A DNA stretch of 64,000 nucleotides from Paenibacillus sp. SZ31 (GTDB taxonomy: Bacteria; Bacillota; Bacilli; Paenibacillales; Paenibacillaceae). The stretch lies in NCBI RefSeq assembly GCF_012912005.1, contig NZ_JABBEA010000012.1, positions 62,001-126,000 on the forward strand, read 5' to 3'. The position numbers were made by a program, and so were the translations under genes. This document shows, one piece after another, positions 1 to 64,000 of the stretch (its first letter is position 1; every line of letters starts with the position of its first letter). A model generated the notes under the pieces. That model was given only the letters and a program-made list of their open reading frames with translations. It did not search any database and had not been told where the DNA came from.

Positions 1-54
1 TATTTTTTGTAAAGCGGTAGCATGGACATGGCTCCTTTGATGGCAATAATTAGA

Positions 55-83
55 TTGTATTTATTGTACACGATAGCTATCTT
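55..83 (+). promoter_or_regulatory. weak candidate promoter upstream of the deacetylase gene
   Basis: TTGTAT (55-60) and TATCTT (78-83) are separated by 17 bases. Each hexamer only partly matches the sigma-A consensus. It is the best-spaced pair I found in the 197 bases before the first gene, whose own upstream context starts outside the window. Confidence 0.3.
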
Positions 84-197
84 TTTGGGAAAACAGGATT
101 CAAGAAAAGTCTGAACTATGATAAAATTAAAGGCGGTTTATTTTAGATAGTGCCATAGCGCACCGTAATTCAGCAGGAGAAGTGGGGAGCTAGCAAC

Positions 198-1601
198 ATG
201 ACATCGATACTTCAGAGTATTCTACTGTGGTTATTGTATCTTTCATCTTTTTACGCCTTTATTCCAAGTTTGATTAGCAGGCTTTTCGGTTTTCGTGTAT
301 TCAGACGGGGAAGAAGTGATACACAATTTGCCTTAACGTTTGACGATGGGCCAGATCCACACTATACGCCGAGGCTGCTCGATCTGCTCCATCAGCATCA
401 AGCAAAAGCAACATTTTTTGTCGTTGGAGAACATGCTGCGAGACATCCGGAACTCATTCAGCGCATACATGAGGAAGGCCATCTTATTGGTATTCATAAC
501 TATATTCACAAAACGAATTGGCTCATGCGGCCACGTACCGTTCGAAATCAGATTCTGCGAACGGGTCAGATTATTCATGAAGTAACTGGAGAGAAGACTT
601 GTTATTATCGTCCACCTTGGGGGATTATGAATCTGTTTGATTTTTTCAGCAAGAAAGAACGTAAAATCGTACTGTGGTCTTCCATGTTTGAAGACTGGAG
701 AAGCCGAGTAGGTACCCAGAGATTGACCGAACGGATGCTGAAGGAACTAAGAGGTGGGGAGGTTATGCTGCTGCATGATCGAGGAACCACCTTCGGTGCT
801 GATGCACACGCGCCGGAGCAGATGCTTCAGGCGCTGGAAGTCGTCTTGCAGGAAGCTGAACGGCTTGGGCTGCAAAGTGTACGCGTTGATACGTTGATGG
901 GAGGTATTACAGTGAGCGAATCTCAGAACAAGACTCAATTACAGACACCGTTGAAGCTATGGAAACGAATCGTTGTTGCCTTATGGCTGGGTTGGGAGAG
1001 GTTGTTCCACTGGGTATATCATCTGCGGACGGCTTCGCCAGAGGACCCGATGCTGCACTTCAGATCCCGCGTATATCATGGTGCGCGGGTGGAGATGAAT
1101 GACGGCCATGTCATTCAAAATGGAGATCCGGTGATTGAATTGCATTTTGACAATCAGAAATTGTTCGAACTGGGGGTGACTTCGCGTTCCAGTATGCACT
1201 TGGCTATTCGCATGATCCGCACGATGGAACAACAATTGCCGGATCTGGCGCGCATGATAGCACTTGAACCTGATTTACGTTCTGCGAAGGCCGTATACGG
1301 TGTGAGCATGATTAACAGAGGTCCGGAAAAGTTCGGCTTTACCATACAAGACTTGCCCCCTGGACCGTTCAGTGCTGCATCCAAAGTATACTTGAAGCTG
1401 CTGTTAAGTGTAATCCACCCGGCAGGAACCAAACGTTTGAAACAGCGTACTGAACAACTGGTACCCAAGATGATTGCCATGCCGCTGGATCTATTATTGG
1501 AACGTTACGGTCAACATACGATGCAGGTAGCAGCAACGGTAGAAGAATCCAGAGATGAATCGTTGTTAATTGAACAAGAGATACTGCCAGAGCGGAACTA
1601 A
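198..1601 (+). CDS. membrane-anchored polysaccharide deacetylase (NodB family) with extra C-terminal domain
   Basis: Predicted carbohydrate esterase family 4 enzyme removing acetyl groups from a cell-wall or extracellular polysaccharide. An N-terminal hydrophobic stretch (about 4-30) looks like a signal anchor. The NodB domain carries TFDDGPD (47-53, with the paired Asp residues), the metal-binding H-x3-H pair (His100, His104), an RPPWG motif near 138-142 and an LLHD motif near 194. Residues from about 250 to the end form a second domain outside the NodB fold; it reminds me of the YkoP-like domain fused to some Bacillus deacetylases, but that is recollection only. The ATG at 198 follows GGGGAG with suitable spacing. 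The gene converges on ilvD with a shared terminator. Substrate (chitin-like polymer, peptidoglycan or other) cannot be told from sequence. Confidence 0.85.
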   Translation: MTSILQSILLWLLYLSSFYAFIPSLISRLFGFRVFRRGRSDTQFALTFDDGPDPHYTPRLLDLLHQHQAKATFFVVGEHAARHPELIQRIHEEGHLIGIHNYIHKTNWLMRPRTVRNQILRTGQIIHEVTGEKTCYYRPPWGIMNLFDFFSKKERKIVLWSSMFEDWRSRVGTQRLTERMLKELRGGEVMLLHDRGTTFGADAHAPEQMLQALEVVLQEAERLGLQSVRVDTLMGGITVSESQNKTQLQTPLKLWKRIVVALWLGWERLFHWVYHLRTASPEDPMLHFRSRVYHGARVEMNDGHVIQNGDPVIELHFDNQKLFELGVTSRSSMHLAIRMIRTMEQQLPDLARMIALEPDLRSAKAVYGVSMINRGPEKFGFTIQDLPPGPFSAASKVYLKLLLSVIHPAGTKRLKQRTEQLVPKMIAMPLDLLLERYGQHTMQVAATVEESRDESLLIEQEILPERN

Positions 1602-1630
1602 ACGGACTGATCACACCAACCAGCAAAAGA

Positions 1631-1680
1631 AAAGGGTTGCCCTTCGCCAGATTTGGCAGAAGAGCAACCCTTTATTTATT
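1631..1680. terminator. bidirectional intrinsic terminator between deacetylase and ilvD
   Basis: AAAGGGTTGC (1631-1640) pairs with GCAACCCTTT (1664-1673). A-rich sequence lies on one side and a T-rich run on the other, so the hairpin can stop transcription from both converging genes. Confidence 0.75.
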
Positions 1681-1686
1681 AGTGAA

Positions 1687-3372
1687 TTAGATACTCAGTA
1701 CGCCGCCATTGCTTGCATTTGTAACCAGTTTGGAATAACGAGCCAGGTAACCAGTTTTTACTTTTGGTTCAAAGCCTTTCCAACCTGCGCGACGACGTTC
1801 AAACTCTTCGTCACTGATGTGCAATTCGATGATACGGTTGTTCAGATCCAGTTCAATGATGTCCCCTTCTTCAACAAAGGCGATTGGACCGCCTTCAGCT
1901 GCTTCCGGAGAGATATGTCCGATACTGATTCCGCGGGATGCGCCAGAGAAGCGTCCATCGGTGATCAGACCAACTTTGGCACCAAGACCCATACCTACGA
2001 TCTGGGAAGTAGGAGCCAGCATCTCAGGCATACCTGGTCCGCCTTTTGGTCCTTCATAACGGATAACAACAACATGTCCTTCTTTTACTTTGCCGTTAGC
2101 AATACCTTCGAGCGCTTGCTCCTGGGAGTCAAAGCAGATGGCAGGACCTTTATGGTATCCACCAACCGAAGCATCAACTGCACCAACTTTGATGATAGCT
2201 CCTTGTGGTGCAAGGTTACCAAACAATACAGCCAGGCCGCCTTTTTCGGAATGCGGGTTATCCAGGTGGTGGATAACGTTGGTATCCTGAATTTCTTTTC
2301 CTTCTACGTTTTCACGGATCGTTTTACCTGTTACTGTAATACAGTCACCATGAATCGCGCCTGGTTTTTTGAGCAATTCGTTCAGTACTGCGCTTACGCC
2401 GCCTGCATTGTGAACATCTTCGATGTGAAGATCGGAAGCAGGAGCAAGCTTCGCCAGATGCGGAACGCGGTTAGCTACTTCATTGATACGTTCGATTGGA
2501 TACTCGATGCCTGCTTCATGAGCCAGTGCCAGCGTGTGCAGTACCGTATTGGTAGATCCGCCCATCGCCATATCCAGTGCAAACGCGTTATCGATCGCTT
2601 CTACAGTAACGATATCACGTGGTTTCAAGTCCATTTTGATGAGTTCCATCAATTGGGTAGCAGATTGTTTAACAAACTCACGACGCTCAGGAGCAACGGC
2701 AAGGATCGTTCCGTTACCTGGCATAGCCAGTCCCATCGCTTCAGCCAGACAGTTCATGGAGTTTGCAGTAAACATACCGGAACATGATCCACATGTTGGA
2801 CAGCCGAACTGTTCAAGTTCAAGCAAGCTCTTATCATCGATTTTACCTGCTTGGTAAGCACCCACGCCTTCAAATACGGAAGTCAGAGAAAGTGCTTTAC
2901 CATTACTGTCACGACCGGCTTTCATCGGTCCACCACTTACGAACAGGGTAGGGATGTTTACGCGAAGCGCACCCATCATCATGCCTGGTGTGATTTTGTC
3001 ACAGTTCGGGATACATACCATGCCGTCGAACCAGTGTGCAGATACAACGGTTTCCACGGAATCCGCGATAATGTCACGGCTTGGCAGCGAGTAACGCATA
3101 CCAATGTGTCCCATGGCAATACCATCATCTACTCCGATGGTGTTGAATTCGAATGGAACGCCACCGGCTTCACGAATAGCATCCTTTACAATTTTACCGA
3201 ATTCCTGAAGGTGGACGTGGCCGGGCACGATATCGATGTATGAGTTACATACGGCAATAAACGGCTTGCCGAAATCCTCTTCTTTAACGCCCGCTGCGCG
3301 GAGCAAACTCCGGTGTGGTGCACGGTCAAAACCTTTTTTGATCATATCGGAACGCATCTTCTTGGCTGACAT
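1687..3372 (-). CDS. ilvD: dihydroxy-acid dehydratase
   Basis: Catalyses the dehydration of 2,3-dihydroxy acids to 2-oxo acids, the step before transamination in valine and isoleucine synthesis and on the path to leucine and pantothenate; a cytosolic Fe-S enzyme. The protein is 561 residues, normal for IlvD, beginning [14 protein letters not shown] and containing [21 protein letters not shown] and [18 protein letters not shown] with the family's cluster cysteines. The start is the ATG at 3370-3372, preceded by GGGGGGAA; the same frame stays open further upstream (to about 3606), but that stretch runs through a terminator hairpin and does not resemble IlvD. The gene is isolated from other branched-chain genes here. 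Its leader holds an intrinsic terminator, suggesting attenuation. Confidence 0.95.
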
Positions 3373-3681
3373 GGTGTATTTCCCCCCAAATATATAATAT
3401 TGAGCAACATGAATGGAAAAGTAAATGGCAGTGCATCTGTCGTTTAATTTCATCCGTACTCTAAAAAAAAGGACCGGCAAGCCGGTGTCGAGCTCCCCGT
3501 AGTTTGTGAAATTCTTTGCTGCTTTAAACCCGTGAACACCCGGTTTTTCTATTGAGTCTATCACAACCGTCGTCATATTTCTACAATCAATAGAAAGAAG
3601 CCTCAAACCATTTTCATGGAATTAGACTTCTTGATTTGCGGGAAAGCTATGATCATGTTTCGATGTGGCGTGCGGGATTCA
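3373..3681 (-). promoter_or_regulatory. ilvD leader region, possible attenuator
   Basis: This gap between ilvD and the upstream stress gene holds, in reverse-strand order: a weak promoter candidate (TTGTAG, 17 bases, TGATAG, around 3550-3580), a structured segment with an AAACCGGG/GGGTTT-type pairing (about 3520-3547), a purine-rich stretch, and then the terminator at 3463-3486, about 90 bases before the ilvD start. No T-box specifier or AGGGTGG motif is visible, no leucine- or valine-rich leader peptide is evident, and I could not match it to a riboswitch class I know. Confidence 0.45.
3463..3486 (-). terminator. intrinsic terminator in the ilvD leader
   Basis: The GC-rich self-complementary ACCGGC-TT-GCCGGT (reverse strand, 3486-3473) is followed by CC and eight T residues (3470-3463). 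It lies upstream of the ilvD ribosome binding site in the same orientation, so it would have to be read through or suppressed for expression. Confidence 0.7.
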
Positions 3682-3933
3682 TCAGTTGCTTCCGCCTTTG
3701 CGTCCAATCTCACGATAGAATTCCTTGTTATGGGTTTCGGATGTTGCTTCGCCGCCCTTGCGGCCAATCTGCTTGTAAAAGTCAGTGTCATGGGCATCTG
3801 AAGTCGCTTCTCCACCTTTTTTTCCAATCATCTGGTAGAAGCTTCGATCATGGCTCTTGGAAGTGGCTTTCCCACCTAATCTGCCGGCTTCTTCACGGCT
3901 CATCTTGCGTTCTGACGTCGGTTGACGTGCCAT
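3682..3933 (-). CDS. KGG-repeat general stress protein (GsiB/YciG-like)
   Basis: A small, very hydrophilic 83-residue protein made of about four repeats of roughly 20 residues with the core IGRKGGEATS and an intervening DxxFYxxIG segment. This is the KGG or Con-10 repeat of Bacillus GsiB and E. coli YciG, proteins induced by general stress, starvation or desiccation and thought to be unstructured hydrophilins. The copy is shorter than B. subtilis GsiB, which has five repeats. The ATG at 3931-3933 follows AAGGAGTG. A GGGATA element lies upstream near 3980, but a convincing sigma-B -35 partner at normal spacing is missing. Monocistronic by appearance. Confidence 0.85.
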   Translation of the reverse strand: MARQPTSERKMSREEAGRLGGKATSKSHDRSFYQMIGKKGGEATSDAHDTDFYKQIGRKGGEATSETHNKEFYREIGRKGGSN

Positions 3934-4056
3934 TACAAATCACTCCTTACAACGATAAGTTGTTTTTTGTAGCGCGTATCCCTAATTTACCACCTTATTT
4001 CCAGCCTGAAACAACACACCAGGATAGAATCGATAGCGAAGAGATCCGTCAGAGCT

Positions 4057-5097
4057 TTAGGCCGACCGTTTAAATATCTCATGCCGATCGAAAGAAAAGC
4101 GGGATATATCTGGTTCAATTAAGGGTTTGAACGTGTGACGTACAGCTGGCAGAGCCAGCGTGACTGCGAACAGTACGGCAATGAGAAGTATGACTGGGAT
4201 ATACGCCGAACTTCCCATATAACTGTAGACTCCAGACCAGATCGCAAGACGAACGAGAAACCCGTGCAGCAGGAACACATAGAGTGTGCGTCGTCCAAGG
4301 TCCGTCAGTCTGGAAGTCAAGGAAGGTACCCAGGCCAAGAACAGTGCTGCCGATGCAATTTCCAGCAAGTATACACCCAGTCGGAAGATGCCGGCATACC
4401 ATTCATGATGACCCAGCTCGGCGTACGTCATGCTGCCCAGTAACCATCCCGATGAAATATTCAAACCTCCATACCCGATCCATACCAACAGGGCAGCAGA
4501 GAGGATAGCTGCCGTTTTTCGCCCCCAACCGGATAATATTCGAGAACGAATGGATGCTCCATAGTCATAACCGATGACAAAGAACGGCAAGAATACAAAC
4601 GTACGGCTGAAGCTGAGCCAGAACCCATCGATGGGCAAATACCCGGCAATTACACCGAGCGCAATCGATCCAATCAATCGATATATCGGTTTCCATGAAA
4701 TCGTAAGACGGAGTAAAAGTCTCCAACAGAAATGACTCGCGAGAAACCATAACAGCAAGTAAGGTGCAAAGAAGGATAGCCGCATATGGGGTGTGTGGAA
4801 CACGGTAAAGTCCATTAATGCATACAAGGACTGAAACAGTACATATTGTAAGGCAATCTGCTTCAAAACGTTTCGCCCAGGCGCGCCTTGGAGTGAGTGT
4901 GTCGCAAAATACCCGGTTACCCATACAAAGAGTGGCATGTGAAACGTATATATCCACAGGAACAGAGCTTCCGCTCCTGCAAAACGTGTGATGAGTGGTT
5001 CAAGTGCATTACCTGCAAGGACACAGACGATAAGCATAAAGCGCAGATTGTAAAAGAAAGATTCCTGATCATCCTGGATCAGTGTCTGATTTTTCAT
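4057..5097 (-). CDS. acyltransferase 3 family integral membrane protein
   Basis: A 346-residue protein with about ten hydrophobic segments. The N-terminal LRFMLIVCVLAGNALEPLI and HMPLFVWVTGYF segments fit the acyltransferase 3 (OafA/WecH-like) fold, which transfers acyl groups to membrane or cell-envelope carbohydrates. The usual early His of the family sits in the FHMPLF motif near residue 53. The start at 5097 follows AAGGGGG on the reverse strand. It is divergent from kdgK. Substrate and acyl donor are unknown; envelope polysaccharide or teichoic-acid decoration is the generic expectation for the family. Confidence 0.75.
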   Translation of the reverse strand: MKNQTLIQDDQESFFYNLRFMLIVCVLAGNALEPLITRFAGAEALFLWIYTFHMPLFVWVTGYFATHSLQGAPGRNVLKQIALQYVLFQSLYALMDFTVFHTPHMRLSFFAPYLLLWFLASHFCWRLLLRLTISWKPIYRLIGSIALGVIAGYLPIDGFWLSFSRTFVFLPFFVIGYDYGASIRSRILSGWGRKTAAILSAALLVWIGYGGLNISSGWLLGSMTYAELGHHEWYAGIFRLGVYLLEIASAALFLAWVPSLTSRLTDLGRRTLYVFLLHGFLVRLAIWSGVYSYMGSSAYIPVILLIAVLFAVTLALPAVRHTFKPLIEPDISRFSFDRHEIFKRSA

Positions 5098-5175
5098 GGT
5101 GCAGCCCCCTTATAGACCCCTTTTGTAAGGTCGTTTGCATCTGTAATAAGGGTAATATGGATGTACATTGTCTAT

Positions 5176-5191
5176 TGTGATTTAATTCACA
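5176..5191. promoter_or_regulatory. perfect TGTGA-N6-TCACA palindrome (Crp/Fnr-type site)
   Basis: TGTGATTTAATTCACA is an exact match to the half-site spacing and sequence bound by Crp/Fnr-family regulators. It lies between divergent genes: about 80 bases from the acyltransferase start and about 54 bases upstream of the kdgK -35 element. Confidence 0.5.
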
Positions 5192-5193
5192 TT

Positions 5194-5207
5194 AGTAAGC
5201 GTTATCT
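5194..5207 (+). promoter_or_regulatory. candidate cre (CcpA) site upstream of kdgK
   Basis: The bases at 5194-5207 match the TGWAANCGNTNWCA consensus at 12 of 14 positions, with the whole core GTAAGCGTTATC conserved. It sits directly beside the Crp/Fnr-like palindrome, upstream of the kdgK promoter. Confidence 0.35.
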
Positions 5208-5244
5208 TTTCTCAAAGCTGTGACAAAAAATGAACGCTCCGGGA

Positions 5245-5273
5245 TTGACAACGGTTGCATAGAGGATGACAAT
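5245..5273 (+). promoter_or_regulatory. sigma-A-type promoter of kdgK-kdgA
   Basis: A perfect TTGACA (5245-5250), a 17-base spacer and GACAAT (5268-5273) lie 45 bases before the kdgK start. Confidence 0.6.
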
Positions 5274-5318
5274 AGTAACAGAAGATGAGGAAATGTAAAT
5301 ATAAGGAGGGAAGAAATC

Positions 5319-6284
5319 ATGTCAACGAGTCCCTATCCAAGCCCGGAAATTATTACATTTGGGGAAAGTATGGGTTTGCTGACTGCCAAGGATACAAGAG
5401 GGCTGGAATATGCGGCCACACTGGACAAGTCGTTCGGGGGTGCCGAGAGCAACCTGGCTATTGGCGTTTCCCGGCTGGGACATACCAGTGGTTGGTTTGG
5501 ACGTTTGGGCAATGATCCGATCGGTAACATGATTCTGAAAGCCATTCGCGGTGAAGGCGTAGATGTCTCCCGAGTACGGTTAAGTGATCACGAGCCCACC
5601 GGTTTGATGATTCGTGAGAACGCTTCCGGGAAAGCCTCGGTACATTATTATAGGAAGCTATCCGCTGCAAGTGCGATCACACCTGATGATCTGGATCCCG
5701 ATTATATTGCGGGGGCGAAGATACTTCACCTTACAGGTATTACCGCAGCGATAAGCCCTTCCGGTCTTGCTACGGTAGAAGCCGCCATACATATTGCCAA
5801 ACAGGCAGGTGTGAAAGTAAGCTTTGATCCGAATCTGCGTCTCAAACTATGGTCAGCGGATGAGGCCCGTCCAGTTTTACTGCGTCTGGCTGAACTCGCG
5901 GATTACTTTTTACCGGGTCTGGACGAGATGAAACTTCTCTATCACGAAGAAAATGATCAAAAAGTACTTGAGCGTCTATCTGCCATGAAGGCCGTGTGCA
6001 TCGTGAAGGGTGGCCCTGATTTGACCTACGTATTAGCGAATGGTACCCTAACGGAAGTTCCGTACTTTAAAGTGGAGCATGTTCTGGATACGGTAGGAGC
6101 AGGAGATGGATTCTGCGCGGGATTTTTATCAGGCTTATTAAAAGGATACTCCCCGCAGGAAGCAACCCGTCTCGGCAATTTGACCGGTTCCATGGTTATA
6201 CAGGCTGTTGGCGATTGGGAGGCGCTCCCGACGTGGGGGCAGGTCGAGGCCAAGCTGAACAATGTTGCCCATGTTGAGCGCTAG
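5319..6284 (+). CDS. kdgK: 2-keto-3-deoxygluconate kinase (PfkB family)
   Basis: Phosphorylates 2-keto-3-deoxygluconate (KDG) to KDPG, the substrate of the aldolase encoded next. The 321-residue protein has the ribokinase/PfkB fold: an N-terminal FGESMG strand, the GGAESNLA sugar-binding motif (40-47) and the C-terminal signature DTVGAGDGF (257-265) with the catalytic Asp263. The start ATG follows AAGGAGG at good spacing. The immediate partner kdgA supports KDG as substrate rather than another sugar. KDG arises from pectin and glycuronan breakdown, which fits the GH105 hydrolase cassette at 47.9 kb, although the two loci are far apart. Confidence 0.88.
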   Translation: MSTSPYPSPEIITFGESMGLLTAKDTRGLEYAATLDKSFGGAESNLAIGVSRLGHTSGWFGRLGNDPIGNMILKAIRGEGVDVSRVRLSDHEPTGLMIRENASGKASVHYYRKLSAASAITPDDLDPDYIAGAKILHLTGITAAISPSGLATVEAAIHIAKQAGVKVSFDPNLRLKLWSADEARPVLLRLAELADYFLPGLDEMKLLYHEENDQKVLERLSAMKAVCIVKGGPDLTYVLANGTLTEVPYFKVEHVLDTVGAGDGFCAGFLSGLLKGYSPQEATRLGNLTGSMVIQAVGDWEALPTWGQVEAKLNNVAHVER

Positions 6285-6372
6285 TCGCTGCTGAAATCAT
6301 ATATGTCTCATCTTCGTTCTTAAATGTAAGGCTTGTATACACAACCACCACATTGACAAGGGAGAGAATGAA

Positions 6373-7038
6373 ATGAAGAAGCTTCAGCTGTTGCAAAAAA
6401 TTACGGATAATGGTGTTGTGGCGGTTCTGCGTGCAGATTCTGCGGATCAAGTCATTGCCATGGCCGAGCAAGCGATTGCGGGTGGCATTAAAGTTATTGA
6501 GATTACGATGACAGTACCCAGTGCCCTCAAAGCCATTGAAAAATTAAGCCGTGTATACCACTGGAACACACAAGACCCAGAGAAATTCGCGATTATTGGT
6601 GCGGGAACGGTGCTTGAACCGCAGACGGCGAGAGCAGCTATCATGTCAGGTGCCGAGTTTGTAGTCGGACCTTCCCTGAACCCGGATACCGTGCAGATCT
6701 GCAACCTGTACCGAATTCCAATTCTGCCTGGTGTGATGACGATTGCTGACGTGCAGCGAGCATTGGAACTCGGCGTGGACATTGTGAAGTTGTTCCCGGG
6801 TAACCTGTATGATCCTACGATTATCAAAACGATGAAGGGTCCTATGCCGCAGGCGAATTTTATGCCAACTGGCGGGGTATCCTTGTCTAATCTGGGGGAT
6901 TGGATCAAGGGTGGAGCAGTGGCTGTAGGGATCGGCTCCGACTTGACATCGGAAGCTGTGAAGACGGGTGACCTGAGTCATGTCCGTCGCAGAGCGGAAC
7001 AATATATGGATGCTTACCGCAAGGCCAAGGCTGAATAA
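6373..7038 (+). CDS. kdgA: KDPG/KHG aldolase
   Basis: Splits 2-keto-3-deoxy-6-phosphogluconate into pyruvate and glyceraldehyde 3-phosphate, and possibly 4-hydroxy-2-oxoglutarate into pyruvate and glyoxylate. The 221 residues match the class I aldolase family: Arg20 in AVLR, Glu43 in VIEIT, the GAGTV loop (77-81) and Schiff-base Lys139 in DIVKLFPGN. The gene starts 88 bases after kdgK in the same direction behind AAGGGAGAG, so the two probably form an operon completing KDG use. Confidence 0.92.
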   Translation: MKKLQLLQKITDNGVVAVLRADSADQVIAMAEQAIAGGIKVIEITMTVPSALKAIEKLSRVYHWNTQDPEKFAIIGAGTVLEPQTARAAIMSGAEFVVGPSLNPDTVQICNLYRIPILPGVMTIADVQRALELGVDIVKLFPGNLYDPTIIKTMKGPMPQANFMPTGGVSLSNLGDWIKGGAVAVGIGSDLTSEAVKTGDLSHVRRRAEQYMDAYRKAKAE

Positions 7039-7057
7039 TATTTTTCAATTCGTAGAA

Positions 7058-7083
7058 GGGGAGCCTGATGAACGAAGGCTCCC
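7058..7083 (+). terminator. hairpin after kdgA (weak terminator candidate)
   Basis: GGGAGCCT (7058-7065) and AGGCTCCC (7076-7083) form an 8-bp stem after the kdgA stop. No T-run follows, so it may only attenuate readthrough or protect the 3-prime end. Confidence 0.4.
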
Positions 7084-7131
7084 AATTCTGTGAGCCGCGG
7101 CACCTGCGGAAGTGAAGAAAGGTGATTAACG

Positions 7132-7896
7132 TTGAGAAATCGGTATAATACAGGGCGCAAGAAGAGGGGCATCGGGAAATTCCTGCTCGTACTTCTGGCG
7201 CTCATTGTCATTGGATGTGGATTTGTTGCGTGGAAATTATTCACACCGTACGGTCCACAGGAAACAGCTCAAACGGCCATGGCTACAGCCAATCAAGTGA
7301 CCGTGAGCGAACAAGAGAACTGGATTGATTTTGTGCCAGACAAACCGGCTGGGAAAAGCGTGCTTTTCTATCCTGGTGGATTGGTAAAACCGGAAAGTTA
7401 TGCACCGCTTGCGCATGAGCTGGCTGCTGCTGGTCATCACACGATTATTGCCAAAATGCCAGTCAACCTGGCAGTGCTCAAGCCAAACTTGGCAGATGAG
7501 ATTCTAGCCGCATATCCAGACGAACAATTTGTTATGGGTGGACACTCACTCGGTGGGTCCATGGCTGCACGTTATGTAGCCGCACATCCTGATGCACTTC
7601 ACGGAATATTCTTCTTGGCATCTTACCCGGATGAAAAAGGAAGTGTATTGACACTGGGAATACCTGCTTTATCCATTCTGGGTACTAAAGATGAGGTTGT
7701 GAATATGACCAAGTATCAGAGTGGACGTATGTATTTGCCCGCGGAGACGGTATATTACACCATTGAAGGTGGAAACCACGCCCAGTTCGGTGATTATGGT
7801 CATCAAAAAGGGGATGGCGAGCCGGAAGTGAGTGGAGAAGAACAGCTGAATCAGACCGTCAAGACAGTTCTGGCTTGGTTAAGTACCATCAAGTAA
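7132..7896 (+). CDS. membrane-anchored alpha/beta hydrolase
   Basis: A 254-residue protein with a basic N-terminus, one transmembrane segment (about 15-35, KFLLVLLALIVIGCGFVAW) and an extracellular alpha/beta-hydrolase domain. The nucleophile elbow is GGHSLGGSMAARY, and a late His occurs in EGGNHAQFGDYG; an Asp in the GTKDEVV loop completes a plausible Ser-Asp-His triad. It resembles the alpha/beta hydrolase_5 (dienelactone-hydrolase-like) group; the substrate is unknown. The start is TTG at 7132 behind AAAGGTG; no ATG precedes the membrane segment. The HAD gene follows closely and may be co-transcribed. Confidence 0.8.
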   Translation: MRNRYNTGRKKRGIGKFLLVLLALIVIGCGFVAWKLFTPYGPQETAQTAMATANQVTVSEQENWIDFVPDKPAGKSVLFYPGGLVKPESYAPLAHELAAAGHHTIIAKMPVNLAVLKPNLADEILAAYPDEQFVMGGHSLGGSMAARYVAAHPDALHGIFFLASYPDEKGSVLTLGIPALSILGTKDEVVNMTKYQSGRMYLPAETVYYTIEGGNHAQFGDYGHQKGDGEPEVSGEEQLNQTVKTVLAWLSTIK

Positions 7897-7929
7897 TGAT
7901 TGCCAGACTCATCACCGGAGGTGATACGG

Positions 7930-8697
7930 ATGACCATGCTTCAAGTCCATGGAGCGCAGATTCCATGTAAAGGTATCCTGTTCGATAAAGATGGAACACT
8001 GTTGGAATTCCTCCAGTTATGGGGACCGTGGGCAGAGACGTTGCTCAATCAGTTAAAAACACGTATGAATGAGCTTGGAGCTTCATTTACGGTTGAATTG
8101 GAGCATGTTCTCGGCACCATCCATAATGCACAAGGTCATATTGTCGGATATGATCCGCAAGGCCCGCTGGCCATTGCAACTGTTGATGAGTGCACGGGAT
8201 TGCTTGCGGGGCAGCTATATGCGGCAGGCATGCCATGGAATGAAGCGATCACAACGATACGCCAATTTTCAAGTGTAGCCATGCGAGAGGTTAGGCAGAA
8301 GAAATTGGCTGAACCAATGTCAGGATTGCTGGATTTCTTGCAGAATTGCAGGGCAGCAGCCATACCGCTGGCGGTCGTCACTTCAGACAGTACAGCGGCA
8401 GCAGAAACACATCTGGATTGGATGGGGATCCGTTCCTTTTTCACATCCATTGTGGGCTGTGATCGGGTGACCCAGGGTAAACCAGATGGAGAAGCAGCAC
8501 TCTTGGCTTGCCGTGAATTACATATCAATCATGGAGAGGCCGTTGTAATTGGGGACAGTAATGGGGATATGCAGATGGGGCGGCACGCAGAGGTATCCTA
8601 TACCCTGGGTTACTGTCCGCAGTTAGATCAAGGATCACACCTGGTTGATGCCCATGCCATCATTCGTCATTATAATGAGATAAGCGTGATTATATAA
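7930..8697 (+). CDS. HAD-superfamily phosphatase (phosphoglycolate phosphatase-like)
   Basis: A 255-residue cytosolic HAD hydrolase. Motif I is FDKDGTL with Asp19 (nucleophile) and Asp21; motif II is VTSDS; the later Lys is in GKPDGEAAL; motif IV is VVIGDSNGD. A helical cap between motifs I and II fits the subfamily I phosphatases such as phosphoglycolate phosphatase or pyrophosphatase PpaX; the exact substrate is not readable. I place the start at ATG 7930, with GGAGGTG six bases upstream, rather than at the upstream in-frame TTG at 7900, which has no such site. It lies 33 bases after the hydrolase gene. Confidence 0.82.
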   Translation: MTMLQVHGAQIPCKGILFDKDGTLLEFLQLWGPWAETLLNQLKTRMNELGASFTVELEHVLGTIHNAQGHIVGYDPQGPLAIATVDECTGLLAGQLYAAGMPWNEAITTIRQFSSVAMREVRQKKLAEPMSGLLDFLQNCRAAAIPLAVVTSDSTAAAETHLDWMGIRSFFTSIVGCDRVTQGKPDGEAALLACRELHINHGEAVVIGDSNGDMQMGRHAEVSYTLGYCPQLDQGSHLVDAHAIIRHYNEISVII

Positions 8698-8716
8698 GTC
8701 ACCCTGGCTTGGTTGG

Positions 8717-8948
8717 ACTATATAAATTGAACTAACATTTACACGAAATGGAGAGGACAGAAATAACCTGAAGAAGCGGAGCGTTCGCCTAAAAGCTTTC
8801 TAAAAGAAAGCTACATCGGAAGCATATGCTATCCTCGGATTTATCCTTTATAAAGGGAATCAAAAAAATCTGGGAATAACAGCGATCGGAAGGTTGTTCT
8901 GTCATCGTAGTGGCCAGTGTAAATATTCTTTAGTTCAATTTATATAGT
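8717..8948. repeat. 232-bp palindromic MITE-like intergenic element
   Basis: The ends are a perfect 19-bp inverted repeat, ACTATATAAATTGAACTAA (8717-8735) and its complement (8930-8948). A second perfect 8-bp pair lies inside (8737-8744 with 8917-8924), and the arms stay similar further in (GACAGAAATAACCT against GACAGAACAACCT). Internal hairpins include AGCTTTCT/AGAAAGCT and CCTTTATAAAGG. The element fills almost the whole gap between the HAD and sirtuin genes and encodes no protein. It looks like a non-autonomous mobile repeat or a long RNA hairpin. I believe related blocks recur in Paenibacillus genomes but could not check. Confidence 0.7.
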
Positions 8949-8968
8949 AAATAAAAGGAGGAGAGAGG

Positions 8969-9709
8969 ATGAACGCAACAGAACAACTGGCTACCTGGAT
9001 TCAGGAAAGCTCCCGTATTGTTTTTTTTGGAGGAGCCGGGACTTCAACAGAAAGCGGGATTCCCGACTTCCGCTCGGCTGCGGGTCTGTATCAGACGGAG
9101 CAGCATTCGCCTTATCCACCTGAAGAATTGTTAAGCCGGCATTTTTTTGATCAACATGCTGATATTTTCTATGATTTTTATCGTGGCAAAATGCTTCATC
9201 CGAATGCCGAACCGAATGGGTGCCATCGACTGTTGGCTCGTCTAGAGCAAGAGGGGAAACTTCAGGCAGTCATCACGCAAAATATTGACGGACTGCACCA
9301 GATGGCAGGCAACAGCAATGTCTTTGAGCTTCACGGCTCAGTTCATCGTAATGCCTGCATGGATTGCAGGAAGTTTTATACGCTGAATGATATTATGCAA
9401 TCCCAAGATACCGTACCTCGCTGTACCGCATGTGGTGGTGTGATCAAGCCGGATGTGGTGCTGTACGAAGAGGAACTGGATCAGACGACATTGTATCGCT
9501 CCATTGATGCACTGTCTTCTGCAGATCTGTTACTCGTGGGAGGCACGTCACTGACGGTATATCCAGCGGCCCAGTTAATTACGTATTTTCAGGGAAAACA
9601 TACCGTTCTGTTGAATGCTACACCTACCGCCTATGACCGTAGAGCTGATTTGCTGATTACAGAGCCGATCGGTGAGGTAATGAATAATGTGGACCAGCTT
9701 CTTGGTTAA
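8969..9709 (+). CDS. NAD-dependent protein deacylase (sirtuin)
   Basis: Sir2-family enzyme removing acyl groups from protein lysines at the cost of NAD; cytosolic. It has 246 residues, typical for bacterial sirtuins. The NAD-binding GAGTSTESGIPDFR spans 22-35, TQNID spans 103-107, the catalytic His is 122 in LHGS, and a zinc ribbon is formed by Cys130, Cys133, Cys152 and Cys155. A GTSL motif follows near 190. The ATG follows AAGGAGGAGAG. The residues that separate deacetylase from desuccinylase types were not resolved, so the acyl preference is open. Confidence 0.92.
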   Translation: MNATEQLATWIQESSRIVFFGGAGTSTESGIPDFRSAAGLYQTEQHSPYPPEELLSRHFFDQHADIFYDFYRGKMLHPNAEPNGCHRLLARLEQEGKLQAVITQNIDGLHQMAGNSNVFELHGSVHRNACMDCRKFYTLNDIMQSQDTVPRCTACGGVIKPDVVLYEEELDQTTLYRSIDALSSADLLLVGGTSLTVYPAAQLITYFQGKHTVLLNATPTAYDRRADLLITEPIGEVMNNVDQLLG

Positions 9710-9787
9710 ACGTATGGACTGAATAACCGCATTCTCCGGCATAGACCGGACACAAGAGGCGGAACCTGGGGAAAGAAGGGATTCATA

Positions 9788-10795
9788 ATGGTCTACGTAG
9801 CAAGCGATACTCGCTATGAAACGATGAAATATAACCGCGTTGGGCGTTCAGGTTTGAAATTGCCAGCGATTTCACTGGGGCTGTGGCATAATTTTGGCGG
9901 TATTAACAATGCCGAGAATGGCCGTAATATGATTACCCGTTCATTTGATCTGGGTATTACCCATTTTGACCTTGCCAACAATTATGGCCCACCGGCAGGT
10001 TCGGCAGAGCAACTATTTGGACAGGTACTGGCTTCGGATCTGAAACCTTATCGTGATGAACTTGTGATCTCTACCAAAGCGGGATATTATATGTGGCCCG
10101 GGCCGTATGGCGAGTGGGGTTCACGCAAAAATCTGGTATCCAGTCTGAATCAAAGCTTGAAGCGTATGGGCCTGGATTATGTAGACATTTTCTATTCACA
10201 TCGGTATGATCCCGAAACGCCTTTGGAAGAAACGATGATGGCACTGGATCATATTGTTCGCTCGGGCAAAGCCCTCTATGTAGGAATCTCCAACTATCCT
10301 GCAGAGCAGACAAGACAGGCCGCCGAAATTCTGAAAGGTCTGGGTACGCCATTGTTAATCCATCAACCGAAATACTCGCTGCTGGAGCGCTGGATTGAAG
10401 ATGGTTTGCAGGACGTGCTGGATGAGTATGGAACAGGCAGTATTGCATTCTGTCCATTGGCACAAGGCGTGCTTACGAACAAATACTTGAATGGTATCCC
10501 GGAAGACTCACGTGCCAAAGGTCCGTCGGTATTCCTGAATGAGAACAACATCTCTCCAGAGACGCTCCGCAAAGTGCGTGCGCTGAATCAGATTGCAGCA
10601 GCCCGTGGTCAGAGTTTGGCCCAATTTGCACTCTCCTGGGTTCTGCGGAATGGCAGGGTAACTTCTGCGCTGATTGGCGCAAGTCGTCCTTCCCAGATTG
10701 AAGAGAACGTGGCTGCACTCAGTCAATTGGATTTCTCTACAGAGGAATTGGAACGGATTGAATCCATTCTGTCTCCGGAGCCTGATGACAAATAA
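9788..10795 (+). CDS. aldo/keto reductase, L-glyceraldehyde 3-phosphate reductase-like (YghZ/Gpr group)
   Basis: A 335-residue NADPH-dependent (beta/alpha)8 reductase. The tetrad is Asp61 and Tyr66 (FDLANNYG), Lys97 (STKAGY) and His138 (FYSHRYD). The phrases YMWPGPYGEWGSRK and FCPLAQGVLTNKYL are characteristic of the E. coli YghZ/Gpr subgroup, which reduces L-glyceraldehyde 3-phosphate and methylglyoxal, so a detoxification role is likely. The start ATG at 9788 follows GGAACCTGGGGAAAGAAGGG. It lies 78 bases after the sirtuin gene and ends in a strong terminator shared with the converging AraC gene. Confidence 0.85.
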   Translation: MVYVASDTRYETMKYNRVGRSGLKLPAISLGLWHNFGGINNAENGRNMITRSFDLGITHFDLANNYGPPAGSAEQLFGQVLASDLKPYRDELVISTKAGYYMWPGPYGEWGSRKNLVSSLNQSLKRMGLDYVDIFYSHRYDPETPLEETMMALDHIVRSGKALYVGISNYPAEQTRQAAEILKGLGTPLLIHQPKYSLLERWIEDGLQDVLDEYGTGSIAFCPLAQGVLTNKYLNGIPEDSRAKGPSVFLNENNISPETLRKVRALNQIAAARGQSLAQFALSWVLRNGRVTSALIGASRPSQIEENVAALSQLDFSTEELERIESILSPEPDDK

Positions 10796-10804
10796 ATAAA
10801 GTGC

Positions 10805-10846
10805 AAAAGGTGCATCTTAGCCATAGTGGCGGAATGCACCTTTTTT
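10805..10846. terminator. bidirectional intrinsic terminator
   Basis: AAAGGTGCAT (10806-10815) pairs with ATGCACC plus the first T residues (10834-10843), followed by a T-run. The opposite side is A-rich, so it serves both the aldo/keto reductase and the converging AraC gene. Confidence 0.8.
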
Positions 10847-10869
10847 GTCATATGGTTCCGTAACGTTGT

Positions 10870-11844
10870 TCAACGTCTATTTTGTTGAGTGTTCTTCTGT
10901 AACCCCTGATGTGGCGAGCGGGACAGGATTTTCTCTCGATACAAGCTGGGCGCTTCACCGTGAAATCGTTTGAACTGTTTGGAGAAATACAGCGCGTCTG
11001 GCAGTCCGACCGATGCAGATACCTGTTCGATGGACAGATCCGGGCGTTCCCTGAGGAGTTGGCGCGACTTGTCGATCCGCAGTTTTAGCAGATAAGTGAC
11101 TGGTGAAAGTCCGGTTTCCTGTTTGAAAATACGGGATAGATACGCACGGTTGTAACCGAGACTCGCAGACATTTGTTCAATGGAGACAGGATAGGCATAT
11201 TGGGTGGACATATATTGTATCATCTGTTTCACCGTACGTCGGATGGAGGATTCACCGGGAATTAAGGTTTGACCCTGCGAAAGGTGATTTTGTGCTTCGG
11301 CTAGAATCATATATAACGTACCCAGTGATGTGAAATGGGAGCTTTCTTTGCGCTCAGCAAAAGCATTTTGCATCACGGATAGCCAATCGGACATTCCACA
11401 AGAGGGTCCGGCGTGAAAAACGGACTTCTCCGGGCGGAATCCCGCCTCATCGGCATGCTGGGCAGCCTGGCTGCCCGTGAAGGCGATCCAGCGGTATTGC
11501 CATGGGTTGCGGGCATGGGACTGGTAGCTCACCAGTTGCCCGGGATGAATGAGGAAACAATCACCTGCGGATAACTCGTAGGTGTGCAGTTCGGTACGGA
11601 ACGTACCCGCCCCTTTTTCTACATAGTGCAGCAGATAATAATCAAACAGTTTGGGTCCGAGGGCGTGACCCGGAAGTGTCTGGCTTGCTCCGGCAAACAG
11701 GACATGCAATGCGCCTTGTTCATAATAGACAGGATTGGAGGCAACCGAATAACTGAGAGCTCCGCTTTTACCGGAAGGTGGTTCCTGTATTTTTTCTGTA
11801 GAAGATGCAAGAGGTTCTTTCTTGATGTTGAATTGGTCTGCCAT
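10870..11844 (-). CDS. AraC-family transcriptional regulator, probable gal operon regulator
   Basis: A 324-residue soluble regulator. The N-terminal half holds a cupin-type sugar-sensing domain (GAGTFRTELHTYELSAGDCFLIHPGQ). The last ~105 residues hold two helix-turn-helix motifs (SIEQMSASLGYNRAYLSRIFKQ and SIEQVSASVGLPDALYFSKQFK). The start ATG at 11842-11844 follows GAAGGAAAC. It is divergent from galK with 153 bases between the starts, the usual arrangement of an AraC activator and its target, so regulation of galactose or galactoside use is inferred from position. The effector is unknown. Confidence 0.85.
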   Translation of the reverse strand: MADQFNIKKEPLASSTEKIQEPPSGKSGALSYSVASNPVYYEQGALHVLFAGASQTLPGHALGPKLFDYYLLHYVEKGAGTFRTELHTYELSAGDCFLIHPGQLVSYQSHARNPWQYRWIAFTGSQAAQHADEAGFRPEKSVFHAGPSCGMSDWLSVMQNAFAERKESSHFTSLGTLYMILAEAQNHLSQGQTLIPGESSIRRTVKQMIQYMSTQYAYPVSIEQMSASLGYNRAYLSRIFKQETGLSPVTYLLKLRIDKSRQLLRERPDLSIEQVSASVGLPDALYFSKQFKRFHGEAPSLYREKILSRSPHQGLQKNTQQNRR

Positions 11845-11926
11845 AGTCGTTTCCTTCTTTCCGGGATGCTTAGATCATTATACGCCTTAAGGTCACATTT
11901 ATCCATATGAAACACACATGGTTGCA

Positions 11927-11955
11927 TTACAAGAGGCATCGCTTTCTTATATAAT
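11927..11955 (+). promoter_or_regulatory. probable promoter of galK-galE-galT
   Basis: A perfect TATAAT (11950-11955) is preceded by 17 bases and the poor -35 TTACAA (11927-11932). A weak -35 next to a divergent AraC gene fits an activator-dependent promoter. Confidence 0.5.
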
Positions 11956-11997
11956 AACATTAAGAAAACCACAACAACGAGGCGAGGTGCACCAGCA

Positions 11998-13179
11998 GTG
12001 AACGTAACTGAATTGAAACAAAAGTTTATTGAGAAGTACGGAGAGAGTGGAGCGGACATCCGTGTATTTCATGCCCCTGGGCGTGTGAATCTGATCGGTG
12101 AGCACATTGACTATAACGGTGGATACGTGCTTCCGGCAGCACTTGAATTCGGAACAACATTAATTATCCGTGAGCGTCAGGACAACAAGTTGCAGCTGGC
12201 TTCCACGAACATGTCTTATGAAGGAGCATTGGATACTTCCACCATCGGTAAAGAGAAAACCGGAGAATGGATCGACTATCCTGTTGGTGTCATGGTTGAA
12301 CTGCAAGGTAAAGGCGTGAATGTAACGAAAGGGTACGACTTCCTGTACCATGGGGAGATTCCGAACGGGGCAGGACTTTCATCGTCTGCATCTCTGGAGG
12401 TACTCACGGGATTCGCGATTCAGTCTCTGGAGGGCGTAGCGGATATTGATACAGTTCAACTGGCGCTTCTTTCCCAAAAGGCAGAGAATGAGTTTGTCGG
12501 TGTCAACTGTGGGATCATGGATCAGTTCGCTGTCGCAAACGGTGCTCAGGATCACGCGATCCTGCTGATGTGTGACACACTGGAGTATGAAAAGGTTCCT
12601 TTCCGTACAGGTGCCTACAAATTGGTCATCGGTAACACAAACAAACGTCGTGGTCTGGTGGATTCGGCTTACAATGAACGTCGCTCTCAATGCGAGCAGG
12701 CACTTGCCATCTTGAAGGAACAGCTGCCTGCACTGAATTACCTGGCTCAATTGACGCCAGAGCAGTTCGTAACATTACAGGATCAGATCAAGGATGAGAA
12801 AGTAAGACAGCGTGCACAACATGTCGTGGAAGAGAACGCTCGTGTGCTCGCATCGGTCGAAGCATTGCGGGGTAATGATCTGGAAACCTTCGGCAAGCTG
12901 ATGAACGCTTCTCATGAATCGCTTCGCGACTTGTACGAAGTAAGCTGTGATGAGCTGGATGTTATGGTCGAAGAAGCTCAGCGGATTCCAGGCACGCTCG
13001 GTGCTCGGATGACTGGCGCAGGATTTGGTGGTTGTACCGTATCGCTTGTGCATGAAGATGATGTCGAGCGTTTTGTAAGCGAAGTGGGCGCTGCATATGA
13101 AGCGCGTACCCGTCTCAAAGGTGATTTTTATGTGTGCGGCGTAGGTGACGGTGTTAAAGAATTGAAGGAGGCGAAGTAA
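11998..13179 (+). CDS. galK: galactokinase
   Basis: Phosphorylates alpha-D-galactose at C1 with ATP, the first step of the Leloir pathway. A 393-residue GHMP kinase with the galactokinase signature GRVNLIGEHIDYNGG (28-42), the ATP-binding GAGLSSSAS (124-132) and the C-terminal GARMTGAGFGGCTVSLV. The start is GTG at 11998 behind GAGGCGAGGTG; the protein aligns with the family from this point. galE begins one base after the stop. Confidence 0.95.
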   Translation: MNVTELKQKFIEKYGESGADIRVFHAPGRVNLIGEHIDYNGGYVLPAALEFGTTLIIRERQDNKLQLASTNMSYEGALDTSTIGKEKTGEWIDYPVGVMVELQGKGVNVTKGYDFLYHGEIPNGAGLSSSASLEVLTGFAIQSLEGVADIDTVQLALLSQKAENEFVGVNCGIMDQFAVANGAQDHAILLMCDTLEYEKVPFRTGAYKLVIGNTNKRRGLVDSAYNERRSQCEQALAILKEQLPALNYLAQLTPEQFVTLQDQIKDEKVRQRAQHVVEENARVLASVEALRGNDLETFGKLMNASHESLRDLYEVSCDELDVMVEEAQRIPGTLGARMTGAGFGGCTVSLVHEDDVERFVSEVGAAYEARTRLKGDFYVCGVGDGVKELKEAK

Positions 13180-13180
13180 A

Positions 13181-14170
13181 ATGGCAATTTTGGTGACAGG
13201 TGGAGCAGGGTATATTGGATCTCATACGGTAGCAGCATTGTTGGAACGTGGGGAAGAGGTTGTCGTACTGGATAACTTGCAGACAGGGCATCGTGAGGCG
13301 TTGCTCGGCGGTAAGTTGTATGAAGGGGATCTGCGTGACAAAGAAATTCTGGCGAAGCTGTTCGCTGAAAATTCAATTGATGCAGTCATTCACTTTGCAG
13401 CCAACTCACTCGTAGGCGAGAGTATGAAAGACCCGGTTAAATATTATGACAACAACGTGTTTGGTACACTCTGTCTGTTGGAAGCGATGAATGCAGCGAA
13501 CGTACGCCGCATCGTCTTCTCCTCTACAGCAGCTACCTACGGTGAGCCTGAGAAAGTGCCAATCGAAGAAAGCGATCGTACAGAACCAACCAACGTATAT
13601 GGTGAAACGAAGTTGATGATGGAACGTATGATGTCATGGTTCGATAAAGTTCAGGATATCAAATACGTTTCCCTGCGTTACTTCAATGCAGCCGGCGCTC
13701 ATGACAGCGGTAAAATTGGTGAAGATCACCAACCAGAGAGTCACCTGATTCCACTGGTGCTGCAAACGGCTTTGAAACAACGTCCGCACATCGCTGTGTT
13801 TGGTGACGACTATGCTACAGAAGACGGAACATGTATCCGCGACTATATCCACGTGAGCGACTTGGCTGATGCGCATCTGCGTGCCGTAGATTATCTTCGC
13901 AAAGGTGAGAACAGTAACGTGTTTAACTTGGGTAATGGTACAGGATTCTCGGTGAAACAAGTGATCGAAACGGCTAAAAAAGTGACTGGCCTTGATATCC
14001 CGGTTGTACAGGAGCCACGTCGTGCAGGTGATCCGGCTGTGCTGGTAGCTTCATCTGCAAAAGCGAGATCTGTCCTGGGCTGGAATCCGAAATGGACCAA
14101 TCTGGAAGATGTCATTCAAAGCGCTTGGAGCTGGCACCAATCACGTCCTGACGGCTACGGAAAAAACTAG
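13181..14170 (+). CDS. galE: UDP-glucose 4-epimerase
   Basis: Interconverts UDP-galactose and UDP-glucose, regenerating the uridylyl donor of the pathway and supplying UDP-galactose for cell-surface polymers. A 329-residue short-chain dehydrogenase-type epimerase with the NAD-binding GGAGYIGSH motif (from residue 7), the catalytic Ser115/Thr116 region and Tyr140-x3-Lys144 (YGETK). Its ribosome binding site AAGGAGG lies inside the end of galK, so the two are translationally close-coupled. Confidence 0.95.
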   Translation: MAILVTGGAGYIGSHTVAALLERGEEVVVLDNLQTGHREALLGGKLYEGDLRDKEILAKLFAENSIDAVIHFAANSLVGESMKDPVKYYDNNVFGTLCLLEAMNAANVRRIVFSSTAATYGEPEKVPIEESDRTEPTNVYGETKLMMERMMSWFDKVQDIKYVSLRYFNAAGAHDSGKIGEDHQPESHLIPLVLQTALKQRPHIAVFGDDYATEDGTCIRDYIHVSDLADAHLRAVDYLRKGENSNVFNLGNGTGFSVKQVIETAKKVTGLDIPVVQEPRRAGDPAVLVASSAKARSVLGWNPKWTNLEDVIQSAWSWHQSRPDGYGKN

Positions 14171-14184
14171 GAGGCGAACACCTT

Positions 14185-15783
14185 ATGTCACAGACTCATA
14201 TTGCAGCAGGTGCCACAGAGCGGACACCGGAGCAGCAGGAAGCACTGCATGCCATTGAACGTCTGGTTGCATTTGCCTTGCAGAAACAATTAATCGAGGA
14301 AGCGGATTGGGATTATAGCCGCAACCTTCTGCTGGAACAATTCGGATTCTCAGAGCCTTATGCTGGAGAGTTGGACACGACAGTGCCCGATGGTCCACAG
14401 GCGATGCTGGATACGTTGATTGATTATGGATTCACCATTGGACTCATTCCTGAAAATAGCGATACATTCCGTGATTTGCTGGATGCCAAAATCATGGGTC
14501 ATTTGATGGCACGCCCTTCCGAAGTGGTACGTGCATTCCGCCACACGGAGCAGACGGAAGGCATTGAGGCGGCCACATCTCAATTCTATGACTTGTCGAT
14601 TAACTCCAACTACATTCGGATGGATCGGATCTCGAAGAACGTCTACTGGACACAGGACACGGCCTATGGAGACATGGAGATTACTATTAACCTGTCGAAA
14701 CCGGAGAAAAGTCCAAAGGAAATTGCTATGGCGAAATTGCTTCCGCCACCGGTATATCCAAAATGCCAGCTGTGTCGTGAAAATGTAGGTTACGCTGGTC
14801 GGGTGAATCACCCGGCCCGCCAGAATCTGCGCGTGATTCCGCTGGAGCTTAACAGCGAGCCTTGGTTGTTCCAATACTCGCCGTATGTGTACTACAACGA
14901 GCACTGCATCATTTTCCATCATGATCATGTGCCGATGAAGCTGACGAAGGATACGCTGCGCAGGCTGCTTGCCTTTGTTGGGGAGTACCCGCATTACTTT
15001 ATCGGATCTAACGCGGATCTGCCGATCGTAGGTGGATCGATTCTGACACATGACCATTTCCAAGGTGGTCGTCATACATTCGCGATTCAAAATGCACAGC
15101 CAGAGGCGGTCTTCCACCATGCGGATGCACCTGGACTTACATTGAGTCTCGTTAAATGGCCAATGTCCGTAATGCGTTTGGCCTCACACGATTCTGCAGA
15201 GCTGCTTGAAGCGGGTAACGCTGTATATGAAGCGTGGAAGGTCTACAGTGATTCAGCTGTGGATATCGAAGCGTTCAGTGAAGTGGACGGGGAACAAGTA
15301 CCACACAATACGGTAACACCAATCGTTCGTCGCAGTGCAGACGGTGGCTATGAGATGGATCTTGTATTGCGTAACAATCGTACGAATGATGTGCATCCAG
15401 AAGGGATTTTCCATCCGCACCGTGAGATGCATCATCTGAAGAAAGAAAACATTGGTCTGATCGAAGTTATGGGACTTGCCATCCTGCCAGGTCGTTTGAA
15501 AGAAGAACTGGACAGTATCGCGGATATCCTCGCTGGCGATGCCAAGCTTGCTGAAGCGGCTAAAGCTTCTGATCATGTGTTGAACAAGCATCTGGGCTGG
15601 GCAGAAGAATTGATTGAACGGTTTGGTCCTAAGCTGGACAAAGAACAAGCTATTGCCATTGTACAGCAGGAAGTCGGATTGAAATTTGCCGAGATTCTGG
15701 AGCATGCAGGTGTCTACAAATATGATGAAGCAGGACGCCAAGCTTTCCGTCGTTTTGTAAGCAGCATGGGATACACTGAATAA
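14185..15783 (+). CDS. galT: UDP-glucose-hexose-1-phosphate uridylyltransferase
   Basis: Transfers UMP from UDP-glucose to galactose 1-phosphate. At 532 residues it belongs to the long Firmicute GalT type, unlike the ~350-residue E. coli enzyme; it contains PVYPKCQLCRENVGYAGR, NEHCIIFHHDHVPMK and GGSILTHDHFQGGRH motifs rich in the expected Cys and His residues. It starts 14 bases after galE behind TAGGAGGCG and ends the operon at a strong terminator. Confidence 0.95.
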   Translation: MSQTHIAAGATERTPEQQEALHAIERLVAFALQKQLIEEADWDYSRNLLLEQFGFSEPYAGELDTTVPDGPQAMLDTLIDYGFTIGLIPENSDTFRDLLDAKIMGHLMARPSEVVRAFRHTEQTEGIEAATSQFYDLSINSNYIRMDRISKNVYWTQDTAYGDMEITINLSKPEKSPKEIAMAKLLPPPVYPKCQLCRENVGYAGRVNHPARQNLRVIPLELNSEPWLFQYSPYVYYNEHCIIFHHDHVPMKLTKDTLRRLLAFVGEYPHYFIGSNADLPIVGGSILTHDHFQGGRHTFAIQNAQPEAVFHHADAPGLTLSLVKWPMSVMRLASHDSAELLEAGNAVYEAWKVYSDSAVDIEAFSEVDGEQVPHNTVTPIVRRSADGGYEMDLVLRNNRTNDVHPEGIFHPHREMHHLKKENIGLIEVMGLAILPGRLKEELDSIADILAGDAKLAEAAKASDHVLNKHLGWAEELIERFGPKLDKEQAIAIVQQEVGLKFAEILEHAGVYKYDEAGRQAFRRFVSSMGYTE

Positions 15784-15797
15784 CAGGTATAACGACG

Positions 15798-15830
15798 AAC
15801 ACCAGCCCATACAAGGGCTGGTGTTTTTTA
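15798..15830 (+). terminator. intrinsic terminator of the gal operon
   Basis: AACACCAGCCC (15798-15808) pairs with GGGCTGGTGTT (15815-15825), followed by T residues. Confidence 0.9.
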
Positions 15831-15864
15831 ATATAAATTTGCAACGGAGTCGCGAGTCAGTCGT

Positions 15865-17874
15865 TTATTCTGTTGGAATTGAACGATAGAGCAGGGCAGC
15901 CAGCTCGGCTCGGGTTAGGAACTCCTCCGGCCTGAACTGTCCGTGATATCCCAGAACCATTCGAGTCTCGGCCAGTGTGGCAATATAATCATGAGCCCAG
16001 TGGGAGGATGGCACATCCTCGAAAGAACTTGTTTGAATTAGCGGCAGGTCCAGAGCGAGCACCAGAATTTTCGCTGCCTCAGCCCGTGTAAGTGCGGCGT
16101 CCGGATGGAAGAAATCATTCAAGTCGTTTGAGTCGTTCGAGCGGTGGAAGCCGTCAATAAGGCCAATCTGCTGTAGTCGAGATATAGATTCAAAGTAGGG
16201 ATGTCCGGGCTCTACATCTGCAAAGAGAGTGGCTTTTCGAAGTATTGGTAGCTCAAACGTCCCGCTGATTATACCGGCCATGTGTTTACGTAAGATGGGC
16301 TGATTAGGCCTGAATGTGGCATCGGGATAGCCCGTTATAAGACCACGTGAAGCGATACTTTCAATCATCAAGCGTGCCCAGTGGGTTGAAATATCCTTGA
16401 ACACGATGGGAGTCAAAGGTGTTGTTGGAACTTTAGGTTTAGATTCAACATTAGGTTTAGGTTCGGCTGTAGGCTTCGTTCCCGTTTCAAGTTCCTGAGA
16501 TGATGTGACAGTATGAGAGCTACTTGGCCAGAAAGAAGAACTACCACCACTGTTTTCAGAGCTATTCGTTATTACCCATTTGGCATATAGCGTTATGTCC
16601 CGACTTACGGTATCACTAGAAAAATTCCAGGGAAGTGATAATGCCGAATCTATGTACCAACCATCAAATGAAAAACCACTCTTGCTGGGCTGAGTGGGCG
16701 GCGCAATCGCTTGATTGAGCCTGGCAATAGTATCTAATACAGGGCTTCCGCCGCGAGAGTCAAAAGAGACTGTCAAAGCTGAAATGGGATCTTCCTTATT
16801 AGTGACTTTGGACGCAGTTGTAACTGAACTCGTCCACTTGGCGTACAGCGTGATGTCCCCAGTCACGATATCGGTATCAAAACTCCAGGGAAGGGAGTAA
16901 ACCGAATCGATGTACCAGCCTTCAAATGAGAAGTCATCCTTGGTAGGTTGCGTGGGAGGCACAATGGTTTGCCCATAAGTGGCTTGAGTGACCGCAACCG
17001 GGTTCCCTCCATTGGAGTCAAAGGAGACGACTACATTCAATTTTTGAAAGGGAATGTCATTAAAGTAAGCGAAGTCTTGAGCCTCGGAAGGATCAAAACC
17101 CGTAATAATAAGGGATGAGTTACCATCAAACGCTAAGAAACCAATTGACAAGACACTAGCTGGAATGAAGACAGTCGCCAACCGATTGTCCGCAAATGCG
17201 ATCGCCCCGATAGAGGAGACACTATCCGAAATGACGACAGAAGTCAGTTGATTGTCCATAAATGTAGCATGTCCTATGGAAGAGACACGATTTGGAATAA
17301 CAATGGAAGTCAGCTGGTTAGATGCAAATGCCCAGTTCCCAATAGTTGAGACATTCTCTGGGATTACGACAGAAGTCAGTTTATTGTTTGTAAATGCACT
17401 ATTTCCGATCGACATAACAGTCTCAGGAATAACGACAGAGACCAGTTGGTTGTTAGTGAATGTGGAGTTCCCAATCGTGGATACACTATCCGGAATGACG
17501 ACAGAAGTCAGCTGGTTGTATGCAAAGGCCAAGTCTCCAATAGTCGTGACAGTCTCTGGAATGACGATAGAAGTCAGTTGATTGATTTCAAATGCCCTTT
17601 CTCCAATCGTGGAGACGGTATGCGGAATAACTACAGAAGTCAAATGATCGCTGTAAAATGCTTTTTCACCAATAGAAGTAACTAGTTGACCGCCAATGGT
17701 TTCGGGAATAATGACATCTTTCGAAGTGCCCACATAGTCGTTTATTGTGATTCCATGAGCATTAGCGCTCGTTATGAAGTCTTTTTCTTTATTCGGCTCA
17801 GCATACATAACCATCTGTCCCGAGGGTACGAGGAACATTAGCAAAGCAAAGACGAAAATGCTTGCTTTTTTCAA
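15865..17874 (-). CDS. secreted surface protein: leucine-rich repeats, two InlB B-repeats, three SLH domains
   Basis: A 669-residue predicted S-layer-associated protein. A signal peptide ends near MVMYA-EP. Nine BspA-type LRR_5 repeats follow, the later eight being regular 22-residue units of the form LTSVVIPxxVxxIGxxAFxxNQ. Next come two ~65-residue InlB B-repeat/Flg_new units (VSFDSNGG...FEGWYIDS...ITLYAKW), a Ser-rich linker and three C-terminal SLH domains that should dock on pyruvylated wall polymer. The start is TTG at 17872-17874, eight bases after AAGGAGG; the longer in-frame upstream extension has no ribosome binding site and would bury the signal peptide. BspA-type repeats and B-repeats often mediate adhesion or protein binding; the ligand is unknown. 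Confidence 0.88.
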   Translation of the reverse strand: MKKASIFVFALLMFLVPSGQMVMYAEPNKEKDFITSANAHGITINDYVGTSKDVIIPETIGGQLVTSIGEKAFYSDHLTSVVIPHTVSTIGERAFEINQLTSIVIPETVTTIGDLAFAYNQLTSVVIPDSVSTIGNSTFTNNQLVSVVIPETVMSIGNSAFTNNKLTSVVIPENVSTIGNWAFASNQLTSIVIPNRVSSIGHATFMDNQLTSVVISDSVSSIGAIAFADNRLATVFIPASVLSIGFLAFDGNSSLIITGFDPSEAQDFAYFNDIPFQKLNVVVSFDSNGGNPVAVTQATYGQTIVPPTQPTKDDFSFEGWYIDSVYSLPWSFDTDIVTGDITLYAKWTSSVTTASKVTNKEDPISALTVSFDSRGGSPVLDTIARLNQAIAPPTQPSKSGFSFDGWYIDSALSLPWNFSSDTVSRDITLYAKWVITNSSENSGGSSSFWPSSSHTVTSSQELETGTKPTAEPKPNVESKPKVPTTPLTPIVFKDISTHWARLMIESIASRGLITGYPDATFRPNQPILRKHMAGIISGTFELPILRKATLFADVEPGHPYFESISRLQQIGLIDGFHRSNDSNDLNDFFHPDAALTRAEAAKILVLALDLPLIQTSSFEDVPSSHWAHDYIATLAETRMVLGYHGQFRPEEFLTRAELAALLYRSIPTE

Positions 17875-18109
17875 TCCAATAACCTCCTTATTTATGTTAA
17901 GGATTTTGAAGTCCTTGTGGTTACAGTACAACTGTTAGATGAGATTAACAATACTGAATCTCCAATAGGTCAAGCTGAGGGCATGTGGGGTTCCAGTATT
18001 TTGAATAACACTCATATTTGTTGTCTGAAATGGAAGATGCCAGTTCCCACATGTATAATGGTGGAAAGCCATTGAAAAACATAATCAATGAGGAAACGGG
18101 GACGAATAA

Positions 18110-18697
18110 TTGGAAAAGCAGGCATTGAATATTCCGTTGATTACAGATGCAGAGGAACTGCAAAGCATGGTGGGTGAACCTCATGAACATGTGCGTAACA
18201 AGGCAATTTCATTTGTGGATTCACATGTTCAGAATTTTCTATCCATGTCACCATTATTTTTCCTCTCCACGTCCGATCGTGATGGGAAAAGTGATGTATC
18301 CCCACGGGGCGATGGAGCGGGATTCGTAAAAGTATATGATACATATCGGCTTGTCTATCCCGAACGCCCAGGCAATCGGCGGATAGACTCCTTGTTGAAC
18401 ATCTTGTCTAACCCTGGTATTGGTATGCTCTTTTTGATTCCGGGTCTGAATGAAGTGCTGCGCATTAATGGTGCAGCGACCATTACCAAGGATGAAGAAT
18501 TTATCGCGAGTATGGGCTGGAGCGGTAAAACGATTGGTGCGGCTGTCATTGTGGATGTGGAAGAATGCTTTATCCATTGTCCGCGGGCATTCAAACAAGC
18601 TGGATTATGGTCTGCTGAAACATGGGTGGACGCTGAGGATTTGCCTTCCACGAGCGATATGTTTCGAGCCCATTTGGAGATTAACGGGTTGTTATAA
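18110..18697 (+). CDS. pyridoxamine 5-phosphate oxidase-like flavoprotein
   Basis: A 195-residue protein of the PNPOx-like split-barrel fold, resembling the MSMEG_1061 group. FLSTSDRDGKSDVSPRGDGAGFV and ERPGNRRIDSLLNILSNPGIGMLFLIPG are typical of this FMN-binding family, as is the C-terminal CPRAFKQAGLW. Members bind FMN, F420 or haem; substrate unknown. The start is taken as TTG 18110 because the N-terminus aligns well there, though the ribosome binding site (around GGGGACGA) is mediocre. A TATAAT at 18054-18059 could be its -10, without a good -35. Confidence 0.75.
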   Translation: MEKQALNIPLITDAEELQSMVGEPHEHVRNKAISFVDSHVQNFLSMSPLFFLSTSDRDGKSDVSPRGDGAGFVKVYDTYRLVYPERPGNRRIDSLLNILSNPGIGMLFLIPGLNEVLRINGAATITKDEEFIASMGWSGKTIGAAVIVDVEECFIHCPRAFKQAGLWSAETWVDAEDLPSTSDMFRAHLEINGLL

Positions 18698-18714
18698 AGT
18701 GAGTGGCTATCGAT

Positions 18715-18743
18715 TTGTTTTTCTATAAACGGGGTACTATAAT
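18715..18743 (+). promoter_or_regulatory. sigma-A promoter of the alcohol dehydrogenase gene
   Basis: TTGTTT (18715-18720), a 17-base spacer and a perfect TATAAT (18738-18743) precede the gene by about 46 bases. Confidence 0.65.
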
Positions 18744-18789
18744 TGGAGTTGCACTAAAATTCTAAACTCCATTGGAGGCGAAAATAGAT

Positions 18790-19953
18790 ATGAAATCTTT
18801 CCAATTCTATAATCCAACCCGACTGATTTTCGGTAAAGGACAACTGGAAGCATTGAAAACAGAAGTGCCGAAATACGGTAAACGGGTTCTGCTTGTATAT
18901 GGTGGCGGCAGTATCAAACGCAGTGGTTTGTACGATCAAGTCATCGGTTTGCTTAAGGAAGCTGGAGCAGAAGTGACAGAACTGGCTGGCGTGGAACCTA
19001 ACCCGCGTCTTTCTACGGTGCATAAAGGGGTAGACCTCTGCAAAACAAATAATATCGACCTGATCCTCGCTGTAGGTGGCGGTAGTGTATTAGATTGCTC
19101 CAAAGCTATTGCTGTAGGTGCTAAATATGATGGCGATATGTGGGACTTTGCTCAGCGCAAAGCCGTTGCACAGGATGCTCTTCCACTCGGTACCGTATTG
19201 ACGATGGCAGCAACGGGTTCGGAGATGAACTCCGGTTCGGTTATTACCAATCAGGATACACAAGAAAAACTGGGCTGGGGCAGCGCCTATTCATTCCCTG
19301 CATTCTCCATCCTGGATCCGGTGAATACATACACTGTTCCGCTGGACCAAACGGTATACGGTATGGTGGATATGATGTCCCACGTATTGGAGCATTACTT
19401 CCATCTGGATGCCAACACACCGGTTCAACTCGGCTTCTGTGAGACGATTCTGCGTACCGTAATGGAAGCAGCCCCGCGTCTGGTAGAAGATCTGGAGAAC
19501 TATGAACTGCGTGAAACAATTCTGTATTGCGGAACGATGGCATTGAATGGTGTACTGAATATGGGTCTCGCAGGAGACTGGGCAACACATAATATCGAAC
19601 ACGCGGTATCCGCAGTGTATGACATCCCACATGGCGGTGGACTGGCAATCTTGTTCCCGCACTGGATGAAACATAACCTGGATGTCAATGTGGACCGATT
19701 CAAACGCCTTGCGATCAATGTATTTGAAGTGAATCCTGAAGGCAAGTCGGATAGACAGGTTGCTGAAGAAGGTATTGATGCACTCAGCAAATTCTGGACA
19801 TCCATTGGTGCCCCTAACCGTTTGGCTGATTATGATATCGATGATAGCCAAATCGACGTTATGGCTGATAAAGCGATGTTGTTCGGCCCATTCGGTAACT
19901 TCAAGAAACTGCAACGGGAAGATGTTGTATCGATCTACAAGGCTTCTCTGTAA
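18790..19953 (+). CDS. iron-containing alcohol dehydrogenase (YqhD/BdhA/YugJ-like)
   Basis: A 387-residue NAD(P)H-dependent metal alcohol dehydrogenase. It has the nucleotide-binding [13 protein letters not shown], the [12 protein letters not shown] motif and the metal-binding stretch around [12 protein letters not shown] plus [26 protein letters not shown]. The family reduces aldehydes to alcohols, such as butanal to butanol, and often handles fermentative or toxic aldehydes. The start ATG at 18790 lies after TTGGAGGCG at correct spacing; the in-frame TTG at 18772 overlaps that ribosome binding site and is rejected. Substrate and cofactor preference are not determined from sequence. Confidence 0.88.
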
Positions 19954-19998
19954 TTCAATACTCACTGACAAGTGAACGGACACATCCTGTTGTTCAAT

Positions 19999-20036
19999 AA
20001 CCGCAAGTCTCCTTCATGGGGGCTTGCGGTTTTTTT
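19999..20036 (+). terminator. intrinsic terminator after alcohol dehydrogenase
   Basis: AACCGCAAG (19999-20007) pairs with CTTGCGGTT (20023-20031), followed by a T-run. Confidence 0.88.
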
Positions 20037-20082
20037 ATTCAATACCCATTATCGGATCCAGAATACATTTGAGGAAAGATTT

Positions 20083-20108
20083 TGAAACATTTTGATGTTA
20101 GTTACGTA
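20083..20108 (+). promoter_or_regulatory. sigma-W-type promoter of yuaF-floT
   Basis: TGAAAC (20083-20088) and CGTA (20105-20108) are 16 bases apart, exactly the consensus of sigma-W, the extracytoplasmic-function factor that in B. subtilis drives the homologous yuaFG(I) operon. Confidence 0.75.
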
Positions 20109-20171
20109 TTTATTTACATGTGGAATGCCCAGATAGGATGAATTTGCGGCAGAGGAGAGGAGGAACAAGGG

Positions 20172-20708
20172 ATGGAGACAATTTATTGGGGGTGTCTAAT
20201 CGGAGGGGCGATATTTGCGGTTGTCAGCCTTGTGCTGGGTGACTTGATTGATGGCTTGATTGACGGAGCCTTCGAAATGCCAGGTCTTGATTTTTTCAAA
20301 CCCGTTGTGTTAGCTGGTTCTATTACAACCTTTGGTGGAGCAGGCATTATGCTGACACGTTATAGTTCATTAAGTGCGATGTCCGGTCTAATATTATCCC
20401 TGCTTATAGGTATTGCTGCAGCCATGCTGGTATTCTTCGCTTATATCAAACCGATGCGTAACAGCGATGTCTCCATTGCATTTTCAATGAAAGAGTTAGC
20501 AGGAAAAATTGGGGAAATCACCATTCCGGTGCCAGAAAAAGGTTTTGGCGAAGTGATGATCCGTTTTGCTTCCGGTAGTACGATTCAGACAGCATCCAGT
20601 TTTGAACACCTCCCCATTGCGGCGGGAGCCCGTGTTGTTGTGGTGGATGTTGTAGATGGCGTACTGCGTGTGTCGGAATGGGATGAGGATGTACTTAAAG
20701 ATTTATAA
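20172..20708 (+). CDS. yuaF: NfeD-like membrane protein, flotillin partner
   Basis: A 178-residue protein with several transmembrane segments in the first ~110 residues and a C-terminal OB-fold NfeD domain (about 118-175: GKIGEITIPVPEKGFGEV...GARVVVVDVVDGVLRV). B. subtilis YuaF, of similar size, is encoded directly upstream of flotillin and associates with membrane microdomains. The ATG follows GAGGAGAGGAGG. Its position 60 bases before floT and downstream of a sigma-W promoter supports the assignment and a role in envelope-stress membrane organisation. Confidence 0.88.
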   Translation: METIYWGCLIGGAIFAVVSLVLGDLIDGLIDGAFEMPGLDFFKPVVLAGSITTFGGAGIMLTRYSSLSAMSGLILSLLIGIAAAMLVFFAYIKPMRNSDVSIAFSMKELAGKIGEITIPVPEKGFGEVMIRFASGSTIQTASSFEHLPIAAGARVVVVDVVDGVLRVSEWDEDVLKDL

Positions 20709-20768
20709 CGTATTCTTATTACCTAAGTAGTTTGAGCACTCATAAATGAATAAGGGGAGAGATGTGGA

Positions 20769-22325
20769 ATGGAAAATTTGAATTTGAACTGGGATGTTTT
20801 GTTGATTCCTATAGTTGTAGTTGGTGTCATTCTGATTTTGGGTTTGGCTTTCTGGGCGAGATACAAAACGGTTGGACCGGATGAAGCGATGATCGTTACG
20901 GGATCATTCCTGGGTAGCAAAAATATTTCCGATGATGACTCTGGGCGGAAAATTAAAATTGTTCGTGGTGGCGGTGCATTTATCCTGCCGATATTCCAGC
21001 AATCTGAGTTTATCTCCTTGTTATCCCACAAGCTGGATGTCTCCACACCTGAAGTGTACACGGAACAGGGTGTTCCAGTTATTGCTGACGGTGTCGCTAT
21101 TATCAAGGTTGGTGGCGCTGTAGAGGACGTTGCTACGGCAGCGGAGCAATTCATCGGTAAACCTGTAGAAGCGCTGAGAAGCGAAGCACAGGAGGTACTT
21201 GAGGGGCATTTGCGGGCCATCCTCGGTACGATGACGGTGGAAGAAGTATATCGCAACCGGGATCGGTTTGCGCAAGAGGTTCAAGGAGTCGCAGCTAGAG
21301 ATCTGAAGAAAATGGGACTACAGATTGTCTCGTTTACCATCAAGGATGTTCGTGACAAACAGGGATACCTGGATGCTCTCGGTAAACCGAGAATTGCGGC
21401 GGTGAAGCGTGATGCCGAGATTGCCGAAGCGGAAGCGATGCGTGATGCACGTATTCAAAAGGCCAATGCGGAAGAACAGGGTCAAAAAGCGGAGTTGCTG
21501 CGTGATACCAATATCGCCGAGGCAGCCAAAGAGAAAGAACTCAAAGTAGCCACATTTAAGCGGGATCAGGATACAGCAAAAGCGGAAGCCGATCAGGCGT
21601 ACCATATCCATGAAGCACGTGCGAGACAGACCGTGGTGGAAGAAGAAATGAAGGTTGAACTCGTTCGTAAAGAACGTGAGATCGATCTGCAGGAAAAAGA
21701 AATCGTCGTACGTGAGAAGCAATATGATGCCGAAGTGAAGAAAAAGGCCGAAGCGGATCGTTATGCGGTGGAGCAGGCGGCCGAAGCGGATAAAGCCAAG
21801 AGAATGCGTGAAGCCGATGCGGTACAGTACTCGATCGAAACGCATGCCAAAGCAACCGCTGAACAGAAACGACTTGAAGGTCAGGCTATGGCGGATGCGG
21901 AACTCGCAAAAGGTACAGCGGATGCAGAGGTTATTCGTCTACGTGGTCTTGCTGAAGCAGAAGCGAAAGAAAAACTGGCTGAGGCGTTCCAGAAGTTTGG
22001 CGAAGCGGCTGTACTCGATATCATTGTCAAAATGTTGCCTGAACTGGCCGGCAAAATTGCAGAGCCAATTGCATCCATTGATAAACTGACTGTGGTAGAT
22101 ACAGGTAAAGGTGAAGGTGCCACGCGGGTTAGTAACTATGTTACCGAGTTAATGGCCACAGCTCCAGAGATGCTCAAGAGTGTATCCGGCATCGATGTAG
22201 AGCAGCTGATTAAAGGCCTTACCAAGTCCAAAACACCTGCGCCGGTTGCCATCCAACAGAGCGAGACTGTAACGACCCCTTCTATAATCGACAAGATTGT
22301 GGAAAGAGCTGGGGTTGACGAGTAA
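20769..22325 (+). CDS. floT: flotillin, membrane-microdomain scaffold
   Basis: A 518-residue SPFH/band-7 protein. The N-terminal hydrophobic segment (about 10-30) anchors it, the SPFH domain spans roughly 35-200, and a long coiled coil rich in Ala-Glu and Lys-Glu (about 210-410, including repeated AEAEA-type motifs) precedes a C-terminal oligomerisation region. Flotillins scaffold fluid or functional microdomains and affect envelope-stress resistance, signalling and protease activity. The ATG follows AAGGGGAGAG. Size and order after the NfeD gene match B. subtilis yuaFG. Confidence 0.93.
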   Translation: MENLNLNWDVLLIPIVVVGVILILGLAFWARYKTVGPDEAMIVTGSFLGSKNISDDDSGRKIKIVRGGGAFILPIFQQSEFISLLSHKLDVSTPEVYTEQGVPVIADGVAIIKVGGAVEDVATAAEQFIGKPVEALRSEAQEVLEGHLRAILGTMTVEEVYRNRDRFAQEVQGVAARDLKKMGLQIVSFTIKDVRDKQGYLDALGKPRIAAVKRDAEIAEAEAMRDARIQKANAEEQGQKAELLRDTNIAEAAKEKELKVATFKRDQDTAKAEADQAYHIHEARARQTVVEEEMKVELVRKEREIDLQEKEIVVREKQYDAEVKKKAEADRYAVEQAAEADKAKRMREADAVQYSIETHAKATAEQKRLEGQAMADAELAKGTADAEVIRLRGLAEAEAKEKLAEAFQKFGEAAVLDIIVKMLPELAGKIAEPIASIDKLTVVDTGKGEGATRVSNYVTELMATAPEMLKSVSGIDVEQLIKGLTKSKTPAPVAIQQSETVTTPSIIDKIVERAGVDE

Positions 22326-22392
22326 GAAGCACTTCGAATGTTGCATGGTTGCTCTATTGACCTAAAGGCGAAATTTTGTTACTTTTTAAGCG

Positions 22393-22431
22393 AGACGTCC
22401 GGCGCGATTTGCCTGCTCCGGATGTCTTTTC
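22393..22431 (+). terminator. intrinsic terminator after floT
   Basis: AGACGTCCGG (22393-22402) pairs with CCGGATGTCT (22418-22427) with one wobble, followed by T residues. Confidence 0.75.
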
Positions 22432-22490
22432 GTTCTTAACTAGGGTGTGACTTATCACATCTAAGATGGTGTGAAAAAGAGGTGCAAACT

Positions 22491-23345
22491 TTGAGTAGCC
22501 TGCATGTAGCCAAAGCGCTAAATAATAATGTAATCATCGCACAGCATCCTGAACATGGGGAAGTCGTCGTGATTGGTAAAGGCATCGGCTTCAACAGGAA
22601 AACCAATGACATTATTCCACTAATGGCTGTGGAGAAGATGTTCATTTTGAGAAACCAGCAAGAGCAAGAGCAGTACAAGCAGCTACTTCCACAGGTGGAT
22701 GAAGCGCTGATCGAGATTATTAACGAAGTCATTACGTATATTGCAGAGCGTACGGACGTTCCTCTGAATGAACATATCCATATTGCATTAACCGATCATA
22801 TTTCTTTCGCGTTAAAACGCAAGGAGCAGGGAATTGTCATACAGAACCCGTTTCTATATGAAACCCGTGAGATATATCCTGAAGAATATCGGATGGGAGA
22901 ATACGCTGTTCGTCTGATCAAGGAGAAAATGGGTGTAGATCTGGGGATGGACGAGATTGGTTTTGTTGCCCTTCATATCTATAGCGCAATGACTAACCAG
23001 AATATATCCCAGGTACGTGAACACTCACAGCTGATCACCGATTTGGTGAACCTGGTGTCCGACCAACTCGATTATTCGTTTGAAACGGAATCGCTTGACT
23101 ACTCCCGTTTGCTGACTCATCTTCGATTCGCTCTTGAGCGTGTTCGTCGTGGAGACAAAGTCGAAGAACTTCATAAATTGGATTCGCTGCTTAAGTTGGA
23201 GTACCCCGAAATGTACTCGCTTGCATGGAAGCTGACCAAGGTAATGGAGAAAAGGCTGAGTCTGCCAGTCTATCCTGCGGAAGTAGGCTATCTGACCATA
23301 CATCTTCAACGGCTGTATCAGCGGAAAGAAGAAGAGAATAAGTGA
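22491..23345 (+). CDS. glcT: GlcT-type PTS transcriptional antiterminator
   Basis: RNA-binding antiterminator that, when not phosphorylated by EII-Glc, binds the RAT element before ptsG and lets transcription continue. The 284-residue protein has an N-terminal CAT RNA-binding domain (about 1-60, VAKALNNNVIIAQH...VVIGKGIGF) and two PRD domains with conserved His residues (NEHIHIALTDH and FVALHIYSA in PRD1). I choose TTG 22491, six bases after GAGGTG, because the upstream in-frame GTG (22482) is part of that ribosome binding site. The target RAT lies only about 115 bases beyond the stop. Confidence 0.92.
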   Translation: MSSLHVAKALNNNVIIAQHPEHGEVVVIGKGIGFNRKTNDIIPLMAVEKMFILRNQQEQEQYKQLLPQVDEALIEIINEVITYIAERTDVPLNEHIHIALTDHISFALKRKEQGIVIQNPFLYETREIYPEEYRMGEYAVRLIKEKMGVDLGMDEIGFVALHIYSAMTNQNISQVREHSQLITDLVNLVSDQLDYSFETESLDYSRLLTHLRFALERVRRGDKVEELHKLDSLLKLEYPEMYSLAWKLTKVMEKRLSLPVYPAEVGYLTIHLQRLYQRKEEENK

Positions 23346-23377
23346 AATCATTCCATTGATGGAATGCGGGATTGATT
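23346..23377 (+). terminator. terminator after glcT
   Basis: CATTCCATTGATGGAATG (23349-23366) forms a 7-bp hairpin, extended by AATC/GATT outside it, followed by a T-run around 23374. Confidence 0.6.
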
Positions 23378-23393
23378 TTTTTGCTGTAAAGGC

Positions 23394-23422
23394 TTGCAAT
23401 GGATTAGAACTGGTGCTACAAT
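23394..23422 (+). promoter_or_regulatory. sigma-A promoter of ptsG
   Basis: TTGCAA (23394-23399), a 17-base spacer and TACAAT (23417-23422) sit just upstream of the RAT/terminator leader. Confidence 0.8.
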
Positions 23423-23458
23423 GGTCTCCGTAATCAAGCAACTGAATAAACAAAAGCG

Positions 23459-23575
23459 ACGTGTTACTGACTCGATCAGGCATGAGTTAATTAGAGTGTG
23501 ATTGTTCTTTCCTTGTACAGGGTATGCTATACCCCAAGGTTGGTACAGTTCACTTTATTAATTCATGCCTTTTTT
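23459..23575 (+). promoter_or_regulatory. GlcT-responsive RAT antiterminator with overlapping terminator
   Basis: The 29-base segment 23459-23487 is nearly identical, as I remember it, to the B. subtilis ptsG RAT (GTGTTACTGA...TCGATCAGGCATGAGT). Its end overlaps the left arm of a long-range terminator: GGCATGAGTTAAT (23479-23491) pairs with ATTAATTCATGCC (23557-23569), followed by six T residues. RAT folding bound by GlcT and terminator folding exclude each other, giving glucose-induced ptsG expression. Confidence 0.93.
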
Positions 23576-23632
23576 GTGTCCCCTTGCTTGCATCACGACA
23601 CACAACTTAGACGAAAGGGAGAATACGACGCG

Positions 23633-25684
23633 ATGTTTAAAAAGCTTTTCGGTGTCTTGCAAAGAGTCGGTAAAGCTCTCATGTTGCCTGTAGCCATTCT
23701 GCCTGCGGCAGGTTTGCTGCTCGGAATCGGTAACATGCTGGTTAATCCAGACTTTTTGCAATATGTAACAGCGCTCGACACCCCATGGGTGAACTCGATC
23801 GCAACAATTATGATGAACGCAGGTCAGATCGTATTCGATAATCTGGCATTGCTGTTCGCCGTCGGTGTAGCCGTCGGATTGGCCGGTGGCGAAGGGGTTG
23901 CGGGTCTTGCAGCCATCATCGGTTATCTGGTCATGAACGTCACACTGGGTACCGCGGTAGGAGTTACCCCGGCAATGATCGGCGAAGTACCGGGTTATGC
24001 CAGCATCCTGGGTATCCCAACATTAAGTACAGGCGTGTTCGGAGGTATTATTATAGGTATTGCCGCCGCGCTGTGTTACAATCGATTCTTCAAAATCGAA
24101 CTGCCGTCTTACCTGGGTTTCTTTGCAGGTAAACGCTTTGTTCCGATTATCACTTCGGTTGTTTCACTCTTAATTGGTTTGCTTCTCGTGATAATCTGGC
24201 CACCGATTCAAAATGGATTGAATGCTGTGTCTCACTTCATGGTAGATACAAGCCCGACATTGTCGGCATTTATCTTCGGAGTCGTGGAACGGTCATTAAT
24301 TCCGTTCGGTCTTCACCACATTTTCTACTCCCCATTCTGGTTTGAGTTCGGTGAGTACGTAAACAAAGCTGGAGATGTGATTCGTGGAGACCAGCAGATC
24401 TTCTTCAATCAATTGCGTGATGGTGCAGACCTCACAGCGGGAACGTTCCAGGTTGGTAAATTCCCGTTCATGATGTTCGGTTTGCCAGCAGCTGCACTTG
24501 CGATGTACCATGAAGCAAGACCAGAACACAAGAAGTATGTTGCAGGGATCATGGGTTCGGCAGCGTTGACTTCGTTCCTGACAGGGATCACAGAACCACT
24601 TGAATTTTCGTTCCTGTTTGTAGCTCCAATCCTGTTTGCAGTACACTGTATCTTTGCAGGTTTGTCTTTCATGACCATGCAAATTCTGGGTGTCAAGATC
24701 GGTATGACCTTCTCCGGTGGGTTCATTGACTTCCTGATCTTCGGTATTATTCCGAACCGTACACCATGGTGGGACGTGATTATCGTCGGCCTGATTCTTG
24801 CAGTGATCTACTATTTCGGTTTCCGATTGATCATTCGCAAATTCAATCTCAAAACACCAGGACGCGAAGATGCAACGCCTGAAACAGCATCTGGCGGAGG
24901 TTCCGGTTCAACGGATGATCTGCCTCATAACATTCTCGAAGCTTTTGGTGGCAAGGAGAATATCAAACATCTGGACGCTTGTATTACTCGTTTGCGGATT
25001 GAAGTTAATGAGAAATCCAATGTGAAAAAAGATCGTTTGAAACAATTGGGTGCATCTGGTGTGCTTGAAGTGGGTAATAATGTTCAAGCCATCTTCGGAA
25101 CACGTTCCGATACGATTAAATCTCAAATGCAGGATATTATTGCAGGACGAACACCAGCACCAACGCCAGCAGCTGCTAAACCAACTCCTGAAGAGGAGAA
25201 GGCACAAGGTGAGCAAGGCGAGCGTATCGTTGCTGAGGATATCGTGATGCCAGTGAATGGTGAATTGCTGGACATTTCGAATGTACCTGATCCGGTCTTT
25301 GCTGAGAAAATGACAGGTGATGGGTTCGCAATTTTGCCACATGATGGCACAATAACTTCTCCTGTGTATGGTAAAGTGTTTAATGTATTTCCAAGCAAAC
25401 ATGCCGTGGGCATCATGTCTGACGGTGGCAAGGAAGTGCTTGTTCATATAGGCGTCAATACGGTGAAGCTGAAAGGTCAAGGCTTTAACGTACTGGTGCA
25501 GGAAGGTGATCTGGTATCGGCTGGTCAGCCGATTATGGAAGTGGATCTGGAGTATGTCAAAGCAAACGCTCCATCGATCATTTCACCAGTTATTTTCACC
25601 AACCTGCCAGAGGGCTCCACAGTGACCTTGAAGAAGAGTGGAGTGCTCAAAGTTGGCGATCAGCCAATCATTGAGATAAAATAA
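23633..25684 (+). CDS. ptsG: PTS glucose transporter, EIICBA
   Basis: Imports glucose with phosphorylation to glucose 6-phosphate. The 683-residue protein has an N-terminal EIIC membrane domain (about 1-420) beginning FKKLFGVLQRVGKALMLPVA, an EIIB domain with phosphorylatable Cys450 in LDACITRLR, a Pro/Ala-rich linker (PAPTPAAAKPTPEEE) and a C-terminal EIIA domain with active His605 in VLVHIGVNT. The start at ATG 23633 follows AAAGGGAGAA; the frame is open upstream through the leader but that part is the RAT/terminator. Gene order glcT-ptsG-ptsH-ptsI matches B. subtilis. Confidence 0.95.
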   Translation: MFKKLFGVLQRVGKALMLPVAILPAAGLLLGIGNMLVNPDFLQYVTALDTPWVNSIATIMMNAGQIVFDNLALLFAVGVAVGLAGGEGVAGLAAIIGYLVMNVTLGTAVGVTPAMIGEVPGYASILGIPTLSTGVFGGIIIGIAAALCYNRFFKIELPSYLGFFAGKRFVPIITSVVSLLIGLLLVIIWPPIQNGLNAVSHFMVDTSPTLSAFIFGVVERSLIPFGLHHIFYSPFWFEFGEYVNKAGDVIRGDQQIFFNQLRDGADLTAGTFQVGKFPFMMFGLPAAALAMYHEARPEHKKYVAGIMGSAALTSFLTGITEPLEFSFLFVAPILFAVHCIFAGLSFMTMQILGVKIGMTFSGGFIDFLIFGIIPNRTPWWDVIIVGLILAVIYYFGFRLIIRKFNLKTPGREDATPETASGGGSGSTDDLPHNILEAFGGKENIKHLDACITRLRIEVNEKSNVKKDRLKQLGASGVLEVGNNVQAIFGTRSDTIKSQMQDIIAGRTPAPTPAAAKPTPEEEKAQGEQGERIVAEDIVMPVNGELLDISNVPDPVFAEKMTGDGFAILPHDGTITSPVYGKVFNVFPSKHAVGIMSDGGKEVLVHIGVNTVKLKGQGFNVLVQEGDLVSAGQPIMEVDLEYVKANAPSIISPVIFTNLPEGSTVTLKKSGVLKVGDQPIIEIK

Positions 25685-25761
25685 GAAGTGTTACGACGAT
25701 GGCAAGCAAGTGTAAATATATGCAATGCCTAAACCAAATTACTGAAAGTGAGATGATTGTA

Positions 25762-26037
25762 ATGCAACAAACATTCAGAATTACAGACGAAGATGGTATC
25801 CACGCACGTCCGGCGACAGCCCTGGTTAATACAGCTAACAAATTCAAAGGTGCAGAATCCTTTGCAGAAGCTAACGGTAAAAAAGTAACTTTGAAATCCA
25901 TCTTGGGTGTTCTTTCCCTCGGATTGGAACAAGGCGACACTATCAGCATCATCGTTGATGGCGAAGGCGAAGCTGAAGCTCTTCAAGCTTTGACTGACGT
26001 TATGGTTAACGAAGGGTTGGGCGAAATTAATGCTTAA
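25762..26037 (+). CDS. ptsH: phosphocarrier protein HPr
   Basis: Carries phosphate from enzyme I to sugar-specific EII proteins and, when phosphorylated on Ser46, acts as CcpA corepressor. The 91-residue protein has the active His14 in DGIHARPA and regulatory Ser46 in [11 protein letters not shown], so both functions should be present. I start at ATG 25762 (MQQTF...); the upstream in-frame ATG at 25753 overlaps the weak GTGAG ribosome binding site, and the far-upstream extension to 25699 is not HPr-like. The last 8 bases overlap ptsI. Confidence 0.95.
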
Positions 26038-27742
26038 TGTCTCCGGGATCGCGGCTTCGGCGGGTATTGCTATCGCCAAGGCGTTTATCTTGGAGCATCC
26101 TGATTACTCTGTAGAAAAACGCCAAATCAACGACGTTGACGCAGAGATCGCGAAACTCGACTCAGCTCTGGGTAAATCCCAGGCTGAGCTTGAGGCGATC
26201 AAAGAGCGTACTTTACAAGAGCTTGGCGAGAAAAAAGCTGAGATTTTTGCTTCGCATTTGCTCATTCTGAATGACCCGGAACTGATTGATCCGGTTAAAG
26301 CTAGAATTGCAGATGACATGATCAATGCAGAATTTGCTTTGAACGAAACGGCATCGCAATTTATCTCCATGTTCGAGAACATGAAGAGTGAATACCTGCA
26401 GGAACGTGCAGCAGATATGCGTGACGTTACCAAACGTGTGCTAAATCACTTGCTTGGTATCGACTTCATGAGTCCGGCTGAGATCAATGAAGAAGTAATC
26501 GTGCTTGCGGAGGATCTGACGCCTTCCGACACGGCTCAACTGAACCGCCAATTTGTTAAAGGTTTTGCAACCAACATTGGTGGACGTACTTCTCACTCGG
26601 CAATCATGGCTCGCTCTCTTGAAATTCCGGCTGTTGTTGGAACCAAGGACATCTTGGCTCAAGCGAAACAAGGCGATATGATCATTGTTGACGGTCTGGA
26701 TGGTCACGTACTGGTTAATCCTACGGATGAAGTTATTGCTGAATACCGTGCCAAACAGGAACAGTATGATGCACAACGTGCAGAGTGGAGAAAACTACGT
26801 GATGAGCCAACGGTAACCGTGGACAACGTTCATGTTGAACTTGCAGCCAACATCGGTACACCGAATGATGTAACGGGTGTTCTGGAGAACGGTGGCGAGG
26901 CTGTAGGCCTGTACCGTACGGAGTTCTTGTACATGGGCAGAGACAAACTTCCTTCCGAAGACATTCAGTATAATGCTTACAAAGCGGTACTGGAAAAAAT
27001 GGAAGGTAAACCTGTCGTTGTTCGTACACTCGACATCGGTGGAGACAAAGAGCTTCCATACCTGGATCTGCCAAAAGAAATGAATCCATTCCTCGGCTTC
27101 CGCGCAGTTCGTCTGTGTCTGGACCGTCTGGATATCTTCCGTACACAATTGCGTGCATTGCTGCGTGCAAGCGTACATGGAAACCTGCGTGTCATGTTCC
27201 CAATGATCGCAACACTCGGAGAATTCCGTGAAGCAAAAGCTGTCTTGCTCGAAGAGAAAGAGAAGCTGGTTGCTGAAGGTATTGCTGTTTCTGACAGCAT
27301 TCAACTCGGAATCATGGTCGAAATTCCTTCGACTGCAGTTCTGGCGGATCAGTTTGCCAAAGAAGTGGATTTCTTCAGTATCGGAACGAACGATCTGATT
27401 CAATACACAATGGCTGCTGACCGTATGAACGAACGAGTGGCTTATCTGTACCAACCTTACAACCCGGCCATTTTGCGTTTGGTTAAAATGGTTATCGATG
27501 CAGCGCATCGTGAAGGCAAATGGGTTGGCATGTGTGGTGAGATGGCAGGAGACGAAACAGCAATTCCATTGCTGCTCGGTCTTGGATTGGATGAGTTCAG
27601 CATGAGCGCAACATCCATTCTGCCAGCTCGTAGTCAGATCACCAAGCTGTCCCGTGCGGATATGCAGGAACTGGCTGCTAAAGCTCTGGATATGCAAACG
27701 GCTGAACAAGTTGTTGAATTGGTTCAAAGTATTCAAGCGTAA
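26030..27742 (+). CDS. ptsI: PTS enzyme I (phosphoenolpyruvate-protein phosphotransferase)
   Basis: Takes phosphate from phosphoenolpyruvate and passes it to HPr, feeding all PTS transporters encoded here (glucose, mannitol). The 570-residue protein is full length. The active His189 lies in [13 protein letters not shown], the PEP-binding barrel includes [13 protein letters not shown] and [14 protein letters not shown], and the late Cys motif [13 protein letters not shown] is present. Its start overlaps the end of ptsH by 8 bases, indicating translational coupling. Confidence 0.96.
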
Positions 27743-27746
27743 TTTT

Positions 27747-27852
27747 GCCGGAGTTTCCTCCGGATTTGAGGTTTTTCTTTTTCCGATAATGAGCTGCATT
27801 CATGCAGCGATTTTGCCGGTATCCGCGAATCATGTGGATATCGGCTTTTTTT
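27747..27852 (+). terminator. tandem hairpins and terminators after ptsI
   Basis: Three stems follow the stop codon. CCGGAG/CTCCGG (27748-27763) is followed by a T-rich tract. GCTGCAT/ATGCAGC lies at 27793-27808. GCCGGTATCC/GGATATCGGC (27815-27845) is followed by seven T residues. The last is the clearest rho-independent terminator. Confidence 0.8.
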
Positions 27853-27917
27853 GTTGCTCGAATGTATAGGAAATAAAAGGGGAGTACAAGGAGAAAGGTC
27901 CTTTAATGTCCAGCCAA

Positions 27918-27955
27918 AAAATGCTCTTACTGATGTAGTTAACATCAGCAAGAGC
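27918..27955 (-). terminator. intrinsic terminator of the gcv operon
   Basis: Reading the reverse strand, GCTCTTGCTGATGT pairs with ACATCAGTAAGAGC (27955-27923) with one mismatch, followed by ATTTTTT. It lies 24 bases beyond the gcvPB stop. Confidence 0.85.
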
Positions 27956-27978
27956 CTGAATTAGTATTCACTTAGTGC

Positions 27979-29559
27979 TTAGCTGCACGCGCAGTTCAGT
28001 ACAGGTTTGCGGGCCGCTGTAGTCTCATCAAGACGAGTAACCGGTGTACCGTAAGGTGCGTTCAGGACCAATTCAGGTGTCTCTTCCGCTTCTTTGGCAA
28101 TCCGTATCATCGTATCAATGAACCCATCCAGCGTTTCTTTGCTTTCGGTTTCTGTCGGCTCGATCATGATGCATTCCTCCACATTGAGCGGGAAGTACAC
28201 TGTAGGCGGGTGATATCCAAAATCAAGCAATCGTTTGGCGACGTCAAGTGTACGCACACCATATTGCTTCAGTCCTCGACCAGACATGACGAATTCATGT
28301 TTACATACGCCCGGATACGGAATTTCGTAGTAAGGTGCGAGGCGTGCCATCATATAGTTGGCATTCAGTACCGCACATTCAGAGACACGGCGCAAGCCTT
28401 CCGGTCCATAGGTGCGAATGTAGGCATAGGCACGTACCAAAATACCGAAGTTACCATAGTAGGCTTTCACCCGGCCAATGGATTGATCTCCTTCACGATC
28501 GAATGCATACATACCATCATCATTTTTGATCACCATCGGCTTAGGCAGGAACGGAATCAAACGACTTTTCACGCCGACTGGTCCTGCACCTGGTCCACCA
28601 CCGCCATGAGGCGTACTCATCGTTTTGTGCAAGTTCAGATGCACCACGTCAAAGCCCATATCACCCGGACGGGTAATGCCCATAATGGCATTGGAGTTGG
28701 CTCCGTCATAATACAACAAGCCACCAGCCTGGTGTACGATGGATGCAATCTCCTGAATGTCTTTCTCGAACAAACCAAGTGTATTCGGGTTCGTCAGCAT
28801 CAATGCTGCTGTATCCGAACCGACGGCTGCACGGAGTGCGTCCAGATCGACCAGTCCGTCTGCACGGGACGGAATTGTCACAGTCTCAAATCCTGCAACG
28901 GTTGCACTTGCCGGGTTGGTACCATGAGAAGAATCGGGCACGATGACTTTGGTACGTTGTTCACCACGACCTTCGTGGTAGGCACGAATCATCATAAGTC
29001 CAGTCCATTCTCCATGGGCACCAGCGGCCGGTTGCAGGGTCACAGCGTCCATACCTGTCAGACCTGCAAGGTCGTTTTGCAATGTATATAACAGTTCAAG
29101 AGCACCTTGAATGCTGGATTCATGCTGGTACGGATGGATTTTGGCGAATCCATTGTAACGGGCTACATCCTCATTAATCTTCGGATTGTATTTCATCGTA
29201 CAAGAGCCGAGTGGATAAAATCCGTTATCTACACCGAAGTTGCGACGGGACAGCGCAGTATAGTGCCTGATAACATCTACCTCGAACACTTCCGGCAGTG
29301 CCGCTGCTTCCGAACGGAGCATTTCCCGGGGAATCAACGTATCGGCAGACTGGCGAGGAACGTCACATTCTGGCAAGGAATAAGCGACACGTCCAGGACT
29401 GCTGAGTTCAAAAATCAATGATTGTTCTGGAGCAGGAGACAGGGTCTGTGCACTGAATGTTGTATTCGTCTCAGGTTGAGCCGAAGTGGAGAAAGAGCTA
29501 CCTGTTTCAGGTTTTCCTTGTACCGATGTTGTCGTTGTCGTCGTCGTTTCCTGAGTCAC
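27979..29559 (-). CDS. gcvPB: glycine dehydrogenase (decarboxylating) subunit 2
   Basis: PLP-bearing half of the split P-protein, which decarboxylates glycine and passes the aminomethyl group to lipoyl-GcvH. The family sequence starts at about residue 46 ([21 protein letters not shown]) and carries the PLP lysine Lys312 in [16 protein letters not shown]. The first ~45 residues are an unusual low-complexity Thr/Ser/Gln tail, starting with a run of seven Thr, absent from typical GcvPB. The GTG start at 29557-29559 follows GGAGGGATC and overlaps the gcvPA stop by four bases; no internal Met lies near the family start, so the tail is probably translated. Confidence 0.93.
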
Positions 29560-30911
29560 AGCGATCCCTCCAATGCTCGTGCGAATTCGTCAATCTCTTC
29601 CTTACTGCGTCTTTCGGTAACAGCAATCAGCATATGTCCAGTAAGCTCAGGATAATCATGTCCGAGTTCGTAGCCACTAATAAAGCCTGCATCCAGCAGT
29701 TTCAACTGAAGAGCATCCACGTCTGTTCCTTCAGGAAGTTTAATAACAAACTCATTAAATGTTGGTGCGTTAAAAGTAAGGCTAACTTCAGGAATGGCAG
29801 TTAATGTATTCAGGGTATAATGACTCTTTTGCAAATTCAGATCCGCAACATCGATCATGCCCTGTTTACCCATGATGGACATATATACAGATGCGCTGAG
29901 TGCAAGCAAAGCCTGATTGGAACAGATATTGGATGTCGCCTTTTCGCGGCGGATATGCTGTTCACGTGCTTGCAGTGTGAGTACAAAACCGCGTTTGCCG
30001 TTGCGATCCGTGGTCTGGCCTACGATTCGGCCAGGAATTCGGCGCATATGAGGCTGGGATACGGCGAAATATCCGCATGTCGGGCCGCCGAGTGAAGCGG
30101 CGATGCCGAGGGGCTGTGCATCGCCAACAACGATGTCAGCACCCAGCTTGCCTGGGGCTTCCAGCAGACCCAGCGATAGCGGGTTAGCACTTACGACGAG
30201 CAGACCCTTGTGCGCATGCACGAGGTCAGCGGCTTGCTTTACATTTTCCACGGCACCGAAGAAGTTCGGGCTCTGAATCATGACCGCTGCGGTATCGTCC
30301 GATATGGCGGCTTGCAGGGCATCCCAGTCAGTGACGCCATCCTTATAACCAATCTCGACAATCTCCAGACGGAGTCCGTGCGCATACGCCTGCAATACCT
30401 GACGGGCTTCCGGGTGAACCGTACGGGATACGATGAGCTGTTTGCGACGCGTTGCCGCTGCGGCCAAGTTTCCTGCTTCCGCAAAGGCAGTTGCGCCGTC
30501 ATACATGCTGGCATTGGCTACAGCCATACCGGTTAATTCACAGATGTAGGACTGAAATTCGAAAATGGCCTGTAGTTCACCTTGGCTGATCTCAGGCTGA
30601 TAAGGTGTGTAGGCAGTGTAGAACTCGGAACGGGAAATGACATGATTGATGACGGAAGGAACATGATGATCATATATACCTGCGCCGAGGAAGCTGGCGT
30701 GTGTTTCGAAATTGGCGTTGGCGCCAGCTTGTTTGGACATGTGACGTGTCAGCGCATATTCATCAAGTTTGGAGGATACGGGCAGCTCGCCCTGATAACG
30801 AATCTCTTTTGGAATGTCTTGAAACAGTTCCTCCAGCGTATCCACACCGATGGTTGCGAGCATGGCGCTCTGATCTTGCTCAGTCATGGGAATGTAACGG
30901 TGCTTGCTCAT
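29556..30911 (-). CDS. gcvPA: glycine dehydrogenase (decarboxylating) subunit 1
   Basis: Non-PLP half of the split P-protein that pairs with GcvPB in the glycine cleavage complex. The 451 residues begin [20 protein letters not shown] and include [38 protein letters not shown], typical of GcvPA. The ATG at 30909-30911 follows AAGGAGCTGATC and overlaps the gcvT stop by four bases, so gcvT-gcvPA-gcvPB is one translationally coupled unit under the glycine riboswitch. Confidence 0.95.
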
Positions 30912-32044
30912 GCTTGATCAGCTCCTTGAGTAGGTGTCTTTGACGTACGTGTCCGTTTATGAAAAGGGGTCTTCACGACCTCGGCTTTCAATTTCTTGCC
31001 GCGGATCTCAATCTCAAGCGGGGTTCCCAGCGCAGCGTATTTGCTGTCGATGAGGGCAAGCCCCAGATTACGCTTCAATGTAGGTGATTGTGTGCCTGTA
31101 GTAACTTCACCAATCTGTACGCCTTCGGCGTAAATCGGATAGTGGGGCCGGGGAATGCCGCGCTCCAGCACTTCGATGCCGACCAGTTTACGGGCAGGCC
31201 CGTCAGTTTTTTGCTGTAATAAGGCTTCGTGTCCGATAAAAGGTCCGGCATTCAGCTTCACAAACATGCCTACGCCAGCTTCGAGCGGAGAGATGGTTGC
31301 CGACAATTCCTGTCCATACAGGGGGAGCCTCGCTTCAAAGCGCAGCGTATCCCGGGCACCGAGTCCGGTTGGCACCAGTCCGTGACTTTCTCCGGCTTGC
31401 ATTAATCCATTCCAGACCACAGCGGCCTGGTCCGCAGGTACATATAGCTCAAAGCCATCTTCACCGGTATAACCGGTACGGGACAACAGTAATTTAACGC
31501 CACATACCTCTGCATACTGTACAAAACGGAAAGGCTCAATCGAGTATACATCTGTATCCGTAACTTCCCGCATAATATCTACAGCCAGTGGACCTTGCAG
31601 GGCGAGCAGCGCCGTCTGCTCCGAATCATTGGTCATGCTTACGCCAGGGATCAGGTGCTCTTGCAGCCACGCCCAATCCTTGTCGATGTTGGAGGCGTTA
31701 ACGACGAGCATATAATGCTGATCTTCCAGCTTATATACGAGCAGATCATCCACCACACCGCCATCTGGGTAACACATCAGGGTGTACTGGGCTTGACCGG
31801 GAACCAGCGTGGTCACATCATTGGTCATCATTTGTTGCAAAAACGCTTCAGCTTGCTCACCCTGTACCGTGAATTCGCCCATATGAGATACATCAAACAG
31901 TCCAGCGCGCTCACGCACCGCTTCATGTTCTTTCTGGATTCCGCTAAATTGTACTGGAAGCTCCCAGCCTCCAAAATCAATGCACCGCACGCCTTCATAT
32001 TGCTGATATAGTGGGAAAAGTGGTGTTCTAAGCAAATCGGACAT
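30908..32044 (-). CDS. gcvT: aminomethyltransferase (glycine cleavage T protein)
   Basis: Transfers the methylene group from aminomethyl-lipoyl-GcvH to tetrahydrofolate, releasing ammonia. The 378-residue protein has typical motifs: [40 protein letters not shown] and [20 protein letters not shown] take ATG 32042-32044, five bases after GAGGTG, over the immediately preceding in-frame TTG. First gene of the operon, about 215 bases after the riboswitch core. Confidence 0.95.
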
Positions 32045-32195
32045 CAAATCACCTCGTCATGGGCCGTCAACCGGCCGAATATGCAATCGTGGATCAATGA
32101 ATCAGGGTATTTTTAATTTTGATCTAGACATCTTTAGTAGATAAGTATGGTAAGGCAGCTATGGCAGCGCCGATCTGAATCCTGTTTTTCGTTTT

Positions 32196-32268
32196 TTTGG
32201 GAAAAAGGAAAAGGACAGGCCAAAGAACCGGCATGCCAAGTAGCACGCTGTATTCTAAGGCTCTGTCC
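32196..32268 (-). terminator. terminator of the glycine riboswitch expression platform
   Basis: On the reverse strand GGACAG-A-GCC (from 32268), which overlaps the 3-prime side of the second aptamer P1, can pair with GGC-CTGTCC (ending at 32213). T-rich sequence follows (TTTTCCTTTTT). Glycine binding would hold the P1 strand in the aptamer and prevent the terminator, switching the operon on. Confidence 0.75.
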
Positions 32269-32480
32269 CTTGTACCTGAGAGTTACCCCGCCGCATTAGT
32301 GCAGCAGGTTTCCCCTTGGGTGATCATAACGCCCGCACAGGGCGAATAGATGCTCTCCAGAGTTGCGTCCCGTAAAAGTCCTTTTGCCTGAGAGATTCAC
32401 CCCCGCTTATCGGTGGTTTACTCCTTCGGCGTTACCTCATGAACATCCCGAATCGGGTGTCACGGGTAATCTCTCCCTTT
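32261..32480 (-). promoter_or_regulatory. tandem glycine riboswitch
   Basis: Two aptamers in series on the reverse strand. The first starts GGGAGAG (32477) and carries GCCGAAGGAG and CTCTCAGGCAAAAGGAC with closing ACGGGAC. The second starts CTCTGGAGAG (about 32362) and carries ACCCAAGGGG and CTCTCAGGTACAAGGGACAGAG. These are the conserved cores of gcvT-type glycine riboswitches, placed upstream of gcvT as expected. Confidence 0.97.
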
Positions 32481-32530
32481 ACATTCATCCGCGGGTATAA
32501 CATAGTCCAACAAACACATTTACTCCTCTC

Positions 32531-32560
32531 ATTAAAACGTGAATCCACTGCTGATGTCAA
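32531..32560 (-). promoter_or_regulatory. sigma-A promoter of gcvT-gcvPA-gcvPB
   Basis: Reverse strand: a perfect TTGACA (32560-32555), 18-base spacer, TTTAAT (32536-32531), about 50 bases upstream of the riboswitch. Confidence 0.78.
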
Positions 32561-32733
32561 GAACGATATCATAGAAAAGGATTTAAAACCGAATATTTAA
32601 TATACTTTTAATATTATTGTTCGTGTATTTATAAAGACTGCGCTTACTATTCTAATATTCACCAGTATATGTAGAAAGAGTGTATTCAGGTTACGGTTTG
32701 AGGAGGCAATTATTAAATAAATTGTGAGGTATC

Positions 32734-32763
32734 TTGACATTTGATTCGGAAATATCATACGCT
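32734..32763 (+). promoter_or_regulatory. promoter of gcvH
   Basis: TTGACA (32734-32739), 18-base spacer and TACGCT (32758-32763), divergent from the gcvT promoter. No riboswitch lies between it and gcvH. The stretch 32564-32733 between the two promoters is AT-rich and shows nothing else I can name. Confidence 0.55.
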
Positions 32764-32831
32764 ATGTTCTGGGAAAAAGGTTAAGGTCAAAGAACGCATG
32801 CACTCATTAATGAAAAGCGAGGCGGATATCG

Positions 32832-33224
32832 ATGAGCGAATTGAAAAGTGATTTCCTGTACAGTGAAGAGCACGAATGGGTGCAAACCTTAGGGGAGGAT
32901 ACTGTACGTATTGGCATTACCGAGTTCGCGCAGCATCAGCTGGGTGACATTGTGTTTGTGGAATTGCCTGACCTTGAATCCAGTGTAAAAGCAGAAGACA
33001 GCATTGGAACGATCGAATCGGTCAAAACGGTTTCGGACTTGTTTTCTCCTGTCACTGGTTCAATCATTGCAGTGAATGATTCGTTACAGGACTCACCTGA
33101 GCTTGTGAACAGCTCTCCTTACGAGGAAGGCTGGATGATTGAGATCCGCGTTGAGGGAGATCTGACAGCAGCATTGTCTACATTGATGAATGCAGACGCG
33201 TATCGTAAACATACGGAAGAATAG
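32832..33224 (+). CDS. gcvH: glycine cleavage system H protein
   Basis: Lipoylated shuttle that carries the aminomethyl group between the P, T and L proteins; in Firmicutes it also serves lipoic-acid relay. The 130 residues include the lipoyl domain with acceptor Lys65 in IGTIESVKTVSDLFSP. The ATG follows GAGGCGGAT. It is transcribed away from the rest of the gcv genes on its own promoter and ends in a strong terminator, so it should not be switched by glycine in the same way. Confidence 0.96.
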   Translation: MSELKSDFLYSEEHEWVQTLGEDTVRIGITEFAQHQLGDIVFVELPDLESSVKAEDSIGTIESVKTVSDLFSPVTGSIIAVNDSLQDSPELVNSSPYEEGWMIEIRVEGDLTAALSTLMNADAYRKHTEE

Positions 33225-33290
33225 TATCAACGAACTTGTACTTATTAACATACATTTTATAACAAAATGAGATGTGCTTCATCTTGTTTC

Positions 33291-33329
33291 AACCTGTGTG
33301 AGCCTGAGGGCTTGCACAGGTTTTTTTGT
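33291..33329 (+). terminator. intrinsic terminator of gcvH
   Basis: AACCTGTG...GCC pairs with GGC...CACAGGTT (33291-33322), followed by a T-run. Confidence 0.88.
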
Positions 33330-33486
33330 GCTTTCCGAGGATGGTTTCCAATGCAGATTGAAGCAGATTATGGATGTGAATCGCCTGATTGGAACAAGCT
33401 ATAGGAGCGAAATTGATTTTGGAAATGATAAAAGTCATAGGCGATAAAAGCCTTGTGTACCAATGGGTTCAGCTAATATGCATAGA

Positions 33487-33500
33487 TTAAAACGATTACA
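33487..33500 (+). promoter_or_regulatory. candidate cre (CcpA) site of the mannitol operon
   Basis: TTAAAACGATTACA matches TGWAANCGNTNWCA at 13 of 14 positions. It lies about 150 bases before mtlA, consistent with catabolite repression of mannitol use. Confidence 0.6.
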
Positions 33501-33644
33501 TAACCTAATGTTGTCATCATTGTTCATGACGAAAGTACGCTTTCATTTGATTGAACAGGAAAGCATTCTCGCTTAGGATTACAGCAGGGGAGAACTGATA
33601 CCGTTCTCATAATCATAATGACTCGATCCAAGGAGGATAATACA

Positions 33645-35099
33645 ATGAGTAATTTGGACCAATCGTCCAATTCCAAAGGTGGACTACGGGTAGGTGTGCA
33701 GCGTTTTGGCCGATTCCTGAGTGGTATGGTCATGCCGAATATGGGTGCATTCATCGCCTGGGGATTAATTACGGCTCTGTTCATTCCAACAGGCTGGTTC
33801 CCTAACGAGACGCTTGCACAGCTAGTCGATCCGATGATCAAATATTTGCTGCCACTGTTAATCGGTTACACCGGAGGTACGATGGTGCATGGCCAGCGTG
33901 GTGGTGTTGTGGGTGCCATTATGACCATTGGGGTCATCGTGGGTAGTGATATTCCGATGTTCCTCGGGGCCATGATCGCCGGACCACTGGCAGCATGGAT
34001 CATCAAAAAATTCGATAAATCGATCGAAGGTAAAATTAGAGCCGGATTTGAAATGCTGGTTAACAACTTCTCAGCTGGTATTATTGGCGGAATCTTGGGG
34101 GTTTTTGCGCTACTGGGCATCGGGCCTGCTGTAGAAGCGATTAGCAAAGTATTGTCTGCTGGGGTACAAGGCTTAATGAATTTGGGCTTGTTACCGCTGG
34201 TCAACCTGATTATTGAACCGGGTAAAGTATTGTTCCTGAACAATGCGATCAACCATGGAATCCTCACACCGATTGCAACAGATCAAGCGAGAGAATTAGG
34301 GCAATCCGTATTATACATGCTTGAATCGAACCCAGGTCCGGGACTTGGTATCTTGCTTGCTTATTGCTTCTTCGGACGCGGAATGGCCAAATCATCTGCA
34401 CCAGGAGCCGTTATCATTCATTTCTTCGGGGGAATTCATGAGATCTACTTCCCTTACATTCTGATGAGACCGATTCTGATTCTTGCCGCAATTGCGGGTG
34501 GCGTCGCAGGTACATTAACATTCATGCTTACCGGAGCAGGACTTGTTTCAGCACCATCGCCGGGTAGTATTATCGCGTATTCCCTCTTAACACCAAAAGG
34601 TGGATACCTGCCGATGCTCGCAGGAGTGCTTGTGGCAGCAGTCGTTTCCTTCCTGGTGGCAGCAGTGTTGCTGAAAACAGGTAAACAAAAAGACGAAGAT
34701 CTGGAGTCTGCATCCAGTCGGATGAAAGACTTGAAGAGCCAAGGAAACGTGCCAAACGCTGGCATTACGGCTAACCAACGTGAAGCAGACAGAGCCGCGG
34801 ATATGGCTTCTTCTACAGTGAAAACAGACGTGAAGAAAATCGTCTTCTCCTGTGATGCAGGTATGGGATCGAGTGCCATGGGCGCTTCCATTCTACGCAA
34901 GAAGATGAAAGCAGAGGGGATTGATGTTACGGTGACCAACACGGCCATCAGTGATATCCCGCCGGATGCAGACGTGGTGATCACACAACAAGTATTAACC
35001 GATCGTGCCCGCTCTGTTGCACCGAATGCAGAACATATATCCATCGACAACTTCCTAAAAAGCCCGGAATACGATGCGCTCGTTGAACGTCTGAAGTAA
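33645..35099 (+). CDS. mtlA: PTS mannitol transporter, EIICB
   Basis: Imports mannitol as mannitol 1-phosphate. The 484-residue protein has an EIIC membrane domain (about 20-350; FLSGMVMPNMGAFIAWG..., NNAINHGILTPIA, GGIHEIYFPYIL) and a C-terminal EIIB domain with Cys403 in VFSCDAGMGSSAMG. The EIIA part is a separate gene (mtlF), as in other Firmicutes. I start at ATG 33645, eight bases after AAGGAGG, instead of the upstream in-frame ATG at 33618. Confidence 0.95.
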   Translation: MSNLDQSSNSKGGLRVGVQRFGRFLSGMVMPNMGAFIAWGLITALFIPTGWFPNETLAQLVDPMIKYLLPLLIGYTGGTMVHGQRGGVVGAIMTIGVIVGSDIPMFLGAMIAGPLAAWIIKKFDKSIEGKIRAGFEMLVNNFSAGIIGGILGVFALLGIGPAVEAISKVLSAGVQGLMNLGLLPLVNLIIEPGKVLFLNNAINHGILTPIATDQARELGQSVLYMLESNPGPGLGILLAYCFFGRGMAKSSAPGAVIIHFFGGIHEIYFPYILMRPILILAAIAGGVAGTLTFMLTGAGLVSAPSPGSIIAYSLLTPKGGYLPMLAGVLVAAVVSFLVAAVLLKTGKQKDEDLESASSRMKDLKSQGNVPNAGITANQREADRAADMASSTVKTDVKKIVFSCDAGMGSSAMGASILRKKMKAEGIDVTVTNTAISDIPPDADVVITQQVLTDRARSVAPNAEHISIDNFLKSPEYDALVERLK

Positions 35100-35137
35100 T
35101 TGCACGCATTCGTTTTCCCTGAGCCGGAGGCTGAGAT

Positions 35138-37240
35138 ATGAGTATTACCAAAAGACAACGTGAAATCGTGGAGTTTCTGCTAGAGCATCCACATGAAGTA
35201 ACAGCCGGCGAAATCGCCGTTGAAGTAAAGGTCAGTACCCGAACGGTTCACCGGGAGCTTCAAATGATTGAACAATGGCTTGAACCGTTGGGCATGAAGC
35301 TGGAAAAAAAATCAGGAACCGGTATCCGAATCGATGCCGGTTCCGATGATCTGGCTGTATTGCGCCAGCAATTGGAGGGTAAAGAATATGTAGAGTTTAC
35401 GCCGGAAGAGCGTAAGCTCTTCATGCTTTGCATCCTGCTGGATGAACCGGAGCCTGTAAAGTTGCTTGCCCTGGCTTCCGATCTGAAAGTGACCGTATCC
35501 ACCGTAACCACTGATCTGGACGATCTGGAGTCACGGATTCGTCAGGCGGGACTAAAGCTGGTTCGCAGACGTGGATATGGCGTCAAGATTAACGGAAGTG
35601 AGACGATTCATCGCACAGCCATAGCTGCACTTGCTCTCGAATTTTTGGATGAGTCGGACCTATTCGGAAGACAGCCAGAACAGGGAGGCTCCATCGTAAA
35701 CCAAAAATTGTTGGATATGATTGGACACGGTGATGTGCTTACGGTCGAAAATGCATTATGGCAACCAGACATCGAATGGCTGGAGAACATCCCGGAACGC
35801 CAATACATGAAGTTGCTGATTCAATTATCCGTAGCGGTTGTACGTATTCGTAAAGGCTTTGGCATTGGCCGTATACCTCCCCTGGAGAACAATGGAGATG
35901 AAGTCGCAGAGCAGGATGAGATGAAGGTTCCACCTTATATGGCTTCCCGCTTGTGTGGTGTGTTATCGACCCAGCTGGGGCTGACATTCTCCCAAGATGA
36001 GCAAGCTTATTTTCACAGACTATTAGTTGAGACAGAGCAGCGGATTCATTCTTCGCGGCTGTTGCCAATAGATGATTTGATTTTACTGGACAGGGTACAT
36101 TCACTGATTGATCAGATGCAGGCGAGAACGCATTACGCCTTTCATGAGGATCGTTTGCTTCGTGAAGGTCTACTTGGTCATATGCAACCTGTAATGGAGC
36201 GAATTGAAGGACAACAGATGATTCGTAATCCGCTACTGCAGCAGATTCGCAAGGATTATGATTCACTCTTCGAAGAGGTCAAAAAATCTGTGGAGCAAGC
36301 TTGGCCAGGCACAGACGTTCCGGATGAGGAAATTGGTTTTTTGGTCATGCATTTTGGAGCTTCCATTGAGAGGTTACGTGCATTAAAACGGGAGATCAGG
36401 GCCATCATCGTGTGTACAAGCGGAATTGGCTCATCACGTATGCTCTCCAGCCGATTGTCCAAGGAGATTCCCGAGATTCGGATTATGGATAGCGTGTCCT
36501 GGTATGAAGCTGCCCGGATACCTACCGATCAATATGATCTGGTGTTATCCACTGTCGATCTGCCGATGGATGAACATCAGTATTACAAAGTGAGTCCACT
36601 GCTTACGGCGGAAGAGAGCGAGCGCCTGCGTCATTTTATTAAAACCACAACGCTACAACAGCAACATCACAAGCCCCGTGAAACAGAGGTTCAGACAACG
36701 AGTCGTTACTCGGACCCTGACGGAATGGAAGCTACACTGATTGAAATCGTTCGAATTATTGGCAAGTTTCAGGTGTACCCGCTGGATAACCAAGATATCG
36801 GTTTCTATGAAACCGTGTATACGATGTGCAACGTACTTCATGGATCTGGTGTATTGAAGGAACCGGAGGAGATCGCAAAACGGTTGGAGGCACGTGAGGC
36901 AGTGGGCAGTCAGAAGATTCCCGGCACAAGACTTGCACTGTTTCATACACGCAGTGAGGGGATCTACAGGCCATCTATCAGTCTGTTTCAGCTCACGGAG
37001 CCACTCCTTCGTACGCCGGATGACCCGGCAGGAGTTACCCATGTTCTTTTGATGCTCGGTCCCCGAGAATTATCCAAGGAAAGTTTGGAGGTTCTCAGTG
37101 AGATCAGCGCCCTGTTATTGCAGGAAGAGATGATTACATTGCTTGAAAAGGGAATCAGAGATGAGCTCATTCATTACCTGTCCCAGGAACTGGTTGGATT
37201 TTATCGCAGTAAAACCGAAATTGGAGGTCAACAATTATGA
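35138..37240 (+). CDS. mtlR: MtlR-type PRD-containing transcriptional activator
   Basis: Activator of the mannitol operon controlled by PTS phosphorylation. The 700 residues contain an N-terminal DeoR/HTH_11 helix-turn-helix (about 1-60, TAGEIAVEVKVSTRTVHRELQ), a second winged-helix region, two PRD domains (about 200-410), an EIIB-Gat-like domain with Cys426 in IIVCTSGIGSSRM and a C-terminal EIIA-Mtl-like domain. In homologues, phosphorylation of PRD2 by HPr activates and that of the EIIB-like Cys by EIIA-Mtl inhibits. Located between mtlA and mtlF, starting behind CGGAGG. Confidence 0.92.
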   Translation: MSITKRQREIVEFLLEHPHEVTAGEIAVEVKVSTRTVHRELQMIEQWLEPLGMKLEKKSGTGIRIDAGSDDLAVLRQQLEGKEYVEFTPEERKLFMLCILLDEPEPVKLLALASDLKVTVSTVTTDLDDLESRIRQAGLKLVRRRGYGVKINGSETIHRTAIAALALEFLDESDLFGRQPEQGGSIVNQKLLDMIGHGDVLTVENALWQPDIEWLENIPERQYMKLLIQLSVAVVRIRKGFGIGRIPPLENNGDEVAEQDEMKVPPYMASRLCGVLSTQLGLTFSQDEQAYFHRLLVETEQRIHSSRLLPIDDLILLDRVHSLIDQMQARTHYAFHEDRLLREGLLGHMQPVMERIEGQQMIRNPLLQQIRKDYDSLFEEVKKSVEQAWPGTDVPDEEIGFLVMHFGASIERLRALKREIRAIIVCTSGIGSSRMLSSRLSKEIPEIRIMDSVSWYEAARIPTDQYDLVLSTVDLPMDEHQYYKVSPLLTAEESERLRHFIKTTTLQQQHHKPRETEVQTTSRYSDPDGMEATLIEIVRIIGKFQVYPLDNQDIGFYETVYTMCNVLHGSGVLKEPEEIAKRLEAREAVGSQKIPGTRLALFHTRSEGIYRPSISLFQLTEPLLRTPDDPAGVTHVLLMLGPRELSKESLEVLSEISALLLQEEMITLLEKGIRDELIHYLSQELVGFYRSKTEIGGQQL

Positions 37241-37671
37241 GTATGTTAACAACAGATAAAGTCATCATGAATGCGACGGCTCAGGACAAATATGAAGCGA
37301 TTCGTATGGCAGGACAGATTCTGAAAGATGCGGGACATATTACCGTTGACTACATTGAAAAGATGATTGAACGTGAAGAGATTGTCTCGACCTATGTAGG
37401 GAACGGACTTGCGATCCCGCACGGTACGAAGGAATCCAAAGCTTTCATTTTATCCACAGGTATCTCTGTCATTCAGTATCCACAGGGTGTTGATTTTGGC
37501 GAAGAAAAAGCCTATATGGTGATTGGTATCGCGGCTCAAGGCGGGGAACATATGGAGATCCTGACTAGTATCGCGGTGATCTGTGCTGAAGATGAGAATA
37601 TGGAGGCCCTGCGTCTGGCTAAAACTGCTGAAGAAGTTATTGCTATTCTGGAAAGTGAAATGGAGCTATGA
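37237..37671 (+). CDS. mtlF: PTS mannitol EIIA component
   Basis: Passes phosphate from HPr to the EIIB domain of MtlA. The 144-residue protein is an EIIA of the mannitol/fructose type with active His62 in NGLAIPHGTKESK. Its ATGA start overlaps the mtlR stop by four bases, and its end overlaps mtlD by four bases, so mtlR-mtlF-mtlD are translationally coupled. Ribosome binding site TTGGAGG. Confidence 0.95.
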   Translation: MSMLTTDKVIMNATAQDKYEAIRMAGQILKDAGHITVDYIEKMIEREEIVSTYVGNGLAIPHGTKESKAFILSTGISVIQYPQGVDFGEEKAYMVIGIAAQGGEHMEILTSIAVICAEDENMEALRLAKTAEEVIAILESEMEL

Positions 37672-38813
37672 AGGCCCTACACTTTGGCGCAGGTAACATT
37701 GGACGCGGTTTTATCGGGTTGATTCTCTCCCGTGCAGGGTATGAGGTGATTTTCTCCGACGTGAATCAGACCTTGGTAACAGCTCTCCAGCAACGGGGAC
37801 AATATACGGTGGAACTGGCCAACGAGAGCAAGGATCAGGAGACCGTCACAGGTGTGAATGCAATTGATGGAACCCAGCTGGAGACGGTTGCCCAAACTGT
37901 GGTGGAAGCTGATCTGATTACAACCGCAGTGGGCGTCGGCGTACTGAAGCATATTGCACCAGGCATTGCGAAGGGACTTGAGAAAAGGCTAAATTCCGGT
38001 CCTGCTCAAAACCCTCTTCACATTATCGCTTGCGAGAACGCCATTGGAGCCAGTACGCAATTGAAAGAGCATGTATATGCTCTGCTCAATGAAGAGGTAC
38101 GTTCCCTTGCAGATCAGTACATTTATTTTCCTGATTCGGCGGTAGACCGGATTGTACCTATTCAGCATCATGAAGATCCTCTACATGTACAGGTTGAGCC
38201 TTTTTACGAGTGGGTGGTGGATCGTTCCCAGATGGCTCCTGCATTCAAACCGGTTGAGGGCATCGTATATGTCGATGATCTGGAGCCGTATATCGAACGG
38301 AAGCTGTTCACGGTTAATACAGGACACTGCGTTGCTGCATACATCGGTAATGTGCATGGGTATAACACGATCCAGAAGGCTATTGCCGATGAAAAGGTGA
38401 AATCTATTGTATATGGTGCCTTGCAGGAAACCGGGGAAGTTCTGGTGAAACGGTTTGCATTCAACCCAGAAGAGCATGAGCAGTATATTGTCAAAATATT
38501 GGGACGGTTCGTCAACCCGTATCTCACCGATGAGGTTACTCGTGTTGGTCGTTCCCCGCTGCGGAAGCTGTCTCCGAATGATCGTCTGGTTCGCCCGGCC
38601 CTTCAGGCCTATGCGGATGGAACCGAAACGACTTATCTGGCTATGGGTATGGCAGCAGCCTGCAAGTTCGATGTCTCCGATGATCCGGAAGCAGTTGAAC
38701 TGCAGGACATGATCCGCCAGAAGGGGATTACAGCTGCGCTCCACCATTATACGTCCATGGATGAGCATCATCCGGTGCTTGAACAGGCTGTTGCCCAGTA
38801 TAACCAAATGTAA
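37668..38813 (+). CDS. mtlD: mannitol-1-phosphate 5-dehydrogenase
   Basis: Oxidises mannitol 1-phosphate to fructose 6-phosphate with NAD. The 381-residue protein begins MKALHFGAGNIGRGFIG with the Rossmann dinucleotide motif and contains the KLFTVNTGHCVAAYIG catalytic region of polyol-specific long-chain dehydrogenases. Last gene of the mtl operon; its ATG overlaps the mtlF stop. Confidence 0.96.
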   Translation: MKALHFGAGNIGRGFIGLILSRAGYEVIFSDVNQTLVTALQQRGQYTVELANESKDQETVTGVNAIDGTQLETVAQTVVEADLITTAVGVGVLKHIAPGIAKGLEKRLNSGPAQNPLHIIACENAIGASTQLKEHVYALLNEEVRSLADQYIYFPDSAVDRIVPIQHHEDPLHVQVEPFYEWVVDRSQMAPAFKPVEGIVYVDDLEPYIERKLFTVNTGHCVAAYIGNVHGYNTIQKAIADEKVKSIVYGALQETGEVLVKRFAFNPEEHEQYIVKILGRFVNPYLTDEVTRVGRSPLRKLSPNDRLVRPALQAYADGTETTYLAMGMAAACKFDVSDDPEAVELQDMIRQKGITAALHHYTSMDEHHPVLEQAVAQYNQM

Positions 38814-38850
38814 GAGCAGTGTAGCCAGTTAACAGTATAGATAATGCATA

Positions 38851-38892
38851 GAAGAAGAGCCATACAGTCGTTAACTGTGTGGCTCTTCTTTT
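38851..38892. terminator. bidirectional terminator between mtlD and the CWC protein gene
   Basis: GAAGAGCCATACAGT pairs with AACTGTGTGGCTCTTC around a CGTT loop, with T residues on one side and A residues on the other. The stop codon of the converging CWC gene (38871-38873) lies inside the hairpin. Confidence 0.85.
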
Positions 38893-39122
38893 GGTTGGCT
38901 TTTATCGGCATAGTCGTCCAAACAGCGTTGACATATGCACGATTTTCGGCGCTGCTCTGCCGGAATACGGTCAAATACACCTTCGGGGAAAGTAGCCCGG
39001 TTACACCAGCATTCCGAATGAGGATGTCCTGCGGCATAGGAACAGCGATTAGCTTCCCCGCATAATGGGCAGACAAGAACATCGATATGGATGTGCTCTT
39101 GATCGTCTTGTTCTGCAGACAT
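38871..39122 (-). CDS. cysteine-rich CWC-family small protein
   Basis: An 83-residue protein with eight Cys (18, 21, 27, 38, 40, 62, 64, 67) arranged CPLC-x5-C, CWC and CIC-x2-C, the signature of the cysteine-rich CWC family (CPxCG...CWC...F...IPxxxRxxCICxxC), probably two zinc sites. Function in the family is unknown. The ATG follows GGGAGGGAAG. Located between the mannitol operon and the MutS2-like gene; the order CWC gene after mutS2 on the same strand, 140 bases apart, allows but does not prove co-transcription. Confidence 0.85.
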   Translation of the reverse strand: MSAEQDDQEHIHIDVLVCPLCGEANRCSYAAGHPHSECWCNRATFPEGVFDRIPAEQRRKSCICQRCLDDYADKSQPKEEPHS

Positions 39123-39261
39123 TCAGTTCTTCCCTCCCTGTGGAATAGCTACGAGCTGAAGTTGAACATACTGGTCCCAGTATAACAGAAATGTGCTGGT
39201 GATTATGAAATTCACTGTGTATATATGACTTCCAGTTCACCACATCTGTTTCTCCCATCGG

Positions 39262-41265
39262 CTATTCTTCAGGCGGTAATTCGATCTGTAGGCCTTCCAC
39301 ATGTTTGCGTCCCATCAACTTACGCTTCTTTCGATTTTCCTTTGTTTCTAGCACAATTTCCAAGTCATAATCGTCACCTGGATAAAGCTCATTGGCAGAT
39401 ATATGAAGAGTCAGGCGTTTCTTATGGATTTTGACTTTGCGTCCCCGGAGCATGACCCCGATATTTCCACGGCTATCCTCCACATCACAGACGATACCCG
39501 ACTGATTGAGATAGGCTGCATATACCCGATCCCCTTTGCGAAAATTTTTGGCAGGAGCAGGGGGATCTGACTCTCTTGGTGTTGTCTTTTGGTGGAGACC
39601 GATTGAATCTTTTGGTTGCTTCCACTTCTCCCACTTGGACAACTCTGCTGGGCCGTCTGATACTGTAACGGAACGATCAGGCGCCAGGACCGGAGTTTCC
39701 AAAGGAGATGACGTGAACCCTAAAGTACGATCTCTCGAAATACTTTGATCGGACAGGGACTTGGAGCGCGCGATAATTCGCTGTGGCATGCCCAGCTTCA
39801 ATGCAATGGAATAGGCGTAACTTTCACCAGCTTCTCCGATACGCAATCGATACAGCGGCTGGAGAGAAACGGTGTCAAATTCCATACGGGCATTTTCGAA
39901 TCCTGGCGTGGCAGCTGCAAAATGTTTGATTTCACCAAAATGCGTTGTCGCCACAACGGTTGCTCCGCGGCTATGAAGTTCCTCCAGCATGGCGATGGAC
40001 AGTCCGACGCCTTCACCGGGATCTGTACCGGAAGCCATCTCATCAATGAGCACCAGCGTCGATGGATTGGCCTGTTCCAGTATGCCAATCATATTGCGAA
40101 TATGTGCGGAAAATGTACTGAGCGCTTGTTCCAGACTCTGCCCGTCACCGATATCAACCGCTACTTCGTTATAAACAGCCATCTCGCCACCTTCCACTAC
40201 CGGAATAAGCAAACCGGATTGCATCATCAGGGTTAGCAAACCTAGCGTTTTGAGTGCGACCGTTTTACCACCGGTATTCGGGCCAGTAATAATGAGCGAC
40301 GAATACGTTCTGCCGATTGCAAAATCAAGTGGAACCATGGAAGAACCCATGAATGGATGACGTGCACGTTGAAGGCTGATGTGGCCTTGCGTATTGACTC
40401 GAACGGTACGTCCATCCATGGTGGCCGCATATTTGGCTTTGGCAAACAGGAAATCCAGCACACCTACCGTTTCGGTGTTCAGGGCGATTTCACGGCTATA
40501 CGATTCGGTTAGGGAGGTTAAATCACCGAGAATTTTCATCTCCTCTCGGGACTCCTCGGCTTGTAGAGCAGCCAATTCCATCTGCAGACTTACTAATTCA
40601 ACGGGTTCAATATACACGGTTTGCCCGCTCCCCGATTCATCCAGCACACTGCCTTTCACCTGTTTACGGAACTCTTTCTTAATGGGAAGAACCGTTCTTC
40701 CTCCGCGTTGACTGATGACATGTTCCTGCATAATGGAGCGATGTTTGCTCACCAGAGAATCAAGCTTTCGTTTCATACGCTCCTCATTCACGGTCATTTT
40801 TTTACGAATTCGAATCAGTTCCTTGCTCGCCTGATCCTGAATGCGTCCACTATGGATGCAACGCTCGATCTCACTCAGCAAAGGTTCGATTAGAATCATG
40901 GATGCTGCATAACGACTGACGGTGGGAGCGGCCCCGGATTTGCCCTCCATGTATTTCATGAGTTGTGCGCAGCTCCGCAGGAATTGAGCGAGATGACTGA
41001 AGTCGCGTTCACTGAATAGATAACCGGTGACGAGCAGATCCATAATGGTCTCCATTCCATCCAGTGAAGGGAGGGGGATGCTGGCGCCAAAACGAATCAA
41101 CGCAGCGGCTTCCGCTGTTTCTTCCAGGCGAATCTGGATCAGGTGAGCATCTACCATCGGTTTTAGTTCTCTGGCATAACGTTTGCCCAGATATGACAGG
41201 GCGCAGTCTGCAACGTTTTTTTGAATTTGTGGATAGCCCAAACTGTTTAAAGTGTTTTCATTCAT
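39262..41265 (-). CDS. MutS2/RqcU-family ATPase lacking the Smr nuclease domain
   Basis: A 667-residue MutS2-like protein: N-terminal clamp and core region (LNSLGYPQIQKNVADCALSYLGKRYA...), ATPase with Walker A GPNTGGKT (about 328-335), LIDEMASGTDPGEG Walker B, THFGEIKHFAA and a GESYAYSIA signature, then a KOW-like small domain (about 574-620). It ends where full-length MutS2 (~785 residues) begins its C-terminal Smr endonuclease domain, which is absent. B. subtilis MutS2/RqcU senses collided ribosomes and can split them; this paralogue keeps the ATPase and ribosome-binding-type parts, so ribosome rescue without nuclease activity is my inference. Start ATG 41263-41265 follows AAGGAGAG; the open frame above it (to 41355) runs into a terminator hairpin. 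The leader holds a promoter, short ORF and two terminators. Confidence 0.85.
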   Translation of the reverse strand: MNENTLNSLGYPQIQKNVADCALSYLGKRYARELKPMVDAHLIQIRLEETAEAAALIRFGASIPLPSLDGMETIMDLLVTGYLFSERDFSHLAQFLRSCAQLMKYMEGKSGAAPTVSRYAASMILIEPLLSEIERCIHSGRIQDQASKELIRIRKKMTVNEERMKRKLDSLVSKHRSIMQEHVISQRGGRTVLPIKKEFRKQVKGSVLDESGSGQTVYIEPVELVSLQMELAALQAEESREEMKILGDLTSLTESYSREIALNTETVGVLDFLFAKAKYAATMDGRTVRVNTQGHISLQRARHPFMGSSMVPLDFAIGRTYSSLIITGPNTGGKTVALKTLGLLTLMMQSGLLIPVVEGGEMAVYNEVAVDIGDGQSLEQALSTFSAHIRNMIGILEQANPSTLVLIDEMASGTDPGEGVGLSIAMLEELHSRGATVVATTHFGEIKHFAAATPGFENARMEFDTVSLQPLYRLRIGEAGESYAYSIALKLGMPQRIIARSKSLSDQSISRDRTLGFTSSPLETPVLAPDRSVTVSDGPAELSKWEKWKQPKDSIGLHQKTTPRESDPPAPAKNFRKGDRVYAAYLNQSGIVCDVEDSRGNIGVMLRGRKVKIHKKRLTLHISANELYPGDDYDLEIVLETKENRKKRKLMGRKHVEGLQIELPPEE

Positions 41266-41334
41266 GCGTAATCTCTCCTTGGATTCGAATTGGCATTTCA
41301 GTTGATGCGCTAAAACATATTCCTGGAAAACGCA

Positions 41335-41371
41335 AAAAGGGCGGAGAATGAACAAACGTCATTCTCCGCCC
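41335..41371 (-). terminator. second (proximal) terminator in the mutS2-like leader
   Basis: Reverse strand: GGGCGGAGAATGA (41371-41359) pairs perfectly with TCATTCTCCGCCC (41351-41339) around a 7-base loop, followed by TTTTT. It lies about 75 bases before the gene start and points towards it. Confidence 0.85.
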
Positions 41372-41411
41372 TAAACGTATGGGAAAGCAAAGTCCACTAA
41401 AGGTCTATATT

Positions 41412-41440
41412 AAAAAAATCCGCGCTGAACACAGCGCGGA
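41412..41440 (-). terminator. first (distal) terminator in the mutS2-like leader
   Basis: Reverse strand: TCCGCGCTG (41440-41432) pairs with CAGCGCGGA (41427-41419) around TGTT, followed by seven T residues. An outer GGTCTAT/ATAGACC pairing (41448-41442 with 41408-41402) surrounds it. Confidence 0.88.
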
Positions 41441-41482
41441 AATAGACCCGGACAATGACAATCCCGGAGGCGATTTATGATA

Positions 41483-41600
41483 TCCGCTGTTCTTAACTAA
41501 GTACAGGGATCTGGCGCATCATGAAATACACGTATGCCATAACGGCACAAGCGCAATGAAAGGCCAAACTCCTGAATATGAAACTTGGTTAGTTAAGAAC
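41483..41600 (-). promoter_or_regulatory. long-range stem and branched structure in the mutS2-like leader (attenuator)
   Basis: Reverse strand: GTTCTTAACTAA (41600-41589) pairs perfectly with TTAGTTAAGAAC (41500-41489). Inside are CAGGAGTTTGG with CCAGATCCCTG, GCGC with GCGC and a TGCC/GGCA hairpin. GAACAGCGGA (41492-41483) can instead pair with TCCGC and TGTTC of the first terminator (41440-41436 and 41431-41427). Four bases (41492-41489) are shared, so the 12-bp stem and this antiterminator compete. Confidence 0.65.
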
Positions 41601-41612
41601 ATTCACCGACAT
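41589..41612 (-). CDS. 7-codon leader peptide MSVNVLN
   Basis: ATG at 41612-41610, ten bases downstream of AAGGAG (41627-41622), opens an ORF of seven sense codons ending with TAA at 41591-41589. It begins about 30 bases after the predicted transcription start of the reverse promoter. Its last four triplets, GTT CTT AAC TAA, are exactly the left arm of the 12-bp leader stem, so a ribosome paused there would open that stem. The strength of the ribosome binding site (as good as that of the downstream gene) argues that it is translated. It is too short for a protein function; a regulatory leader peptide sensing ribosome stalling is the likely role. Confidence 0.65.
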   Translation of the reverse strand: MSVNVLN

Positions 41613-41647
41613 TAAAAATCTCTCCTTTGATTGAGGAATATGCAACC

Positions 41648-41677
41648 AATATAAACTGGAAATTGGTTTGAAGTCAA
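41648..41677 (-). promoter_or_regulatory. promoter of the mutS2-like leader transcript
   Basis: Reverse strand: TTGACT (41677-41672), 18-base spacer, TATATT (41653-41648). Start of transcription expected near 41641, giving a leader of about 375 bases before the MutS2-like start. Confidence 0.7.
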
Positions 41678-41699
41678 CCTTTAGAATAAATAAGTGGAC

Positions 41700-41729
41700 T
41701 TGAATAAGAATGGGTTTTAAAATAACAAT
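41700..41729 (+). promoter_or_regulatory. candidate promoter of the membrane AraC gene
   Basis: TTGAAT (41700-41705), 18-base spacer and AACAAT (41724-41729). It is divergent from and close to the mutS2-like promoter. Confidence 0.4.
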
Positions 41730-41744
41730 AGTAAAATAATCCAA

Positions 41745-41758
41745 TGAAAGCGATTTTA
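41745..41758 (+). promoter_or_regulatory. candidate cre (CcpA) site before the membrane AraC gene
   Basis: TGAAAGCGATTTTA matches the cre consensus at 13 of 14 positions. It is located between the promoter and ribosome binding site of the regulator, a roadblock position. Confidence 0.5.
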
Positions 41759-41778
41759 TAAGAAGGAGGATGCTCTTC

Positions 41779-44115
41779 TTGCCTAAGTATTTACTGCGTT
41801 TGCTCTGCTTTACCCTGATCCTCGGAGCCCTTCCGGTCATTGTTATTGGTTCCGTCTCGTATACGATTGCATCACGTGACATTGAGCAGAAGGTGCGCGA
41901 GAGCAATCTTCAGATATTGCATCAGACCCAAATGCGGGTAGAACAAGTTCTGCGCAGCCTGCAATTATCATCCATCCAGTATGTCAATTCGCCCTTGGTA
42001 CTACAAGCGATGAAGAAACCACTGGACAGCAGCGAGTTTCAGGAGATTCGTGATCTGACTTCCGGCTTTAACAACTTGCAAGCGGTTACGAACATTGACC
42101 AAGCCTATCTGGTTAATCTGGATGAAGATTGGGTCGTGTCGATGCGTTCTTTTGGAAAATTGGATGATTTCAGCATTCGAGACCGGATTGGCTCCTATCT
42201 AACCTATACCAACAGCCTGTTCTGGGTCACTCAGAATGCGAGTTCCGCCAAAGAAAGTGTACCTGTGTCAGCAGGCATGGGTGAATTAACACCCGAACAA
42301 GCGCCTACACTTATTTCATCCGATAATGTGGTCAGTATGGTGTTCAAGATTCCAATGGTACCGACGAATGTGAAACCCAAAGGCTTTCTGGTCATCGATA
42401 TTGCTGACGCGGAGCTTAGTACATTTCTGAGTCGCAATTCGAATTCCGGGGACTTGTACGTTCTGGACCGGGAACAGAAATATTTTTTGAATGATACCCA
42501 GCAAGGGGCGAAATATGACACTTTAAATAAAGAAATCCACGAGATCGTCCAGACGACGGGGGAGCCAGAGGGTTTCTTTAGTGCGGAGGTGGAAGGTAAC
42601 CAAGTAGCAGTCAGCTACAGACAGTCTCCGCTCAATGGCTGGTTGTATGTGTCCGTCGTATCTCTAGGACAGATCACGGCTCAGTCGCAGAAAATTGCAT
42701 TGGTAACCGGCGTCGCTACGCTGGTCATGTTATGTGTAACGGGACTGGTCGCCATATACGGCAGTCGGCGGATGTACTCACCGATCTCCAGATTGCTACA
42801 GTTTACGAAAGGGCTGGATGCTCCAGTTGCTCCGTCTGGGCGGCGTCAGGATGAATTTATCTATATCGAGGAGCAGCTGTCAACGTTGTTCAGTTCGGAG
42901 AAAACGATGCGTGAGCAGATGAAGGGGCAGCATGTGCACCTCCAGGAGTTTTTTATGACCAAACTGCTAACAGGCAAAATCTCGGAAGAGGATTTCAGAT
43001 ATCAGGGAGAATTGTACGATTTTCCGACAGGGTGGGCGAATCTTGGTGTTCTCATGCTCCAGATGGATACGTTGGAAGGGACTCGATATGAGGAACAGGA
43101 TCGGGATCTGCTGCTGTTTGCTGTCAACAATATGGTAGGTGAGCTTCTTCCTTCGGCAGTTCGGTTCACTCCCGTCATGCTAGATGATGCTCAGGTCACC
43201 GTACTTGCCTCCGAACTGACGGATGAGGTGAAGCTGAAGGAATGGATGCATACCCAGGCAGACTGGATCCGCGAACGTGTCGTGACCTATCTGAATCTGC
43301 CCGTAAGTATCGGCATCAGTCGTTCTTACACTTGTATTGGTGATACGCCAAGAGCGGTTCAGGAGAGCCGAGAGGCTCTGCAAGGCCGGGTGAGTCTGGG
43401 GAGCCGTATTATTTTGCATTACGAGGATATTCAGCCACGTGGTCAGATGGAGGCCGCGTTGTACACCCAGTTACGCATGATTGAGGACCAGCTCGCTTCT
43501 GCGCTCAAGCAAGGAGATGAAGAGAAGACAGACGCCTACTTTAAGCAATATTTGGGATTGCTTGCAGACAAGAAGCTTCATTTCAGTGAATATCCTGTCA
43601 TTATGGTTCAGTTATTGTCTCGTGTATATCAGCTTGTGCAGGAGCAAGGCGGAGATGTAGCCGAAGTACTGGGAGAAAAAGCATCCATGTCACATTTGCT
43701 GAAGTTGTCCACATTGGACGAAATGACCAATTGGTTCCGCAAGCGGTTGTTCCTGCCCGTTATCCGTTTCTGGCGAGAACAGGAAGAATCCCAATACATG
43801 AACATTGCAAGGCGCATGATTCGCTTGATCGAGGAACGTTATGATCGTGAATTGTCGCTGGAAGCCTGCGCCGCTGAGCTTAATTTTCACCCTGTCTATC
43901 TAAGTCGGGTATTCAAGAAGGAAGCCGGAGTTAATTTTACGGAATATCTGGCAGAGTATCGTATGGAAAAAGCCAAGACCTGGCTGCAGACGACAAATCT
44001 GAAAATATCGGAGATCGCTGAGAAATTAAACTATACCAATCCAACCGCATTTATCCGTACATTTCGCAAAATCACAGGAACGACCCCCGGCAAGTACCGG
44101 GAGCAGCAGCGATAA
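41779..44115 (+). CDS. membrane-bound AraC-family regulator of a sugar ABC transporter
   Basis: A 778-residue protein with one N-terminal membrane helix (about 4-25), an extracellular sensor region (about 30-300), a second helix (about 307-330, VTGVATLVMLCVTGLVAIYG) followed by a HAMP-like segment, a cytoplasmic linker and a C-terminal AraC DNA-binding domain (about 674-778) with two helix-turn-helix motifs. Paenibacillus genomes hold many such regulators beside sugar ABC operons; sensing of an extracellular sugar or binding protein is presumed. The TTG at 41779 is chosen because AAGGAGG directly abuts the earlier ATG at 41770 but is nine bases from this TTG. The target is probably the transporter cassette that follows. 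Confidence 0.85.
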   Translation: MPKYLLRLLCFTLILGALPVIVIGSVSYTIASRDIEQKVRESNLQILHQTQMRVEQVLRSLQLSSIQYVNSPLVLQAMKKPLDSSEFQEIRDLTSGFNNLQAVTNIDQAYLVNLDEDWVVSMRSFGKLDDFSIRDRIGSYLTYTNSLFWVTQNASSAKESVPVSAGMGELTPEQAPTLISSDNVVSMVFKIPMVPTNVKPKGFLVIDIADAELSTFLSRNSNSGDLYVLDREQKYFLNDTQQGAKYDTLNKEIHEIVQTTGEPEGFFSAEVEGNQVAVSYRQSPLNGWLYVSVVSLGQITAQSQKIALVTGVATLVMLCVTGLVAIYGSRRMYSPISRLLQFTKGLDAPVAPSGRRQDEFIYIEEQLSTLFSSEKTMREQMKGQHVHLQEFFMTKLLTGKISEEDFRYQGELYDFPTGWANLGVLMLQMDTLEGTRYEEQDRDLLLFAVNNMVGELLPSAVRFTPVMLDDAQVTVLASELTDEVKLKEWMHTQADWIRERVVTYLNLPVSIGISRSYTCIGDTPRAVQESREALQGRVSLGSRIILHYEDIQPRGQMEAALYTQLRMIEDQLASALKQGDEEKTDAYFKQYLGLLADKKLHFSEYPVIMVQLLSRVYQLVQEQGGDVAEVLGEKASMSHLLKLSTLDEMTNWFRKRLFLPVIRFWREQEESQYMNIARRMIRLIEERYDRELSLEACAAELNFHPVYLSRVFKKEAGVNFTEYLAEYRMEKAKTWLQTTNLKISEIAEKLNYTNPTAFIRTFRKITGTTPGKYREQQR

Positions 44116-44129
44116 AACAAGCCTGCTCT

Positions 44130-44154
44130 GCCCGCCATGGCAGGCGGGCTTTTT
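44130..44154 (+). terminator. intrinsic terminator after the AraC gene
   Basis: GCCCGCC (44130-44136) pairs with GGCGGGC (44143-44149), followed by TTTTT. Confidence 0.85.
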
Positions 44155-44364
44155 CATGTCCAGATGGAGGAAGAAGACTGCTTTTCTCCATAAAGTTAAG
44201 ACAGGAACATGGAGGTTGAAAGCAGTTCATTGCTCCTTTAAATTCTGTGATGAAAATGCGCTAAACCCTTGCTGCATAAGGGGAAACAAAAGGCTAAAAC
44301 GAGACGATAGCCAGTCATTCGTTTATCCTCCACAATGAAGACATGAATTCAGGAAGTGATATTT

Positions 44365-44378
44365 TGTAATCGTTTCCA
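44365..44378 (+). promoter_or_regulatory. candidate cre (CcpA) site before the ABC transporter operon
   Basis: TGTAATCGTTTCCA matches the cre consensus at 13 of 14 positions, 20 bases upstream of the first permease start. Confidence 0.6.
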
Positions 44379-44397
44379 ATGTGGGGAGGAAGACAAT

Positions 44398-45351
44398 ATG
44401 AAAGCCGAAACGGCGGCTCGAACACGGCCCGCTACCCGCAGTGACAAAAACCTGCTGTGGAGAGACATTATCAAAAACCGGTGGCTGTATATCATGTTAA
44501 TACCGGGTGTGCTTTACTTTGTTATTTTCAAATACATACCCATGTATGGTATCACGATGGCTTTCCAGGATTACACGCCTTACAAGGGCATCTTGGGAAG
44601 TGACTGGGTAGGGTTCAAACATTTCCAGCGTTTCTTTGGAGAACCGCAGTTCTGGACATTATTTCGGAATACGTTTTTGCTTGCCATTTATAACATTGTG
44701 TTCTTTTTCCCACTGCCGATTGTACTGGCACTCATGATGAATGAAGTTCGTCGTGAACGGTTCAAACGATTTGTACAGACGCTCGTCTATGTTCCACACT
44801 TTGTTTCCTGGGTTGTTGTTGTCGGTGTGTTCTACATGCTGTTCACAACCGAGGGCGGTGCCATTAATGAATTGCTCTATAACCTGACTGGACAAAAAGT
44901 GGCGTTCCTGCTTGAACCCGGATGGTTCCGAACGATGATTGTCGGACAATCCATCTGGAAAGAAGTCGGTTGGGGCACAATTATCTTCCTGGCGGCGCTC
45001 TCCGGTGTGGATACACAGCTCTATGAAGCTGCACGGATTGATGGTGCCAATCGCTGGCGCCAAACCTGGCACATTACGTTGCCGGCCATCCGCAGTACGA
45101 TCGTCATTTTGCTCATTTTGCGTCTGGGCAATTTCCTGGATACAGGCTTTGAACAGATCTTCCTGATGCTGACTCCGACGAACCGGGATGTGGGCGAGGT
45201 ATTCGATACCTACGTGTACACGAAGGGTCTTACCCAGGCACAGTACAGTTATAGTGCTGCTGTCGGGTTGTTCAAATCGGTTGTCGGGCTGGCGCTTGTC
45301 CTTGGTGCCAATACGCTGGCCAAAAAATTCGGGGAGGAAGGCGTCTACTAA
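44398..45351 (+). CDS. sugar ABC transporter permease (LplB-like)
   Basis: A 317-residue inner-membrane permease with about six transmembrane helices. It begins with the family phrase NRWLYIMLIPGVLYFVIFKYIPMYGITMAFQDY and carries the EAA loop as YEAARIDGANRWRQTWHITLPAI, which contacts the ATPase. This belongs to the LplB/YteP-type permeases for complex oligosaccharides. The ATG at 44398 follows GGGGAGGA; the in-frame extension upstream overlaps the cre site. No ATPase gene is present in the cassette, so a shared MsmX-like ATPase elsewhere is needed. Confidence 0.9.
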   Translation: MKAETAARTRPATRSDKNLLWRDIIKNRWLYIMLIPGVLYFVIFKYIPMYGITMAFQDYTPYKGILGSDWVGFKHFQRFFGEPQFWTLFRNTFLLAIYNIVFFFPLPIVLALMMNEVRRERFKRFVQTLVYVPHFVSWVVVVGVFYMLFTTEGGAINELLYNLTGQKVAFLLEPGWFRTMIVGQSIWKEVGWGTIIFLAALSGVDTQLYEAARIDGANRWRQTWHITLPAIRSTIVILLILRLGNFLDTGFEQIFLMLTPTNRDVGEVFDTYVYTKGLTQAQYSYSAAVGLFKSVVGLALVLGANTLAKKFGEEGVY

Positions 45352-45396
45352 CCCTCGGGTGCAGACGTTCTTCACCAGACAGGAGTGAACATTAAG

Positions 45397-46269
45397 ATGC
45401 AACAGGATAAAACGTGGGGCAACCGGATCTTTGATTTTGTGAATCACGGCTTGCTGCTGTTGATTGGAATCGTGACGGTTATCCCGTTCATGTATATTTT
45501 GGCCGTCTCGTTTACCAGTCCGCATGAAGTGGCTAAGGGAGGATTCATTCTTTTTCCAAAAGAGTTCTCTCTGGCCGCGTACCGTTACATTTTCTCTACA
45601 GATACCTTGATTCGCAGTCTGGGTGTATCGGTCTATATTACGGTAATCGGTACTTTCATTAACCTGCTGTTTACGTCACTTATGGCGTATCCGCTATCCA
45701 GAAGATATTTGCGTGGACGCCAGCCCATTTTGCTGGGTGTATTGTTCACGATGCTCTTCAGTGGCGGGATGATTCCAACATACTTTGTCGTGAAATCTTT
45801 GCACCTGACGGATACGTTATGGTCGCTGATGTTACCTACTGCTATTAGTGCATTTAACTTGATCGTACTGAAAAACTTCTTCCAGGCCATTCCCGACGAA
45901 CTGGAGGATGCAGCCAAAATTGATGGATGTAACGATGTCAGCGTATTGTTCCGGATTGTACTGCCGTTGTCCATGCCAGCGATGGCGACATTTTCACTCT
46001 TTTACGCGGTGGCCCACTGGAACAGTTTCTTCAGCGCTGTTATCTATATCAACGATAGTGAGAAGTGGCCTGTCCAAGTCTGGCTGCGTGAGATAGTCAT
46101 TCTGGCACAGAGCCGAATCGGAGACACGAGTATCGAAGAGACCGAGATTCAGCCGCTTACGATTCGTATGGCCGTTATCGTATTCTCCACGATCCCGATT
46201 ATGCTGGTATATCCATTCCTGCAAAAGCACTTTGCTAAAGGAGTGATGCTGGGTTCGGTGAAAGGTTGA
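45397..46269 (+). CDS. sugar ABC transporter permease (YtcP-like)
   Basis: Second permease of the heterodimer, 290 residues and about six helices. It has the typical VIPFMYILAVSFTSPHEVAKGGFILFPKEFSL start and the EAA loop LEDAAKIDGCNDVSVLFRIVLPLSMPA. It ends with KHFAKGVMLGSVKG, characteristic of YtcP/CarB-type permeases. The start ATG at 45397 has AGGAG upstream; the GTG at 45385 overlaps that ribosome binding site. 45 bases after the first permease. Confidence 0.9.
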   Translation: MQQDKTWGNRIFDFVNHGLLLLIGIVTVIPFMYILAVSFTSPHEVAKGGFILFPKEFSLAAYRYIFSTDTLIRSLGVSVYITVIGTFINLLFTSLMAYPLSRRYLRGRQPILLGVLFTMLFSGGMIPTYFVVKSLHLTDTLWSLMLPTAISAFNLIVLKNFFQAIPDELEDAAKIDGCNDVSVLFRIVLPLSMPAMATFSLFYAVAHWNSFFSAVIYINDSEKWPVQVWLREIVILAQSRIGDTSIEETEIQPLTIRMAVIVFSTIPIMLVYPFLQKHFAKGVMLGSVKG

Positions 46270-46331
46270 GTCGGCACATGGTTCAAAGTCAGTTCACTAT
46301 GACTGCATAAAAAAAGGGAGGTTTTCATGTT

Positions 46332-47831
46332 ATGAAAGCAACAAAAAAGAAAGCCGTAGCTGTCTTGAGCACACTGGCACTGGTGACAGGTTTGCTGGCA
46401 GGATGCGGATCAGACGAGGGTCAGGCTGCCGAGGGCGGCGTACAAAATGTGTCCATAGCCATTGCACAGGTGGGTGATGTGCCAAGCAAAGGCAATGAAG
46501 TTCAGCAAAAGATTGAAGCGTATACCAATACCAAACTGGATATCCAGTGGATTCCGGCTTCGGCCTACAATGACAAAATCAACGTGATGATCGCTTCAAG
46601 CGATATGCCGAAAATTGTGAAGGTGCAATATAACCCAACGGTGACCAGCGCGATGCGTAATGACGTATTCTGGGAAGTTGGCCCATTGCTGAAAGACTAC
46701 AAAAATCTGTCGGCACAGAACGAGCGTTTTTTTGACAACATCAAGGTAGAGGGCAAAATCTACGGGGTTCCTGTATTCTCCGATATTGCGCGGGCTACGG
46801 TGATCTATCGCAAGGATTGGTTCGAGAAGCTGAATCTCAAGGTGCCAGCCACACCGGATGAATGGTATGAAACGATCAAGACACTGGCAACCTCCGATCC
46901 GGATGGAGATGGTCAGGATAATACGTTTGGACTGATGCTTTTCAAAAAATACAATGAGGACCAATATTCCTTCACGACGCGCCTTGGCGTAAGTTTTGGT
47001 GCACCTAATAAGTGGAAGGTCGAGGATGATGGCAGCTTCACGCCGGAATTCATGACACCGGAATATATGCAGGTGCTGGATCTGCTGAAACGTTTGTACG
47101 ATGAGAAACTGCTGAACCAGGACTTTGCCGTATTCGACTCTACGGAAGCGGAGAAAAAGTATGATTCCGGTGTTGTTGGTATTCGTGTTGGTGTTGCGCA
47201 GAACGGTAAAAGTCAGCAAGAGCGTTTGTCCAAAAACAATCCGGATGGTGTGGTAGACATCGCTGGTTTGCTTGGAGCGAACGGAGATCGTGTTGCAGGA
47301 CAGACGGGTAACTCCGGGATTCTGGCATTCCCTAAATCAACGGTGAAATCGGAAGAAGAACTGAAGAATCTTCTCTCCTTCCTGGATAAATTGATGGACC
47401 CTGAGATGGCTACCCTGTTGATGCGTGGTATGGAAGACAAACATTACACCAAAGTGGGCGAAGATCAGGTGGAGATGAGTGACTTTGATGCATTCCAGCG
47501 TGAAGTGAAACCTTATCGTGATAATCTTCCTTATGTCGAAGGGTATAACGTACCGAAATTAAAGGATACCGAACTGGGTGAAAAAGGTACGGCACTTGCC
47601 AAGGAATTGGCGGAGCACGCTGTGTCAAACCCTGCGCTGACGTTATATTCTCCAACGTATGGTGACCGTGGGGCAGACCTGGACCAGGTGATTGCCGATG
47701 CACAGACCAAATATATTATGGGCAAGATCGATCAAAGTGGCTGGGAAAAGGAAATCGAGAATTGGGGCAATGCGGGTGGAAACAAGATTCGTGAGGAATA
47801 TGCCGAAGATTACAAAAAACAGGCTCAATAA
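46332..47831 (+). CDS. extracellular solute-binding lipoprotein 1 of the sugar ABC transporter
   Basis: A 499-residue substrate-binding protein. The signal peptide ends in lipobox LLAGC with Cys25 as lipid anchor, followed by the long two-lobed fold of the LplA/YtcQ family (VQWIPASAYNDKINVMIAS-type strand, YGVPVFSD, VIYRKDWFEKL). The C-terminus has QVIADAQTKYIMGKID, typical of the family. The start follows GGGAGG. Together with the permeases it forms an importer; the ligand is probably an oligosaccharide related to the GH105 product chemistry. Confidence 0.9.
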   Translation: MKATKKKAVAVLSTLALVTGLLAGCGSDEGQAAEGGVQNVSIAIAQVGDVPSKGNEVQQKIEAYTNTKLDIQWIPASAYNDKINVMIASSDMPKIVKVQYNPTVTSAMRNDVFWEVGPLLKDYKNLSAQNERFFDNIKVEGKIYGVPVFSDIARATVIYRKDWFEKLNLKVPATPDEWYETIKTLATSDPDGDGQDNTFGLMLFKKYNEDQYSFTTRLGVSFGAPNKWKVEDDGSFTPEFMTPEYMQVLDLLKRLYDEKLLNQDFAVFDSTEAEKKYDSGVVGIRVGVAQNGKSQQERLSKNNPDGVVDIAGLLGANGDRVAGQTGNSGILAFPKSTVKSEEELKNLLSFLDKLMDPEMATLLMRGMEDKHYTKVGEDQVEMSDFDAFQREVKPYRDNLPYVEGYNVPKLKDTELGEKGTALAKELAEHAVSNPALTLYSPTYGDRGADLDQVIADAQTKYIMGKIDQSGWEKEIENWGNAGGNKIREEYAEDYKKQAQ

Positions 47832-47855
47832 AGAGCCGGAAGCGGAGGCTTGATC

Positions 47856-48959
47856 ATGAAGGAAACATTGCAATTCACATCCGTGCGTATGGCACAGCAG
47901 TTCATGGAAAGTTATCGTAACCATGAGCTGTATCCCAAATGGCATTATGAGAATGGCTGTCTGCTGAAAGCACTAGAGGAGCTGTATACGTACACGGGGG
48001 AGCAAAAGTATTTTGACTACATCCGTGAGCTGATGGATCATTTCGTGCAGGAAGATGGCTCGATTCGCTCCTATACGGTCGAGGAATATAACCTGGATCA
48101 GATCAATCAGGGGAAATCACTGTTCCTGTTGCACGAGAAAACGGGAGAAGAGAAGTATCGCAAAGCTGCGGAGTTGCTTATGACTCAGCTTAAGGGACAG
48201 CCACATACGAGTGAGGGCGGGTTCTGGCACAAAAAGATTTACCCTTTCCAGATGTGGCTGGATGGATTGTACATGGCTACTCCTTATCTGACCCAGTATG
48301 GTGCAGTGACGGGTGAAGAGAAGTGGTTTGACAAGGCGGCTCTGCAGCTCTTGTTGGTGGAGCAACGTACACGTGATCCGCGTAGCGGTCTCTTGTACCA
48401 TGCCTGGGATGAGAGCAAAGAGCAGCGCTGGAGTTCGGGGGAGACGGGATGGTCTCCACATGTCTGGAGTCGGGCGATGGGGTGGTATGTGATGGCGGTT
48501 GTGGATACATTGGATCACTTGCCGGTAGATCATCCGCAGCGCGGACAGATTGTTGGTATTTTCGAAAGGGTAGCGAATGCACTTGTTCATGTGCAAGATC
48601 AACGGACTGGACTATGGCCACATCTGCTGGATCAGCCGGGACGTGAGCGGAACTATCTGGAGGCTTCCGGGACCTCGATGTTTGTCTATGCGTTGGCCAA
48701 GGGTGTACGTAAAGGATATCTGAGTGGCAAGTTCAAAGCGGTTGCTGAAAAAGGGTATCAGGGTCTGCTTCAGCATCTGCTGCAAACGGATCGTGAAGGG
48801 GTGCTGTCCCTGACGCAGTGCAACGGCGGAGCAGGTCTCGGAGGAAGCCCATATCGTGATGGGTCATACGAGTATTATGTGACTGAATCCATTCGAATCA
48901 ATGATCCGAAGTCGGTCGCTCCGTTCATTATGGCAGGGGTGGAGATTGAACTGGCGTAA
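47856..48959 (+). CDS. GH105 unsaturated glucuronyl/galacturonyl hydrolase (YteR/YesR-like)
   Basis: A 367-residue intracellular (alpha/alpha)6-barrel hydrolase with no signal peptide. It carries FQMWLDGLYMATPYL with the catalytic Asp136, plus SPHVWSRAMGWYVMAVVD and GLWPHLLDQPG, all typical of family GH105. Such enzymes remove the unsaturated uronic acid left by polysaccharide lyases from imported rhamnogalacturonan, pectin or related glycan fragments, feeding the KDG pathway encoded by kdgK-kdgA. Start ATG 47856 is seven bases from GGAGG; the in-frame TTG at 47850 is too close. Located between the two binding-protein genes. Confidence 0.88.
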   Translation: MKETLQFTSVRMAQQFMESYRNHELYPKWHYENGCLLKALEELYTYTGEQKYFDYIRELMDHFVQEDGSIRSYTVEEYNLDQINQGKSLFLLHEKTGEEKYRKAAELLMTQLKGQPHTSEGGFWHKKIYPFQMWLDGLYMATPYLTQYGAVTGEEKWFDKAALQLLLVEQRTRDPRSGLLYHAWDESKEQRWSSGETGWSPHVWSRAMGWYVMAVVDTLDHLPVDHPQRGQIVGIFERVANALVHVQDQRTGLWPHLLDQPGRERNYLEASGTSMFVYALAKGVRKGYLSGKFKAVAEKGYQGLLQHLLQTDREGVLSLTQCNGGAGLGGSPYRDGSYEYYVTESIRINDPKSVAPFIMAGVEIELA

Positions 48960-49066
48960 TGCTGGTTCTTTTCTTCAGATTATTTATGATAGCGCATACA
49001 TGGTTGGTTTGAGTGAAATGAGACAAGATCGCTGAACAATTTGGCTATCCAAAGGAGAGATGGTTC

Positions 49067-50578
49067 ATGAGTCCAAAAGGTCCAATGTCCCGTTTAGGCG
49101 GAATCGTTGTAATTGGTGCAATGTCCGCTGGGCTGCTTGCAGGTTGCGGGGGAGAAAAAGGGCCTGCTGCAGGGGAAGGTAAACTTCCCATTTCCATCTC
49201 TTTAATGCAGGTTGGTGATATACCGGCCAAGGAGAACGGGATTGAACAGAAGATTGAGGAATATACGAATACGGATGTCAATGTACAGTGGATTCCGCAG
49301 TCTGCTTTTGATGATAAAGTGAACGTTATGGTTGCTTCAGGCGAGATGCCGACCATTATGCGAGTGAATTATGTGCCGACAACATTTAATGCCGCCAAAA
49401 CGGGACTGTTCTGGGAACTGGGGCCTTACCTGAAGGATTATAAGAACCTTTCTGCCCAATCAGAGGCTTATTTTAACAATATCAAAATTGAAGGCAAGGT
49501 CTACGGTATTCCGAACTTCCGGGATATTGGACGGACTGCTATCGTATATCGCAAGGACTGGTTTGATACGTTGAAGCTGGATATACCCAAAACGCTGGAT
49601 GACTGGTATGAAGTGATGCGCTCCATTCGTAAGGATGACCCGGACGGGAATGGTAAAGAGGATACGTATGGTGCACTGCTATTCAAAAAGTATAATGAGG
49701 GTGTCTCTTCCCCACTGACGCGGATCGCTGTAAGTATTGGCGGCGTTAACAAATGGGGTGTGGATGATGCTGGAAAACTGACCCCGGAGTTCTTGACCAC
49801 CGAATATGTGGACACAATGAAACTCTTCAAGCAACTGTTCAGCGAGGGACTGATTAATAGTGACTTCCCTGCCCTGGACCCTTCTGATGCGGACAAAAAA
49901 ATGGATTCGGGCCTGATTGGCATGAAGCTGAATGGTGTGGCCCAGAACGGAAAGTCCTCTCAGCAACGGCTTACGCCTAATGCTCCCGACGGAGAGATTG
50001 ATGTGGCTCCATTCCAGGGAACCGATGGTATCCGAATCGCCGGGGAGCCAGGAAACTATGGAATGCTGGTCATCCCAAAGGCGTCAGTAACGGATGAGGA
50101 GCAATTGAAGCAGGTTCTCACGTTCCTGGATCAGTTGATGGATGAGGAATTAAGCGCGTTGCAGCTCCGTGGATTGCTCGATGTGCACTACACCAAGACT
50201 GCTGATGGGAAAACCGAACTTAAGGATTTTGACGCTTATCAGCGTGAAGTGAAGCCATACCGGGATAATCTGTTAAGCATTGAAGGGTACAACGTACCTG
50301 AACTGGTCGATGTCCCGATTGGCATGAAGGGGACGAAGATGGCACGTGAGAATGAGCAGTACGCCATTGCCAATCCTGCACTCACATTGTCTTCGGCGAT
50401 CTATACTGAGCGTGGCCAGGAGCTGGATCAGATGATCTGGGATGCGCAGACCAAGTACATTATGGGTAAAATCGATGATGCTGGTTGGGAGCAGGAAATA
50501 GCGAGCTGGAGGAAAGTTGGTGGTGATCAATTGATCACCGAACTGGAAGCATCCTATAAGGAATTAAACGGAAAATAA
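49067..50578 (+). CDS. extracellular solute-binding lipoprotein 2 (paralogue of lipoprotein 1)
   Basis: A 503-residue binding lipoprotein with lipobox LLAGC (Cys27). It is clearly a diverged duplicate of the protein encoded at 46.3 kb: both share runs such as LKDYKNLSAQ, VYRKDWF, REVKPYRDNL and the terminal AQTKYIMGKID. A second specificity for the same permease pair is likely. The ATG follows AAAGGAGAG. It ends the cassette at a terminator; 107 bases separate it from the GH105 gene, and no strong separate promoter was seen there. Confidence 0.9.
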   Translation: MSPKGPMSRLGGIVVIGAMSAGLLAGCGGEKGPAAGEGKLPISISLMQVGDIPAKENGIEQKIEEYTNTDVNVQWIPQSAFDDKVNVMVASGEMPTIMRVNYVPTTFNAAKTGLFWELGPYLKDYKNLSAQSEAYFNNIKIEGKVYGIPNFRDIGRTAIVYRKDWFDTLKLDIPKTLDDWYEVMRSIRKDDPDGNGKEDTYGALLFKKYNEGVSSPLTRIAVSIGGVNKWGVDDAGKLTPEFLTTEYVDTMKLFKQLFSEGLINSDFPALDPSDADKKMDSGLIGMKLNGVAQNGKSSQQRLTPNAPDGEIDVAPFQGTDGIRIAGEPGNYGMLVIPKASVTDEEQLKQVLTFLDQLMDEELSALQLRGLLDVHYTKTADGKTELKDFDAYQREVKPYRDNLLSIEGYNVPELVDVPIGMKGTKMARENEQYAIANPALTLSSAIYTERGQELDQMIWDAQTKYIMGKIDDAGWEQEIASWRKVGGDQLITELEASYKELNGK

Positions 50579-50682
50579 AGCTGGATGGAATAAAAAAAGG
50601 TTGATCAAATGGAATGATATGGTTTATTCTATGAGTGAGTTCATTTTCCAATATCATAAGAAAGACCACACCCTTAAAGCAT

Positions 50683-50717
50683 AAGGCTATGAATCTGCGG
50701 ATTCATGGCCTTTTTTT
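50683..50717 (+). terminator. intrinsic terminator of the ABC/GH105 cassette
   Basis: AAGGC-ATGAATC pairs with GATTCAT-GGCC around TGCG (50683-50710), followed by seven T residues. The rest of the 345-base gap (50579-50924) holds only the downstream promoter. Confidence 0.88.
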
Positions 50718-50874
50718 GTGTTTTAAGCGAATGAAGTGGGTCTATGGAAGGAGGGGCGCACGCCTTGAAGTGATGGGGATGGACGAAAAATAATACCAAT
50801 AGCCTAGTACAACATGGTAGAATATTGATTATTATGTCAAATTTAGGTTTTATTTATGAAGAGAAGTGACTAGG

Positions 50875-50902
50875 TTGACCAAGTAAAGCATCCCCATACT
50901 AA
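50875..50902 (+). promoter_or_regulatory. promoter of the SLH-protein operon
   Basis: TTGACC (50875-50880), 16-base spacer and TACTAA (50897-50902) just before the ribosome binding site. A second possible pair (TTGATT, 17, TTTTAT) lies further upstream, near 50825-50855. Confidence 0.45.
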
Positions 50903-50924
50903 GGTACATAGGAGCGTGAGTAGA

Positions 50925-52193
50925 TTGAAGAAGCAGATTGAAGGACACGAGAAGAAGAAAAAACGGAACGGTTGGATCGTCGGGTTGTTAACGACTGCTG
51001 TATTGGCAGGAACACTATTACCCGTTGGCCCCGTACATTTAACGTCAACAGCGAATGCTGCATCGGGAACAAGTGACACTGCCCTTAGCAAGTTCAAGGA
51101 TATCAAGGGCCACTGGGCTCAAGCAACAATTGCCAAAGCGTATGAAAAAAATCTGATCTCTGGTTACCAGGACGGAACGTTTCGTCCCAATGGCAAAATC
51201 ACGCGTGGGGAATATGCGACAATACTCGCCCGTGCGACTGGACTAGAGAAGGTAGAGGGGCAGAATTCCTTTGCTGATCTCAAGGGCCATTGGTCTGAAG
51301 CCGCGGTTAGCCAACTTGTCGGACAAGGATTCATTAACGCTGGTGATTACGCCAAAGGGTTCAATCCAAATGCGGAACTGACACGTTACGAGATGATGAA
51401 ATGGATTGCAAATGGACTGATTAAGTCCGGGAGCAGCTTCCAGGATGCTTTTAACGATACGAAAAACACGTTGCTCCCCACACCGGAAGTGAACCGGGGT
51501 ACCATTCGTGCCGAGCAGATTCCTTATCTCGCCCTCGTACGTGGGACAGGCATTGTGGGTGGGTTCCAGGATGGCACATTAAAACCAGCGGATTCCACTA
51601 CTCGTGCAGAAGTATCGGCCATTTTACTGCGTTATATGGACGTAGAGGGCACGGATGCCGGGAAGTACAGTGACTTGAATGAGATGAGAGAGGTCGGCAC
51701 GACAGGTACGAATCTAACGACGATTAGTAATTATTTTTATACTAAAAATTCAGTTAAAGTAAGTGATATATCTAAAGAAGAAATTAATTTGTCTAATAAG
51801 TCTGGTGTAGTTACGCTTCATCGATATATCGTCGTGGATGTTACTCAAGGTAAAGCGAAAGGCATCTATGCACCATTATTTATCGGTCCAGAAACACATA
51901 TTTTCAAAGGTAATTATATGGCTTTTGCAGATATATCTTTTACATCAAAAATTGAGAAATCCAATCTAATCACCTTTAATGGCGGTCTATATAGTGGTTT
52001 TTTACAATTTAATCGATTGGATCTTAAACAAACCTCTAAAAATGGCTGGGTAACTATCCCTGAGAATTCGAGTGAATTGATTAAGAAAGATGTAAAGAAG
52101 AGATTTTGGATCACATCCGTTTTGGATGGAAAAAGTGGGGCATATATCTTTAATGAAAAAAGTGAAAATGTTCTACAAATTCAAAATATGTAA
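50925..52193 (+). CDS. secreted protein with three SLH domains and an unrecognised AT-rich-encoded C-terminus
   Basis: A 422-residue protein. A basic N-terminus and hydrophobic core (about 17-40) end at an ANA-type signal cleavage site near residue 46. Three SLH domains (about 56-240; FKDIKGHWAQATIAKAYEKNLISGYQDGTFRPN and so on) should bind the cell-wall polymer. From about residue 265 the protein is unrelated to anything I recognise, and the DNA switches abruptly to low GC. Start TTG 50925 is ten bases from GGAG; GTG 50916 is only one base from it. The next gene starts 27 bases after the stop, so the pair probably makes a surface complex. Confidence 0.82.
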   Translation: MKKQIEGHEKKKKRNGWIVGLLTTAVLAGTLLPVGPVHLTSTANAASGTSDTALSKFKDIKGHWAQATIAKAYEKNLISGYQDGTFRPNGKITRGEYATILARATGLEKVEGQNSFADLKGHWSEAAVSQLVGQGFINAGDYAKGFNPNAELTRYEMMKWIANGLIKSGSSFQDAFNDTKNTLLPTPEVNRGTIRAEQIPYLALVRGTGIVGGFQDGTLKPADSTTRAEVSAILLRYMDVEGTDAGKYSDLNEMREVGTTGTNLTTISNYFYTKNSVKVSDISKEEINLSNKSGVVTLHRYIVVDVTQGKAKGIYAPLFIGPETHIFKGNYMAFADISFTSKIEKSNLITFNGGLYSGFLQFNRLDLKQTSKNGWVTIPENSSELIKKDVKKRFWITSVLDGKSGAYIFNEKSENVLQIQNM

Positions 52194-52855
52194 GTAGTAT
52201 TAAATGGTGGTGAAGTATTATTGTGGGTTAATGGTGAGAAGAAATCCTTAATTGTTATCTTGATTTTTCTTTTTAATATACTATGTTTGAATTTATCATC
52301 GCCTATAGAAGCTGCAAGCTCGGATCCGTATGGGCCCAAGAAACAAGAAATATCTAATACAATACAGTCGTTAGAAAGAGTAGCAAATCCAGGTGTTTAT
52401 TGGTATCAGCTTGATAATGGTAGCTTCAGGGCAGATCACACTAACGGACCAACATTCTCGAATAACCTTAATAGTAATTCATGCTCTAGACCATTTCCGG
52501 CTGAAAAAGAAATACCTAACGAAGTCGATTTTTCCAGGTGGCCTGCTGAATATTGGCCAGAGTTCCAATCCCAAAGAATTACACAGCGAATGGTAGAAAA
52601 TATTCGGATTAAGAGTGTAGATTATCAAACAAGCAATAAGCAGTTATTCTATACTGGGGTTGGTACTACGGTTATAAGAGAAGGTAGTACCATAGTAAAA
52701 ATCAATACCAAAACAGGAGGTTCACACCAAGTAACGGAGTGGAATGATTATGAGAACGGTGGTAGAACAAATCAAGGTTGTCTCAAACAAGTGGTAGCCT
52801 ACCATACACCAATGGATATCATTTGGGAAGGCGATCTGGTTGAAGAAAAAGAAAT
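51715..52855. other. abruptly AT-rich block spanning the junction of two surface-protein genes
   Basis: Counted by eye, 51601-51660 has 32 G/C of 60 while 51721-51780 has 12 of 60. Low GC continues through the 3-prime third of the SLH gene and the first ~630 bases of the next gene, and returns to neighbour level (29 of 60) at 52861-52920. Both edges lie inside open reading frames, suggesting an exchanged segment. Confidence 0.7.
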
Positions 52856-55800
52856 CGATGTAACCCCAGATTCAACCCTTACCATAGGACAAACCCAGCA
52901 GATGGAAGCCTTGGTGAAGACGAAGGGTTATGGTGCGACAGCCTTTGGTGAGGGCATCGAGGTTTCCCGCAGGGAAGCAGAGATCAAATGGTTTTCTTCT
53001 GACGAGACGATTGCGAGTATAGAGCTCAAAACAGGGATGTTAACAGCTGAGAGTCCGGGCACGGTCACTGTGCGTGCCATCTGGAACAATGGTACATACC
53101 TTATCTCGGATACAGCCACCATAACCGTTACGTCTGAGCCAGGACTCGTGGTGAATCTGCCGAACGCTTGCAAAGCCAATACCACACCCCTACAGGCGGA
53201 AGCGGTTTTAACCAAACCGGATCGCTCTGTTCATAAACTGACGGCTCATTCCAAATTGACGTGGCAGAGCTCGAATCTGGATGTGGCAACGATCGGCGCA
53301 GATGGCAAAATCACGACCAAAGGGATCGTGGGTAGCACAACTATCAAGGCTCATTTTCTTGATCCTGCTCAGCAACTGGATGAAGAAGGGACTCAGGTGC
53401 TTGAGGTGAAGGACTGCACGGATAATGGAGAAGGCGGTAATGGTGGTGATCCGGGGGGCGACCCTGTGAACGCATGCCCTGTGACCATCAGCCAACCAAG
53501 TAGAGGTACGGTGATTGAAGCAGCGGTTATGGACCCATCTGTTCGGGGCGTGCTGAAGGCAGATGACCGGGGAGCTGAGAAGTTTGATGTCACTCGTGGT
53601 ATTCCGACCTCGGAAGATCTCTATGCCAATGTCTTAGCTAAGGGATATCTGTTCCAGCACCGTTGGGTTAATATGACCGGAACGGTGACTTATACCGTGA
53701 ATGTGAAAAGGGTTTATCATAAAACCTGGACGATTCCGGGAAGACCCTCTCGTGGTGAGGGCGATCCAGGAACACCTCCTGAGCCTAAAGAACTTGATGT
53801 GCCTGGAGATAAATCCATGCAAGTAACACGGACATATAGCTATTGGCAGATCGATAACCTGGAGGTATACAAGTTAAATGAGGCAAAGGTATCTAACTAT
53901 GCGCTAGGAGGTTATGGTGACACCGTAACTCTAACGCCCAATCAATATACACCTCCTACTTTGCAATCGGTTATGGATACTGCAGTTACTAATCATGTGA
54001 AACCTGCGCCATGTCGAGAGATTGATCTTGGCATCAAAGGGGTTCCGGGTGGTTCGGCTGAACCGTCTACGCCAGATGAAACGTCATTGTTTCAATCTGA
54101 AGCTGAAGCGGAGGTTAGAGAGAACACCGTTAATAACGACAAGGTAACCTTTAATGGAGCGACGATTATGGACCCTGCTCCGGTGGAGAAAACAGCTCCA
54201 AGACCTGGCACGATCCCACAGCCTAGCATGATCGGAGACTATGTTCTGTACCAGAACCGGCTGACGATCAAGAACACATTGATAAACAAAGCTAACCAGC
54301 CGACCACGGGTGAGATTACGTACGGACTGCTGCATGGCAATGTGAACGGAGGGCAGGATCAGAAGTTTCCCATTCTGGGCATCAACTCGGTGACGGTACA
54401 TACTCCGGTTGTGAACTATGCCTGGGTGTCAGATGATCAGCCGCATAACCAGAAGACCATGCCTGATCCGACCAGGGCTGCACTTATTTTAGAGCGTCCA
54501 TTCATTGTGCGGATACCAACTTCAGGTCAACATTTGGATGCAGCAAGTTACCCTGGTTATGGAAATCGTGATTATGCAAAATATTTTCGGATCAAACAGG
54601 TTCGTTTCCCATTCGATGTCTATAACGGTGCCAGAAGTCAGTTTATCCCTGCCCTGACATGGGTGGATATTCCGGTAAATCAATTGGACACCCCTTTTTA
54701 TCTTCCTGTATGGGTAGATGAGGGGAATTACCAGATCGAGTTCCGTAATATCGCCGAAAATGCACCTGCAAACTTTACGGAACAACAGGATGCGAACACG
54801 AATCTGACCCATCATGTGGCAGCAGATACCGTTGCTGTGGAGGTCATCGGACGATTGTATGATTTTCATATCACCGATATTTCAGACTATAACTGGGAGA
54901 ATGTGTTTCGCAAGCGGATGGGCAGTCCGGAACCAACAGGTGTGAGTTACTGGACCGGAGGAAATGGTATCGACGGAGATCCCCGAGGTAACTTAGCTCC
55001 CTATGTCCTGCCTATTCGTCCCGGCAGTCATCCGGTACAGGGTTTTCGGAATGCAACGGTGAAGACAGGGTACCATTTCAAGTTTGATCTGAAGACCAAG
55101 GGCAATATGTTTGGGAAACAGGATGGTATCCGGATTACGCCGACGTTCTCTTTTGTGAGCAAAGATGGCACGACCCGGCAAGAAGTGGATTTATATTACC
55201 ATCGAGGACAGGAACGACTCATTGGTATTGGATCGGCACAGGATCTAGAAAAACGCTTTGTTATCCTGAATTCACGTTTAAGGAATGTGCCCGGTATGGA
55301 GTTAGGCGATACAGCACGTTATCAGTATACTTATGAACTGTCCGAGGAGGAACGTAATCAGGGTACAATGGCAGAACATATGGTTCGTTTCGTGGATCAG
55401 ACCTCTCATTATAAAACGTGGGTAGGTCGTTATGACTGGATGATTCTTCCTTCACAGATCCGTACACTCATTGGCCCCAAAACAGATATACCTTCAGGTG
55501 TTAATGTAGATCGGGCGAATGCAGCGATTCAGCGCTGGTATGGCGAATATAGCTTGCCAGCGGATGTATATGCTGTCCCCAAAGGAACCAATCTAGAACT
55601 GCTCGCCAGACAAAATCAGTTGGATGAGAAGGCAAAGGTATTTCTGAGGGACGGTTACATCGTGGTTAACTTCAATATCGAAACATTGCGCAGCGGCAAT
55701 ACGAATGCACCGCACCTGCAATATATTCATGCCCCGTTGATGAATCAATGGCAGATGGAGGGTTTCGATAACAGCCAGGTAGATGGTCAGGGTAGAAGCT

Positions 55801-55883
55801 GGCCGATGCATGACGGGGACGTGGTTTTGTACCACGCCGATCAATCCAGCCGTAATGATTTCCAATCCCAAGTACCGCATTAA
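52221..55883 (+). CDS. large secreted protein with Ig-like (BIG2-type) domains, function unknown
   Basis: A 1220-residue protein. A signal peptide (about 7-31, SLIVILIFLFNILCLNLSSPIEA) is followed by an unrecognised ~180-residue region encoded by AT-rich DNA. Next are two BIG2-like bacterial Ig domains (about 211-305 and 307-400, with WFSSDETIASIE and WQSSNLDVATIGADGKITTKG), a Gly-rich linker (about 402-416) and ~800 residues with no family I can name with confidence; the label DUF5704 comes to mind from Paenibacillus annotations but is unverified. No SLH or sortase motif, so it may be held by its operon partner. Start TTG 52221 follows GGTGGTGAAG. Confidence 0.75.
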   Translation: MWVNGEKKSLIVILIFLFNILCLNLSSPIEAASSDPYGPKKQEISNTIQSLERVANPGVYWYQLDNGSFRADHTNGPTFSNNLNSNSCSRPFPAEKEIPNEVDFSRWPAEYWPEFQSQRITQRMVENIRIKSVDYQTSNKQLFYTGVGTTVIREGSTIVKINTKTGGSHQVTEWNDYENGGRTNQGCLKQVVAYHTPMDIIWEGDLVEEKEIDVTPDSTLTIGQTQQMEALVKTKGYGATAFGEGIEVSRREAEIKWFSSDETIASIELKTGMLTAESPGTVTVRAIWNNGTYLISDTATITVTSEPGLVVNLPNACKANTTPLQAEAVLTKPDRSVHKLTAHSKLTWQSSNLDVATIGADGKITTKGIVGSTTIKAHFLDPAQQLDEEGTQVLEVKDCTDNGEGGNGGDPGGDPVNACPVTISQPSRGTVIEAAVMDPSVRGVLKADDRGAEKFDVTRGIPTSEDLYANVLAKGYLFQHRWVNMTGTVTYTVNVKRVYHKTWTIPGRPSRGEGDPGTPPEPKELDVPGDKSMQVTRTYSYWQIDNLEVYKLNEAKVSNYALGGYGDTVTLTPNQYTPPTLQSVMDTAVTNHVKPAPCREIDLGIKGVPGGSAEPSTPDETSLFQSEAEAEVRENTVNNDKVTFNGATIMDPAPVEKTAPRPGTIPQPSMIGDYVLYQNRLTIKNTLINKANQPTTGEITYGLLHGNVNGGQDQKFPILGINSVTVHTPVVNYAWVSDDQPHNQKTMPDPTRAALILERPFIVRIPTSGQHLDAASYPGYGNRDYAKYFRIKQVRFPFDVYNGARSQFIPALTWVDIPVNQLDTPFYLPVWVDEGNYQIEFRNIAENAPANFTEQQDANTNLTHHVAADTVAVEVIGRLYDFHITDISDYNWENVFRKRMGSPEPTGVSYWTGGNGIDGDPRGNLAPYVLPIRPGSHPVQGFRNATVKTGYHFKFDLKTKGNMFGKQDGIRITPTFSFVSKDGTTRQEVDLYYHRGQERLIGIGSAQDLEKRFVILNSRLRNVPGMELGDTARYQYTYELSEEERNQGTMAEHMVRFVDQTSHYKTWVGRYDWMILPSQIRTLIGPKTDIPSGVNVDRANAAIQRWYGEYSLPADVYAVPKGTNLELLARQNQLDEKAKVFLRDGYIVVNFNIETLRSGNTNAPHLQYIHAPLMNQWQMEGFDNSQVDGQGRSWPMHDGDVVLYHADQSSRNDFQSQVPH

Positions 55884-55905
55884 TTAGACATTGTTGTACC
55901 CCTAG

Positions 55906-55950
55906 AGAAGGCAGGCGTGATGTGAATCCACATGACGTTTGTCTTCTTTT
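55906..55950 (+). terminator. intrinsic terminator after the 1220-residue protein gene
   Basis: A 19-bp stem with wobble pairs, AGAAGGCAGGCGTGATGTG (55906-55924) with CACATGACGTTTGTCTTCT (55929-55947), followed by TTT. Confidence 0.75.
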
Positions 55951-56053
55951 GCGTAATTTCGATTATGGTTGGTCAACAGAACGGGTATAAAGGGTAAGGA
56001 GCATTCGTTCCATTAATTCATAAAATTTTTCCAACGAGAGGGGAACAACACAC

Positions 56054-58102
56054 ATGATTGAAGAGGATAAGCAGGAACTATTGTTTTCAGAAGATACATA
56101 TGAAGGAAGAGATCTGGGTGTCACATTAGAAGCACATGCCTGTCGCTTCAAAGTCTGGTCACCGTTAGCTGTTCAGATGGAACTACTTCTGTATCCACCT
56201 TTGACAGGGGGGACCCCCGAGGAAGAGCCCAATCAACGTAAACAGCAGGCGTTACCCATGCGAAAAAAAGAACAAGGCGTCTGGGTTCTCGAACTGGAGG
56301 GCGATTTAAGTAGCTACCGTTACATGTACAAGCCTACTTTCAAAGATGGACATACAACGACTGCGGTAGATCCATACGCACGAGCGGTGACCATGAACGG
56401 AGAAATGGGTGTAATTGTAAAACTGGAGCAGACGCATCCGATTGGATGGAGTGAGGATGTTCGTCCGGAATTGATCAGTCCTGTAGATGCAGTCTTATAC
56501 GAGTTGCATGTGCGTGATTTTTCCATTCACTCATCATCTGGCATAACGAATAAAGGCAAATACATGGCTTTTACCGAGACGGGGCTGCGCGATTCGGAGG
56601 GCAACACGCTGGGGATCGATCATTTGGTTGAACTGGGAATCACCCATGTGCATCTGCTGCCTGTATTTGATTTTGCAACAGTGGATGAATCCAGGGTGGA
56701 TGGTGATACGTCTGATGCCTCCAACTATAACTGGGGATATGATCCACTTCATTACAATGTCCCGGAAGGTTCCTATGCCTCACGTGCAGATGATCCGGAG
56801 ACACGAATTCGTGAGTTCAAATCAATGGTGCTTGCCCTTCATAACAAGGGAATAGGTATCATTATGGATGTGGTATATAATCATACGTTTAATACGGCAG
56901 GCAGCTCGTTTGAAAAACTTGTACCCGGATACTACTATCGCCAGAATCCTGATGGGACTTATAGTAATGGTTCAGGTACAGGCAATGAGGTGGCTACTGA
57001 ACGTGCCATGGTTCGCAAGTTTATTATCGATTCGGTCCGTTACTGGGCAGAGGAGTACCATGTGGATGGTTTTCGATTTGACCTAATGGGCCTGATCGAC
57101 ACAACTACGATGAAACAGCTTGCAGCGGAGTTACACGCCGAAGTATCCCCATCCATATTGTTATATGGTGAACCATGGGGTGCACTGGATTCGCCGCTTG
57201 GAGATGATATGACTCTAAAAGGAGCACAGCGCGGTGCTGGTTTCGCCGTGTTTAACGATAATTTCCGCGGAGTGATCAAGGGAGACAGCGATGGAACGGG
57301 TACGGGATTTGCGACGGGCGCGGACGGGAAAGAAGGCGAATTGTGGACAGGCGTACGGGGAGCAATCGATGATTTTGCGGATGGTCCATCCGAAACCATT
57401 AACTATGTAACGGTGCATGATAATCTCAACCTGTGGGACAAAGTCGCACGTACACAAGGACTCCATGATACCTTGAATTTCCTCACCTATGATGAGGATG
57501 GAAGTATCCGGGGATGCCAAAGTGTGGAAGAGGCTGTAGAGAAGGCCAAGCCTTACCTGCAGATTGATCCGGATCACATTCTGGAGAATGAGACCGTTAG
57601 ACGTTGTCTGCTTGCCAATGGTATCGTGCTAACCTCCCAGGGTGTCCCCTTGATTGCAGCCGGAGATGAGCTGCTTCGTAGCAAATATGGGGATGCCAAC
57701 AGCCATCAAAGTGGTGACGTAGTTAATGCTATTCATTGGGTGCGAAAGCGGCAGTTCAAGCCGGTGTTTGACTATTACCATGGGCTGATCCGTCTTCGGC
57801 GAGAGCATCCAGCCTTTCGGCTTCGTACACGGGAAGAGATCGAGAAGCATGTTCGTCTACTTGAAAAAGGTAATGGTGTACTAGCCTATGAATTGGAAGG
57901 TGCGGCCGTCAGCGATTCATGGGAACGCATTGTCGTCATCTATAATGCTGCAAAAGAAACCCGTACCGTCTTTGTTCCCACAGGGACATGGAATGTGGTC
58001 GTAGAGGAAGGGAAAGCCGATGTCGATGCGATACGTATCGTGCAGGACGGACAGGTTAATGTGAATGCACTATCCATGACGGTGATGTATTCGAAGTCCT
58101 GA
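56054..58102 (+). CDS. pulA: type I pullulanase (cytoplasmic)
   Basis: Hydrolyses alpha-1,6 branch bonds in pullulan and limit dextrins. The 682-residue protein has no signal peptide. It has an N-terminal CBM48 (about 20-110) and a GH13 catalytic barrel with the pullulanase signature YNWGYDP, nucleophile Asp343 in DGFRFDLMG, acid/base Glu373 in GEPWG and Asp456 in VTVHDN. Size fits B. subtilis AmyX. The ATG follows GAGGGGAAC. The next gene is a paralogue with extra C-terminal domains. Confidence 0.93.
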   Translation: MIEEDKQELLFSEDTYEGRDLGVTLEAHACRFKVWSPLAVQMELLLYPPLTGGTPEEEPNQRKQQALPMRKKEQGVWVLELEGDLSSYRYMYKPTFKDGHTTTAVDPYARAVTMNGEMGVIVKLEQTHPIGWSEDVRPELISPVDAVLYELHVRDFSIHSSSGITNKGKYMAFTETGLRDSEGNTLGIDHLVELGITHVHLLPVFDFATVDESRVDGDTSDASNYNWGYDPLHYNVPEGSYASRADDPETRIREFKSMVLALHNKGIGIIMDVVYNHTFNTAGSSFEKLVPGYYYRQNPDGTYSNGSGTGNEVATERAMVRKFIIDSVRYWAEEYHVDGFRFDLMGLIDTTTMKQLAAELHAEVSPSILLYGEPWGALDSPLGDDMTLKGAQRGAGFAVFNDNFRGVIKGDSDGTGTGFATGADGKEGELWTGVRGAIDDFADGPSETINYVTVHDNLNLWDKVARTQGLHDTLNFLTYDEDGSIRGCQSVEEAVEKAKPYLQIDPDHILENETVRRCLLANGIVLTSQGVPLIAAGDELLRSKYGDANSHQSGDVVNAIHWVRKRQFKPVFDYYHGLIRLRREHPAFRLRTREEIEKHVRLLEKGNGVLAYELEGAAVSDSWERIVVIYNAAKETRTVFVPTGTWNVVVEEGKADVDAIRIVQDGQVNVNALSMTVMYSKS

Positions 58103-58123
58103 TTGTCACAAAATATATAAATC

Positions 58124-58157
58124 AATCCTCCTTTCCGTTCGGAAAGGGGGATTTTGT
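58124..58157 (+). terminator. intrinsic terminator of pulA
   Basis: AATCCTCCTTTCC (58124-58136) pairs with GGAAAGGGGGATT (58141-58153) around GTTC, followed by T residues. Confidence 0.85.
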
Positions 58158-58364
58158 GTCCAGTGAAAAAGCACTGTCTTTATCGTAGGAGGACTTCGTC
58201 ATACTCGATCTTTATTAGACGTCCGCCATATTTGTGCGTAGTTTAGCATAGTTTTCGTTCTTACCACGTTCGTTCTGCAAATATTCTTATATATTTCAAA
58301 CTTTTTTTGTCGGGACAGGTACAAATGCTGTCAATCTATGGCGCTTGTTTACATATCTATATTT

Positions 58365-58378
58365 TGAAAGCGATTGCT
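58365..58378 (+). promoter_or_regulatory. candidate cre (CcpA) site before the second pullulanase
   Basis: TGAAAGCGATTGCT matches the cre consensus at 12 of 14 positions, 120 bases before the gene. Catabolite repression of alpha-glucan use is plausible. Confidence 0.45.
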
Positions 58379-58498
58379 AATTGAATACTTGAATCGAACC
58401 GATATGATGAGTACAGACAACCCCGGGTTGACAAATCACGTCCCACTCCGTAACATCGGGACAACACGAAATCAATGGATATAAAGGCGGTGGGAACG

Positions 58499-61375
58499 AT
58501 GCCGGAATGGACTTCTTTTCGTTACGATGGCAACGATCTTGGCTTAACATATACTCGTGCAGCAAGTACTTTTAAATTGTGGGCACCTACGGCACAACAG
58601 GTTTATATATTGGTTTTTGAAGATGAAGGTCATTACAACGATAGTGGCAAAGTACAAGATCATGAAGGTGGACAGGAACATACTCTGACGCGCGATGCGG
58701 ACGGAATATGGAATCTGGAGCTATATGGCGATTGGGCAGGACATTTTTATATGTACCGAATCATCCATGATGATCAGCGGATTGAAGTGGTTGCTGATCC
58801 GTATGCCAGAGCGGTAACAGCTAATGGGCAACGAACAGCCATTATCGATCCTGAGACCACCAATCCGGTCGATTGGGACCTGGATGTCAAACCTGCGTTT
58901 CTGCGTCCTGTCGATGCCGTGTTATATGAGTTGCATGTCCGTGATTTTTCCTCGGATCCCCATGCAGATATTCCGTATAAGGGGAAATATCTGGCATTCA
59001 CGGCATCCGGATTGACAGATCGAGCAGGCAATAGCATTGGGATAGACCATCTTGCCGAACTGGGCGTCACTCATGTGCATCTTATGCCTGTAGCGGATTA
59101 TCAGACGGTGAATGAACTCGCTACGGCGGATGTGGGTTCAAATGTCAGAGCACCATACAACTGGGGATATGATCCCCAGCATTATAACGTACCCGAAGGT
59201 TCGTATGCGACAGATCCACGTGATCCGGCAGTTCGCATTCGAGAGTTCAAATCCCTCGTTCAATCACTGCACAGACAAGGCATTCGCGTTGTACTTGATG
59301 TGGTCTATAACCATACGTATAGCGTGGAAGAGGGACCTTTTGAACGGATTGTACCAGGCTATTATTATCGTTATCGGGAGGATGGTACCCTCAGTAATGG
59401 TTCTGGTGTAGGCAATGAATTGGCGACCGAACGACCAATGGTGCGAAAATATATTTTGGATTCTCTCCGATATTGGGCAGAGGAATATCATGTGGACGGA
59501 TTTCGATTTGACCTCATGGCCCTGATTGATACGGAAACGATGAATGAATTAACGCGCGAGCTGCGGGAACAGGTCGATCCGGCGTTTCTGATCTATGGGG
59601 AACCCTGGACGGGTGGAGATTCACCTTTGGACCGCAAAACGTTAAAAGGAACCCAGCGAGGTCAGGGATTTGCTGTATTTAATGATCATTTTCGCAGTGC
59701 AATCAAGGGAGATAGTGATGGCAGTGGCAGAGGGTTTGTCACGGGTGCCGGAGGACAGGAATATGAGCTTATTAGGGGATTAGCAGGAGCATTGGATGAT
59801 TTTACATCTTCACCTGTAGAAACCGTCAATTATGTGACTGCCCATGACAATCTCAATTTATGGGATAAAGTTGCGACCACAATGAATCTCAGACATGAAT
59901 TAGGTTTTCCCGTATGGAAGGACGGACAGCCCGTTGGAGGCGGAAGTGCGGAGTCGGCTGTAAAAGCAGCAGATCCTTATCGATATGTCGATGTGGATGA
60001 TGTAATGGATCATGAGATGGTTCGTCGTTCGTTGCTGTCTTCCGGTATTCTACTTACCTCTCAGGGCATTCCGTTTCTGCATGCAGGGGATGAGATGCTC
60101 CGATCCAAAGCCGGTGATCATAACAGTTATCGGAGCGGGGATGCGGTGAACACCATCACATGGGCCAATAAATCGCGGTTCAGACCGGTGTTTGACTACT
60201 ACCGTGGTCTTATTCATCTGCGACGTACTCATCCCGCCTTTCGTATGATTGATGCCGAACAGGTACGTAATCACCTTCGTGTGATTCGTGGCGACGGCAA
60301 TGTGGTTGCTTTTATACTTCAGGATGGAGCGAATCAGGATACCTGGAATCAGATTATGGTCATATATAACGGAACGGAACACCAGCAGCATGTGGACCTG
60401 GGGGAAGGTGACTGGCATATTGTGGTCAACGATCATCAGGCAGGTACAGATCTGATCGAGACCGTTCGTGGCACTGTTCAGGTAGAACGGTGGTCATTGA
60501 TGGTTTTGTATGACACAGAGCATCCTGGAGGCGCTGAACCGGCTACCCTGGAGATTAGTTTTCCACGTCAGGTATACAGTCCGAAGGAGACCACTCAACT
60601 GCGAGCCATTGTAAGGGACAGCATCGGCAATGTGGTAGAGAATGCCCCGGTTACCTGGACTTCTTCAGAGCCGGATATTATTCGGATACAACCTGATGGA
60701 ACAATCCAAGCGCTGGAATGTGGGGAAGCTTCGATTACAGTCCACTGTGGGGAGATAACGGCAACCTGTATGTTACAGGTGGATCATCGTCATGCAGAGC
60801 GAATCGAAATTGTGGGCGAACCTGTCATGTACATGACTCGAATTAGCCGCTTCCGTGCATTGGTGCTTGATCAATTCGGTCAGCCGCTTCAGGATTCAAA
60901 CATACGTTGGAGCTCCTCTCATCCGGAACTGGCAGCAGTGAGTGCAGCGGGGATCGTACGTGCGATGACACCTGGAGCAACCCATATTATTGCTGAATCT
61001 GGAGGGATCCGGGCAACGCTTGGCGTAACCATTCATAAACAGATTTCGCGAACGGTCACGCTCCGATACGAACGGGAAGACCAGCATTATGAAGGTTGGG
61101 ATGTCTGGGTATGGGGCACAGGTATGGAAGACGGAGCGGTACGACTGGAACAAGTTGGAAATGCCACTGAAGCCCGTTTCCGCGTAGCTCCAGGTTTGCA
61201 TCACTTGGGACTCATCATTCGACTGAACGAGTGGGAGGCCAAAGATACATGCGGAGATCGTTACGTGGATATCGTACCTGAAGATGGAGATGTACACATT
61301 ACGGTCCGCAGTGGGTCAGACGAGATGCAGGTCATTCGCGAAAGGGATAATTCAGAGGGGCGTAATAGTGCATAA
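58499..61375 (+). CDS. type I pullulanase with two BIG2 domains and a C-terminal PUD/CBM41-like domain
   Basis: A 958-residue paralogue of the preceding enzyme. CBM48 (about 10-95) and the GH13 barrel are intact: YNWGYDP, nucleophile Asp338 in DGFRFDLMA, Glu368 in GEPWT and Asp450 in VTAHDN. After residue ~680 come two BIG2-type Ig domains (about 682-760 and 761-850, with WTSSEPDIIRIQPDGTIQA and WSSSHPELAAVSAAGIVRA). The C-terminal domain (about 853-945; VTLRYEREDQHYEGWDVWVWG) looks like the alpha-glucan-binding PUD/CBM41 module, which is normally N-terminal. No signal peptide is visible with the start at ATG 58499 (behind GGCGGTGGG) or at the in-frame ATG 58475. Confidence 0.88.
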   Translation: MPEWTSFRYDGNDLGLTYTRAASTFKLWAPTAQQVYILVFEDEGHYNDSGKVQDHEGGQEHTLTRDADGIWNLELYGDWAGHFYMYRIIHDDQRIEVVADPYARAVTANGQRTAIIDPETTNPVDWDLDVKPAFLRPVDAVLYELHVRDFSSDPHADIPYKGKYLAFTASGLTDRAGNSIGIDHLAELGVTHVHLMPVADYQTVNELATADVGSNVRAPYNWGYDPQHYNVPEGSYATDPRDPAVRIREFKSLVQSLHRQGIRVVLDVVYNHTYSVEEGPFERIVPGYYYRYREDGTLSNGSGVGNELATERPMVRKYILDSLRYWAEEYHVDGFRFDLMALIDTETMNELTRELREQVDPAFLIYGEPWTGGDSPLDRKTLKGTQRGQGFAVFNDHFRSAIKGDSDGSGRGFVTGAGGQEYELIRGLAGALDDFTSSPVETVNYVTAHDNLNLWDKVATTMNLRHELGFPVWKDGQPVGGGSAESAVKAADPYRYVDVDDVMDHEMVRRSLLSSGILLTSQGIPFLHAGDEMLRSKAGDHNSYRSGDAVNTITWANKSRFRPVFDYYRGLIHLRRTHPAFRMIDAEQVRNHLRVIRGDGNVVAFILQDGANQDTWNQIMVIYNGTEHQQHVDLGEGDWHIVVNDHQAGTDLIETVRGTVQVERWSLMVLYDTEHPGGAEPATLEISFPRQVYSPKETTQLRAIVRDSIGNVVENAPVTWTSSEPDIIRIQPDGTIQALECGEASITVHCGEITATCMLQVDHRHAERIEIVGEPVMYMTRISRFRALVLDQFGQPLQDSNIRWSSSHPELAAVSAAGIVRAMTPGATHIIAESGGIRATLGVTIHKQISRTVTLRYEREDQHYEGWDVWVWGTGMEDGAVRLEQVGNATEARFRVAPGLHHLGLIIRLNEWEAKDTCGDRYVDIVPEDGDVHITVRSGSDEMQVIRERDNSEGRNSA

Positions 61376-61426
61376 CGTTCTTTTTAATAACATCATAAGG
61401 TAGTTCGTCAAAACCCTTGATAAACC

Positions 61427-61457
61427 AGCAGTTGGAAGAGATTCCGACTGCTTTTTT
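61427..61457 (+). terminator. intrinsic terminator of the second pullulanase gene
   Basis: AGCAGTTGGAA (61427-61437) pairs with TTCCGACTGCT (61442-61452) with one mismatch, followed by a T-run. Confidence 0.85.
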
Positions 61458-61512
61458 GGTCTGATTATAAGAAGTCTGGCATGTCAAAAAATAAAGAATT
61501 ATCCTGTTCCGT

Positions 61513-61539
61513 GTTTGAGATCCTCTATCATTGGGGTAA
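61513..61539 (+). promoter_or_regulatory. sigma-B-like promoter upstream of ctc
   Basis: GTTTGA (61513-61518), 15-base spacer, GGGTAA (61534-61539). This resembles the sigma-B consensus and, as I remember it, the classical B. subtilis ctc promoter. Whether this organism has sigma-B is unknown from the window. Confidence 0.45.
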
Positions 61540-61657
61540 ATATAGATATGGCCCACGATTCGGCCAAAGAAAAAAAGACCATTATGGTCTACGAGAGAAG
61601 CCTTAGCGCTTTCCAACAAATATAATGTAGTGATCCCTTGAAGGAGGATGTTCAATC

Positions 61658-62287
61658 ATGAAATCCAACGGAAAAATGGCTCAACTTACAGCAACGCCAA
61701 GAACGGAAAAGAAAGGTGCAGCACTGCGCCTGTTAAGACAAGGTGGACGAGTTCCCGCTGTCGTATACGGCCCGGGACAAGAAGGTTCCTCCATACATGT
61801 AGATGAAAAAGAAGTGCTGAAAGTGGCACGCACAGGCCGCTCCGAGATGTTCAACTTGAATGTTGAGGGCGGTAAAACGATTCCAGTGCTGATCAAGGAT
61901 CAGCAAGAGCGTAACGGACGTTTGCTTCATGTAGACTTCCTGCAAATTTCCAAGAACAAGCCGATCAGCGTAAGTGTATCGATCGACTTCCAGGGTACAG
62001 CAGCCGGTTCGAAAGCTGGTGGTGTATTCCAGACACAGGAAACACAATTGGAAGTAGAAGGTTTGCCAGCAGATCTGCCAACTTCTATTGAGGTTGATGT
62101 GAGCGGATTGGACATTGGTGATCGCTTGACTGCTGCGGATATCAAACTGAATAAAGGTTTGACACTCGTAACATCAGCTGAATCCATTATCGCTTCCGTT
62201 ATGCCGCCACAAGCGGTTGAGGAAGAGCCAACAGCATCTGCTGAGGAAGCTGAACCGGCAGCTGAAGAAAAAGCTGAAGAAGAATAA
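61658..62287 (+). CDS. rplY/ctc: 50S ribosomal protein L25 / general stress protein Ctc
   Basis: Binds 5S rRNA in the large ribosomal subunit; in Bacillus the long form is the stress protein Ctc. The 209 residues comprise the L25 RNA-binding domain (about 5-95; RTEKKGAALRLLRQGGRVPAVVYG and LLHVDFLQI), a TL5/CTC C-terminal beta domain (about 100-185) and an acidic Ala/Glu-rich tail. The ATG follows GAAGGAGG. Monocistronic, with its own terminator. Confidence 0.95.
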   Translation: MKSNGKMAQLTATPRTEKKGAALRLLRQGGRVPAVVYGPGQEGSSIHVDEKEVLKVARTGRSEMFNLNVEGGKTIPVLIKDQQERNGRLLHVDFLQISKNKPISVSVSIDFQGTAAGSKAGGVFQTQETQLEVEGLPADLPTSIEVDVSGLDIGDRLTAADIKLNKGLTLVTSAESIIASVMPPQAVEEEPTASAEEAEPAAEEKAEEE

Positions 62288-62327
62288 GCCAAGCTACGGG
62301 ATCTTGCCAGATCTCATGCATAACCAA

Positions 62328-62358
62328 AGCCCAGTCCTAGTGACTGGGCTTTTTTTTG
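62328..62358 (+). terminator. intrinsic terminator of ctc
   Basis: AGCCCAGTC (62328-62336) pairs with GACTGGGCT (62342-62350), followed by T residues. Confidence 0.88.
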
Positions 62359-62455
62359 TTTGCCGAGCAAGAGAGTTCAATAGGCACATCGTTCGCATGA
62401 AAAATGAGAATGTACTACAATACAGGTTAAAGGATAAGAAAGTGGGTTTATTTCA

Positions 62456-62977
62456 ATGTTTGATCCAACGGTGTATGACAATCTGAAAGTCGGGTTTGAG
62501 AATCATCTCTATGATATGGATAACCTGGATGAGCGTATTCAGATTAAGGGGCGTAAAGATCGGCTGGAGATGGCGGTAATGTCCAGAGAGTTCATGTTAC
62601 AATTCTGTCTCAGGAATCGTCCTGAAGTAACAGGCGAAGTCGTGCTCAGCAGTTCCCTTGAGGAGCTTGCAGCCGAGATTTTGGAGACGCCTGATACACA
62701 TCCGGGATGCCGTCTGGAACTTCGGTTTGGCATGGTTGTGAAGGAGCCAGAGACGCAGTGCCCAGCGATTCGTTCGATATTGCAGATGAGCTGGCCTGAG
62801 CAGAAGGTATGCCAGAATATCCGATATATCTTTGATGAACAGCCAAGCACGTATAACGTCACGGCACACGTATATTTTGACCGCAGTGTGAATGAAGACC
62901 AGATGGGAGATATTCCTGAACTCTGTGAGCATATGGCGAATGTGATGAATCAATTATTACCGTTGTATAACCAGTAA
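62456..62977 (+). CDS. hypothetical cytosolic protein
   Basis: A 173-residue protein I do not recognise. It is soluble, acidic, starts MFDPTVYDNLKVGFENHLYDMDN and has no signal peptide or membrane segment; Cys residues are scattered and form no metal motif. The ribosome binding site is weak (GTGGG). It is flanked by terminators on both sides, so it is probably an independent gene. Codon use looks like its neighbours and the frame is open over its whole length, which supports a real gene. Confidence 0.7.
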   Translation: MFDPTVYDNLKVGFENHLYDMDNLDERIQIKGRKDRLEMAVMSREFMLQFCLRNRPEVTGEVVLSSSLEELAAEILETPDTHPGCRLELRFGMVVKEPETQCPAIRSILQMSWPEQKVCQNIRYIFDEQPSTYNVTAHVYFDRSVNEDQMGDIPELCEHMANVMNQLLPLYNQ

Positions 62978-62986
62978 TTCCGAATA

Positions 62987-63020
62987 AAGCCTTGTCTCTT
63001 TGTAGAGATCAGGGCTTTTT
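62987..63020 (+). terminator. intrinsic terminator after the hypothetical gene
   Basis: AAGCCTTGTCTCT pairs with AGAGATCAGGGCTT with one small mismatch, followed by T residues. Confidence 0.82.
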
Positions 63021-63177
63021 TGTATTATTTTTAGAAAATTGTATAGGCTTTCAGGCTTAGGTATAAGGCCTTTTGGGTTAATATTTTACGCAAGCAAGTA
63101 AGAGAATGTATATTAAAAGGGGGTAAGAGTGCAATTGAACTATATACAAACGGTGAAATTGCGAAAATAATATTGGG

Positions 63178-63209
63178 ACTAAAGATTTAGTTCTGTACTA
63201 AAGGAACTA
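63178..63209. promoter_or_regulatory. nested inverted repeats upstream of the WYL regulator (candidate operator)
   Basis: ACTAAA-GA-TTTAGT (63178-63191) overlaps TAGTTC (63188-63193) paired with GAACTA (63204-63209), with a further ACTAAA at 63197-63202. Such repeats about 40-70 bases before a regulator gene often bind that regulator. Confidence 0.4.
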
Positions 63210-63248
63210 GTTTTCCTTGCCGATAAAATATCGAAGGGGAGAAACTAC

Positions 63249-64000
63249 ATGACAGAGAAATTAATTCGTCTGCTGCGTATACTTCAGGCTATACAAGCAA
63301 ATCCCGGAATTTCCGCCAAGGAGTTGGCGCTGAAATGCGGTACAACTGTACGCACGATATATCGTGATCTCCGGATTTTGGACAGGGTCGCCCCGATTAT
63401 GAATGAAGGATACGGCAAGGGTTACCGATTTATTGGTGAGTTTGCGATGTATCCGTTAGACTTTACTGAACAGGAAGCGATGGTTTTCTCCATGCTTCCG
63501 TCCGTAGTTGATACCTCCAAGTTACCTGCTGAATTTGATTCAGCTTTTGACAAGGTCATGTCAGCTCATACCAAATTAAAATCAAGAAACAGTGACATTG
63601 TAGAGAATATTGCGGGAATTATTCGGATGGGCACGCCAGCTTATCGTGAGGAAGGAAAAGACCCTAATTTGCTGATTCCCATCATCGAAGCGATTCTAAG
63701 TCGGCAAACGATTCGCACTCAATATCATACGCTGACTAGAAATGAGATCACGGTCCGGGATATCGATCCTTATTATCTTATTCCGCGGGATCAACGTTTT
63801 TATCTGATTGGATACTGTCATTTGCTACAAAAAGTCCGATTGTTTCGAATTAGCCGCTTTCTGGATGTGGAGAGAACACATGTCGAATTCGACAAGGGTG
63901 ATTTCAACATAACGCAGTACATGAAGAACACATGGTCCATTGACCGTGGCGACGAACATATCCATTTCAAGGTAAGATTCTCTGAGAGAGTGGCCCCCTA
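63249..64000 (+). CDS. WYL-domain transcriptional regulator (YafY-like), truncated by window end
   Basis: The visible 250 residues start MTEKLIRLLRILQAIQANPG. An N-terminal HTH_11 winged helix (SAKELALKCGTTVRTIYRDLRIL) is followed by a linker and a WYL domain (about 155-225: TIRTQYHTLTRNEITVRDIDPYYLIPRDQRFYLIGYCH...VRLFRISRFLDV). WYL proteins bind nucleic acid or nucleotide ligands and regulate stress, DNA-damage or defence genes; the target here is unknown. The ATG follows GAAGGGGAG. The frame is open to the last base, so the C-terminus lies beyond the window. Confidence 0.85.
   Translation, partial: MTEKLIRLLRILQAIQANPGISAKELALKCGTTVRTIYRDLRILDRVAPIMNEGYGKGYRFIGEFAMYPLDFTEQEAMVFSMLPSVVDTSKLPAEFDSAFDKVMSAHTKLKSRNSDIVENIAGIIRMGTPAYREEGKDPNLLIPIIEAILSRQTIRTQYHTLTRNEITVRDIDPYYLIPRDQRFYLIGYCHLLQKVRLFRISRFLDVERTHVEFDKGDFNITQYMKNTWSIDRGDEHIHFKVRFSERVAP

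Follow-up and report, generated by a model that had tools for sequence, protein, structure and literature searches.

How is a gene for a MutS2-type ATPase controlled in Paenibacillus sp. SZ31, when it is preceded by a very short open reading frame, a long-range stem, and two terminators in a row? The locus lies on the minus strand of the window, the whole stretch of 64,000 nucleotides analyzed here, which carries on the same strand, at 32261–32488, tandem glycine riboswitch aptamers (Rfam RF00504). According to the original prediction, a promoter, a strong Shine–Dalgarno (SD) sequence, the reading frame MSVNVLN, a 12-bp stem, terminator 1 (T1), and terminator 2 (T2) precede a MutS2-type gene, and all of these are found in the minus-strand sequence where it had placed them (Table 1). 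The region contains five terminator-like sites, against 0.6 expected. The number of promoter-like sites is close to the chance expectation, and a −10-like box is found at a comparable position in relatives. Folding of the window leader with RNAfold gives a probability of 0.96 for the pairing of the left and right arms and of 0.86 for T1. Judging from the sequence and its relatives, the element is very probably a ribosome-mediated transcription attenuator, with an SMR-less MutS2 paralogue as its main product.

Table 1. Features of the leader and of the gene it precedes, in window coordinates
Feature	Position	Strand	Remark
Promoter TTGACT-18-TATATT	41648–41677	minus	Read in the sequence; start site expected at ~41641
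SD sequence AAAGGAGAG of the leader ORF, with spacer	41613–41628	minus	Conserved in alignment A1
Leader ORF ATGTCGGTGAATGTTCTTAACTAA, MSVNVLN, 7 codons	41589–41612	minus	Class consensus MxxxVLN*
Left arm GTTCTTAACTAA of the anti-antiterminator stem, leader codons 5–8 (GTT CTT AAC TAA)	41589–41600	minus	
Small hairpin within the loop, possible RNA polymerase pause hairpin	41533–41549	minus	Covarying helix in A1/A4
Position of the TTNTTT-like (NusG-type) pause motif	41524–41532	minus	Degenerate in the window (TGTATTT)
Right arm TTAGTTAAGAAC of the stem	41489–41500	minus	Perfect complement of left arm GTTCTTAACTAA, 12 bp
Antiterminator 5′ strand AGAACAGCGGA	41483–41493	minus	Pairs better with its own T1 than with foreign T1s
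GGTCTAT, 5′ strand of the T1-enclosing helix	41442–41448	minus	By eye, in the window and several relatives
T1	41412–41440	minus	Stem 41440–41419, then T run
T1 5′ arm and loop, antiterminator partner	41427–41440	minus	
ATAGACC, 3′ strand of the T1-enclosing helix	41402–41408	minus	
T2	41334–41372	minus	Stem 41372–41338, then T run
Regulated gene, start 41265; 667-aa MutS2 paralogue	39262–41265	minus	Core/ATPase and KOW-like barrel, without SMR

Leader DNA is matched in 72 of 75 genomes of the genus, with the same paralogue downstream to about 54% protein identity; over all comparisons, the element recurs 5′ of this gene down to about 40% identity. A short right-arm motif is present in 98 of 396 genomes of the family. 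A covariance model built from 31 divergent leaders (R1) matches 341 of these 396 genomes, in 17 of 19 genera and with at most three matches per genome. All 13 genomes that R1 missed and that encode the paralogue have a diverged copy of the leader when read by eye, mostly MxxxVLN with GTT CTG AAC TGA; in L380 the frame is shifted. Leader and paralogue are both missing from seven genomes, three in the genus without a leader match (G017, G023, and G039) and four elsewhere in the family in which no leader was detected (G087, G109, G135, and G137), and canonical MutS2 is the only form in each of them. In one further genome (G006, locus L054), the leader is retained and the adjoining paralogue is gone.

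R1 also hits 55 of 300 genomes drawn evenly from the class, and 30 of these 55 belong to other families. For the two-arm pattern GTTCTTAACTAA-N62-92-GTTAAGAACA, GTDB genomes yield at least 118 matches, against about one expected by our own calculation with equal base frequencies. These matches include Bacillus, Neobacillus, Mesobacillus, Rossellomorea, Halobacillus, Pontibacillus, Priestia, and Brevibacillus, as well as Petroclostridium, Clostridium sp. OS1-26, and Acidaminobacter. Outside Bacilli the element is uncommon: a wider model (R2), which doubles as a specificity control, matches only 20 of 398 genomes of the phylum. Viral contigs gave no leader match and plasmids gave a single one, on a Paenibacillus plasmid and 5′ of the same paralogue. 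By sequence comparison, which excludes chance, the leader is a real conserved element, kept in most of the Paenibacillus family, in many other Bacilli, and in some Clostridia.

The typical leader consists of seven codons, M-x-x-x-V-L-N-stop, with variable positions 2–4. Automatic reading assigns seven codons and a VLN end to 81 of 109 leaders, and to seven more with the second of two ATGs. Since the two-arm pattern fixes the arms, VLN is not provable from the pattern alone; the start codon four codons 5′ of the arm is free in it. The short reading frame is conserved across relatives, as the original prediction would have it, with its own SD sequence and a fixed position 5′ of the gene. All three stop codons are used. 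The Leu codon is CTT or CTG, and CTC in L437, and its changes are mirrored in the right arm: GTTCTGAACT on the left faces AGTTCAGAAC on the right in L430, where CTG is matched by CAG; GTTCTCAA faces TTGAGAAC in L437, where CTC is matched by GAG; and TCTGAA faces TTCAGA in L228, again with CTG matched by CAG. This mirroring points to selection on both the stem pairing and the peptide. A group of leaders of GNAT genes uses another frame on the same arm sequence, in which a TTG start overlaps the left arm and the peptide is MFLT(K/Y/Q)-stop. Together with the freedom of codons 2–4, this frame blurs the stalling signal, and we counted it against the attenuator reading. MFLT(K/Y/Q) leaders were seen at L136, L139, L184, L198, and L200, with compensatory stem changes at L139 and L200.

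Across the compared leaders, the leader codons pair with the antiterminator strand to form an anti-antiterminator. In alignment A4 (96 divergent leaders), which was fitted to the structure and whose counts are therefore biased towards it, 88.7% of cells pair, against 34–48% when the partners are slid by 1–3 columns; both sides have changed in 225 cells, against 79.5 in shuffles (0 of 500 shuffles as high), and the long helix is 96.7% paired. Covariation in the stem, which the original prediction had put forward as its own check, is present as compensatory changes (for example in L139, L200, L251, L430, and L437). They are few in the 12-bp core because its nine core pairs vary little, and the rare changes there mostly preserve pairing. 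RNAalifold on A1 recovered only 10 core pairs and gave no covariation credit, since the stem is nearly invariant within the family, and the wider set A4 was needed. Of 31 divergent leaders, 21 have an exact TTNTTT that follows the small hairpin in register. Anywhere between the arms, the motif occurs in 22 of 31 loci against 13.8 expected, and in view of this modest enrichment the in-register count alone was used.

GAACAGCGGA can also form the predicted 5+5 pairing with the T1 5′ arm, at an RNAduplex energy of −11.4 kcal/mol. Across lineages, the sequence from the right arm onward pairs with the 5′ portion of the T1 that belongs to it, and the letters differ by lineage: in Bacillaceae, for instance, CATAGC faces GCTATG, and in Paenibacillus GGAT faces ATCC. 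Among 46 dissimilar representatives, pairing with the own T1 has a mean of −9.1 kcal/mol, against −7.5 kcal/mol for swapped T1s (p = 2e-6). Antiterminator and T1 are thus mutually exclusive by complementarity across lineages; the equilibrium fold alone prefers T1. With the leader blocked, RNAfold freed the right arm and left T1 in place (P 0.86), the antiterminator reaching only 0.11–0.21. Given this persistence of T1 at equilibrium, kinetic, co-transcriptional capture must be assumed, on which attenuators usually rely.

Termination at T1 would release a structured RNA of about 230 nt, which could be a separate small RNA acting in trans, the alternative that accompanied the original prediction. 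We regard this as highly improbable, and it is not favored by the comparison: the element stays directly 5′ of the same genes, on the same strand, across Bacillota, the complementarity of the right arm follows each T1, and a second terminator precedes the gene. By automatic count, in which some of the hairpins are doubtful, 86 of 100 loci have this second terminator, with a wide variety of stems. The absence of an obvious antiterminator for T2, noted from the start, is borne out by a by-eye search, which found none; only certain groups show complementarity between the right arm and the T2 apex. At many loci, including the window, the T2 apex reads TGAAC...GTTCA or TGACG...GTTCA across many genera, while the base of the stem is free. 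The helix that would enclose T1 has 7 bp in the window and could form only in readthrough RNA. Helices of this kind can be made out by eye in several lineages; together with the antiterminator, they would form a pseudoknot.

These comparisons support the leader ORF, the stem and its competition with T1, and the conservation of T2. In the attenuator that we propose, ribosomes in unstressed cells would complete the seven-codon leader and depart. The last four leader codons would then pair with the right arm, so that T1 forms and transcription ends. A ribosome held on the leader would cover the left arm and leave the right arm (AGAACAGCGGA) free to catch the emerging 5′ arm of T1, and RNA polymerase would continue. 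We infer that stalling is the trigger, with ribosome-targeting antibiotics probably as the usual inducer, and that the SMR-less paralogue would act on stalled ribosomes, in ribosome rescue.

The paralogue matches the NCBIfam model mutS2 (TIGR01069) with 578 bits, only over model positions 1–513 of 790, while a canonical, SMR-bearing MutS2 of 798 aa in the same genome spans the whole model. The gene had been described as a MutS2/RqcU paralogue. It is indeed of the MutS2 type; it is not RqcU itself, being a member of an SMR-less clade in a genome that also has canonical MutS2. In a tree with canonical MutS2 from the same or related genomes, the leader-linked proteins and those of L403 and L404 form one clade (support 100) apart from the canonical proteins. 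No SMR domain or motif was found in the window protein or in the other proteins of the clade, most of which end in the conserved tail LYPEDYDxDIVFESKENRKKRK. The MutS2 core and its ATPase with the Walker A motif GPNTGGKT are present. AlphaFold predicts this core and a small five-stranded barrel at 578–622 (mean pLDDT 85), a region reached by the alignment to 9a5o, a MutS2 integrative model (to model residue 630), and showing a weak KOW sequence match. The best structure matches are MutS2 proteins, including the B. subtilis MutS2–disome complex 7qv3 (Z 43, rmsd 2.5, 498 residues). B. subtilis MutS2 is brought to collisions by its SMR and KOW domains and splits ribosomes with its ATPase; loss of the protein leads to sensitivity to chloramphenicol, tetracycline, and erythromycin (PMC10897456). 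The paralogue shares with B. subtilis MutS2/RqcU the core and ATPase domains (~36–38% identity) and probably a KOW-like domain, and differs in its separate clade and in the short conserved tail that replaces SMR.

The MutS family includes DNA repair proteins, and current annotations of genes for the paralogue read DNA mismatch repair protein MutS or endonuclease MutS2. This would fit a real element whose downstream protein serves DNA repair or recombination rather than ribosomes. We consider such a role improbable, since the leader anatomy couples the gene to translation, the co-regulated gene classes are ribosome- or drug-related, and the protein has a MutS2 core and a putative KOW-like domain but no MutS I/II domains. 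A second SMR-less MutS2 type (L403 and L404, in genomes G261 and G457) has a leader MSVVGSK-stop with a GTG start, ~300–400 nt 5′ of the gene and with its own repeats and terminator. Its branch, shared with Acidaminobacter L264, is basal within the SMR-less clade.

The type of mechanism is already known. In ermK of B. licheniformis, a drug-stalled leader likewise controls transcription attenuation, and the leader has two terminators; it is longer and of different sequence, and the target is a methyltransferase. The vmlR leader of B. subtilis shares the anatomy of a uORF inside an anti-antiterminator hairpin and a terminator opposed to an antiterminator, and it precedes a ribosome-acting ATPase, as the MutS2 paralogue is proposed to be (PMC9226507). 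The vmlR leader also has a small hairpin followed by a TTNTTT pause site, a possible counterpart of the in-register motif in 21 of the 31 leaders. It has a three-codon uORF (MIN) and one terminator with an SD-sequestering hairpin (PMC9226507), whereas the element described here has a seven-codon MxxxVLN leader, a possible pause hairpin inside the stem, tandem terminators, and an SMR-less MutS2 target. Very short conserved uORFs also lie 5′ of the ribosomal-protection ABC-F genes cplR, vmlR2, and lsaA; they encode MR[I/M], MK[L/Q], and MAGN, and none is MxxxVLN (PMC10201436). In Listeria, hflXr (rli80) combines an antibiotic-type attenuator with an inducible splitting-factor paralogue, the housekeeping copy being elsewhere, and an inducible SMR-less MutS2 would be analogous to HflXr. 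The hflXr leader has 14 aa with an RLR motif and the target is a GTPase (PMC6310831); here, the leader is of the VLN kind, the target is a MutS-type ATPase, and the occurrence spans many genera.

An Rfam 15 search of the window, and of the leader at low threshold, gave no family for the element at the gathering threshold, only unrelated families below it. A full-text literature search on MutS2 with attenuation, leader peptides, uORFs, or Paenibacillus, with scarce coverage of subscription journals and preprints, found no description of a MutS2-family attenuator, in line with the original prediction. The RNA family, the peptide, its breadth, and its main target thus appear undescribed. If the proposed reading is true, a large share of Bacilli would possess an inducible antibiotic response tied to ribosome rescue by MutS-type ATPases, and a function would be suggested for a widespread MutS2 clade annotated as DNA repair protein or endonuclease.

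Of 80 pattern loci (our own count), 65 precede the MutS2 paralogue, four a BpsA-like gene, and two other genes; nine are unassigned for their short flank. Genes 3′ of the leader also encode GNAT acetyltransferases, BpsA_C-domain proteins (PF01861), an rRNA-methyltransferase-like protein, and, by motif only (Pfam silent, NCBIfam weak), a phosphotransferase-like protein. In one Clostridia-side genome, the single one of its family in the comparison, the gene encodes an ABC-F protein, whose partial sequence scores 377.7 bits against a cut-off of 380 for a ribosomal-protection-like model. The predicted tie to MutS2 thus holds for the main target, and the leader is also common to several other genes. 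Targets of the resistance and translation type suggest that the inducing signal may be drugs or stress on translation. Scarcity of charged tRNA for Leu or Asn, with stalling at codons 6–7, would agree with the conserved Leu and Asn codons at the leader end; such amino-acid attenuation is hardly credible, however, with a single codon of each, no Asn in the GNAT-group leader, and targets that are not Leu or Asn biosynthesis or transport genes. The leader might sense a non-antibiotic cue (slow termination, collisions, or general translation stress), read at the VLN-stop end. The stop position and VLN end, kept through synonymous codons and all three stops, would fit this, as would a main target related to MutS2, which acts on collided ribosomes (PMC10897456); resistance-type genes (GNAT, ABC-F) under the same leader, and a related MIKGVLK leader before an ABC exporter, argue against it and make it rather unlikely.

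For the preferred attenuator, a bolder form is put forward tentatively. MxxxVLN-stop might be a new nascent-peptide arrest signal, and one RNA family might sense ribosome stress broadly and run a rescue and resistance regulon led by an inducible MutS2 without SMR, which would split or clear ribosomes stalled by drugs, with T2 as a second checkpoint. Conservation of the leader peptide gives a handle for seeking such an arrest motif, and the unrelated genes (GNAT, BpsA-like, ABC-F) are testable jointly as one possible ribosome-stress regulon. The MIKGVLK-stop leader, which is conserved and has a similar stem, lies 5′ of the ABC exporter at L433, L434, L438, and L439, in four genomes that belong to a single genus outside Bacilli. 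BpsA_C-domain proteins are known from branched polyamine synthesis in thermophiles; at L071 and the other BpsA-like loci, in Paenibacillaceae and Brevibacillus, such proteins stand under a ribosome-type attenuator.
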